Below are positions 1 to 40,585 of a DNA stretch of 40,585 bases, piece by piece. The position numbers were made by a program, and so were the translations under genes. The DNA is from an uncultured Treponema sp. (GTDB lineage: Bacteria > Spirochaetota > Spirochaetia > Treponematales > Treponemataceae), in NCBI GenBank assembly GCA_946185185.1, contig CAMHIV010000002.1:1-40585 (forward strand), given 5' to 3'. Each line of letters begins with the position of its first letter. The first letter of the stretch is position 1. The notes under the pieces were generated by a model, which was not told where the DNA came from, ran no database searches, and worked only from the letters and a program-made list of their open reading frames with translations.

Positions 1-1365
1 AATCAAAACAGTGTCGGAAGAAACTTCTGTCTGCACATTTCCAGAAGCAACATCGTCCATGGTAATTTTTTTCTGAATCGCTGTAGTAAAAAAATATTTA
101 ATCGGAAAAGTTCCCCATTCACAGTGAAGAAATTTACTATCTGCGATTCTGGATACAGTCGATTCGTGAATTCCAACTATTTCTGCAAACTGTCGTTGTG
201 TAAGGGGTTTTAAATTTCCCGGTCCCAATCTGAAAAAATCACTTTGGTGAGAAACAAGATGAGAACAGGCATTTATAATCACCTGGTTTCTAAAATTCAA
301 TGTATCTAAAAACGATTCGGCAGCCTGAAGCTGAGAACGCACAAACTGCTTTACTTCAGAATTTTTTAAATCTTTTTGCGCTTCATTTTTAAAATCCGGA
401 GCAATTTGAACCACAGGAAGAATATCATTTGCAGGAAGAACCCGGAAATATGAATTTTCCCCGTCTGAAATAAAGCCCTTTTCTAAATCTTCATTTTCCA
501 GGAAGCCATAATTATGCGTAACATAAACATCCGGGCGGACATAAACTGAATTTTCAGAACTGTATTCCCGGGCCGGATAAGGATTCAAAGATTTTATAAA
601 ATCAACTGCTTCTTGAACCTTTGCAAGAGTAACCTGATTTTTTTGAATTTCAAGTTCCCCTTCCGGGCGGAAAGCAAGTTTACTCTGCTCTTCAAGATAA
701 TCGAGAATTTTGTGACGAACTTTTTCGTAAACTGGAGGAGTAATAAAATCCAGATGCCCGTTCAAAATAAACAAAGCCAGGGAAGGTGAATCCGAACGAA
801 GTCTTGCCTGCAGAAAAAGACTTTGACTTATATTTTCTACACAAATTCCAGGCGGATCAAAATGCTGAATTTTTGCAAGACACTTTTCAAGGAATTCTAT
901 TGTGTGCCGGGGATTATCGCGATCCAGGTAAATAGAAGGCGCAAAAACAAAAAAGCCGTTTGAATCAAGATTTTGAATCAGTTTTTGACAGAGTTCTATT
1001 TCATCTGTCGATGAAGAAGAAATATTCAGCTGCTCAAGGAGATGTTCCTGCAAAGTCTGCTTCGGGGCCGGCGCCGTTTCCAGCATGAGTTGAAAATCTC
1101 GGGAAGCCTGTTCACCGGAAGCGGAAGAAACGCCTGTATGCACGGTGGAAAGTTCATTTTTTCGACGCAAAGCCGAAGTTCCTTCTGAAAAAGAATCGGA
1201 AACAAGTTCAAGAGCCGGATTTTCTTCAACCGCACCAAGAATTTCATCCCGCAATTCGTTGGAATTCATCCCGATCAAATTGAGGGTCTGAATCTGCCGC
1301 TGAGAAAGGCGTTGTATCTGTATTTGAGTAGTCTTCTGAACCTGTCCTAAAGCAAGCTTCGGCAT
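1..1365 (-). CDS. rpoN: RNA polymerase sigma-54 factor RpoN (3' end truncated by window edge)
   Basis: Minus-strand reading from ATG at 1365: MPKLALGQVQKTTQIQIQRLSQRQIQTLNLIGMNSNELRDEILGAVEENPALEL, the Q-rich N-terminal sigma-54 signature. The frame stays open to position 1 with an HTH-like LKPLTQRQFAEIVGIHESTVSRIADSKF. The ORF is missing from the supplied track because it has no stop inside the window. Confidence 0.93.
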   Translation of the reverse strand, partial: MPKLALGQVQKTTQIQIQRLSQRQIQTLNLIGMNSNELRDEILGAVEENPALELVSDSFSEGTSALRRKNELSTVHTGVSSASGEQASRDFQLMLETAPAPKQTLQEHLLEQLNISSSSTDEIELCQKLIQNLDSNGFFVFAPSIYLDRDNPRHTIEFLEKCLAKIQHFDPPGICVENISQSLFLQARLRSDSPSLALFILNGHLDFITPPVYEKVRHKILDYLEEQSKLAFRPEGELEIQKNQVTLAKVQEAVDFIKSLNPYPAREYSSENSVYVRPDVYVTHNYGFLENEDLEKGFISDGENSYFRVLPANDILPVVQIAPDFKNEAQKDLKNSEVKQFVRSQLQAAESFLDTLNFRNQVIINACSHLVSHQSDFFRLGPGNLKPLTQRQFAEIVGIHESTVSRIADSKFLHCEWGTFPIKYFFTTAIQKKITMDDVASGNVQTEVSSDTVLI

Positions 1366-1411
1366 GGAAAACATTATAGCATGAAAGAAAGAAATTTTGT
1401 ATTATGGAGTC

Positions 1412-2722
1412 ATGAAAACTTTTAGCGAAATGGGTGTAAAAATCCCTGAAATTTTATTGCCAAAAAATCTTGATGTGTCTACCTGGTCTGTAGTTGCCTG
1501 CGATCAATACACACAGGACAGAGAATACTGGAAAAATGTTGAAAAAACAGCGGCCGGAAAGCCTAGCACATTGAATATAATTTTACCCGAAGTGTATCTG
1601 AACGATGCTGACAAAAGCATCAGAATCGAAAAAATCCGCGAAACAATGAAAAATTATATCGAAAGCGGAATTTTTGCAGATGCACAGGAAGAATTCATTT
1701 ATGTTGAACGAAAAACCGCGTACGGCAGAGTTCGTCATGGTCTTGTATGCACAATCGACCTTGAAACTTATGAATGGAAGCCATTCAGCAAGGCTCTTAT
1801 CCGCGCAACAGAAGCTACAATCGTAGAACGAATTCCTCCAAGAATGGAAATCCGAAAGGGCGCTCCTCTTGAAACACCGCACATCATGCTGCTTGTAAAC
1901 GACCCGAACCATTCCCTTGTAGAAGGAACCGGCGAAAAAGTAAAATCACAGGCTCCTGTTTACAGCGGAAACCTTATGCAGAATTCCGGAAGCATCAGCG
2001 GATGGAAAGTTTGCGGCGAAGAAAATCTTGAATATGTTCGTTCAACACTGGAATCACTTGCAGAAAGCAACACCGCAGAAGACGGTTCAATCTTCCTTTT
2101 TGCAGTTGGAGACGGAAACCATTCTCTTGCAACAGCAAAAGCCGTTTGGGACGAATACAAAAAGGAACACCCGGAAGATACGGAAAGCAGAGTTCGCTAT
2201 GCGCTTGTTGAAATCGTAAACATTTACGACACAGGACTTACATTCGAACCAATTCACCGCGTAATTTTTGACGTTGATGCAGAAAGGCTTATTGCAGACA
2301 CAGCAGAAAAACTTAATGGAAAAACAGAAAACCTTGCATCTCCAGAAGAACTTGAAAAAGCAGTAAAAAACAGCAAGGCCGATTTTGGATTTGTATATCT
2401 GAAAGACGGAAAACAAGTTTACACTCTGCTTAAAACAGACATAACTGATCTGGCAGTAAGTCGTCTTCAGCCGGCACTGGATGAATTCCTTAAAGCCGAA
2501 AAAGCAAATGGAACAAAAGCAGAAATCGATTATATTCACGGGGCACAGGAAGTTTTCCGTTTGGGCGCAAAAGAAAATGCAACAGGAATTCTTTTGCCAC
2601 CAGTTGCAAAAGACAGCTTCTTTGCAACGATCAACGGGCGCGGACCTCTTCCACGAAAAAGCTTCAGTATGGGAGAAGCAGACGAAAAACGCTTCTACCT
2701 TGAATGCCGAAAGTTATTCTAG
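1412..2722 (+). CDS. DUF1015 family protein
   Basis: ORF 1397..2722. The start at 1412 has a GGAG ribosome-binding site just upstream. The protein resembles the DUF1015 family (VVACDQYTQDREYW, FAVGDGNHSLATAKAVW). Confidence 0.85.
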   Translation: MKTFSEMGVKIPEILLPKNLDVSTWSVVACDQYTQDREYWKNVEKTAAGKPSTLNIILPEVYLNDADKSIRIEKIRETMKNYIESGIFADAQEEFIYVERKTAYGRVRHGLVCTIDLETYEWKPFSKALIRATEATIVERIPPRMEIRKGAPLETPHIMLLVNDPNHSLVEGTGEKVKSQAPVYSGNLMQNSGSISGWKVCGEENLEYVRSTLESLAESNTAEDGSIFLFAVGDGNHSLATAKAVWDEYKKEHPEDTESRVRYALVEIVNIYDTGLTFEPIHRVIFDVDAERLIADTAEKLNGKTENLASPEELEKAVKNSKADFGFVYLKDGKQVYTLLKTDITDLAVSRLQPALDEFLKAEKANGTKAEIDYIHGAQEVFRLGAKENATGILLPPVAKDSFFATINGRGPLPRKSFSMGEADEKRFYLECRKLF

Positions 2723-2724
2723 AA

Positions 2725-3906
2725 TTAATTTTCCTGGCAGCGAAAATATTTTAATCCGTCTGTCAGGGGAAGAGTTTTTTTGATTCGTTCGTAACATAAG
2801 CCGGAAATCGAAGAAAATGCAGAAGATGCTTTTTCTATTGGTTCCGGCTTTTGAATTATTATGCACTTTCTATTTCCACCGTCCAAAGCATTCTGGCGCA
2901 CAACCGCTTCAAATGTAGTTCCGCTTCCTGCAAAAAAATCCATCACAAGGGAATCTTTCTTCATGTTTGCGATGCAGATAAAATGCTGCACAAGAGAAAC
3001 AGGTTTTGGATTATCGAAACAATTTTTTTCGCCCAGAAGAGAATCCAGTTCCGACTGAGCCGCGCGGGTTGATTGGGTAAAATCAATTATATTTTTTGGA
3101 ATAATCTGATTTTTTTCACCGTTGAATATTTTTCTGCGCGGCACATTTGAATAATCCGGCGCATCGCCCCAGTAAATTTTGTTTTCGCGGATAAGTTTTT
3201 CCATCTCACCTTTTTCAACAAGCCATTGTCGCTTCCAGCTTTTTCCGCTTGGAGAAACAATTTCATAAAAATTAGGATGATTTGGATTTGAGCGCTCTTC
3301 TGAAAAACTGATACTCCCGCTAAACCAGGCTCCCCGTTGATCACCGTCCGGATTTTTTGTAGCCCAGTCAGTAGTTTCAAAATCAACAAAAGGAAGAAGT
3401 TTTTTGCGATTTTTTGCGTAACACAAAGTCGACTGCTGCAGAGTCCGAGAATGAAAATCCTTTTTACCTTTCCCGTGAAGCCACATAAAATCGTTTATGA
3501 AATTTTCAGACCCAAAAATTGAATCGCACAAAAGCTTAAGGCGATAAACTTCTTCCTGACCGATGGCAATAAAAATGCACCCCGATTCGCAAAGAAATCG
3601 TTCTGCGAGTTCCAGCCGGCGTTTCATAAAACTGAGCCAGGAATCAACAGAAAAAGAATCGTTATATACAAAACTTTTTTTGCCGGTATTGTAAGGGGGA
3701 TCAATGTAAATAAAATCAATTTTGTTTTCAAAATCCGGGAGAAGAAATTTTAAAGACGGATAATTATCACCTTCGATAAAAAAATGGGTCAGACTTGAAT
3801 CTGTGCGAACTGACCTGGAAGGAACTTCACCAAAAGAATAACTCCTGACAAAATTATCCGAATCAGCCTTTTCTGCAACATCGTCCCACGAAATTGAAAA
3901 ACCCAT
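2725..3906 (-). CDS. Site-specific adenine DNA methyltransferase (beta class, Type III Mod-like)
   Basis: DFIYIDPPYNTG (motif IV) comes before MDFFAGSGTTFEAV (motif I), which is the beta-class order. Confidence 0.88.
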   Translation of the reverse strand: MGFSISWDDVAEKADSDNFVRSYSFGEVPSRSVRTDSSLTHFFIEGDNYPSLKFLLPDFENKIDFIYIDPPYNTGKKSFVYNDSFSVDSWLSFMKRRLELAERFLCESGCIFIAIGQEEVYRLKLLCDSIFGSENFINDFMWLHGKGKKDFHSRTLQQSTLCYAKNRKKLLPFVDFETTDWATKNPDGDQRGAWFSGSISFSEERSNPNHPNFYEIVSPSGKSWKRQWLVEKGEMEKLIRENKIYWGDAPDYSNVPRRKIFNGEKNQIIPKNIIDFTQSTRAAQSELDSLLGEKNCFDNPKPVSLVQHFICIANMKKDSLVMDFFAGSGTTFEAVVRQNALDGGNRKCIIIQKPEPIEKASSAFSSISGLCYERIKKTLPLTDGLKYFRCQEN

Positions 3907-3943
3907 GCTATTATTTTATCAAAAATTCTGTTATTATAGAAGA

Positions 3944-5548
3944 ATGAAAAAGAAAGCCCTTTTATACACTTCAAATTTTGAAAAGCTTGCAACTCTTGCC
4001 CAGACTCTTGTTCACGAAGGCTGGGAAATTATTTCTGCAGGAGCAACAGCAGATTTTCTGAAGGCGCAGAATATTGCAGTTACAATTGACCGTTCCCTGG
4101 AAGATCATTTTCTTCCGAATGAAAAGCTTGAAAATCTTCTTAGATTAATTGTTGGAACAGGGCGACAAATTCAGACAAGCCACACAAGGGCAGAATCTTT
4201 TATCAGTCTTGTCTGTGCAAATATAACACCGACTTTCCACAAACTAAACGATTTTCTTGAAAACGACAAATCTGATAACTGCATAGATTTAAACCTTATT
4301 TCGATAATTCGTTCGGCAGCAAAAAATTATAATAACGTTTTGATTCTGACCGATCCGGCAGATTACGACGAAGCTATTATTCAAATCAAAACAGAAAGCA
4401 TAACGACAGACTTCCGCCTGAAGCTTGCGGGAAAGGCCTTAAACCTTACTTCCGCTTACGATGCAACCTGCGCCTGCTCTATTATGTATCAAAGAGGAGA
4501 AGAAAAGTATCCAAATTATTATATGATTCCATTTAAGCGCCTTGCACGGCTTCGCCACGGAATGAATGAACAGCAGACGGCATACATTTATTCTTTGAAT
4601 GATCAGATAGGAGCTTTGAGCGGCTTAAAGAAAATTCAAGGAAAAGAACTTAACTTTAATATTCTGGAAAACTGTTTTGCAGTCTGGAAATGTATCAGTC
4701 TGTTCTTAAAGATTTTGAAAAACCCATTCACAGTAGAAAGTCTGGATGCAAATAATTATCCGTTCACAACTCAGTTTACACCGGCAGCTGGAAGTGTATT
4801 CACAATCGCAGTAAAAAATACAAATCCAATAGGAGCTGCTTTGGGTGGAAATCTTTTGGAATCCTTCAGAAAAACCTACGCCTGCGATCCAAGCTCATTA
4901 AATGGAGCAACCTTTGGCTGCAGTTCTGTTGTTGACCGGGAAGCCGCCGAGGAACTTATAAAAATCGATTTTAGGGCAATTATTGCACCAGATTTTTCGC
5001 GAGAAGCAAAAGAAATTCTTTCTCAGAAAAAAGAAATGCGCCTTGTAATTGCTTCTAAACCATTGAGTAATTACAACGAATTAAAATCAATCGACGGCGG
5101 ACTTATAGTTCAGGAGCCTGACTGGATTCCATTTAAACACTGGCGGGTAGTTACACAAACTCGTCCAACACAAAAACAGGTTGATTCGATGGCCTTCGGT
5201 ACCTTGCTTGCGATGATTGCAAAATCTGACGCAGCAATTATCTTGAACAATTTCGGAACAGTGGGAATTTCTGCGGGCAACACCAGCCGTTCAAAAGCAA
5301 TCCGACACGCAATCTACGATGCACAAGAGTTCTTTCAAAATAATGTAAATTGTGAAGACAGAAGTGCCGAAATTCTTATCAGTGACTCTTTGCTGAATTT
5401 CGATGAAAGCACAAAGGCACTTGCAGATGCAGGTATAAAAGCCATTATTCAGACTGGTGGAGCTCCAAACGATGAAGAATTTATTCAGTTCTGCAACGAA
5501 AAGGGAATTTCCATGGTCTTTACGGACATACAGCATCTTGCAATCTAA
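3944..5548 (+). CDS. Divergent PurH-like protein (AICAR transformylase/IMP cyclohydrolase family)
   Basis: PurH-like colinear motifs: EIISAGATADFL, VKNTNPIGAA, IIAPDFSREAKEIL, GGLIVQ, GTVGISAGNTSRSKAIRHAI, AGIKAIIQTGGAPNDEEFI, GISMVFTDIQHL. The better start is ATG 3944 rather than 3905. Confidence 0.8.
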   Translation: MKKKALLYTSNFEKLATLAQTLVHEGWEIISAGATADFLKAQNIAVTIDRSLEDHFLPNEKLENLLRLIVGTGRQIQTSHTRAESFISLVCANITPTFHKLNDFLENDKSDNCIDLNLISIIRSAAKNYNNVLILTDPADYDEAIIQIKTESITTDFRLKLAGKALNLTSAYDATCACSIMYQRGEEKYPNYYMIPFKRLARLRHGMNEQQTAYIYSLNDQIGALSGLKKIQGKELNFNILENCFAVWKCISLFLKILKNPFTVESLDANNYPFTTQFTPAAGSVFTIAVKNTNPIGAALGGNLLESFRKTYACDPSSLNGATFGCSSVVDREAAEELIKIDFRAIIAPDFSREAKEILSQKKEMRLVIASKPLSNYNELKSIDGGLIVQEPDWIPFKHWRVVTQTRPTQKQVDSMAFGTLLAMIAKSDAAIILNNFGTVGISAGNTSRSKAIRHAIYDAQEFFQNNVNCEDRSAEILISDSLLNFDESTKALADAGIKAIIQTGGAPNDEEFIQFCNEKGISMVFTDIQHLAI

Positions 5549-5567
5549 TTCTTAAAAAGGTAAGCAT

Positions 5568-6638
5568 ATGCTCTTTTATCTCGGCGGCTATTTGCAGCAA
5601 TTTTTTGGTCCGGCAAGACTTTTGCAGTCATATACAGTGCTTATAACACTTGCTCTTTACAGCGGTTTTGCACTGATTTATTTTATTCTTCCAAAATTCT
5701 ACGATTTTTTGCCACATGACAGGGGCAGAGAATTTACACTCACAGCCGAAGCTGCAAAAGGAAAGCCAACTGGAGCAGGTTCGATTTTTATAACTGTTTT
5801 TGCAATTCTAAGTTTTGTTTTTGTTCCTTTAAAAGCAACTCAAGCTTACATCGTTCTTTTAACATGGCTTACCATGCTTACAGGATTTCTTGACGACCGC
5901 AGCACCTCAAGCTGGGGAGAATACCGCAAGGCTTTACTCGATTTGATTCTTAGCATTGCAGCCTCACTTGTTCTTTACATTTCTGCAGGAAAACTTTCTG
6001 CAGACGGAAACGTGTATTTCTGGCTTCCGTTTATTTCACATCCGATACTAATTAATCCGGTTGTATATGTTTTGATTGGAATTGTAATTTTGTGGGCTTC
6101 TATCAATACCACAAACTGTACAGACGGCGTTGACGGTCTTAGCGGAACTTTGGTTCTTTTGGCTCTGATTACACTTGGAACAATTTTCTATTTTATTCTT
6201 GGACACAAAGATATTGCAGCATACCTTCTGGTTCCACACCTTTCTGATGGAGCAAGATGGGCTGTAATGACATTTACCCTTGCAGGAGTTTTAACCGGAT
6301 ACCTGTGGCATAACGCATACCCAAGTCACGTACTTATGGGAGATGCCGGAAGCCGCGCACTTGGATTTTTTATCGGCTGTGCTGTTCTGATTACCGGAAA
6401 CCCGCTTTTGATTCTGGGAACATCTACCGTAATCTTCTTGAACGGAGGAATGGGTCTCTTAAAAGTAGCACTCCTTCGTTTCTTCAAAATAAAGATTTTC
6501 CCAAATGTTCGTTTCCCATTGCATGACCACATGAGAAAGAACCGCGGCTGGTCTCCGGCTCAGATTCTTCTAAAATTCATGATTCTGCAGCTTTTGATAA
6601 CAGTTGCAATCGTAGGATTATTCTTTAAGGTACGATAG
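5568..6638 (+). CDS. mraY: Phospho-N-acetylmuramoyl-pentapeptide-transferase (MraY family)
   Basis: Multi-spanning membrane protein with NTTNCTDGVDGLSGT, MGDAGSRALGFFIG and FPLHDHMRKNRGWSPAQI, which are MraY signatures. Confidence 0.9.
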   Translation: MLFYLGGYLQQFFGPARLLQSYTVLITLALYSGFALIYFILPKFYDFLPHDRGREFTLTAEAAKGKPTGAGSIFITVFAILSFVFVPLKATQAYIVLLTWLTMLTGFLDDRSTSSWGEYRKALLDLILSIAASLVLYISAGKLSADGNVYFWLPFISHPILINPVVYVLIGIVILWASINTTNCTDGVDGLSGTLVLLALITLGTIFYFILGHKDIAAYLLVPHLSDGARWAVMTFTLAGVLTGYLWHNAYPSHVLMGDAGSRALGFFIGCAVLITGNPLLILGTSTVIFLNGGMGLLKVALLRFFKIKIFPNVRFPLHDHMRKNRGWSPAQILLKFMILQLLITVAIVGLFFKVR

Positions 6639-6642
6639 AACT

Positions 6643-7884
6643 CTAATTAAAGAGCGCTACCAGTGTTTTTGAGTCCTTCTGAATATTCTCGATAATACAA
6701 TATTCGTTTGGCATGTGAGCACATTCATCCATTGTGCTCCAAACAACACAAGGATAACCTTCGCGACGAAGTTCTGCACCAACAGTTCCACCGCCGATTC
6801 CGATTGTACGGGCATCAAGTCCATGAACAGACTTAATTGCCTCAGAAAGTTTTTTTACAACCGGCGAATCTACTGGTGTTGCAGGACTTTCGCTCATCTG
6901 CAAAGTTTCATAGCATACTTCAACGCCGTATTTTTCTTCGATTTTTGCGCAACAAATTTCAACCTGTGAAAGAACCTGTTCCAGAGAATAACACGGAAGT
7001 ATGCGGCAATCCATGCAGAAAGTATCTTCGCCCGGAATAATATTCACCCCTTCAACATTTGAAAAACGCATAGTCGGCTGGAATGTAGAATAATCCGGCT
7101 CAAAAAGAGAATCCTTTTTATTGAAAACATTTTGCAAATTATGAAGTTCAAGACTTAGCGCACAGGCTGCAAGGCAGGCATTTTTTCCCTGATCTGGTCT
7201 GGAACCATGACACTGCTTTCCTTTTACATGAACCTTAAGCCAGAGAATATTTTTTTCTGCAACTTCAATTGTTTCGCCTTTTGGATCCCCGCCATCAGGA
7301 ATAAGATAAAGATCGTTCTTTTTGAATAAATCAGTATTCTTTAAAAGCCAGATTACGCCATATTTTGAGCCAACTTCTTCATCTGCCATAAAAAGCAGCT
7401 TTACTGTGTGAGCTGGTTTTACGCCATTTTTGATAAATGCCAGAGCCGCAAAAACTGCACTCACAAGTCCCTGCTGATTGTCTTCAACGCCGCGACCAAA
7501 AAGTTTTCCGTCTTTTTCAACAACTTTCCATGGATCTGTTTTCCAAAGTCCGAGGTCGCCAACAGGAACAACATCAAGATGAGCCATTACCCAAACAGAA
7601 TGTTCATCACTTTCTCCTGGAATTGTAACTACGAGACTTGGGCGCTTTCCACTTTCTACGCGGCTGTCCGGAGCATCAAAACGAACAATCTGCTGTGAAG
7701 AAAAACCATTTTTTAAAAGCCAATCTGTAAGAGCGGCAGCCTTTTTATCCTCTCCCTGCCCTCCGTTTTCAGGAGCAAGAGCCGGGTGAGAAGTCAAAAG
7801 CGATTCAAGCTCAACCATTTTATCTTTGGAATTATCAATGAATTCAAACAATTTCTGCATATTGGACTCCAAATTAGACTGCAA
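6643..7884 (-). CDS. M20 family metallopeptidase/dipeptidase
   Basis: VWVMAHLDVVPVGD, GRGVEDNQQGLVSA, FMADEEVGSKYG and CHGSRPDQGKN match M20 metal-ligand motifs. Confidence 0.88.
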   Translation of the reverse strand: MQSNLESNMQKLFEFIDNSKDKMVELESLLTSHPALAPENGGQGEDKKAAALTDWLLKNGFSSQQIVRFDAPDSRVESGKRPSLVVTIPGESDEHSVWVMAHLDVVPVGDLGLWKTDPWKVVEKDGKLFGRGVEDNQQGLVSAVFAALAFIKNGVKPAHTVKLLFMADEEVGSKYGVIWLLKNTDLFKKNDLYLIPDGGDPKGETIEVAEKNILWLKVHVKGKQCHGSRPDQGKNACLAACALSLELHNLQNVFNKKDSLFEPDYSTFQPTMRFSNVEGVNIIPGEDTFCMDCRILPCYSLEQVLSQVEICCAKIEEKYGVEVCYETLQMSESPATPVDSPVVKKLSEAIKSVHGLDARTIGIGGGTVGAELRREGYPCVVWSTMDECAHMPNEYCIIENIQKDSKTLVALFN

Positions 7885-7893
7885 GCCGGGATT

Positions 7894-8874
7894 TTATTTC
7901 TTTGCGACTGCAAGTTTATATACGTCGTAGGTTGTCTTAATGAGAGTTTCTACATCGCTGTATTTAGCAGTCCAGCCAAGAATTTCGTGAGCAAGCTTGC
8001 TTGTTGCAACAAGATTTGCAGGGTCTCCAGGACGGCGTTCAACATACTCTGCTTTGATTTCCTGACCTGTGATTCGGCGGGCAGCTTCTACCATTTCTGT
8101 TACAGAAGTTCCAGTTTCGCTTCCGAGATTAAGTTTGAGATTCTGTTTTTTTGTAGAAATGTATTCCAATGCCTTAACATGAGCATCGGCAAGGTCGTTT
8201 ACATGAACATAGTCGCGGATACAAGTTCCATCCGGGGTGTCGTAATCGTTTCCGAAAATCTTCATTCCCGCACGCATTCCTACTGCAGTTTCCATGATAA
8301 TTGGAAGAAGGTTTGCTGGATTCTGTTCAAGACCTGTGATTTTTCCGTCAACATCGTATCCGGCAGCATTAAAATATCGCAAAGCTGCAAAATGCAAACC
8401 TTTAAGCTGCGAATACCAGTTCATAAATTCTTCGATAGAAAGCTTTGTGTAGCCGTAATAATTTTCTGGATTTTTAGGATGTTCTTCATCAATTGGAAGA
8501 TATTTTGGAGAACCAAAAATGGCAGCACTTGAACTGAATACCATGTTCAAACAATTGTGATTTACTGCCGAATTCAAAATATTCAAAGTGCCGGTAATAT
8601 TGTTCACAGAATATTTTTCTGGCTTAAGCATAGATTCGCCGGCAGCCTTGAATGCTGCAAGATGAATAAATGCATCGAATCCTCGGCCAAATGCAGCATC
8701 CAAATCTGCAGGAATTAAAATATTTCCGTAAATAAAATCATTTTCTGGAAAAAGGTTTTGTCTAAGTCCGCTGGAAAGATTATCAAAAACTGTAACCTTA
8801 TGACCATTTACCATAAGTTCCTTAACAACATGACTTCCAATATATCCGGCACCGCCGATTACTAATACTTTCAT
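7894..8874 (-). CDS. galE: UDP-glucose 4-epimerase
   Basis: MKVLVIGGAGYIGSHVVKEL Rossmann motif, YGYTKLSIEE, ALRYFNAAGYD and GTCIRDYVHVNDLADAH. Start taken as ATG 8874. Confidence 0.93.
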   Translation of the reverse strand: MKVLVIGGAGYIGSHVVKELMVNGHKVTVFDNLSSGLRQNLFPENDFIYGNILIPADLDAAFGRGFDAFIHLAAFKAAGESMLKPEKYSVNNITGTLNILNSAVNHNCLNMVFSSSAAIFGSPKYLPIDEEHPKNPENYYGYTKLSIEEFMNWYSQLKGLHFAALRYFNAAGYDVDGKITGLEQNPANLLPIIMETAVGMRAGMKIFGNDYDTPDGTCIRDYVHVNDLADAHVKALEYISTKKQNLKLNLGSETGTSVTEMVEAARRITGQEIKAEYVERRPGDPANLVATSKLAHEILGWTAKYSDVETLIKTTYDVYKLAVAKK

Positions 8875-8990
8875 ACAAATCTCCAAAAGAATTACCTTAA
8901 AGGCAAACTAACATACAAATAATAACATTTTATATGTCAGGTGTGAATACAGGTAACAGGTCGAATGCCGGATGTAAAAATAGCTTGAAT

Positions 8991-9782
8991 TTATTTTCTG
9001 TTTGCTTCAATCCATTTTACTGCAAAATCAACAATGGCTCTCTGGCTCATACATTTTACAGTTGCATTTCCGATTTCAGTAACAGAAATTGGATTTGATT
9101 CTTCGAAAGCTGCTCCTATCTGTTCAAAATCTTCGCCGTCAACAACCAGAGTTTCATAAGTTACCCATTTGCGCTTTCCGTTTACCATCATTGCACTGCT
9201 TTCGTTCGCATAATGCTTACTCGGGTATTCAGCGCGGACATCGGCAAGGTGGATAGAAGTGTTTTTATCATAACCTGTTCCAAGAAGCAAAACTTTTCCA
9301 TCGAGCTTGTACAATTTTGCCAAAGGAGAAGTTTCTCCAAAAATATCAGAAAGGTCGTGATCTTTTACAAGATATTCTGCATTTGGTCCCAAAGCTGCAA
9401 GAGAACGAGCCGGATGATCACTTCGAACAGCGCCCGGCCATTTTCGGAACATTTCGGCAACAGCACCCATGGTATTTGTTGGAGTAATATTTTTATCATA
9501 AGCAGGCCAGTTCTGGCGAATCAAATCCCACCATTCCTTTGGCTCTTCCCAATGAACGCCGGCAGTCGGATCAAGATTTTTCCAGGTCTGGGTAGGCATC
9601 ATAATTGTTCCGGTTTCACCAACAGTTTCTAAAAGCGCTTCGATCACTATCTGAGGACCGCCACAAACAAAGCCAAAGCTCTTGAGTGATGTATGAACAA
9701 TTACATTGTCTCCCTTTTTCAGGCCAATTTTTTCAAAGCCTGAAATCAAATCCTTTTTAAGAACAATTTTTCTTTCTGACAT
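8991..9782 (-). CDS. AAC(3)-family aminoglycoside N-acetyltransferase-like protein
   Basis: GDNVIVHTSLKSFGFVCGGPQIVIEAL, MMPTQTWKNLDP and AVRSDHPARSLAALGP are typical of the AAC(3)/YokD family. Confidence 0.85.
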   Translation of the reverse strand: MSERKIVLKKDLISGFEKIGLKKGDNVIVHTSLKSFGFVCGGPQIVIEALLETVGETGTIMMPTQTWKNLDPTAGVHWEEPKEWWDLIRQNWPAYDKNITPTNTMGAVAEMFRKWPGAVRSDHPARSLAALGPNAEYLVKDHDLSDIFGETSPLAKLYKLDGKVLLLGTGYDKNTSIHLADVRAEYPSKHYANESSAMMVNGKRKWVTYETLVVDGEDFEQIGAAFEESNPISVTEIGNATVKCMSQRAIVDFAVKWIEANRK

Positions 9783-9809
9783 AATGTATCCCCCTTGTTT
9801 TATCAGGAC

Positions 9810-10016
9810 GAATGCCGAGGTTTTATTGATACTCCATTAAAATTTGCTCCCAGTCGATAAACATTGTGTAAAATCGTGCACTAGTGCACTACATGCTGTT
9901 TGTGGCAAAGGAACTTATGTTCTGTCGCTCCGCGACACCCACAAACAGAATGTTTTTCCACAATGCTCCTCTCCTTCGCGCAAATTTTAAATGATCCTTC
10001 ATAAACCTCGGCATTC
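9810..10016. repeat. Family A intergenic element, copy 1 (inverted-repeat-bounded, MITE-like)
   Basis: Left end GAATGCCGAGGTTT (9810) and right end AAACCTCGGCATTC (10003-10016) are inverted. The similarity extends inward to CATTAAAATTTGC / GCAAATTTTAAATG. Contains the perfect palindrome GTGCACTAGTGCAC (9876-9889). Confidence 0.8.
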
Positions 10017-10095
10017 AACTTATTTACTATATTGTAAAAATAATGTCTGTTTATTGAAAAATCTTTAAGAAAAATGGCATAATAACATAACAATA

Positions 10096-11040
10096 ATGGC
10101 AGATTTAACGAATAAACAAACAGACTCAAAACAATATTCTTCTACTCTTCAAAAGCATCTTTACCGGGAATCGCTTCGGGAAAATAAGGCTCACGGAAAA
10201 AAAAGTTTTCCATTTGTGATGTATCACGGCAGAATTCCTGAATGGCTTGGCGGCTACCCCCTTCACTGGCACAACGAATTTGAAATCATCTTCATAACCT
10301 ACGGGGAAGGAATAATCAATGTACAGGGGAAAAAATATTTTTGCACCAAAGACGACATTATTATTATACCACCGCAGCAAATCCATTCCATTGTCCAGGA
10401 CGGGCAGAAAAAAATTGCCTACTACAATATTCTCTTTGACTTTTCATTCCTGGAAGAAAATCCGGATTCGTTTTGCAGCCGTACTTTTTTTGAAAGATTT
10501 TCGGAAAATACGATTTTAATCACCCCGCACATAAAAAAAGATTCTGAATTGAATGTAAAACTTCTGCCTTTAATCAACAGTCTCATTGAAATGTACGCAG
10601 AAAACTACGGAGACAATGCTCTTTTGATAAAAGCCCGTCTTTTTGAAATCATTCATCACTTGCAAAATCAAATTGTTTCCGTAACAAAAAATTCCAGTTA
10701 CGCAAAAAAGCATTCCCGCCTGAAAAAAGTAATTTCATTTATTCAAGAAAATTTTTCGCGACCAATTTCCATAGAAGAAGCCGCAGAATTAATAAATCTT
10801 TCGCCAAATCGTTTTATGAAAATGTTTAAAGAGCAGACCGGGCTTCCTTTCATTCAATATGTAAACGATTACAGACTGGAGCTTGCGGCCGAATCAATTC
10901 TTCAGGGAACAAAAAGCATTACTCAAATCGCGTTTGAATGCGGCTTTGAAAGCACTTCCTATTTCATAAACCTGTTCCACAAAAAATTCGGCCTAGCTCC
11001 AGTTGCATATCGAAAATCAAAGCTGAATACTACGCAGTAA
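10096..11040 (+). CDS. AraC family transcriptional regulator (cupin sensor plus C-terminal double HTH)
   Basis: PLHWHNEFEIIFITYGEG cupin-type N-terminus, then SIEEAAELINLSPNRFMKMFKEQTGLPFIQYVNDYRLELA and ITQIAFECGFESTSYFINLFHKKFGLAPVAYRK. Confidence 0.93.
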   Translation: MADLTNKQTDSKQYSSTLQKHLYRESLRENKAHGKKSFPFVMYHGRIPEWLGGYPLHWHNEFEIIFITYGEGIINVQGKKYFCTKDDIIIIPPQQIHSIVQDGQKKIAYYNILFDFSFLEENPDSFCSRTFFERFSENTILITPHIKKDSELNVKLLPLINSLIEMYAENYGDNALLIKARLFEIIHHLQNQIVSVTKNSSYAKKHSRLKKVISFIQENFSRPISIEEAAELINLSPNRFMKMFKEQTGLPFIQYVNDYRLELAAESILQGTKSITQIAFECGFESTSYFINLFHKKFGLAPVAYRKSKLNTTQ

Positions 11041-11051
11041 ATCTGATTTTG

Positions 11052-12005
11052 TTAAACTTCTTCACTTTTCGTAAATTTCTGGATAATAATCGGGAAAATC
11101 ACCAGAACAAAAAAGGTTGTGATAAAATATCCGATTAAATTACCCCAGTGGCCACCAAATGGTTTTACAAAAAGAGGATTTATAAAATATGCTTTCCATG
11201 AAAAACAAATACCCGTTCCAACAGCTGTCAAAATAGGTAGATTCTTGTGACCAACAGGAATTTCATAATGAATAAAATGCCGGTCGATAAAAAGTCCTGT
11301 CATAAGAGCCAGAAAACTGCCGCACACCTTAAAAAAGTCATTCTGCATTTTTACAGGATCTACAAGTAATTTTCCGTCGACATAATCCAGCGGATAAGAT
11401 TTTAGCTGAACATAAATAATGGCAAAAACCACAAATAAGATTCCGCCCAAAGTCAGAATATCAGCAAGCTTTTCATTACCATCAGTAAGTTCAGAAATTT
11501 TTCCAACTGCAAAAACCGCGATGACAGAAATTAAAAAGCCGCAAATAACATCCTGCGGTGTATGAACTCCCAAAAAGTTTCGGGAAAAACCAACCAGCAA
11601 AATACAGATTACACACAAAATCGAAATCCATCTTTGCTTTTTATACTGCCAGAGAGCTGCTGTTCCAAGAATAGAAGAAGCTTTATTTGTATGGCCACTC
11701 GGAAAAGAATAACCGGTTGCGGCAGTCTTAGAATCCCCCGCCGGCTGAATTAAATCTGAACGAATCCACGGGCGGTAAGCACACACTGTAAGTTTTGTTA
11801 TTGCATTTACAAGTTCGGAACCAAACATTGCTCCAATAAAACGTTTTCCCCATTCCTTACTGACAGCCCAATAAATTACAAATGGAAGAAAAATCAACAC
11901 ATCCACTGAGATTTTTGAAAATGCATTAAAAATCTCATCAAAAGCACCGCCAGTCATTTCACGCAGTTTCTGCAGTAAAAGCAAATACTGAATATCAGGC
12001 ATCAT
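11052..12005 (-). CDS. PAP2-family membrane phosphatase
   Basis: CAYRPWIRSD, GYSFPSGHTNKASSILG and SRNFLGVHTPQDVICG are the three PAP2 phosphatase motifs. Confidence 0.88.
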   Translation of the reverse strand: MMPDIQYLLLLQKLREMTGGAFDEIFNAFSKISVDVLIFLPFVIYWAVSKEWGKRFIGAMFGSELVNAITKLTVCAYRPWIRSDLIQPAGDSKTAATGYSFPSGHTNKASSILGTAALWQYKKQRWISILCVICILLVGFSRNFLGVHTPQDVICGFLISVIAVFAVGKISELTDGNEKLADILTLGGILFVVFAIIYVQLKSYPLDYVDGKLLVDPVKMQNDFFKVCGSFLALMTGLFIDRHFIHYEIPVGHKNLPILTAVGTGICFSWKAYFINPLFVKPFGGHWGNLIGYFITTFFVLVIFPIIIQKFTKSEEV

Positions 12006-12124
12006 ATACTCTCTCCTTGATTAGTAAGTAATTGATAAAAAATTTATCACAGGTCTACAAGGACTGCAACTTAAATCAACTTTCCATTGTCGCCTTTCCA
12101 TTTAAAATCTGTTATAATTTTTCT

Positions 12125-13924
12125 ATGAGTACAAAAATTCCAAACAGATCAGAGGTTCCAGAAAGCGACAAATGGAACTTGTCTTCAATTTATAAATCAA
12201 ACGATGAATGGGAAGCCGCATTAAAAGAACTCCCTGCACTTACAGAAAAAGTAGTTTCTTTCAAAGGAAAACTTTCCAGTTCAAGCAAAACACTTCTTGA
12301 AGCCCTAAAAGCACTAGAAGCGGCCGAACTCAAAATGGAAACCGTCTATCATTACGCATCTCTTCAGCACGAAGCCGATGAAGATGATTCCCTGGCTACT
12401 GACCGCGATGGCCGGGCAATGATGGCATACACAGAAATGCAGTCCGCACTCAGTTTTATGGATCCGGAACTACTTGCAATTCCGGAAGAAACTTTGCGTA
12501 CCTGGATTTCGGAGCCGGAATACAAAGATTACAAAAAATATGTAGAAAAACTTCTGCACTTTAACAAATACACTTTGAGCGAAAAAGAAGAACGAATTCT
12601 TTCACTTCAGATGCAACCGGGACAAACACCTTCAAATGCATTCAGCGTTCTTGAAAATGTTGACTTGAACAAACAGTTCGGAACAGTCAATGTTGAAGGA
12701 GAAGAAAAGCCTCTTACACAGACAACCTTCACAACACTTTTGAAAAATCAGGACCGCAAAGTCCGTGAAACCGCCTACAAACAGTTCTACAAAAAATTCG
12801 AAGATTTCCAGAATGTAATTTCCGCCCTTTATGCAGGTTCGGTAAATCAGGACGTATTTTCAATGCGTGCCCGCGGATACGATTCTTCTCTCCACCACGC
12901 TCTGTACGGAAACAAAGTTCCGCTCAGCGTTTACCACAATCTGATTGACTGCGTGCACAAAAATCTTGGCACCCTGCACGAATATTACTCTCTACGCAAA
13001 AAAATCCTTGGTCTTTCAGAACTCCGCCACTACGACGTTTACGTTCCGCTGGTAAAATCAGTTGCAATGCACCACACCTACGAAGAATCCGTAGAAATCT
13101 GCCGAAATGCACTTGCCCCTTTGGGAAAAGAATACACCGACCGCCTTTGCAACGGCCTTTTAAATGGATGGGCAGACCGCTACGAAAATGTTGGAAAACG
13201 AAGCGGAGCCTTTTCTAGCGGCGCTTACATCGGCGACCCGTACATCCTCTTAAACTACGATGAAGACGACATTCGCGACGTATTCACAATGGCACACGAA
13301 GGCGGTCACTCAATGCACAGCTGGTATTCCGTGCACAACAATCCGTTCCTTTCGTATGACTACACAATTTTCGAAGCCGAAGTTGCATCAACCTTCAACG
13401 AAGAGCTGGTTTTTGAATATCTTTTGAAAAATGCAAAAACCGAAGACGAAAAGAAATACCTTCTTGCAATGCGTGCCGACGACATTCTAGCCACCCTGCA
13501 CCGTCAGACAATGTTCGCAGAATTCGAACTCAAAACTCATGAATTTGTTGAAAACGGAACTCCATTAACCGCAGAGCTCTTGCGAAAAACCTACCGCGAA
13601 CTTTTGGAGCTTTATTTTGGTCCGGAAATGCATTTTGAAGAAAACAGCGACATGGAAGGTCTTCGAATCCCTCACTTCTACACAGCCTTTTATGTTTACA
13701 AATATGCAACCGGAATTTCTGCCGCACTCGCACTTGCAAAACGCGTAACCACCGGCGGCGAAAAAGAGCGTAACGACTATTTTGAATTCCTTAAGTCAGG
13801 AGGCAGCCGCTACCCTATCGAAAGTCTGCGCGTGGCAGGCGTGGATATGGAAAGCACAGAACCAGTTCAGGCTGCTTGTGATACTTTCAAAGAAATCGTA
13901 GAACAGCTTAAGAAAATGTTCTAA
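12125..13924 (+). CDS. pepF: Oligoendopeptidase F (M3 family)
   Basis: Zinc motif FTMAHEGGHSMHSW, and the characteristic N-terminus IPNRSEVPESDKWNLSSIYKSNDEWE. Start ATG 12125 preferred over 12032. Confidence 0.93.
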   Translation: MSTKIPNRSEVPESDKWNLSSIYKSNDEWEAALKELPALTEKVVSFKGKLSSSSKTLLEALKALEAAELKMETVYHYASLQHEADEDDSLATDRDGRAMMAYTEMQSALSFMDPELLAIPEETLRTWISEPEYKDYKKYVEKLLHFNKYTLSEKEERILSLQMQPGQTPSNAFSVLENVDLNKQFGTVNVEGEEKPLTQTTFTTLLKNQDRKVRETAYKQFYKKFEDFQNVISALYAGSVNQDVFSMRARGYDSSLHHALYGNKVPLSVYHNLIDCVHKNLGTLHEYYSLRKKILGLSELRHYDVYVPLVKSVAMHHTYEESVEICRNALAPLGKEYTDRLCNGLLNGWADRYENVGKRSGAFSSGAYIGDPYILLNYDEDDIRDVFTMAHEGGHSMHSWYSVHNNPFLSYDYTIFEAEVASTFNEELVFEYLLKNAKTEDEKKYLLAMRADDILATLHRQTMFAEFELKTHEFVENGTPLTAELLRKTYRELLELYFGPEMHFEENSDMEGLRIPHFYTAFYVYKYATGISAALALAKRVTTGGEKERNDYFEFLKSGGSRYPIESLRVAGVDMESTEPVQAACDTFKEIVEQLKKMF

Positions 13925-13935
13925 AAATTTATTCT

Positions 13936-14022
13936 GGATTTGGGCGCAAATGCATTTGCAACGGCACTTCCGCAGCCCGCCAACGCTCGGTCTTTGTTCG
14001 TCGCAAAGCTCCGCCCAAATCC
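13936..14022. repeat. Family C GC-rich intergenic element, copy 1
   Basis: Bounded by GGATTTGGGCG (13936-13946) and CGCCCAAATCC (14012-14022). The minus strand carries AGACCGAGCGTTGGCGGGCTGCGGAA, matching the copy at 38621. Internal 14-nt palindrome GCAAATGCATTTGC. Confidence 0.7.
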
Positions 14023-14072
14023 TTGCCTTCGGCAACTGCTCCAGCACCGCGCAGCATCATTGAGTGGACCCA

Positions 14073-14120
14073 GAGCCTGTCGAAGGGCTTGTCGAAGGGC
14101 TTGTCGAAGGGCTTGTCGAA
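14073..14120. repeat. Short tandem repeat, four 12-bp units (GRGCYTGTCGAA)
   Basis: GAGCCTGTCGAA then three copies of GGGCTTGTCGAA, at 14073, 14085, 14097 and 14109. Confidence 0.9.
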
Positions 14121-14131
14121 ATAACGTCCTT

Positions 14132-14158
14132 CGGTGGTTTCGAGAGCCTCAACCACCG
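14132..14158. repeat. Family B hairpin (conserved loop, variable stem)
   Basis: CGGTGGTT-TCGAGAGCCTC-AACCACCG: perfect 8-bp stem with an 11-nt loop. Confidence 0.7.
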
Positions 14159-14184
14159 ACAGTATCGCAGCATTATTTTCAGAG

Positions 14185-16380
14185 TTAAAGTTCTATTCCT
14201 TTTTCAAGTTCTTCAATTCCAACAGTCTTTTTAGAACCATTCGGAAGTTCAATTGTAAGTTTTGCAGGAATAAAATCGGCCTTTTCATTTACACTGGCTT
14301 TAAGATTTCTACCTTTCAAAACAAAGTGAACTTCACCAAATTCTCCGTTCTTGTATTTTTCTGTTACACCGTCATCGTTATAGAGCACGAATGAAGATTC
14401 TTTTCCACTTTCAGACGGGAACACAAGAACAGAAAGTTCATCATTTTTCTGTTCAGGAATAATTGCACCTTCCTTTACATAAACAGGAATCTTTTCAAGA
14501 CTTGTTTTTACGGTAATTTCTTTTCCGTTTCCGGCATTTACTTTTTCATGAGTAAAGAAGTCGTACCAGATTCCTTTTGGCAGATACAAGGTTCGTTCTG
14601 TTGTTGCACTTGCCTCTTTTGTAACCGGCGCTACAAGAATGCTGTCACCAAACATATACTGACTTTCAATATAATTTACAGGTGTAGATTCATCTTCATA
14701 GAACATAGGGCGCATCATTGGAATTCCGCTCATAGTCTGTCGCGCAGTTGAATAAATGTACGGCAAAAGTCGTGTACGAATACGAATAAAGTTTGTAACA
14801 ATTTCCCGCTCTTTATCCGGGAATGCATAAGGTTCGCGAGAACCTGTTCCATGTGCACGATGAATAGGAGTAAATGCGCCGAACTGCTGCCAGCGCACAT
14901 AAAGTTCTGCCGGCGAAACATTCTGCACAAAGCCTCCGACATCACTTCCCCAATAAGGAAGTCCGCTAAGACCGGCATTAATTCCATAAGCAATCTGATT
15001 TCCAAGTGCAGGCCATGAAACACTAACGTCGCCAGACCAAACAGAGACATTAAATTTTCCACTTCCGGTTCCGGCAGAACGGCTCATAATAAAAAGTCTG
15101 TGCTCAGGCTTAATCTTGTGAACACCTTCAAAAAGCGCCTTAGACCAGTAAAAATTGTAATAGTTATGGAAATCCTGTTCAGCATACTTTCCGTATTTCA
15201 AATCTTCAGGAACTTTTTCCGGTTCTCCCAAATCAGTCCAGAAACCTTCGATTCCGGAATCAAGCATTAATGAATATTTTTTACCCATGAAATCACTTGC
15301 TTTTTTTCCAAGCGGATTAAAAATTCCGGAAAGCTTATCATCAAGACACCACCAGTCGTGCCAGAGTTTAATTTTTCCTTTTGAATCCTTACACAAAAGG
15401 CCGGCAGATTTTAATTCACTAAAATTCGCACATTGATCTGTAAAAAATGGTTCAGTAATTGTAATAAGTTTGATTCCGTCCTGTTCAAGGCGCTCATCCA
15501 TTTTTTTGTAATCAGCAAAAGAATCACTAGTCCAGTAAATGTCTCCCATTTTTTTAAACCAGTACAAATCCAAAACAACAGCAGAAAGCGGAATATCGTG
15601 TTTCTTAAAATCATCTGCCAGGTCAATAACTTCCTGAGCAGATTTATATCCGTATTTTGACTGAATATAACCGTAAGCCCAGCGCGGCATCATGCAGGAA
15701 GTTTCAGTTTCTGCGTAAAACTTCTGCACCCCTTCCATTGGATTTGAATCCTGGCGGACATAATTTTCAATTCGGAAATACTCGCTTCTATAAACCTGAG
15801 CATCTTCCCCATCCTGAAAATAAATTTTATCCCGGCCGTTAGCGTTATAAAAAACACTTGTTCCTTCATTTGTCACATAAAATGGAATAAAAACGTATGC
15901 ATGGTCGCCATATTTTGATTCATTATAAATTGTAAACGACTGATTACGAAGACTAACCTTGCGGCTTGCTTCGCCGAATCCATAAAATTCTGTTGCTGTA
16001 TTCCAGGTACGGATTTCGCGAAGAAGCTTTTTGTCTTCACGGAATGTTGAAGAATAAATCTGCTTTCCATTATATGAAAGTTCATATCCGTTTGCATTTA
16101 CGACAATCGAGTAGCCGTTCCAGTCGTATGCGCCGGAATCATTTTTTACAAAATCAGAATCCGCCGCCTTGCGCTTAAGTTCAAATTCTTTTGCCGGAGC
16201 CTTAGCCCTTCCGCCGGTTCCCAAAGATTCAAACCGAACCGAACCGTCTTCACAGCCTTCAAAAATCAGCGTAACGCCATTTTCCAAAGCCAGTTTAGTT
16301 AAAGCAGAAATATTTGCCGAAGCCAGGCAAAACAAAAATCCTAAAAATATAATTTTTCTAAAAATAGTTTTTACTTTCAT
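14185..16380 (-). CDS. Secreted glycoside hydrolase family 31 protein (alpha-glucosidase/alpha-xylosidase-like)
   Basis: Signal peptide MKVKTIFRKIIFLGFLFCLASANISA, then GFWTDLGEPEKVPED, LFIMSRSAGTGSGKF and SVWSGDVSVSWPAL, consistent with GH31. Confidence 0.9.
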   Translation of the reverse strand: MKVKTIFRKIIFLGFLFCLASANISALTKLALENGVTLIFEGCEDGSVRFESLGTGGRAKAPAKEFELKRKAADSDFVKNDSGAYDWNGYSIVVNANGYELSYNGKQIYSSTFREDKKLLREIRTWNTATEFYGFGEASRKVSLRNQSFTIYNESKYGDHAYVFIPFYVTNEGTSVFYNANGRDKIYFQDGEDAQVYRSEYFRIENYVRQDSNPMEGVQKFYAETETSCMMPRWAYGYIQSKYGYKSAQEVIDLADDFKKHDIPLSAVVLDLYWFKKMGDIYWTSDSFADYKKMDERLEQDGIKLITITEPFFTDQCANFSELKSAGLLCKDSKGKIKLWHDWWCLDDKLSGIFNPLGKKASDFMGKKYSLMLDSGIEGFWTDLGEPEKVPEDLKYGKYAEQDFHNYYNFYWSKALFEGVHKIKPEHRLFIMSRSAGTGSGKFNVSVWSGDVSVSWPALGNQIAYGINAGLSGLPYWGSDVGGFVQNVSPAELYVRWQQFGAFTPIHRAHGTGSREPYAFPDKEREIVTNFIRIRTRLLPYIYSTARQTMSGIPMMRPMFYEDESTPVNYIESQYMFGDSILVAPVTKEASATTERTLYLPKGIWYDFFTHEKVNAGNGKEITVKTSLEKIPVYVKEGAIIPEQKNDELSVLVFPSESGKESSFVLYNDDGVTEKYKNGEFGEVHFVLKGRNLKASVNEKADFIPAKLTIELPNGSKKTVGIEELEKGIEL

Positions 16381-16421
16381 AGCATGTATTCTAGCATAAT
16401 TTCTAACAAAGTCCAGTATTT

Positions 16422-16444
16422 TAGTAGTACTTTTTGTACTACCT
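16422..16444. promoter_or_regulatory. Inverted repeat in the GH31/nrdG divergent intergenic region
   Basis: TAGTAGTAC-TTTTT-GTACTACCTA stem-loop about 40-65 bp upstream of the GH31 start. Its function cannot be told from sequence. Confidence 0.4.
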
Positions 16445-16507
16445 AGTGTTAAAACTCGACATTTTCTATCGAAATCGCATAAAATACAAATATCTTATTA
16501 CCCATAT

Positions 16508-16634
16508 TTTCGAGTTAGAAGATTCTTCATCAAAATTGGCTACCAGTCGCAAAACGATGATGTAAAAACGTGCACTAGCGCACTACATGCTGATTGTTGT
16601 AAAGTAACTATTTATAATTCTTAATAACTCGAAA
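16508..16634. repeat. Family A intergenic element, copy 2
   Basis: Terminal inverted repeat TTTCGAGTTA (16508-16517)/TAACTCGAAA (16625-16634). Core ...AAAATTGGCTACCAGTCG-N20-GTGCACTAGCGCAC-TACATGCTGATTGTTGTAAAGTAACT aligns with copies 1 and 3. Confidence 0.72.
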
Positions 16635-16668
16635 TTACGTCTACTAGATTTATTATCGAGGCCAAAAT

Positions 16669-17175
16669 ATGTATTACGGAAATATAAAAAGATTTGATGT
16701 AGCCGACGGAGAAGGTGTTCGGGTTTCACTGTTTGTTTCCGGATGCAGAAACTGTTGTCCAGGATGCTTTCAGCCGGAAACCTGGAAATTTGACTTTGGA
16801 AAAGAATTTACCAAAGATACCGAAGAAGAAATCATAGAAGCCTTAAAACCCCGCCACATTCAGGGATTAAGTGTTTTGGGTGGCGAACCATTTGAAGAAG
16901 AAAACCAGGCCGTCCTTGCCCCCTTTTTGGAAAAAATCAAAGCAACCTTCCCTAAAAAAGATATCTGGTGCTGGACAGGCTATGTTCTAGACCGCGACTT
17001 ACAGGAAGGCGGAAGAAAACACACCGAATACACAGACAGAATTCTAAAATGCCTTGATGTCCTTGTGGATGGCCCTTTTGTCCTCGCCAAACGAAACCTC
17101 ATGCTGAAATTCCGAGGCAGTGAAAATCAGCGGCTTCTGCGATTAAAAGACGGTGTTGTTGTTGCGGTGGAATAA
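16669..17175 (+). CDS. nrdG: Anaerobic ribonucleoside-triphosphate reductase activating protein (radical SAM)
   Basis: VSLFVSGCRNCCPGCFQPETWKFDFG with the CxxxCCxGC-type radical SAM cluster, and GLSVLGGEPFEEEN. Confidence 0.92.
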   Translation: MYYGNIKRFDVADGEGVRVSLFVSGCRNCCPGCFQPETWKFDFGKEFTKDTEEEIIEALKPRHIQGLSVLGGEPFEEENQAVLAPFLEKIKATFPKKDIWCWTGYVLDRDLQEGGRKHTEYTDRILKCLDVLVDGPFVLAKRNLMLKFRGSENQRLLRLKDGVVVAVE

Positions 17176-17301
17176 AAGAGAGAACCTCTTTAATTCAGCT
17201 ATACTTCACTCGTGCGAAGTATTCACATTTTTTAAACAAAAAAAAATATTAAAGATTCCCCTTTTTCCTTCCGATACTTGTAGTAAGAAGTTAGTTTTTT
17301 T

Positions 17302-18324
17302 ATGGAGAATTTTATGAAAAAAGGTGAATTTTATAGTTTGATGAAGAAAGTTCCTAAAGCAGAAATTCATCTTCATATAGAAGCTGTTCCTACGATTGAG
17401 TCAATTAAAGCACTTTATAAAAAATCAAATGGAAAAGAAATGTCTGATGAAGAAATCACAAAGCTTTTTACATATGACGATTTGAATGGATTTATTCAGG
17501 CGTTCCTTCAGGTTCAGGCTTTGTATACTTCGGTAGAAGACTTTGACTATATTTTTAATGACCTTGCAACTTATTTGAACGACAACGGAATTGTTTATGC
17601 AGAAGCTTTCTTTGCACCAACTTCATTCCTTAAACATGGATTCAAATATGAAGACATGGTTCGCATTTTTGACCGCAAAATTGCAGAAATCAAAGAAAAA
17701 TACGGAATCACAGTAAAACTTCTCATGGACGTTAGCCGCACATTTGGCTTGGAAAACGCCATGAATAACTACAACCTTTTGAAACAGTTCCCAAGTGAAA
17801 ATATCATCGGAATCGGACTTGGCGGAGCAGAAAGCAAAGGCCCAGCGAAAGATTATGGTCCGGTTTATGACCTTGCAGTAAAAGATGGATACAAGGTAGT
17901 AGCTCATGCCGGAGAAGATGTAGGACCAGAATCAATTTGGGATGCATTGAATTATTGCCATGTTTCCCGCGTAGGCCACTGTATCAGTGCAATTCAGGAT
18001 GAAAAACTCATGCAGAAGCTCAAGGACGACAGCATTGTTCTTGAAGTTTGCCCTACAAGTAATGTATTTACAAAGAAATTTGTAAAATCAATCAAAGAAC
18101 ACCCTATTACAGAATTTTTCAAAAAAGGACTCTTTGTAACAGTTAACACAGATGACCCAGTATTCTTCAAAGTTTCACTTATCGACGAATACTGGAAGCT
18201 TCACCACGAAGCCGGCTGGACAATGGACGAAATCAAAGCCCTGGTAAAGAACGGTTTCAACGCACTTTTTGCAAGTGATGAAGTAAAGGCCGATTGGTGT
18301 GCAAAGGTTGACGCTGCATTCTAA
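17302..18324 (+). CDS. add: Adenosine deaminase
   Basis: KAEIHLHIEAVPTIESI, VAHAGEDVGPESIWDAL, RVGHCISAIQD, LEVCPTSN and PVFFKVSLIDEY. The start could be 17302 or 17314. Confidence 0.88.
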   Translation: MENFMKKGEFYSLMKKVPKAEIHLHIEAVPTIESIKALYKKSNGKEMSDEEITKLFTYDDLNGFIQAFLQVQALYTSVEDFDYIFNDLATYLNDNGIVYAEAFFAPTSFLKHGFKYEDMVRIFDRKIAEIKEKYGITVKLLMDVSRTFGLENAMNNYNLLKQFPSENIIGIGLGGAESKGPAKDYGPVYDLAVKDGYKVVAHAGEDVGPESIWDALNYCHVSRVGHCISAIQDEKLMQKLKDDSIVLEVCPTSNVFTKKFVKSIKEHPITEFFKKGLFVTVNTDDPVFFKVSLIDEYWKLHHEAGWTMDEIKALVKNGFNALFASDEVKADWCAKVDAAF

Positions 18325-19094
18325 TGACCAACATCGAAAAATATTACAATAAGTTCAACGAAGATCACAGATTGACTACACGACATGGCATTGTTGAAAT
18401 GTCGTGCACAATGCATCACATCGAAAAACTGATTAACGGGCGTACCGGGCTTGAAATAGCAGATATTGGCTGCGGAACCGGTCGTTATTCAATCGAACTA
18501 TGCCACAAAGGACACAATTTAACTGCAGTTGAATTAGTAAAACGCAATCTGGAAGTTCTGCGTTCAAAGCACGAAAAAATTAAAACCTGGCAGGGAAATG
18601 CTCTGGATCTTCACTTTCTTGAAGAAAATCGATTCGACATTACTCTATGTTTTGGACCGATGTATCACCTTCACACAGAAGAAGAACGGCTTTGCGTTTT
18701 GGAACAGCTTAAAAGAATCACAAAACCCGGCGGAATAATTTTCATTGCCTACATAATGAATGAAAATGCCATTATCCGTTACTGTTTCGGCGAAAACAAA
18801 ATCAACGAATGCATCAAAAACGGCTGGCTCACAGAAGATTTTCACACAATTACTCAGCCAGAAGATTTATACAGCTATGTCCGCCTTGAAGACATAAACG
18901 CCATTCAGCAAAAAAGTGGCCTTTCCCGCATAAAAATCTTCAACCAGGAAGGCGCCGCCGACTACATGCGCCGCGAATTAAATGCCATGGACGAAGAAAC
19001 ATTCCGCCACTTCATAGACTACACCATCGCCATCAGCGAACGCCCCGAACTCCTGGGCGCCGGCACCCATATCGTCGATGTACTGCAAAGATAG
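18324..19094 (+). CDS. Class I SAM-dependent methyltransferase
   Basis: Motif I GLEIADIGCGTGRYSIEL, then LCFGPMYHL and KPGGIIFIAY. ATG overlaps the add stop codon (TAATG). Confidence 0.88.
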   Translation: MTNIEKYYNKFNEDHRLTTRHGIVEMSCTMHHIEKLINGRTGLEIADIGCGTGRYSIELCHKGHNLTAVELVKRNLEVLRSKHEKIKTWQGNALDLHFLEENRFDITLCFGPMYHLHTEEERLCVLEQLKRITKPGGIIFIAYIMNENAIIRYCFGENKINECIKNGWLTEDFHTITQPEDLYSYVRLEDINAIQQKSGLSRIKIFNQEGAADYMRRELNAMDEETFRHFIDYTIAISERPELLGAGTHIVDVLQR

Positions 19095-19097
19095 TTT

Positions 19098-19295
19098 GAA
19101 TGCCGAGGTTTGGAAGAGTCATTAAAATTGGCGCGAAGGAGCATTGAGTGGAACGGGAACAATCTGTTTGTTGCTGTCGCGAAGCGACAGTTTATAGTTA
19201 CTTTACAACAAGCAGCTTGTAGCGCGATATCGCGCGGTCCCGGAACGCTCAAGGCGACTGAGAGCCAATTTTACTGGTGTTTAAGTAAAACTCGG
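19098..19295. repeat. Family A intergenic element, copy 3 (inverted orientation)
   Basis: Starts GAATGCCGAGGTTTGGAAGAGTCATTAAAATTGGCGCGAAGGAGCATTG. The minus strand from about 19295 reads GCCGAGTTTTACTTAAACACCAGTAAAATTGGCTCTCAGTCG-N19-GCGCGATATCGCGC-TACAAGCTGCTTGTTGTAAAGTAACT. Confidence 0.75.
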
Positions 19296-19302
19296 CTCCA
19301 AA

Positions 19303-21348
19303 TTATCTGAGATACACCATTAACAGCATAATATCGCTATTTCTTATTCCGCTGATTCGTTCGGCCTGACCTAGGGTCAGCGGGCGAACCTTTTCAAGTT
19401 TATTGCGGCTTTCTGCACTCAAAGCTGGGATTGCACCGTAATCAAAATCCAGAGGAATTTTTACATTTTCCATTTTGTGCATTTTTTCAACGCGCTTATC
19501 CTGTTTTTCAATGTAATACTTATACTTGAACTGGATTTTAGCTTCTTCCCAAATCTTTTCCGGATAACCAGGATTTTCCATGAGAGGCTTTTTTAATAAC
19601 TGAGCAACAATTTCATCAAGTTCGGCATATTTTGCATTAACGGCATCAAGCTGAGCCTGAGTTTTTAAACCAGCCCGGAACGCATATTTTGTAAGCCGCT
19701 GATCAGCAGTATCATGGCGAAGTTTTAAGCGATATTCAGCACGCGCCGTAAACATACGATACGGTTCCTTAGTTCCAAGAGTTACCAGATCATCAATCAA
19801 AACACCGATATATGCTTCATCGCGGCCAAGAATCATAGGTTCCCAGACCGGAATCTTTCTGAAGTTTTCAAATCCGGATTTTTTCTGACTCTGCTCTTCA
19901 ATATCGTTCAGTCTTTTGTTAATTCCCGCGCTGATTTCATAAAAACGTTTTTCTTCAGCAGCATTCATAACCGCTTTTGGGCAGAATGCGCCCGGTTCCT
20001 GACTTGCAGCAACTCCATTTAAATCATTTGGAAGAACGCACAACGGTCCGCAGAATTCTTTGTGAGCACGCGCATACAGACCGGCATTGATTCCGGCAAC
20101 AAGCCCCTGTCCGGCAGCTTCCTCGTATCCCGAAGTTCCATTTATCTGGCCGGCATCAAAAAGACCTGCAACGCGTTTTGTTTCAAGACTTGGATACAAC
20201 TGGGTCGGTTCAACATAATCATATTCAACTGCATAACCCGGTCTGCTCTGAACAGCGTTTTCAAATCCAGGCATTGTACGCATAAACGCATCCTGTATAC
20301 ATTCCGGAAGACTTGAAGAAAAACCGTTCATGTACATTTCGTCTGTTTCAAGTCCTTCTGGTTCAACAAAAATCTGGTGGCGTTCACGTTCTGCAAAACG
20401 CATAACCTTATCTTCAATAGAAGGACAATAACGCGGACCAATTCCACTGATTTTTCCGCTGTACAACGGCGAACGGCCGATATTTTCACGGATAATTTTA
20501 TGAGTTTCAGGATTTGTGTATACAACGTGACAGGGAACCATTGGCCGCTCAACTTTTTCAGTTTCAAAGCTGAACGGAATTACTTCGTCGTCACCATTAT
20601 TCAATTCCAATTTAGAAAAATCGATTGTTGATTTCAAAATTCTTGGAGGAGTTCCAGTCTTCAATCTTCCTGTTGTAAATCCCAGTTTATGAAGACTTGC
20701 CGTAAGACCATAAGCTGCTGGTTCACCGATTCGTCCACAAGGCGCATCGTATTCGCCGATAAAAATTCGTCCACCCAAAAAAGTCCCTGTTGTAAGAACA
20801 ACTGCCCGGCATGGAATAACGCGGCCTCGTTCTGTAACAATGCCAGTAATTTTATGGCGCATTGTTGCAACAGATTCACTTCTGTGTTCACCCGGAATTG
20901 AGCCCTTTTCTGCCGAACTATCGGAATCTGGAGGAAGCGGTGTATCACTTTCTGTGGTAAGTATATCAATTACCACATCCATTAAAGTTACTAGATTTTC
21001 TGTTGTTTCAAGAGTTTTGCGAGCCAGCTGAGAATAAGTAATTTTATCAGCCTGGCTTCTAGGAGCCTGAACTGCAGGTCCTCGGCTTTTATTCAACATT
21101 CTGAACTGAATCATAGATTTGTCTATGAGCTTAGCCATTTCTCCGCCAAGAGCATCAATTTCGCGAACAATATTACCCTTTGCAATACCTCCGATTGAAG
21201 GATTACAACTCATTCGTCCAATTGCATCCGGTGTCTGAGTAACAACGATTGTTTTTAATCCCATGCGTGCACAAGAAAGCGCCGCTTCTACACCTGCGTG
21301 ACCTGCTCCTACAACAGCCACATCATAGAAATCATAAAATCCAGCCAT
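19303..21348 (-). CDS. mnmG: tRNA uridine-5-carboxymethylaminomethyl(34) synthesis enzyme MnmG
   Basis: DVAVVGAGHAGVEAALSCARMG, GRMSCNPSIGGIAKGNIVREIDALGG, CPSIEDKVMRFAERERHQIFVEPEG and TSGYEEAAGQGLVAGINA. Confidence 0.96.
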   Translation of the reverse strand: MAGFYDFYDVAVVGAGHAGVEAALSCARMGLKTIVVTQTPDAIGRMSCNPSIGGIAKGNIVREIDALGGEMAKLIDKSMIQFRMLNKSRGPAVQAPRSQADKITYSQLARKTLETTENLVTLMDVVIDILTTESDTPLPPDSDSSAEKGSIPGEHRSESVATMRHKITGIVTERGRVIPCRAVVLTTGTFLGGRIFIGEYDAPCGRIGEPAAYGLTASLHKLGFTTGRLKTGTPPRILKSTIDFSKLELNNGDDEVIPFSFETEKVERPMVPCHVVYTNPETHKIIRENIGRSPLYSGKISGIGPRYCPSIEDKVMRFAERERHQIFVEPEGLETDEMYMNGFSSSLPECIQDAFMRTMPGFENAVQSRPGYAVEYDYVEPTQLYPSLETKRVAGLFDAGQINGTSGYEEAAGQGLVAGINAGLYARAHKEFCGPLCVLPNDLNGVAASQEPGAFCPKAVMNAAEEKRFYEISAGINKRLNDIEEQSQKKSGFENFRKIPVWEPMILGRDEAYIGVLIDDLVTLGTKEPYRMFTARAEYRLKLRHDTADQRLTKYAFRAGLKTQAQLDAVNAKYAELDEIVAQLLKKPLMENPGYPEKIWEEAKIQFKYKYYIEKQDKRVEKMHKMENVKIPLDFDYGAIPALSAESRNKLEKVRPLTLGQAERISGIRNSDIMLLMVYLR

Positions 21349-21431
21349 AGTGTAATGATTATAGTGAGTTTTACTTAGTTAATAAATATAAGGTCCGCAT
21401 AAAAAATAAGGCTTCCAAAAGAAGACTATGC

Positions 21432-21456
21432 GGAGGTTGAGCATGTCGAAACCTCC
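21432..21456. repeat. Family B hairpin
   Basis: GGAGGTT-GAGCATGTCGA-AACCTCC: perfect 7-bp stem with an 11-nt loop. Confidence 0.7.
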
Positions 21457-21473
21457 TCAATTAGCGCAAAAAT

Positions 21474-21496
21474 CTCATTTCGACAAGCTCAATGAG
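21474..21496. repeat. Family B hairpin, opposite orientation
   Basis: CTCATT-TCGACAAGCTC-AATGAG: perfect 6-bp stem. The loop is the reverse complement of GAGCTTGTCGA. Confidence 0.65.
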
Positions 21497-21542
21497 CGCA
21501 AACGCTTAACTTCCCAGACAGCCATCTATTTCTATTCATTTC

Positions 21543-23714
21543 CTAAAGATGCAGAACTCGTTCTTTTATCTCCTGAGTTCGTCCCTGGTTCCAGAACTGT
21601 GTACCAATGTAACCACAGGTTCGGCGGGCAACGTTCATCTTTGTCTGGTCTCGGTTACCACACTGAGGACATTCCCAGATAAGTTTTCCGTCTTCGTCAT
21701 TAATTACCTGGATTTCTCCTGTGTAGCCGCAAACCTGACAGCAGTCCGATTTTGTATTAAGCTCAGCATACATAATGTTTTCATAAATATGCTTAAGAAG
21801 AGCCATAACAGCAGGAATGTTGTTTTCCATATTTGGAACTTCAACATAACTGATTGCTCCTCCCGGACTAAGTTCCTGGAACTGACTTTCGAAAGTAAGC
21901 TTGCTGAATGCATCGATATCTTCTGTAACATGAACATGATAACTGTTTGTAATATAGTTCTTATCTGTTACGCCAGGAATATCGCCAAAACGCTGCTTCA
22001 AGCATTTTGCAAACTTGTATGTTGTACTTTCAAGTGGAGTTCCGTACAAGCTGAAGTCGATATTATGTTCTGCGCGCCACTTCTTACATGCTTCGTTCAT
22101 GTGACGCATTATTTCAAGTGCGAATGGAGTTACTTCTGGATCTGTGTGAGGTTTTCCTGTCATATAGCGGACACACTCGCAAAGTCCAGCGTATCCCAAC
22201 GAAATAGTTGAATATCCATTGAACAAAAGCTTGTCGATTGTTTCACCTTTTGCAAGGCGGGCAAGCGCACCGTTCTGCCACAAAATTGGAGCAACATCAC
22301 TAGGAGTTCCCAAAAGCCGCTTATGGCGCAAAAGAAGTGCACGATGACAAAGTTCAAGGCGTTCATCAAAAATCTTCCAGAACTTTTCTTTATCGCGTCC
22401 GCTGGAACATGCAACATCAACAAGGTTGATTGTAACAACCCCCTGATTAAAGCGTCCGTAGAACTTTGGCTTACCGGTTTCATCGCGGTAAACAGTAAGG
22501 AAGGAACGACATCCCATACAGGTATAGCAGTTTCCTTCTTTGAGTTCGAACATTTTCTTTTCAGAAATATAATCCGGAACAAGTCGCTTTGCAGTACACT
22601 TTGCAGCAAGTTCTGTAAGATAGTAATATTTTGTTCCTTCTTCAATGTTATCTGGTTCAAGAACATAAATAAGCTTAGGGAATGCAGGAGTTACCCAATA
22701 TCCTTTTTCGTTTCGAACACCCTTTGTGCGCTGTTTAAGAACTTCTTCGATAATAAGCGCAAGATCAGCTTTTTCCTGTTCATTCTTTGCTTCATTCAAA
22801 TACATGAAAACTGTAACGAACGGACTCTGACCATTTGTTGTCATCAAAGTTACAACCTGATACTGAATAGTCTGAACACCGCGTGTAATTTCGTCTGCAA
22901 GGCGGCGTTCTACGATTTTGTCGAACTGCTCTTTTGTAAATTGAACTCCAGTTTCTTCGATTGTCTGATTTAATTCTTTTATGAGCTTTTTGCGGCTTAC
23001 ATCAACAAATGGAGCCAGGTGTGTAAGAGAAATAGACTGGCCACCGTACTGACTTGAAGCAACCTGTGCAATAATCTGGGTTGCGATATTACAAGCTGTA
23101 GAGAACGAGTGTGGAGTATCGATTTTTGTTCCGCTGATTACAGTGCCGTTCTGGAGCATGTCTTCGAGGTTTACAAGGTCGCAGTTGTGCATGTGCTGAG
23201 CAAAATAATCCGCATCGTGGAAGTGAATGATTCCTTCGTTGTGGGCTTGAACGATGTCTTCGTCCAAAAGAAAGCGTTTTGTAATATCCTTAGATACTTC
23301 ACCAGCCATGTAGTCTCGCTGAACAGAAACTACAGTAGAGTTTTTATTAGAGTTTTCCTGTTTAACTTCTTCGTTTGTACATTCAAGAAGAGAAAGAATC
23401 TGCTGGTCAGTAGAATTCTGCTTACGCATAAGGGCATGGCGATATCGGTAAGTGATATAAAGTTTTGCAATATCAAACGCACCGATTTTCATAAGTTCAG
23501 TTTCTACCAGATCCTGAATTGCTTCTACGTTCATCTGAACTTTGCTTGCCTGGCAAGTTTCTGTAACTTTTGATGCAACAGCTTTGATGTATTCTTCCGA
23601 AAGACGTTCATTTTCTGGAACTGCATTGTTTGCTTTAGTAATAGCTGTTTCAATTTTTCGAATGTCAAAAATAGCTTCTTCGCCATTGCGTTTGATAATT
23701 TTCACTTTTCCCAC
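21543..23714 (-). CDS. nrdD: Anaerobic ribonucleoside-triphosphate reductase (class III, glycyl radical)
   Basis: N-terminal ATP-cone (VKIIKRNGEEAIFDIRKIETAITKA), C-terminal Cys4 zinc site (CCQVCGY...CPQCGN) and glycyl radical motif RRTCGYIGTQFWNQGR. Confidence 0.96.
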   Translation of the reverse strand: MGKVKIIKRNGEEAIFDIRKIETAITKANNAVPENERLSEEYIKAVASKVTETCQASKVQMNVEAIQDLVETELMKIGAFDIAKLYITYRYRHALMRKQNSTDQQILSLLECTNEEVKQENSNKNSTVVSVQRDYMAGEVSKDITKRFLLDEDIVQAHNEGIIHFHDADYFAQHMHNCDLVNLEDMLQNGTVISGTKIDTPHSFSTACNIATQIIAQVASSQYGGQSISLTHLAPFVDVSRKKLIKELNQTIEETGVQFTKEQFDKIVERRLADEITRGVQTIQYQVVTLMTTNGQSPFVTVFMYLNEAKNEQEKADLALIIEEVLKQRTKGVRNEKGYWVTPAFPKLIYVLEPDNIEEGTKYYYLTELAAKCTAKRLVPDYISEKKMFELKEGNCYTCMGCRSFLTVYRDETGKPKFYGRFNQGVVTINLVDVACSSGRDKEKFWKIFDERLELCHRALLLRHKRLLGTPSDVAPILWQNGALARLAKGETIDKLLFNGYSTISLGYAGLCECVRYMTGKPHTDPEVTPFALEIMRHMNEACKKWRAEHNIDFSLYGTPLESTTYKFAKCLKQRFGDIPGVTDKNYITNSYHVHVTEDIDAFSKLTFESQFQELSPGGAISYVEVPNMENNIPAVMALLKHIYENIMYAELNTKSDCCQVCGYTGEIQVINDEDGKLIWECPQCGNRDQTKMNVARRTCGYIGTQFWNQGRTQEIKERVLHL

Positions 23715-23727
23715 CTTTATTTTTATT

Positions 23728-23785
23728 TATATACTAATAGTGTACTTTTTATATTTACATAAAAAACAGACACTAAATATAGTGT
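23728..23785 (-). promoter_or_regulatory. Candidate NrdR-box pair upstream of nrdD
   Basis: ACACTAAATATAGTGT (23770-23785) resembles the NrdR-box palindrome and sits inside CAGACACTAAATATAGTGTCTG. A weaker half-conserved partner TATATACTAATAGTGT (23728-23743) starts 42 bp away, about four helical turns. Confidence 0.65.
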
Positions 23786-23902
23786 CTGCATGTTTAGAAG
23801 TTTACTATCGATGAAAGATTTTTTCAATATAAAAATGGCCAAAAAACGAAAATAAAAAAAAGTTTTTTGTTTGACAAAATCTAAAAATAGTGCTTAGAAA
23901 TT

Positions 23903-25609
23903 TTAAGCCTGCACAATTTCCTTTGCACGAGCCATTGCAGCATCGATATTGTCAAAAATATTTTCACGACCAATTTTATCTGCCATTCCGGTTTTTTCAC
24001 AGAGCATATATGGCTGAGTATGAATTCCGGAAAGAACAATTTTTACGCCCTTTCTATCACAGGCAGCCTTACACTGATCCAATGCCTGGAGTCCACCGGC
24101 ATCAAGATAAATTGTGTTTCGCATACGGATTACAAGGACCTTGAATTCAGCACCAGCACGTTCAACAGCAAGTTCAAATTTTCGAACAGTACCAAAGAAC
24201 AAAGGTCCATCAATTTCATAAACAAGGACACCAGTAGGAACATCCAAAGTTTCTTCCTGACCGTCGCCTGTAATTCCGGAAACAATTGTACCGCGGCTTT
24301 CCTGAACCTCTGAAACATCGATCATCTTCTTAATGAAAAGGAAGGCTGCAAAAATAAGACCAATTCCAATTGCATAAGTCAAATCAACAAATACTGTGAT
24401 AAGGAATGTTACAGAAAGAACTGTGATATCAGATTTCTGACCTTTAAGAAGCTTGCGGATTGCAGGAATTCCAGCCATGTTCCAGGCAACACTCATAAGA
24501 ACAGCAGCAAGCGCAGCCATTGGAATGTATTCAACATACTTTCCAAAAAGCATCATGATAAGAAGAAGAACAATTGCATGAACGATGCCGGCAACAGGAG
24601 TGCGTCCACCGTTATTGATGTTAGTTGCTGTTCGCGCAATTGCACCAGTTGCTGGAAGTCCGCCAAACAACGGACTGCAGATATTTGCAATTCCCTGTCC
24701 GATTAATTCGTTGTTCGAATCGTGTTTTGTACCAATCATACCGTCGGCAACAACTGCAGACAAAAGAGATTCAATTGCAGCAAGAACGGCGATTGAAACT
24801 GCTGTCGGGAATACGGTTGAAATTGTATCCAGGCTGAAGTTTGGCAAAGTTGGCTTTGGAAGACCATTAGGAATTGAATAACGATCCTTGATGATGTCTG
24901 TGTGCCAAGCAGGATTATCGCCAGCAATATTTGAAACGATAATATTTACGACAGTTGCAAGAATAATAACAATGAGCGAACCAGGAATCTTTTTTGTAAC
25001 GCGTGGCCACAAGAAAATGATTACAAGGCAAACTACAGCCATAGCAAGAGAGTAAAAATTAATTGAAGAAAGTGAGTTTGCATAAACCGAAATCTTTCCT
25101 GCAAAAGTTCCAGGCATTTTTGAATATTCAGTACCCATAACAGTCATTGGAAACTGTGGATGCATTCCAAAAAAGTCGCCGATCTGCCCTGTTGCGATTG
25201 TTACGGCAATACCTGCTGTAAATCCGATTACAATAGTGTATGGAATGAACTTTACAAGACCACCAAGTTTAAGCACACCAAGCAAAATCAACATAATTCC
25301 GGCAAGAACAGTTGCCGTTGCGAGCCCGCTTATACCAAGCTGCGGGTTATTTACAATAGCATAAATAATTACTGTGAATGCACCAGTTGGACCACCAATC
25401 TGACAGCGGGTTCCACCTAAAGCAGCAATACAAAAACCTGCAATAATCGCAGTATAAAGCCCTGTTTCAGGACTGCATCCGCTGGCAATAGCAAATGCAA
25501 TTGAAAGAGGGAGCGCAACAATACCAACAATAATACCTGCAATCAAGTCTGTAACGAACTGTTTTCCGCTATAGCTTTTGACAGTATTAAGTAACTCTGG
25601 CTTATACAT
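23903..25609 (-). CDS. SulP-family anion transporter with C-terminal STAS domain
   Basis: FVTDLIAGIIVGIVALPLSIAFAIASG, GLYTAIIAGF, LFGGLPATGAIARTATNINNGGRTPVAGI, plus C-terminal STAS-like VLVIRMRNTIYLDAGGLQAL. Start at 25609 fits better than 25663. Confidence 0.92.
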   Translation of the reverse strand: MYKPELLNTVKSYSGKQFVTDLIAGIIVGIVALPLSIAFAIASGCSPETGLYTAIIAGFCIAALGGTRCQIGGPTGAFTVIIYAIVNNPQLGISGLATATVLAGIMLILLGVLKLGGLVKFIPYTIVIGFTAGIAVTIATGQIGDFFGMHPQFPMTVMGTEYSKMPGTFAGKISVYANSLSSINFYSLAMAVVCLVIIFLWPRVTKKIPGSLIVIILATVVNIIVSNIAGDNPAWHTDIIKDRYSIPNGLPKPTLPNFSLDTISTVFPTAVSIAVLAAIESLLSAVVADGMIGTKHDSNNELIGQGIANICSPLFGGLPATGAIARTATNINNGGRTPVAGIVHAIVLLLIMMLFGKYVEYIPMAALAAVLMSVAWNMAGIPAIRKLLKGQKSDITVLSVTFLITVFVDLTYAIGIGLIFAAFLFIKKMIDVSEVQESRGTIVSGITGDGQEETLDVPTGVLVYEIDGPLFFGTVRKFELAVERAGAEFKVLVIRMRNTIYLDAGGLQALDQCKAACDRKGVKIVLSGIHTQPYMLCEKTGMADKIGRENIFDNIDAAMARAKEIVQA

Positions 25610-25705
25610 AAAAAAAACACCTCTTGTGACAAAATATAACTTTTTGTCGGAAAAGGCAATCAAGTCCCACTCTACTTTTTTTTCTATTTTCTATATAATC
25701 ACCGC

Positions 25706-26389
25706 ATGAGTTATCGATGTAACCGCTGCATGAAAAAAGGCGAATTCTGCCTTTGCAAATACACAGAAGAAGTTGATTCCGGAATTAAATTTGTACTTCT
25801 AATGCATCCAAAAGAAGTAAAGAAAAACCGCACAGGAACCGGATGGATTACACGCATTTCATTAAAAAACTGTGAAATTGTTGAAGGCCTTGATTTTTCA
25901 CAAAACGAACGATTGAATCAACTTCTTTCCGACCCGCAATACTATCCCGTACTCATGTACCCGGGAAACGACGCCTGGACAGCCTCAAAACCCGGCTTCA
26001 AGGAAGAAGTAAACGGCAGAACAATTCTTGCGCTCATAATTGATTCTACATGGTTTTGCAGCCGGAAAATTATTCAGCATAACCCGCAACTTTTAAAGCT
26101 TCCAAAAGTAAGCTTCGACGGCTCGTACCGTTCAATCTTCACCTTTAAACGGGAACCACGCCCTGAATACATTTCTACTATTGAAACCTGTTATTATCTG
26201 ATAAAAGAGCTTCAGCCAATCGGACTTGCAAATCCAGAAGCAAATCCGGAACCCCTTATGAATGTTTTCAAACAGATGATTAAAAATCAGTTGCGCGCCG
26301 AAAACGAACGCATAATGGGTCTCCGCCCGGATATTCATCAAATGGATAATAAATACCGGACTTTAAAAGAAATCCCGAATTTCGACTAA
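25706..26389 (+). CDS. DTW domain protein (tRNA aminocarboxypropyltransferase-like)
   Basis: RCNRCMKKGEFCLC, LLMHPKEVKKNRTGTGWI and LIIDSTWFCSRKI (DxTW motif). Confidence 0.85.
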   Translation: MSYRCNRCMKKGEFCLCKYTEEVDSGIKFVLLMHPKEVKKNRTGTGWITRISLKNCEIVEGLDFSQNERLNQLLSDPQYYPVLMYPGNDAWTASKPGFKEEVNGRTILALIIDSTWFCSRKIIQHNPQLLKLPKVSFDGSYRSIFTFKREPRPEYISTIETCYYLIKELQPIGLANPEANPEPLMNVFKQMIKNQLRAENERIMGLRPDIHQMDNKYRTLKEIPNFD

Positions 26390-26390
26390 T

Positions 26391-28079
26391 TTATTTTTCA
26401 AACGGAATTGAACCTCGGACTTTGTATTCTCCGCAAAGCGCGCCAAAAAGAGCCTGCATTGTATAATTTGAATAGCTGTACCCTACAAGAATTTCATCAG
26501 CCCAATTCAAAGAAAAACTTGCAGTCGGAGTCATTATCGAAAATACAACCGTGCGCTTATTATACTGCTTAAGCCATTCTGCAATTCTAGCCGTACGCTC
26601 ATTGTATACAAGCACAATCAAAGTATCGTATCCGCCAACAAGTTTTCCAATATTATCGATTACCCACTGAGTTTCATTTGGTCCAATTTCGTACGTGAAC
26701 GAAAAATCACCGGAATCAGAAAAACGCTTTTTTCCTTCTTCAAAAAATTTTGGAAGCGAACCAATTAAAAGGACTTTTCCTGCTTCAAAATCTTTTAGCG
26801 GCAGCGAAGTCTGTTTTTCGATTGCAATTGAACGACAAGCCTGTTCCAGGAAGAATTTTTGTCCGTCCCTGTCAGGAATAGCTTTTGAAATCGAATTTAT
26901 ATCCGGATATAGAGGAGCCGCATTTCCTCCCTTAAAATAATCCAGTTTTGCTTTTAAAACACGGTAAGCCGCATCTTTTACGCGTGTATGAAATTCTTCA
27001 TCACGGCGCATAAGCGCAAGATTTCCGGTCCAAAGATTTTCGCCTAAATCTGCACAGCGGGAAGAAATTACAATATCGTTTCCAGCCTCTATCGCCATCC
27101 GGAATGCCGAAGAAACAGAACCGGCAAACATAGTTGCACCGTTCATCATCATATCGTCGGTGATAATCAGCCCTTTGAATCCCAACTGACCGCGGAGCAA
27201 ATCTGTTAAGAAATACTTTGATAAACTTGCCGGCGTTCCGGTAGGATCGATTTTTGGAAAACTCAGGTGTCCGCTCATAACAGCCGGAACATTCTGCTTA
27301 ATCAAGTACATAAACGGAACAAGTTCGCGCTTGGTAAATGTGTCAAAATCAACATCAATAGAAGGAAGATTTATGTGCGAGTCGTAACTTGTATCGCCGT
27401 GTCCTGGAAAATGCTTTACGGTCGGAATAACACCAGCTGTTTCACTTCCGTTTGCCCAAGCCGCTCCAAGAATTCCTGCTTTTTCCGGATTATCACCAAA
27501 AGAACGGGTACCAATAATTGTAGAATCGTGATCCGTAAACAAATCAACAGTTGGCGCAAAATTCATATTGATGCCGAGGGCTTTAATTTCACGGCTTATG
27601 TAAAATGCAGAATACCAGGAATCTGCAGGATAACCGCTGGAACCAATTGCCATATTTCCAGGCGTAATCAAGGTTTCGCCTTTTACATGACGAATCCATC
27701 CACCTTCCTGATCTGTTGCAACAAACAAAGGAATTTTAAATCGCCCGGCTGCACTTCGCTTCTGCAAATTGGAAATAGATTTTGCAACAAGTTTAATATC
27801 ATCGGTGTTCCAGCCAAAAACTTTTACGCTTCCAAGCCCGCGAGAAACCCAGTCAAACAAAAGCTGATTCGGTTCTGCCCCGGCCCATCCAAACATCAAA
27901 ATCTGACTCAAAAGCTCCGAATCGGACATCCGGTCAACAATCGCTTTTGCCAAAGTTTCAGACGGATATTCACTCCAGAAATTTACGTCTTCGTTCAAAT
28001 CAAGCTGAACCTGAGAAAAGAACGGTGAGCAAATCAAAAAAACGGATGCAATACAAAAAAGTTTCTTCAATTTTTTCAT
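26391..28079 (-). CDS. Secreted glycoside hydrolase family 3 protein (beta-N-acetylhexosaminidase-like)
   Basis: Signal peptide MKKLKKLFCIASVFLICSPFFS, then FVATDQEGGWIRHVKG, NMNFAPTVDLFTD, KHFPGHGDTSYDSHINLP and LIITDDMMMNG. Confidence 0.9.
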   Translation of the reverse strand: MKKLKKLFCIASVFLICSPFFSQVQLDLNEDVNFWSEYPSETLAKAIVDRMSDSELLSQILMFGWAGAEPNQLLFDWVSRGLGSVKVFGWNTDDIKLVAKSISNLQKRSAAGRFKIPLFVATDQEGGWIRHVKGETLITPGNMAIGSSGYPADSWYSAFYISREIKALGINMNFAPTVDLFTDHDSTIIGTRSFGDNPEKAGILGAAWANGSETAGVIPTVKHFPGHGDTSYDSHINLPSIDVDFDTFTKRELVPFMYLIKQNVPAVMSGHLSFPKIDPTGTPASLSKYFLTDLLRGQLGFKGLIITDDMMMNGATMFAGSVSSAFRMAIEAGNDIVISSRCADLGENLWTGNLALMRRDEEFHTRVKDAAYRVLKAKLDYFKGGNAAPLYPDINSISKAIPDRDGQKFFLEQACRSIAIEKQTSLPLKDFEAGKVLLIGSLPKFFEEGKKRFSDSGDFSFTYEIGPNETQWVIDNIGKLVGGYDTLIVLVYNERTARIAEWLKQYNKRTVVFSIMTPTASFSLNWADEILVGYSYSNYTMQALFGALCGEYKVRGSIPFEK

Positions 28080-28099
28080 GGTAAATTCCAAACTAAAAC

Positions 28100-30085
28100 T
28101 TAACGCTTATGCAAAAGCCCGGTCGTCTTACTTCCTAAATCCTTTAGATTACCTGTAAAATTTGAAAATCCCTGCGCAAAAACAGATTCGCTGAACATAG
28201 AAGCAATCTGCCACTTATACATTTCCTGAACCTTGAATCTCTGAACTGTTCCCTTTGCTGTAAGTTCAACTCCAAGTTCAAAAGGTTTTTCCAAAAAGGC
28301 AAATTTTCCGATTTTTTCAAACGGCTTAAATCCGGTCTTTGGAGTAACCAGACGTTCCAATTCCTTAAAAATCAAATCGTAAACTAAATCGTTTTTCAAA
28401 AGAGCTGCAAACGGTTCAACCGGAATATTATTTTCTTCGGCAAATTTCTTAAGATTATCCTTATTAGGAATAAGGAGCGCACCAAGACAATTCTGATCCT
28501 GACCTACAACAACTGCCTGGGCAATATACGGCGATTCAACAAGCTTATTTTCAATAGGAAGCGGTTCAACATTTTCACCGGAACGAAGAACGATAGTATC
28601 TTTCGCGCGCCCCTTAATACTGATTTCGCCGGTAATCGTGCGCACTACAAGGTCACCGGTATTAAACCAGCCTTCCTGCAAAACTTCTGCGGTAAGTTCC
28701 GGCTGCTTATGGTAACAACGCATAACATTCGGACCGCGGACATAAAGCACACCAAGCTGCCCCGGGGCGCATTCAACTCCATGACGGTTTACAACTTTTA
28801 TTTCACAGAAATCAAGCGGCCGGCCGATGGTTCCCAAAACAGCACGCTTATAATTTCTAAGCGAAATCATTGGCGCCGTTTCTGTAAGCCCATACCCTTC
28901 TACCAGGCGGATTCCAATCGCATTGTAAAATCGGTCCAGTTTTGGAGCAATTCCACCGCCACCACTAATTGCAATTTTAAATGAACCGCCGAATACATTT
29001 CGCGCCTGCTTAAAAAACATCAACTCGCCCAAATACACAAGCGGAAGCAGGAATCCCAGCGGTAAATACAAAACCTTATTCAAAATCTTTGTAAGCCAGA
29101 AATCTTTTCGATAACGGGCATTCTTTCCATAAATAATCGCCCTGATGCGTAAACGACCGATAGCGGCTCCGGTACAGAGCTTAAAAAGAATCTTTCTTCG
29201 TTTTGATTTATTAACAGCCTTTTTTTCAATCTGTCCAAAAATTCCATCCCAAATTCTTGGAACACAAGCCATAAACTGAGGCTGGATTTTCTGGAAATCA
29301 GCAAGAATCATACTTACAACCGGCTTTGAATAGCAAAGTGAGCAGCCGTTTGCAATAAGATAATATTCCATTTCGCGTTCATAAACATGCCAGATTGGCA
29401 AAACAGCAAGGGATTTATCGCCCTGTCGCAAAGGAAGATTTTCTGTAAGCGCTTTTATCTGACACAAAAAGTTTTTATGAGTAAGTTCAACGCCCTTTGG
29501 AACACCCGTAGTACCAGAAGTGAATATTATTGTAGCAATTTCGTCTTCTTTTCCGGCATTATATATTTCTTCGATTTTTCCAGGATTTTCGCTGCGGTAT
29601 TTTTTGCCGGCTTCAATTACTTCGTCATAAGTGTAAACCGGAACATCGATAGCGGATTTATCAGCACCAGTCGGGTCGATTATAACTACATTCTGTAAAG
29701 TTTTAAGTTCTTCGCGGCACTCAAGGATTTTTTTGAAGCTGTAATTATTTTCTACGATTACTGTCCGGCATTCTGAAAAACTAAGAATATAAGACAAATC
29801 CTTAACAGTTGCTTCACTTCCTCGCGGAATATCTGCACACCCCAGAGCCATAATTCCCATGGAACAAACAAGCCATTCTTTTCGGTTATCGCTGATAAGT
29901 CCAATGTGATTATCTTTACTGTTCCCCAAAGTTATAAGCCCAGACGCAAAATAAAACATCAACTGAGCAAAATCAATATAACTGACCGGCTCAAATGTAC
30001 CTGCTTTATTTTTTGAATACTGGATTGGGGCCGTAGGAATTTCCTTAGCCTTTTCAAAAAGCATCTGCGGAACAGTGTTGAACAT
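28100..30085 (-). CDS. AMP-binding long-chain acyl-CoA synthetase
   Basis: ATIIFTSGTTGVPKGVELTHKN (P-loop), RLVEGYGLTETAPMIS and GWFNTGDLV. Confidence 0.92.
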   Translation of the reverse strand: MFNTVPQMLFEKAKEIPTAPIQYSKNKAGTFEPVSYIDFAQLMFYFASGLITLGNSKDNHIGLISDNRKEWLVCSMGIMALGCADIPRGSEATVKDLSYILSFSECRTVIVENNYSFKKILECREELKTLQNVVIIDPTGADKSAIDVPVYTYDEVIEAGKKYRSENPGKIEEIYNAGKEDEIATIIFTSGTTGVPKGVELTHKNFLCQIKALTENLPLRQGDKSLAVLPIWHVYEREMEYYLIANGCSLCYSKPVVSMILADFQKIQPQFMACVPRIWDGIFGQIEKKAVNKSKRRKILFKLCTGAAIGRLRIRAIIYGKNARYRKDFWLTKILNKVLYLPLGFLLPLVYLGELMFFKQARNVFGGSFKIAISGGGGIAPKLDRFYNAIGIRLVEGYGLTETAPMISLRNYKRAVLGTIGRPLDFCEIKVVNRHGVECAPGQLGVLYVRGPNVMRCYHKQPELTAEVLQEGWFNTGDLVVRTITGEISIKGRAKDTIVLRSGENVEPLPIENKLVESPYIAQAVVVGQDQNCLGALLIPNKDNLKKFAEENNIPVEPFAALLKNDLVYDLIFKELERLVTPKTGFKPFEKIGKFAFLEKPFELGVELTAKGTVQRFKVQEMYKWQIASMFSESVFAQGFSNFTGNLKDLGSKTTGLLHKR

Positions 30086-30203
30086 ATAAACGTCTCCAGA
30101 GTTGTCAAACTGACAAAAATTGCATTTTCGTCAGTATAATGAAAGTATGAAATAAATTCCACAGAAAAGTGAGAACAAGAAAAAAGAACTGATTGTTAAT
30201 TTA

Positions 30204-30851
30204 TTACTCCTCTGCAAAATCCACAATTTCATACACAACCGTAGAGTTTTCACCTGTTCCGGAAAATAGAGGATTAGAACTTATAATCTGATTAATCAGT
30301 GATTCATAATTTTCCGTAGTAAAAATTACTGTTTTTGGATATTTATAACCATTAACTTCTTCCCAAACGACTCTAATAATGTTCTTTGTTGCTTTAGTTT
30401 TTTTCGACGATTCAAGAAAATCTCTGTAAAAAGAATCGATATAATTCAGCCAATTAGAAATACTATTTATTGAATAAAATGGTTCGTAAGTATAATCCCT
30501 GCCTTCAACATAGCCGAAACAATTGCTGTAATCAGAAACCGAAGTTCCACCTGATACAGTTACAGCCATAAATTCACTGCTATTTCCTAAAGAAGACATA
30601 GTTTTCTTCAATTTGAATGAATAGCTAGAAGGTTCTGCCCATGCTGATTTATTTTCAACATAAGTACTATAGTCGTAAAAATAAGTACCATTTTGACTTA
30701 ATAAATATGAAACAGCTACTTTTTCAGATGTCAAATCATCTGAACTTTCTGTGGTATTTTTACATGAAACACTTACTAACAACAATAACGAAATAATTGA
30801 GAATAAAACTTTTTGCATAACTTTCCCCAATTTTACTTTTTTATATATCAA
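30204..30851 (-). CDS. Hypothetical lipoprotein
   Basis: MQKVLFSIISLLLLVSVSCKNTTESS lipoprotein signal. The mature domain was not recognised. The true start may be an internal Met. Confidence 0.7.
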   Translation of the reverse strand: MIYKKVKLGKVMQKVLFSIISLLLLVSVSCKNTTESSDDLTSEKVAVSYLLSQNGTYFYDYSTYVENKSAWAEPSSYSFKLKKTMSSLGNSSEFMAVTVSGGTSVSDYSNCFGYVEGRDYTYEPFYSINSISNWLNYIDSFYRDFLESSKKTKATKNIIRVVWEEVNGYKYPKTVIFTTENYESLINQIISSNPLFSGTGENSTVVYEIVDFAEE

Positions 30852-30884
30852 AAAAAAGGACTACCCTAAATGGATAGCCCTTTT
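30850..30884 (-). terminator. Rho-independent terminator downstream of glgP
   Basis: AAAAAGGACTACCC-taaa-TGGATAGCCCTTTT: near-perfect stem with a flanking A/T tract, just past the glgP stop. Confidence 0.75.
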
Positions 30885-30901
30885 GCAAATCTATTTACAA
30901 C

Positions 30902-33397
30902 TTATTTCTTTGTTGTTTTCTTTGCTTTTGTTGTGCTAAAAGCAGAACCTTCTACAGGGCGAGCAACCTTTTTCAAGTGCCAGATATCGCGAACGTAGTC
31001 TTCGATTGTGCGGTCAGAAGAGAACTTGCCGGCATTAGCAATGTTGATAAGAGCAGCTTTTGCCCATGCTTTTTTGTTTGCATAAAGTACTTCAACTTCT
31101 TCCTGTGCACGGCAGTAGTCGTCGAAATCTGCAAGTACGTAGTAAACGTCTGCACGGTTTCCTTCGATACCGTATACCAAAGAGTCGTGAAGTTCTTTGA
31201 AGAGCTGGTGTGAAGGATCATAAGTTCCGTCAACAAGCTGTTCAACAACTTTAGCAAGACCAGGATTTCTATCAAGATATTCCTGTGGGTTGTAGCTGTG
31301 TGTATCTTCAATTCTGCGGATTTCGTCTGTAAGAAGACCGAAGATGAATGCATTTTCTTTTCCAGCTTCTTCAACGATTTCAATGTTAGCACCGTCCATA
31401 GTACCCATTGTAAGAGCACCGTTACACATGAACTTCATGTTTGAAGTACCAGAAGCTTCAAGACCTGCTGTAGAAATCTGTTCAGAAACATCTGCAGCTG
31501 GGAAAATCTTTTCTGCAACAGAAACGCGGTAGTTTTCTACGAATACAACATGAAGACGATCGTTTACACGGCGGTCATTGTTGATTCTTTCTGCAACAGT
31601 GTTGATAAGCTTAATGATAGCCTTTGCACGGCGGTAACCAGAAGCAGACTTAGCACCGAAGATGTAAGTCTTTTTAGCTGGTTTGTAACTTGGATCTTCA
31701 AGCATTTTATTATAAACGTACATGATGTGAAGAATGTTCATCAACTGACGTTTGTATTCGTGAAGACGTTTTACCTGAACATCGAAAATTGATTCTGGAT
31801 CAATGATTTCGTTCTGAGTGTGCTTCAAGTATTCTGCAAGACGACGCTTGTTGTTTTCTTTAATAGAGATAAGTTCGTTCAAATCTTTGTCAGAAGTGAA
31901 TTTTTCCAATCCCTTGAGCAAACTGAGATCTTTTTCCCAACCGTGACCGATGCGGTCTGTGATGAACTTAGAAAGTTCTGGGTTAGCAGAAAGAAGCCAG
32001 CGGCGCTGTGTAATACCGTTTGTCTTGTTATTGAACTTAGATGGATACAATTCATACCAGTCGTGAAGTTCTTTTTCTTTAAGAAGACGAGTATGAAGTT
32101 CAGCAACACCGTTTACGCTGAAACCTGCATGAATTGCAAGCCATGCCATGTAAACTTTACCATTGTTGATGATAGACATGCGTCCCTGTTTTTCATAATC
32201 GTTTGGATATTTTTCGCGAAGTTCAATCATGAAGCGGCGGTTGATTTCTTCAACAATCTGGTAGATACGTGGAAGAAGTCCCTGGAAAATTTCGATTGGC
32301 CACTTTTCAAGAGCTTCAGCAAGGATTGTGTGGTTTGTGTAAGCAAATGTTTTTGTTACGATATCCCATGCTGCATCCCATTCCATGTTGTATTCGTCAA
32401 GCAAGATGCGCATAAGTTCAGGAATTGCAACTACCGGGTGAGTATCGTTCAACTGAATTACATGAAGATCAGCGAATTTGCTAAAATCTGTTCCGTGGTC
32501 AGCAACATAGTGGCGAACCAAGTCCTGCAAAGAAGCAGAAGAGAAGAAATACTGCTGCTTAAGACGAAGAGCCTTTCCTGAAGGACCATTGTCATTTGGA
32601 TAAAGAACAGCAGAAACGTTTTCTGCACTGTTCTGGCGTTCAACAGCACGGTTATATTCCATGTTGTTGAAAAGCTGCAAATCGAATCCGTTAGGACTAG
32701 AAGCCTGCCACAAGCGGAGTGTGTTTACAGTTCCAGTTCCGAAACCAACGATTGGCATATCATAAGGAGTAGCAACTACTTCTTCTGCATTTTCTACGTA
32801 GTAGCGGTCACGTCCATCTGGAGTTTTTCCGTAAGCGATGTTTCCGCCGAATTTTACTGTTACAGCAAGATCACTGCGTTTGATTTCCCATGGATCGCGG
32901 TGAGCAAGCCAGTTATCAGGATATTCAACCTGGTAACCATTTTCGATTTTCTGTTCGAACATACCATAGCGGTAGCGGATACCATATCCGTGTCCAGGGT
33001 AGTCCAATGTAGCAAGAGAATCAAGGAAGCAGGCTGCGAGACGACCAAGACCACCGTTACCAAGACCTGCATCTGGTTCCTGATCTTCGATCATGTCGTA
33101 GTTCAACTTCATATCTTTAAGAACAGCCTTTACCTGATCGGCAATTTCTGCATTGATAAGGTTGTTGCTCAATGCACGACCCATCAAAAATTCAGCTGAC
33201 AAATAATAAAGCTGTTTTGTTGGCTTCTTTTCATATTCATGGCGAGTTGCCATCCAGTTTTCCATAATTACTTCAAGTGCAGAAGCTGAAACTGCATCGA
33301 ATAAATCATGTTCGTTTGCCTGTGAAATATCTTTACCGTATTGTCTCTTAAGTCGACCTTCAAGATTTTCCTTAAATTTTGCGGCATCAAATTTCAT
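30902..33397 (-). CDS. glgP: Glycogen/starch/alpha-glucan phosphorylase
   Basis: QLYYLSAEFLMGRALSNNLINA, ADAGLGNGGLGRLAACFLDSLATLDYPGHGYGIRY-type segment, and EASGTSNMKFMCNGALTMGTMDGANIEI, the pyridoxal-phosphate site signature. Confidence 0.97.
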   Translation of the reverse strand: MKFDAAKFKENLEGRLKRQYGKDISQANEHDLFDAVSASALEVIMENWMATRHEYEKKPTKQLYYLSAEFLMGRALSNNLINAEIADQVKAVLKDMKLNYDMIEDQEPDAGLGNGGLGRLAACFLDSLATLDYPGHGYGIRYRYGMFEQKIENGYQVEYPDNWLAHRDPWEIKRSDLAVTVKFGGNIAYGKTPDGRDRYYVENAEEVVATPYDMPIVGFGTGTVNTLRLWQASSPNGFDLQLFNNMEYNRAVERQNSAENVSAVLYPNDNGPSGKALRLKQQYFFSSASLQDLVRHYVADHGTDFSKFADLHVIQLNDTHPVVAIPELMRILLDEYNMEWDAAWDIVTKTFAYTNHTILAEALEKWPIEIFQGLLPRIYQIVEEINRRFMIELREKYPNDYEKQGRMSIINNGKVYMAWLAIHAGFSVNGVAELHTRLLKEKELHDWYELYPSKFNNKTNGITQRRWLLSANPELSKFITDRIGHGWEKDLSLLKGLEKFTSDKDLNELISIKENNKRRLAEYLKHTQNEIIDPESIFDVQVKRLHEYKRQLMNILHIMYVYNKMLEDPSYKPAKKTYIFGAKSASGYRRAKAIIKLINTVAERINNDRRVNDRLHVVFVENYRVSVAEKIFPAADVSEQISTAGLEASGTSNMKFMCNGALTMGTMDGANIEIVEEAGKENAFIFGLLTDEIRRIEDTHSYNPQEYLDRNPGLAKVVEQLVDGTYDPSHQLFKELHDSLVYGIEGNRADVYYVLADFDDYCRAQEEVEVLYANKKAWAKAALINIANAGKFSSDRTIEDYVRDIWHLKKVARPVEGSAFSTTKAKKTTKK

Positions 33398-33481
33398 TTA
33401 AAATAACCTCCACGGTTTCTATTCTTAACAGAGTACAAAAGATTAACAGATTTTTCAACCGATTAACAGTATTTTCTACTA

Positions 33482-35602
33482 TTATTTGCAAATCAAAATG
33501 ATAAAACTTCCGGCAGGAATAACATAACGCTTCTGCTCAGGAAGGATTTCTTCTTTTCCGTTTTCACAGATACACAAATCACCGGCAACAGAAGTATCTG
33601 CTACAAGAGCCCACTTTTTTCCGCGAGGAACAGAAGGGAGTGTTACAGTTAAATCGTAGATATCGGTATTTCCTGCAATGTAAAAATCATTTTCAGCAGC
33701 GCCATCTTCACGAGTCATACCTGCACCAGAAAGACGGAAGGCAATAAAACGGTTCAATTTTGCCCAGTCAGGATTTTTGCAGTCATGATCAAACCATTCG
33801 ATTTCCATTTTTTGACCGGAAAAGAAATTTTCCCGACGGAATACAGGATGAAGCTTTCGAAGCTTAATCATTTCTTTTGTAAAACGAACAAGTTCCTGAT
33901 TTTTATTTAAGAAATTCCAGTTAAGCCAGGAAATATCGTTATCCTGACAATAGGCATTGTTATTTCCCATCTGTGTTCTGCGGAATTCATCTCCGGCAGC
34001 GAACATTGGAACACCCTGCGAAACCATAAGACAAAGCATAAAATTCTTAAGCTTTTTCATGCGAAGGTTTTCGATTTTTGGATTCATGGTGATTCCTTCG
34101 TAACCGTGATTGTAACAGTTATTGTCGTCTGTTCCATCGCGGTTATTTTCACCGTTTTCGTCATTGTGCTTTGAATTGTAACTTACAAGATCGTTCATGG
34201 TAAAACCATCGTGGCAGGTTACAAAGTTTATTGAAGCAGCAGGTTTTCTTCCGCTGTGATTATATGTATCCGAACTTCCCGCAATTCGGGTTGCAGCTGC
34301 AGTAGCCACAGATTCATCACCACGAATAAATCGGCGGATATCATTTCTGTAGCGGTCATTCCATTCACTCCAGCGTCCGCCAGGGAATCCGCCAACCAGG
34401 TAACCGCCGCCGCAATCCCACGGTTCAGCAATAATTTTTGTTTTGTTCAAAATAGAATCTTCGCTGATTGCATTTGTAAGGAACGGGAATCCCTGCATAT
34501 TAGAATTCTGGTCACGGCAAAGAGCAGCTGCAAGGTCAAAACGGAATCCGTCAACATGCATTTCGCTTACCCAGTAACGAAGGCTGTCGAGAATAAACTG
34601 AGTGGTTACCGGATGAGCGGCGTTCAAAGTGTTTCCACAACCAGAAAAATTGTGATAATACTGCTTTTCGTTTACAGGTAGCATGTAATAGGTTGAATTT
34701 TCAAAGCCCCGGAAACTGAATGTATATCCGTGTTCATTTCCTTCTGCAGTGTGATTGTAAACTACATCAAGAATGATTTCGATTCCAGCCTTGTGAAGTT
34801 CGCGAACCATTTCTTTGAATTCGCGGACAGAACCGCCCGGAGTTTTGTCTGCTGCATAAGAAGTTTTTGGTGCAAAAAAACCGATTGTACTGTATCCCCA
34901 GTAATTTTCGAGAGGTTCTCCAGTACGGGGATTTATATTTCCGTTTTCAAATTCGTCGAATTCAAAAATTGGAAGCAATTCAATAGAAGTAATTCCAAGA
35001 TCCTTGAGGTAAGGAATTTTTTCTATAAGACCTTTGTAAGTTCCGCGGTATTTTACACCCGAAGATTCAGAAGCGGTGAATCCTTTAAGATGAGTTTCAT
35101 AAATTACAGTTTTTTCGATTGGAAGGTTAATCGGCTTATCGCCCTGCCAGTCAAAATCAATATCTTCGATTACAACGCATTTTGGAAAATTAGAAAGATC
35201 CGAAAGTTTGCCGTTTTCTACGCCGGCTAGTCCAAGTTCACGCTGTTTGTTGTAAGACTGAAAAATTGAACCAGGAGTAAAGGCTTTTGCATAAGGATCC
35301 AGAAGGTATTTGTTAAAATTAAATCTGTGCCCGGCAGGTGGATTATAAGGTCCGTCTACGCGATAGAGATAAAGAGCTCCTTTTTTTAACCCTTTTACAT
35401 AAATATGCCAGACATTTCCTGTTCTGTTTTTTACCGGGTCAAAATCAATAGAAGCCGACGGAGTTTTTGCATCAGCAGAATCAAATAAATCCAAAACAAC
35501 TCTGGTAGCATTCTTGCTGTATACTGCAAAATTTACACCATCATTAAAAGGTACAGCTCCAAGAACCTGCGGCTTACCTTCAAAAGTCTGAAAAGCACTC
35601 AT
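33482..35602 (-). CDS. glgX: Glycogen debranching protein GlgX (GH13)
   Basis: GVNFAVYSKNATRVVLDLFD, YNHTAEGNEHG, DGFRFDLAAAL, IIAEPWDCGGG and NFVTCHDGFTMNDLVSYN. Confidence 0.95.
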   Translation of the reverse strand: MSAFQTFEGKPQVLGAVPFNDGVNFAVYSKNATRVVLDLFDSADAKTPSASIDFDPVKNRTGNVWHIYVKGLKKGALYLYRVDGPYNPPAGHRFNFNKYLLDPYAKAFTPGSIFQSYNKQRELGLAGVENGKLSDLSNFPKCVVIEDIDFDWQGDKPINLPIEKTVIYETHLKGFTASESSGVKYRGTYKGLIEKIPYLKDLGITSIELLPIFEFDEFENGNINPRTGEPLENYWGYSTIGFFAPKTSYAADKTPGGSVREFKEMVRELHKAGIEIILDVVYNHTAEGNEHGYTFSFRGFENSTYYMLPVNEKQYYHNFSGCGNTLNAAHPVTTQFILDSLRYWVSEMHVDGFRFDLAAALCRDQNSNMQGFPFLTNAISEDSILNKTKIIAEPWDCGGGYLVGGFPGGRWSEWNDRYRNDIRRFIRGDESVATAAATRIAGSSDTYNHSGRKPAASINFVTCHDGFTMNDLVSYNSKHNDENGENNRDGTDDNNCYNHGYEGITMNPKIENLRMKKLKNFMLCLMVSQGVPMFAAGDEFRRTQMGNNNAYCQDNDISWLNWNFLNKNQELVRFTKEMIKLRKLHPVFRRENFFSGQKMEIEWFDHDCKNPDWAKLNRFIAFRLSGAGMTREDGAAENDFYIAGNTDIYDLTVTLPSVPRGKKWALVADTSVAGDLCICENGKEEILPEQKRYVIPAGSFIILICK

Positions 35603-35640
35603 AGTTGGTTATTTTACCACACTTTTTGCCAGCGTTCAAT

Positions 35641-35717
35641 TATTGAGATTGTCGAAATACCTAGATATGGAGGTTTCGAGAGCCTTGGTTGTTGAGCCAG
35701 TCGAAACACAACCACCG
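35641..35717. repeat. Family B repeat cluster
   Basis: TATT-GAGATTGTCGA-AATA, GGAGGTT-TCGAGAGCCTT, and GGTTGTT-GAGCCAGTCGA-AACACAACC follow one another, sharing loop-type motifs with 14132 and 21432. Confidence 0.6.
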
Positions 35718-35752
35718 AAAAATAAAAAACCGGCTGCGAACTTGCAACCGGT
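35717..35752 (-). terminator. Rho-independent terminator of the 35768-37081 lipoprotein gene
   Basis: ACCGGCTGC-gaactt-GCAACCGGT stem with a T-rich tract on the minus strand (GTTTTTTATTTTT). Confidence 0.7.
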
Positions 35753-35767
35753 CAAAACTTATGCTAA

Positions 35768-37081
35768 CTAACAGGTACCATCATCAAAAGTTATATACAT
35801 GTAAAACACATCACCAACTTTTATTGTTGCTAAATCTGGAACAGAAATCTTTGTGGTAAAAGTATCATCAGAATAGAACTCAACAGAACTATCATCCATA
35901 TACTCCTGAATTGATTCAGCAGCTTTAGAAACTGTCCAAGAAGCACGATAGAATCCATTTGAATCTGGTCCCGACAACTGCTGCTCAGCTTCTGTAGCGA
36001 CAACTGTAAGAATAAACTTCTTACTAGAGTCCGCTCCAGCCAGCAGTATCTGCCAGTTCTCAGGAATCTCTCCATTAATTAGCAAACTAAGATTTGTACA
36101 GATTTTATCAAATTCAGACAGTTCAATACCACTTATATAGTACAAAAGGGCTGTGCTGATATTTTTCGGCAAATCCTCCTGATCAGGTCTTTTATTTGCA
36201 ATGCTTTTAAAAAGAACCTCAAGTTCATCTAATTTATATTCTTTATCACCGCATTTTAGACCACCGTCAGTGGATTTTACATTAACAATGTCACTTTCCG
36301 CAGCTTTATAAGCCTTTATTGCATTTTCACTAATTATTGCAGAATTACCTTCATCAAACTTAGTAATTGCAGCCGCATTTTTTTCTACAGCCGCGTAAGC
36401 ATTTGCAGCAATTGTATCAAGTTCTTCTGAAGAAAGTGAACCTACATTATTTGCTATTGTTTCAAGTTCATCGGCAGAAATATTAGGCTGGTCAGTACCT
36501 GGCAAATCACTAGCCTCTGCAATTACCGGAACTACAGAAGTTTTTCCAATCTGTACATCTTTATCGCCAACTTTTACAACAACAGAAATATTTTCAACAA
36601 CAGCGATAGAATCTACTTTAGCATCCCCGTAAAGAACAGCACTACCAAAAGAATCTCCGATCACAAGTGACTTTATAGAACCATTTTTTATTTCAAGCTT
36701 TTCCAAAATTGCCATGCGAGCAGAAATAGAACCTGCAACAACAGTGTCAACATTACAATTATTAAGAACAGCATAACCATTGACAAAAATAGTGCCATTA
36801 GTAACTTCTTCAAGAGTAACACCAGATGCATTTACTGTAATTGAACCACCGCCAAGATCCACTTTCTTAACAGTCATTTTATGGCTTACAGTAAGGGCTG
36901 TATCAGAATCAAAAGAAAAGCCCTCGAGGCTCACTTCCTTAGTTGTTGAACTGTTAAGATACAAAGATGCAACAACTGAATTTTTAGATAAATCTTCTGT
37001 TTCAGATGAAGATATACCTGTAAGTCCAAGCAAAAGAGCTGAATTGCTATCAGAATCATTCTGACAACCTGTAAAAAACAT
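35768..37081 (-). CDS. Hypothetical lipoprotein (start uncertain, probably further upstream)
   Basis: MFFTGCQNDSDSNS at the called start. The in-frame upstream sequence reads KKIIGSFAAAIFALSMFFTGC, a lipoprotein signal peptide, with no ATG/GTG/TTG. Confidence 0.7.
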   Translation of the reverse strand: MFFTGCQNDSDSNSALLLGLTGISSSETEDLSKNSVVASLYLNSSTTKEVSLEGFSFDSDTALTVSHKMTVKKVDLGGGSITVNASGVTLEEVTNGTIFVNGYAVLNNCNVDTVVAGSISARMAILEKLEIKNGSIKSLVIGDSFGSAVLYGDAKVDSIAVVENISVVVKVGDKDVQIGKTSVVPVIAEASDLPGTDQPNISADELETIANNVGSLSSEELDTIAANAYAAVEKNAAAITKFDEGNSAIISENAIKAYKAAESDIVNVKSTDGGLKCGDKEYKLDELEVLFKSIANKRPDQEDLPKNISTALLYYISGIELSEFDKICTNLSLLINGEIPENWQILLAGADSSKKFILTVVATEAEQQLSGPDSNGFYRASWTVSKAAESIQEYMDDSSVEFYSDDTFTTKISVPDLATIKVGDVFYMYITFDDGTC

Positions 37082-37208
37082 TGACAGAGCGAAAATAGCA
37101 GCTGCAAATGAACCAATAATTTTTTTAAAATTTCCTCCAATTATTTAAAGCACTTCTAATCAGAAATGCAAAATTATCATAATTAATTTACCAGATAAAA
37201 GTCAAATC

Positions 37209-38147
37209 TTACTGCGGAATAAGTTTATTCAACACGAAATCGTGCTGGCGCCAGTTTTTGTCAACTTTAACCTGCAAATCTAAATCAATCTTGAACGGGA
37301 AAACGTCTGAAATTTTTTTTAGACTTGCCATGCGGATTGCTTTTATCATTGCGGCGCCTTTTCCGATAACCATTCCCTTTTGACTTTCTCGTTCAACGCA
37401 AATAAATGCGCGGACCCACATTTTTCCGTTTGAGCCGCGGTTTTCGATATCGGCAATATCAACATAAAGACAATGCGGAAGTTCCTGAGTAAGTCGTGAA
37501 ATTGCTTCGCCACGGATAATTTCTGAAATACGGAAAGCAATATTTTGATCCGTATACATATCCTCTGTGTAAAGAGGCGGCTGTACCGGCGCAATTGCGT
37601 AAAGAGCTTTTAGAACTTCATTTATGCCTTCATCATTTTTGGCAGACATTTCCAAAACCCGTTCTGGCGGAAAATCTGGTATTTGCGCTGAAATAAAAGA
37701 GCGGACTGCAGGCACATTGGATTCTTTTGCATCAGTTTTATTAAGAGCCACAACAAGGCGGTCAGAATATTTTTTTGCAAGAGAAACGTTCATTTCTTCT
37801 TCGCTTCCAGGTTCACGGGTTGTATCTATTATATATAGAATACAATCACTATCTTTAAGCTGTTCTTCTGTTACAGATTTCAAGCGAAGATTTAATTTTT
37901 TGTCAGATTCGTGATAACCAGGTGTATCAACAAAAACAAGTTGTCCCAACGAAGTATTTACGATTCCCCGGATTGCATTGCGTGTAGTCTGCGGAATCGG
38001 TGAAACAATTGAAACCGGTTCCTGGCATGCGGTATTCATAAATGTTGATTTTCCGCTGGAAGGACGTCCTAAAATGGCAACTAGGGCAGTTTTTTCACCA
38101 ATATCAAGATCATTGTTTATAGATGGATTCTGATTATTATCACTCAT
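37209..38147 (-). CDS. era: GTPase Era
   Basis: VAILGRPSSGKSTFMNTACQ (G1), DTPGYHESDKKLN (G3), ALNKTDA (G4) and a C-terminal KH-like EIIRGEAISRLTQELPH...KGMVIGKGAAMIKAI. Confidence 0.95.
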   Translation of the reverse strand: MSDNNQNPSINNDLDIGEKTALVAILGRPSSGKSTFMNTACQEPVSIVSPIPQTTRNAIRGIVNTSLGQLVFVDTPGYHESDKKLNLRLKSVTEEQLKDSDCILYIIDTTREPGSEEEMNVSLAKKYSDRLVVALNKTDAKESNVPAVRSFISAQIPDFPPERVLEMSAKNDEGINEVLKALYAIAPVQPPLYTEDMYTDQNIAFRISEIIRGEAISRLTQELPHCLYVDIADIENRGSNGKMWVRAFICVERESQKGMVIGKGAAMIKAIRMASLKKISDVFPFKIDLDLQVKVDKNWRQHDFVLNKLIPQ

Positions 38148-38223
38148 GATTAAAAAAATAGCAGATTTTTTTAGTTTTTTCTATTACAATGTTTTTATTC
38201 ATATTTAGAATGAGGAGATTTTT

Positions 38224-38505
38224 ATGAAAAAAATGGTTATTTCTGCAATTCTTGCACTTACTTTAGGGCTTTCAAGCTGTGTAACTTACAGACCTATTTC
38301 TGCAGGTAGCGGTACAATTGGAACTAAAAAAGGAACTTCTACTGCAGTAGCACTTTTTGTAGGACTTTTAAACTTTGGAGATAATTCAATGCTAACTGCA
38401 GCTTTAGACTCTGACATTCATAATGTTGCAACTGTTGATGAAAAGAAAATATCTATTTTGTGTGATCTTATCGTTGTAAGAACAACAATCGTAACTGGTG
38501 AGTAA
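38224..38505 (+). CDS. TRL-like family lipoprotein
   Basis: MKKMVISAILALTLGLSSCVTYRPISAGSGTIGTKKGTSTAVALFVGLLNFGDNSMLTAALDSDIHNVATVDEKK; lipobox plus the TRL-like pattern. Confidence 0.75.
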   Translation: MKKMVISAILALTLGLSSCVTYRPISAGSGTIGTKKGTSTAVALFVGLLNFGDNSMLTAALDSDIHNVATVDEKKISILCDLIVVRTTIVTGE

Positions 38506-38527
38506 TCTTAAGTTTGAATGCATCTGT

Positions 38528-38561
38528 ACAAAAGGCGTTGGCTTTGGGCTGACGCTTTTTT
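38528..38561 (+). terminator. Putative Rho-independent terminator after the TRL-like gene
   Basis: AAAAGGCGTTGGCTTTGGGCTGACGCTTTTTT stem-loop with a T tract. Confidence 0.55.
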
Positions 38562-38574
38562 AATTTAACCCCAC

Positions 38575-38671
38575 TGCGCCGGGCATGGAGGGGTGCACGA
38601 AGTGCAGGCGAACGCAAGTGAGACCGAGCGTTAGCGGGCCACGGAACGCCCGTTTGCAAATAAACTGCGCT
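38575..38671. repeat. Family C GC-rich intergenic element, copy 2
   Basis: AGACCGAGCGTTAGCGGGCCACGGAACGCCCGTTTGCAAATAAACTGCGC, matching the minus strand of the 13936-14022 element. GC-rich against an AT-rich background. Confidence 0.65.
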
Positions 38672-38703
38672 GAAAAAAAATTAAAAAAAAATTAATTTTT
38701 TCC

Positions 38704-38730
38704 TAAAGTAAAAATTTCAGCCTCCGATAG
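38704..38730 (+). promoter_or_regulatory. Sigma-28 (FliA)-type flagellar promoter for flaB
   Basis: TAAAGTAA-N11-TCCGATAG, close to the TAAAGTTT-N11-GCCGATAA consensus, about 64 nt upstream of the flaB ATG. Confidence 0.8.
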
Positions 38731-38793
38731 TAAAGTAACGGGTGGTGAGAGCCCACGGAAAACAAACGGTAAATAACACCAAGGAGATAAACT

Positions 38794-39654
38794 ATGGTTA
38801 TTAATCACAATATGAGCGCTATGTTCGCTCAGCGTTCTCAGGGAATTACAGATTTGAACCAGACAAAAAACATGGAAAAACTTTCGTCTGGTGAAAAAAT
38901 CAATCGTGCTGGAGATGACGCTTCTGGTCTTGCAGTTTCTGAAAAAATGCGTGCACAGATTCGCGGTTTGAATCAGGCTTCAGAAAACGCTCAGAACGGT
39001 ATTTCTTTTATTCAGACTACAGAAGGTTATTTACAGGAAACAACTGACATCGTTCAGCGCATTCGTGAACTTGCAGTTCAGTCATCAAACGGTATTTACT
39101 CAGCAGAAGACCGCATGCAGATTCAGGTTGAAGTTTCTTCTTTGATTGCAGAAGTTGACCGCATCGCATCTTGCGCACAGTTCAACGGTATGAACATGCT
39201 TACAGGACGTTTTGCTCGCCCAACTGGTGAAAACGTTGTTACAGGTTCTATGTGGTTCCACATCGGTGCAAACATGGACCAGAGAACTCAGGTTTACATT
39301 GGTACAATGTCTGCAATGGCTCTTGGTATGCGCAACATCGGTGATGAATCAATCATGAGTCTTGAAACTCCAGACAGCGCTAACCAGGCTATCGGTACAC
39401 TGGATGAAGCTTTGAAAAAGATCAACAAGCAGCGCGCTGACCTTGGTGCTTACCAGAACCGTCTTGAAATGACAGTTAAGGGACTTGATGTTGGTGCAGA
39501 AAACCTTCAGGCTTCTGAATCACGCATCCGTGATACAGACATGGCTGAAGAAATGGTTGACTTCACAAAGAACCAGGTTCTTTCTCAGGCTGGTACAGCA
39601 ATGCTCGCTCAGGCAAACCAGAGCAGTCAGAATGTACTTTCACTCTTGAGATAG
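38794..39654 (+). CDS. flaB: Flagellar filament core flagellin FlaB
   Basis: [63 protein letters not shown]... and C-terminal [27 protein letters not shown], typical of a Treponema FlaB. Confidence 0.97.
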
Positions 39655-39676
39655 TATCTAGTCTAGCAAAAATGCT

Positions 39677-39705
39677 AAAAAGCGTCCGAAAGGGCGCTTT
39701 TTTTT
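39677..39705 (+). terminator. Rho-independent terminator of flaB
   Basis: AAAAAGCGTCC-GAAA-GGGCGCTTTTTTTT. Confidence 0.85.
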
Positions 39706-39743
39706 ATGCCAAATAATCTGGTTTGCCTGAGCTATGAAGAATG

Positions 39744-39840
39744 GGTAACGGTTGTAATTTTTACTCCAGTTAGTAATTACACCACCGTTACCTCTAGTTT
39801 TTGCAGGCAAAAACTAGCAATAAACAAGGCGACTGGTAGC
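39744..39840. repeat. Inverted-repeat region, possibly a degenerate Family A element
   Basis: GGTAACGGTTGTAATT...AATTACACCACCGTTACC hairpin (39744-39792), then perfect CTAGTTTTTG-CAGG-CAAAAACTAG (39794-39817). The minus strand carries GCTACCAGTCGCCTTG, shared in part with copies 2 and 3. Confidence 0.5.
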
Positions 39841-39887
39841 GGGTAGTAAAACTAGTGGGTGAACTGGTAGCAAACCCGCGTACAAAG

Positions 39888-39973
39888 CAGAGCAGCCAGA
39901 ATGTACTTTCACTCTTGAGATAGTCTACAGCTTAGCAAAATTGCTTAAAAGCGTCCGCAAGGGCGCTTTTTTT
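39888..39973 (+). pseudogene. Flagellin gene 3' remnant plus duplicated terminator
   Basis: CAGAGCAGCCAGAATGTACTTTCACTCTTGAGATAG differs at one position from flaB 39619-39654 and encodes the same [10 protein letters not shown]-stop. It is followed by a second AAAAGCGTCC-GCAA-GGGCGCTTTTTTT terminator. Confidence 0.75.
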
Positions 39974-39975
39974 GT

Positions 39976-40578
39976 TTAAAACTTCACCTTATACAGCGAA
40001 AGCAGCATACTCAATTCCACCTGATTTTTGACACCAAGTTTTTTCTGAATATCTGTCATCTCTTTTTTTACTGTCGATTCACTTGTAAAAACCAGCTCAG
40101 CAAGTTCCTTGTACGACGAATGGGAAATCATAAAATTTTTTATAATCAGAATCTGCCGCTCCGAAAGCTCGTAATCTTTTAAATTTAATTCAGTTCCGAT
40201 TTCGGGCAATTCTACAGAAGAAATCGATTTTTCTGAAATCGGAAAAAGTGAAAGAACTGAGTTTTTTACAGTTCGATAAATATGAACATACATTGTTCCA
40301 AGGAAAAGCGAATATGCCAGAACCATAAGAAAATGATAAATACTGCTCGTGATTATACTTACAGTAGATAAAATCCATATCGCCAGAATGGTTATAAGTT
40401 TCCTGGCAGTTTTTGTTCTCAGATATTTATTACAAAAAAGAAGCGCAACACCAAGAGAATACAAAAAAGTTCCCAGAAACAAATGGCCGTTCAAAGTCAT
40501 AAAAATTCCTTGAACAAATGAAATCACAGACTGAAGAAGCCGGTATTTATTGAAGAAAAATAGAAAAACACAAATCAA
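39976..40578 (-). CDS. Membrane-anchored LuxR-type HTH protein (5' end probably outside the window)
   Basis: Several hydrophobic segments, then C-terminal LSERQILIIKNFMISHSSYKELAELVFTSESTVKKEMTDIQKKLGVKNQVELSMLL, a LuxR-type HTH. Confidence 0.75.
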   Translation of the reverse strand: MICVFLFFFNKYRLLQSVISFVQGIFMTLNGHLFLGTFLYSLGVALLFCNKYLRTKTARKLITILAIWILSTVSIITSSIYHFLMVLAYSLFLGTMYVHIYRTVKNSVLSLFPISEKSISSVELPEIGTELNLKDYELSERQILIIKNFMISHSSYKELAELVFTSESTVKKEMTDIQKKLGVKNQVELSMLLSLYKVKF

Positions 40579-40585
40579 AGCCCCG

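Follow-up and report, generated by a model that had tools for sequence, protein, structure and literature searches.

The window and its three elements

The window (the whole stretch of 40,585 nucleotides analysed, from an uncultured Treponema sp.) contains three intergenic elements of one family (Family A). Divergent genes flank the first of these, one encoding an aminoglycoside 3-N-acetyltransferase-like protein and the other an AraC-type regulator (window 8991-9782 and 10096-11040). The original prediction described a shared motif, a short spacer, a 14-bp palindrome and a second motif in all three, and this description is confirmed at the positions listed below. The palindrome is perfect in copies 1 and 3 and has one mismatch in copy 2, and the spacer before it measures 19, 20 and 19 nt in copies 1, 2 and 3, respectively. 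Helices P1 to P4 and covariance model R1 are described with the fold, and strands are those of the folded RNA.

9810..10016, minus strand: copy 1, complete element with outer terminal inverted repeats (TIRs)
9810..9825, no strand assigned: copy 1 outer TIR, left arm GAATGCCGAGGTTTTA
10001..10016, no strand assigned: copy 1 outer TIR, right arm ..AAACCTCGGCATTC
9839..9988, minus strand: copy 1 RNA core, with long stem P1, three-way junction, P2, P3 and P4 (model R1, 166 bits)
9876..9889, minus strand: copy 1 hairpin P2, the 14-bp palindrome GTGCACTAGTGCAC of the original prediction, with a 5 bp stem and a CUAG loop
9891..9953, minus strand: copy 1 P3 (ACAT/ATGT and CUGUUUGUG/CACAAACAG), enclosing P4
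9923..9937, minus strand: copy 1 apical hairpin P4 (UGUCGC..GCGACA); a GNRA tetraloop in most family members with a four-base loop
9968..9979, minus strand: copy 1 conserved internal loop of P1, 5' side GCGAAGGAG
9845..9857, minus strand: copy 1 internal loop of P1, 3' side CGACUGGGAGC, with a covarying A-U/G-C pair and a probable tandem G.A
16508..16634, minus strand: copy 2, internally deleted, with its own TIR TTTCGAGTTA/TAACTCGAAA
16570..16583, minus strand: copy 2 P2 palindrome GTGCACTAGCGCAC, one mismatch
19098..19295, plus strand: copy 3, complete element
19124..19272, plus strand: copy 3 RNA core (model R1, 152.5 bits)
19222..19235, plus strand: copy 3 hairpin P2 GCGCGATATCGCGC

Copies 1 and 3 have folding energies of -76.9 kcal/mol (z -8.9) and -69 kcal/mol (z -5.9). 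The truncated copy 2, which is missing part of P3, P4 and the other arm of P1, has an unremarkable fold (z -2.2). As originally noted, no transposase ORF is encoded inside any of the three copies, and their flanking genes are unrelated to one another. The palindrome was rejected as a rare event in its own right, as the window holds seven perfect 14-bp palindromes where 3.3 are expected from mononucleotide shuffles. What goes beyond chance is a homologous position that varies yet stays self-complementary, together with the wider structure around it, and not the mere palindrome. Insertion of the element into pre-existing palindromes was also rejected, with a single empty palindrome of such kind in the host genome.

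Other repeats are found in the same stretch. A perfect 12-bp tandem repeat (TGTCGAAGGGCT, 3.6 copies) occupies window 14078-14120, and related palindromes, GGTGGTTTCGAG..CTCAACCACC, occur elsewhere too, one of them within Family A copy L045. Two 91-bp direct repeats, 89% identical (window 39614-39704 and 39883-39973), each end in a terminator-like hairpin with a T-run; they gave no above-threshold Rfam match and are possibly duplicated small RNA genes.

Copies in the host genome

In the 2.39-Mb host assembly (G000; G and L numbers denote genomes and loci), the shared motif is found 39 times when 0-1 mismatch is allowed, and a blastn search with copy 1 returns 43 matches. The host copy number is put at about 50. 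A complete element measures ~205 bp and is bounded by inverted repeats with the RNA inside, its full architecture running from the outer inverted repeat through a linker rich in A and T, AAAATTGGC...GCCAATTTT, the internal loop and another stem to the palindrome and a second, larger hairpin. The palindrome position is occupied by GTGCACTAGTGCAC, GTGTGCTAGCACAC, GTGAGCTAGCTCAC, GTAAGCTAGCTTAC, GTACGCTAGCGTAC, GTGCTATATAGCAC, GCGCTATATAGCGC, GCGCGATATCGCGC and others. Internal deletions affect many copies (L006, L017, L024, L030 and L041), and the apical P3/P4 module is swapped in L005, L007, L025, L034 and L040. The outer repeat extends ~9 bases beyond the family consensus into flanks that are locus-specific and mutually complementary, above a partner-shuffle control, and no direct target duplication is found at the outer repeats of the host copies.

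Some host loci depart further from this plan. Another structured module, GAGCAAAACTCCGTTTTGCTTGCTAGTTTTTGC...GGTAACGGTGG...AACCGTTACC, sits at the P3/P4 apex of L005, L007, L025, L032, L034 and L040, as though helices were exchangeable. L248, L249, L251, L252, L253, L257 and L048 have the outer repeat and the foot of P1 (AAAATTGGC/GCCAATTTT) in common with the family and enclose a different core (GGCTCTCAGCGGGAACCTGA...CTCCCGCTTACGCC). A lone 37-bp palindrome composed of the outer repeat arms only (G000:C17:15688-15724) is perhaps a near-complete internal deletion.

A covarying fold, probably of RNA

RNAalifold, applied to 27 host copies, returned 47 pairs with double changes in 24 of them. 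The fold is ~150 nt long and consists of the interrupted long stem P1 leading to a three-way junction, from which emerge hairpin P2 and hairpin P3, the latter capped by P4. Model R1 extended the alignment to 29 genomes and 86 distinct sequences (alignment A2). Of the 3928 paired cells in A2, 96.1% are canonical and 46 of the 47 pairs have changed on both sides, figures that are biased toward the R1 structure as A2 was fitted to that model. The covariation score is 0.661, compared with 0.065-0.092 for slid partners and 0.183 for shuffled ones, and pairing in helix P3 reaches 99.6%, almost every position showing several pair types. These results support the original suggestion that selection acts on self-complementarity over primary sequence. 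Eight helix segments covary, and the palindrome itself is one of them.

The strand that folds is opposite to the orientation first described. On this strand G.U pairs outnumber A.C pairs by 111 to 19 in A2, and by 60 to 12 when counted as pair-by-genome events. In a MAFFT alignment, built independently of the model and read with a structure predicted for the opposite (originally described) strand, the ratio of A.C to G.U was about 43:13 in the core and 19:18 in the TIR. The four-base loops of P4 are GNRA in 35 of 48 cases on the RNA strand, in six versions, and in none on the other strand. Moreover, a pair in the internal loop of P1, adjoining the probable tandem G.A, switches between A-U and G-C with G-U intermediates, and the motifs GCGARGGAG, CGACYGGGAG and AUAGUU are conserved unpaired in the core. 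Covariation, strand asymmetry, GNRA loops and the internal-loop pair point together to the core being an RNA fold with the palindrome as its hairpin P2, and the folded strand presumably acts as RNA. Neither a dyad protein site nor a symmetric cruciform, both raised at the outset, explains the excess of G.U over A.C and the GNRA loops. A pseudoknot between GCGAAGGAGC and GUUCCUUUGC (10 possible consensus pairs, judged by eye) was rejected, as the changes on its two sides are not coordinated. No Rfam 15 covariance model matched near or divergent members of the family.

Within a single genome the individual copies decay: among the resident copies of G231, 44 of 58 paired-site substitutions break the pair, a pattern that copies free of constraint should show. 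Since single copies decay there, yet the changes between genomes are nearly all compensated, selection acts on the propagating copies. The fold is kept by each propagating lineage, and so it serves the propagation or the tolerance of the element.

Terminal repeats and mobility

The ends of the element differ among lineages. TIRs measure 20 bp in G010 and G231, 14-16 bp in G000 and about 20 bp in G044, and the long TIR is absent from many copies in G004, G024 and G095, which have little beyond P1. The RNA elements of G010 and G231 end in CAGGGCAAACGCATTATAAA, those of the window's genome in TGAATGYCGAGTTT, and G044 has a third pair of ends, GTCCGCGYGGGAAGACGC.

The sister genome G231 also holds many copies of a 1.27-kb insertion sequence (IS) of the ISAs1 family, with CAGGGCAAACGCATGTAAAAA ends and exact 10-bp target duplications. 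The outer 14 bp, CAGGGCAAACGCAT, are identical between this resident IS and the G231 RNA element, and both have 10-bp duplications. The IS with matching ends that had been looked for was thereby found, matching the TIR of that lineage and not GAATGCCGAGG. With each G231 and G189 element taken once (the palindromic P2 yields a double listing), 10-bp duplications of the RNA element matching at 8 or more of 10 positions flank 11 of 15 unique copies in G231, 5 of 5 in G189 and 6 of 20 in G010, where the shuffled null gives fewer than one. When the flanks of G231 copies are joined, they align to uninterrupted DNA in G021 or G189, that is, empty sites; at L191 and L189 a 10-mer found once in the relative borders the element exactly on both sides. 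In the regions of G179 orthologous to the G000 loci L010 and L016, the gaps between the flanks are too short for an element, and judging from these alignments the two copies are probably younger than the G179 split or were lost in G179. At L149 and L152 of G231, two ISAs1 insertion sequences lie directly beside an RNA element, spaced only by 10 bp that resemble the target duplication.

The family has TIRs, target duplications (in G231, G189 and G010), short length, no transposase gene, many dispersed copies and empty sites in relatives, as a MITE does, and the element in G231 and G010 (with G021 and G189) is a MITE with ISAs1-type ends. Ends in common with an autonomous IS of the same genome, which would mark dependence on ISAs1, are found in G231 and not in the window's genome. 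We infer that an ISAs1 transposase moves these elements. No match to the ISAs1 transposase (NF033564) was found in G000 and none was detectable in G010, nor was a transposase with TGAATGYCGAGTTT ends found in the window's genome; so at least in G000 and G010 the mover is gone, missed or different.

Distribution

Model R1 matches 28 of 79 relatives, all of the same genus, and 114 of 200 genomes of the genus, with no match in the other 86. Across the phylum, matches occur in 29 of 395 genomes, which belong to 3 of 169 genera and to a single family; the element was not found in phage and plasmid collections. Copies per genome range from one to about 100. G231 has 43 matches to the element, and G010 has 221 TIR matches, many of them at contig ends as is expected of recent near-identical repeats. 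Only one good copy is present in some genomes (G079, G122 and G179), that of G179 (L211) appearing at the same site as the G000 copy L027.

In G044, on its only contig, C1, most of the 26 copies are clustered at 15-52 kb, 2.41-2.45 Mb and 2.69-2.73 Mb, several of them as adjacent pairs. Integron attC cassettes were considered there and rejected on gene content, as the copies lie in both orientations between ordinary genes.

Alternative explanations

One alternative holds that these are ordinary MITE hairpins, whose arms are kept complementary by template switching (quasi-palindrome correction) during replication, with neither selection nor RNA function. The extended match of the host outer TIR arms, which comes without strand bias or target duplication, would fit this process, as would the decay of resident copies regardless of pairing. 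Template switching cannot, however, maintain the strand asymmetry of the core, its GNRA loops, the A-U/G-C pair of the internal loop or the conserved unpaired motifs, and we consider it very improbable as the whole account. The original prediction had left a choice between a non-autonomous mobile element and a structured RNA or ssDNA element; mobile element and RNA now hold together, while the ssDNA reading is disfavoured. In that reading the folded strand would be recognised by a tyrosine recombinase, like an integron attC site, or by a Y1 transposase, like the hairpins of IS200/IS605 or REP elements. Such recognition would suit the strand specificity of the fold, and the GTAG that often precedes P2 here recalls the GTAG beside the palindrome of REPs (PMC3733652). 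Against it, GTAG is not kept (UCAAG, GCAG and AUAG variants occur in A2), a DDE transposase would account for the 10-bp duplications and TIRs, and the G044 clusters lie among ordinary genes rather than cassettes. Moreover, Y1_Tnp was not detectable in the window's genome (G000), nor was it found in G004, G024, G044, G095 or G231, which also speaks against the RAYT/TnpA_REP driver first envisaged. The likelihood of an ssDNA element seems to us very small.

Two further alternatives accept a functional RNA and assign it a different role. A cis regulator of neighbouring genes spread by transposition, such as a riboswitch-like leader, an attenuator or a bidirectional terminator, is consistent with the intergenic placement, with the position of ISAs1-type copies mostly upstream of genes, and with many copies in G004, G024, G094 and G095 that have no long TIR, show an A-run/T-run at the end of P1 and lie at 0-35 nt from the nearest stop codon of a gene. 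Yet orientation relative to the neighbouring genes is unbiased (++ 26, -- 19), which disfavours a sense-strand leader function. Because the neighbours of the window copies are also unrelated, a leader-type regulator tied to particular genes is disfavoured as well; individual copies decay, too, and no terminator-like site was scored in copy 1. An apparent sense-orientation bias in G231 and G010 (in G231 the downstream gene is co-directional in 13 of 14 cases) was dismissed as an artefact of divergent intergenic sites, where orientation is uninformative. We regard the cis regulator as unlikely. A trans-acting small RNA, made from one or a few intact master copies and having a conserved target or protein of its own (in the service of the host or of transposition control), would leave the other copies as debris. 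That the lineage keeps the fold while copies decay, that G079, G122 and G179 retain one good copy, and that Coxiella has small RNAs derived from MITEs (PMC5896051) would all agree with this. On the other side, copy 1 has no clear promoter or terminator of its own, the single G179 copy that seems to share a site with L027 is a candidate conserved gene only, and such an RNA is not essential because 86 of the 200 genomes have no match. This role is conceivable, though we think it rather unlikely.

The explanation that we favour, and hold to be quite probable, is a non-autonomous, MITE-like DNA transposon family of 0.2 kb, which carries a structured RNA of ~150 nt and is moved in trans via its ends. 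Transposases acting in trans on these ends would move the DNA element, with ISAs1-family ends in G231 and G010 (with G021 and G189), and the window's genome harbours the same RNA in a chassis with the other ends, TGAATGYCGAGTTT. Transcription of the RNA would come from a promoter within the element or from one nearby; the lack of a clear promoter or terminator in copy 1 counts against this. Its likeliest role, which we put forward tentatively and with more doubt than conviction, is that it may bind a conserved host protein or a processing or termination factor, in cis or as a small RNA; once bound, it might protect or insulate the insertion or the transcript of the element, and so help its spread or tolerance. 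An extension of this model is a selfish RNA module that changes vehicles: the same ~150-nt RNA would ride on three or more unrelated sets of ends and would itself be needed for the element to transpose or become established (a chassis-swapping MITE that depends on its RNA); this we judge distinctly unlikely.

Relation to known elements and significance

Treponemal structured RNAs with tens of copies per genome include the TD-1 and TD-2 RNA motifs of Treponema denticola, and bcr1 of the Bacillus cereus group and the ERIC/RU repeats are imperfect palindromes of 120-200 bp, scattered between genes and folding as RNA. No Rfam family matches the present sequences, and TD-1 and TD-2 are not mentioned in the main text of the 2010 motif paper. 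The bcr1 and ERIC/RU repeats differ in length, architecture and taxon; the present element has a three-way junction with a GNRA loop, and a sister genome supplies a candidate family of transposases. Like ISAs1 MITEs, the present element has outer ends (in G231 the 14 bp CAGGGCAAACGCAT of the resident ISAs1 IS), 10-bp duplications, a length of 0.2 kb, no ORF and an intergenic location. Unlike them, it has a deeply conserved multi-helix RNA core, and the same core occurs with other ends in G000 and G044.

The Coxiella elements QMITE1 and QMITE2 (PMC5896051) resemble it in having ~50 copies, TIRs and a stable transcript fold, and in being a source of small RNAs. Their folds, however, are single-sequence predictions from one species, and the word covariation is absent from that paper, whereas here the fold is conserved with compensatory change over more than 100 genomes. 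REP/RAYT systems (PMC3733652) also often have GTAG ahead of a varying, self-complementary palindrome; in contrast, most of the carriers tested here are without RAYT, GTAG is not kept, TIRs and 10-bp duplications are present, and the palindrome is one hairpin of a far larger fold. MITE-derived small RNAs are already known (PMC5896051; reviewed in PMC10969869), and our literature search for treponemal repeats returned nothing specific. An RNA from a MITE therefore has precedent, while a genus-wide, intricate covarying RNA core combined with differing transposon ends is, as far as we searched, undescribed.

Bacterial MITEs are usually regarded as inert deletion derivatives. Here the interior of a MITE is a multi-helix RNA under selection in more than 100 related genomes, with ends that differ by lineage. 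This adds to the genus an undescribed class of structured RNA, at what can be more than 100 copies per genome and with a working covariance model, and it offers a clean case in which to test if the spread or the tolerance of a mobile element depends on a structured RNA.
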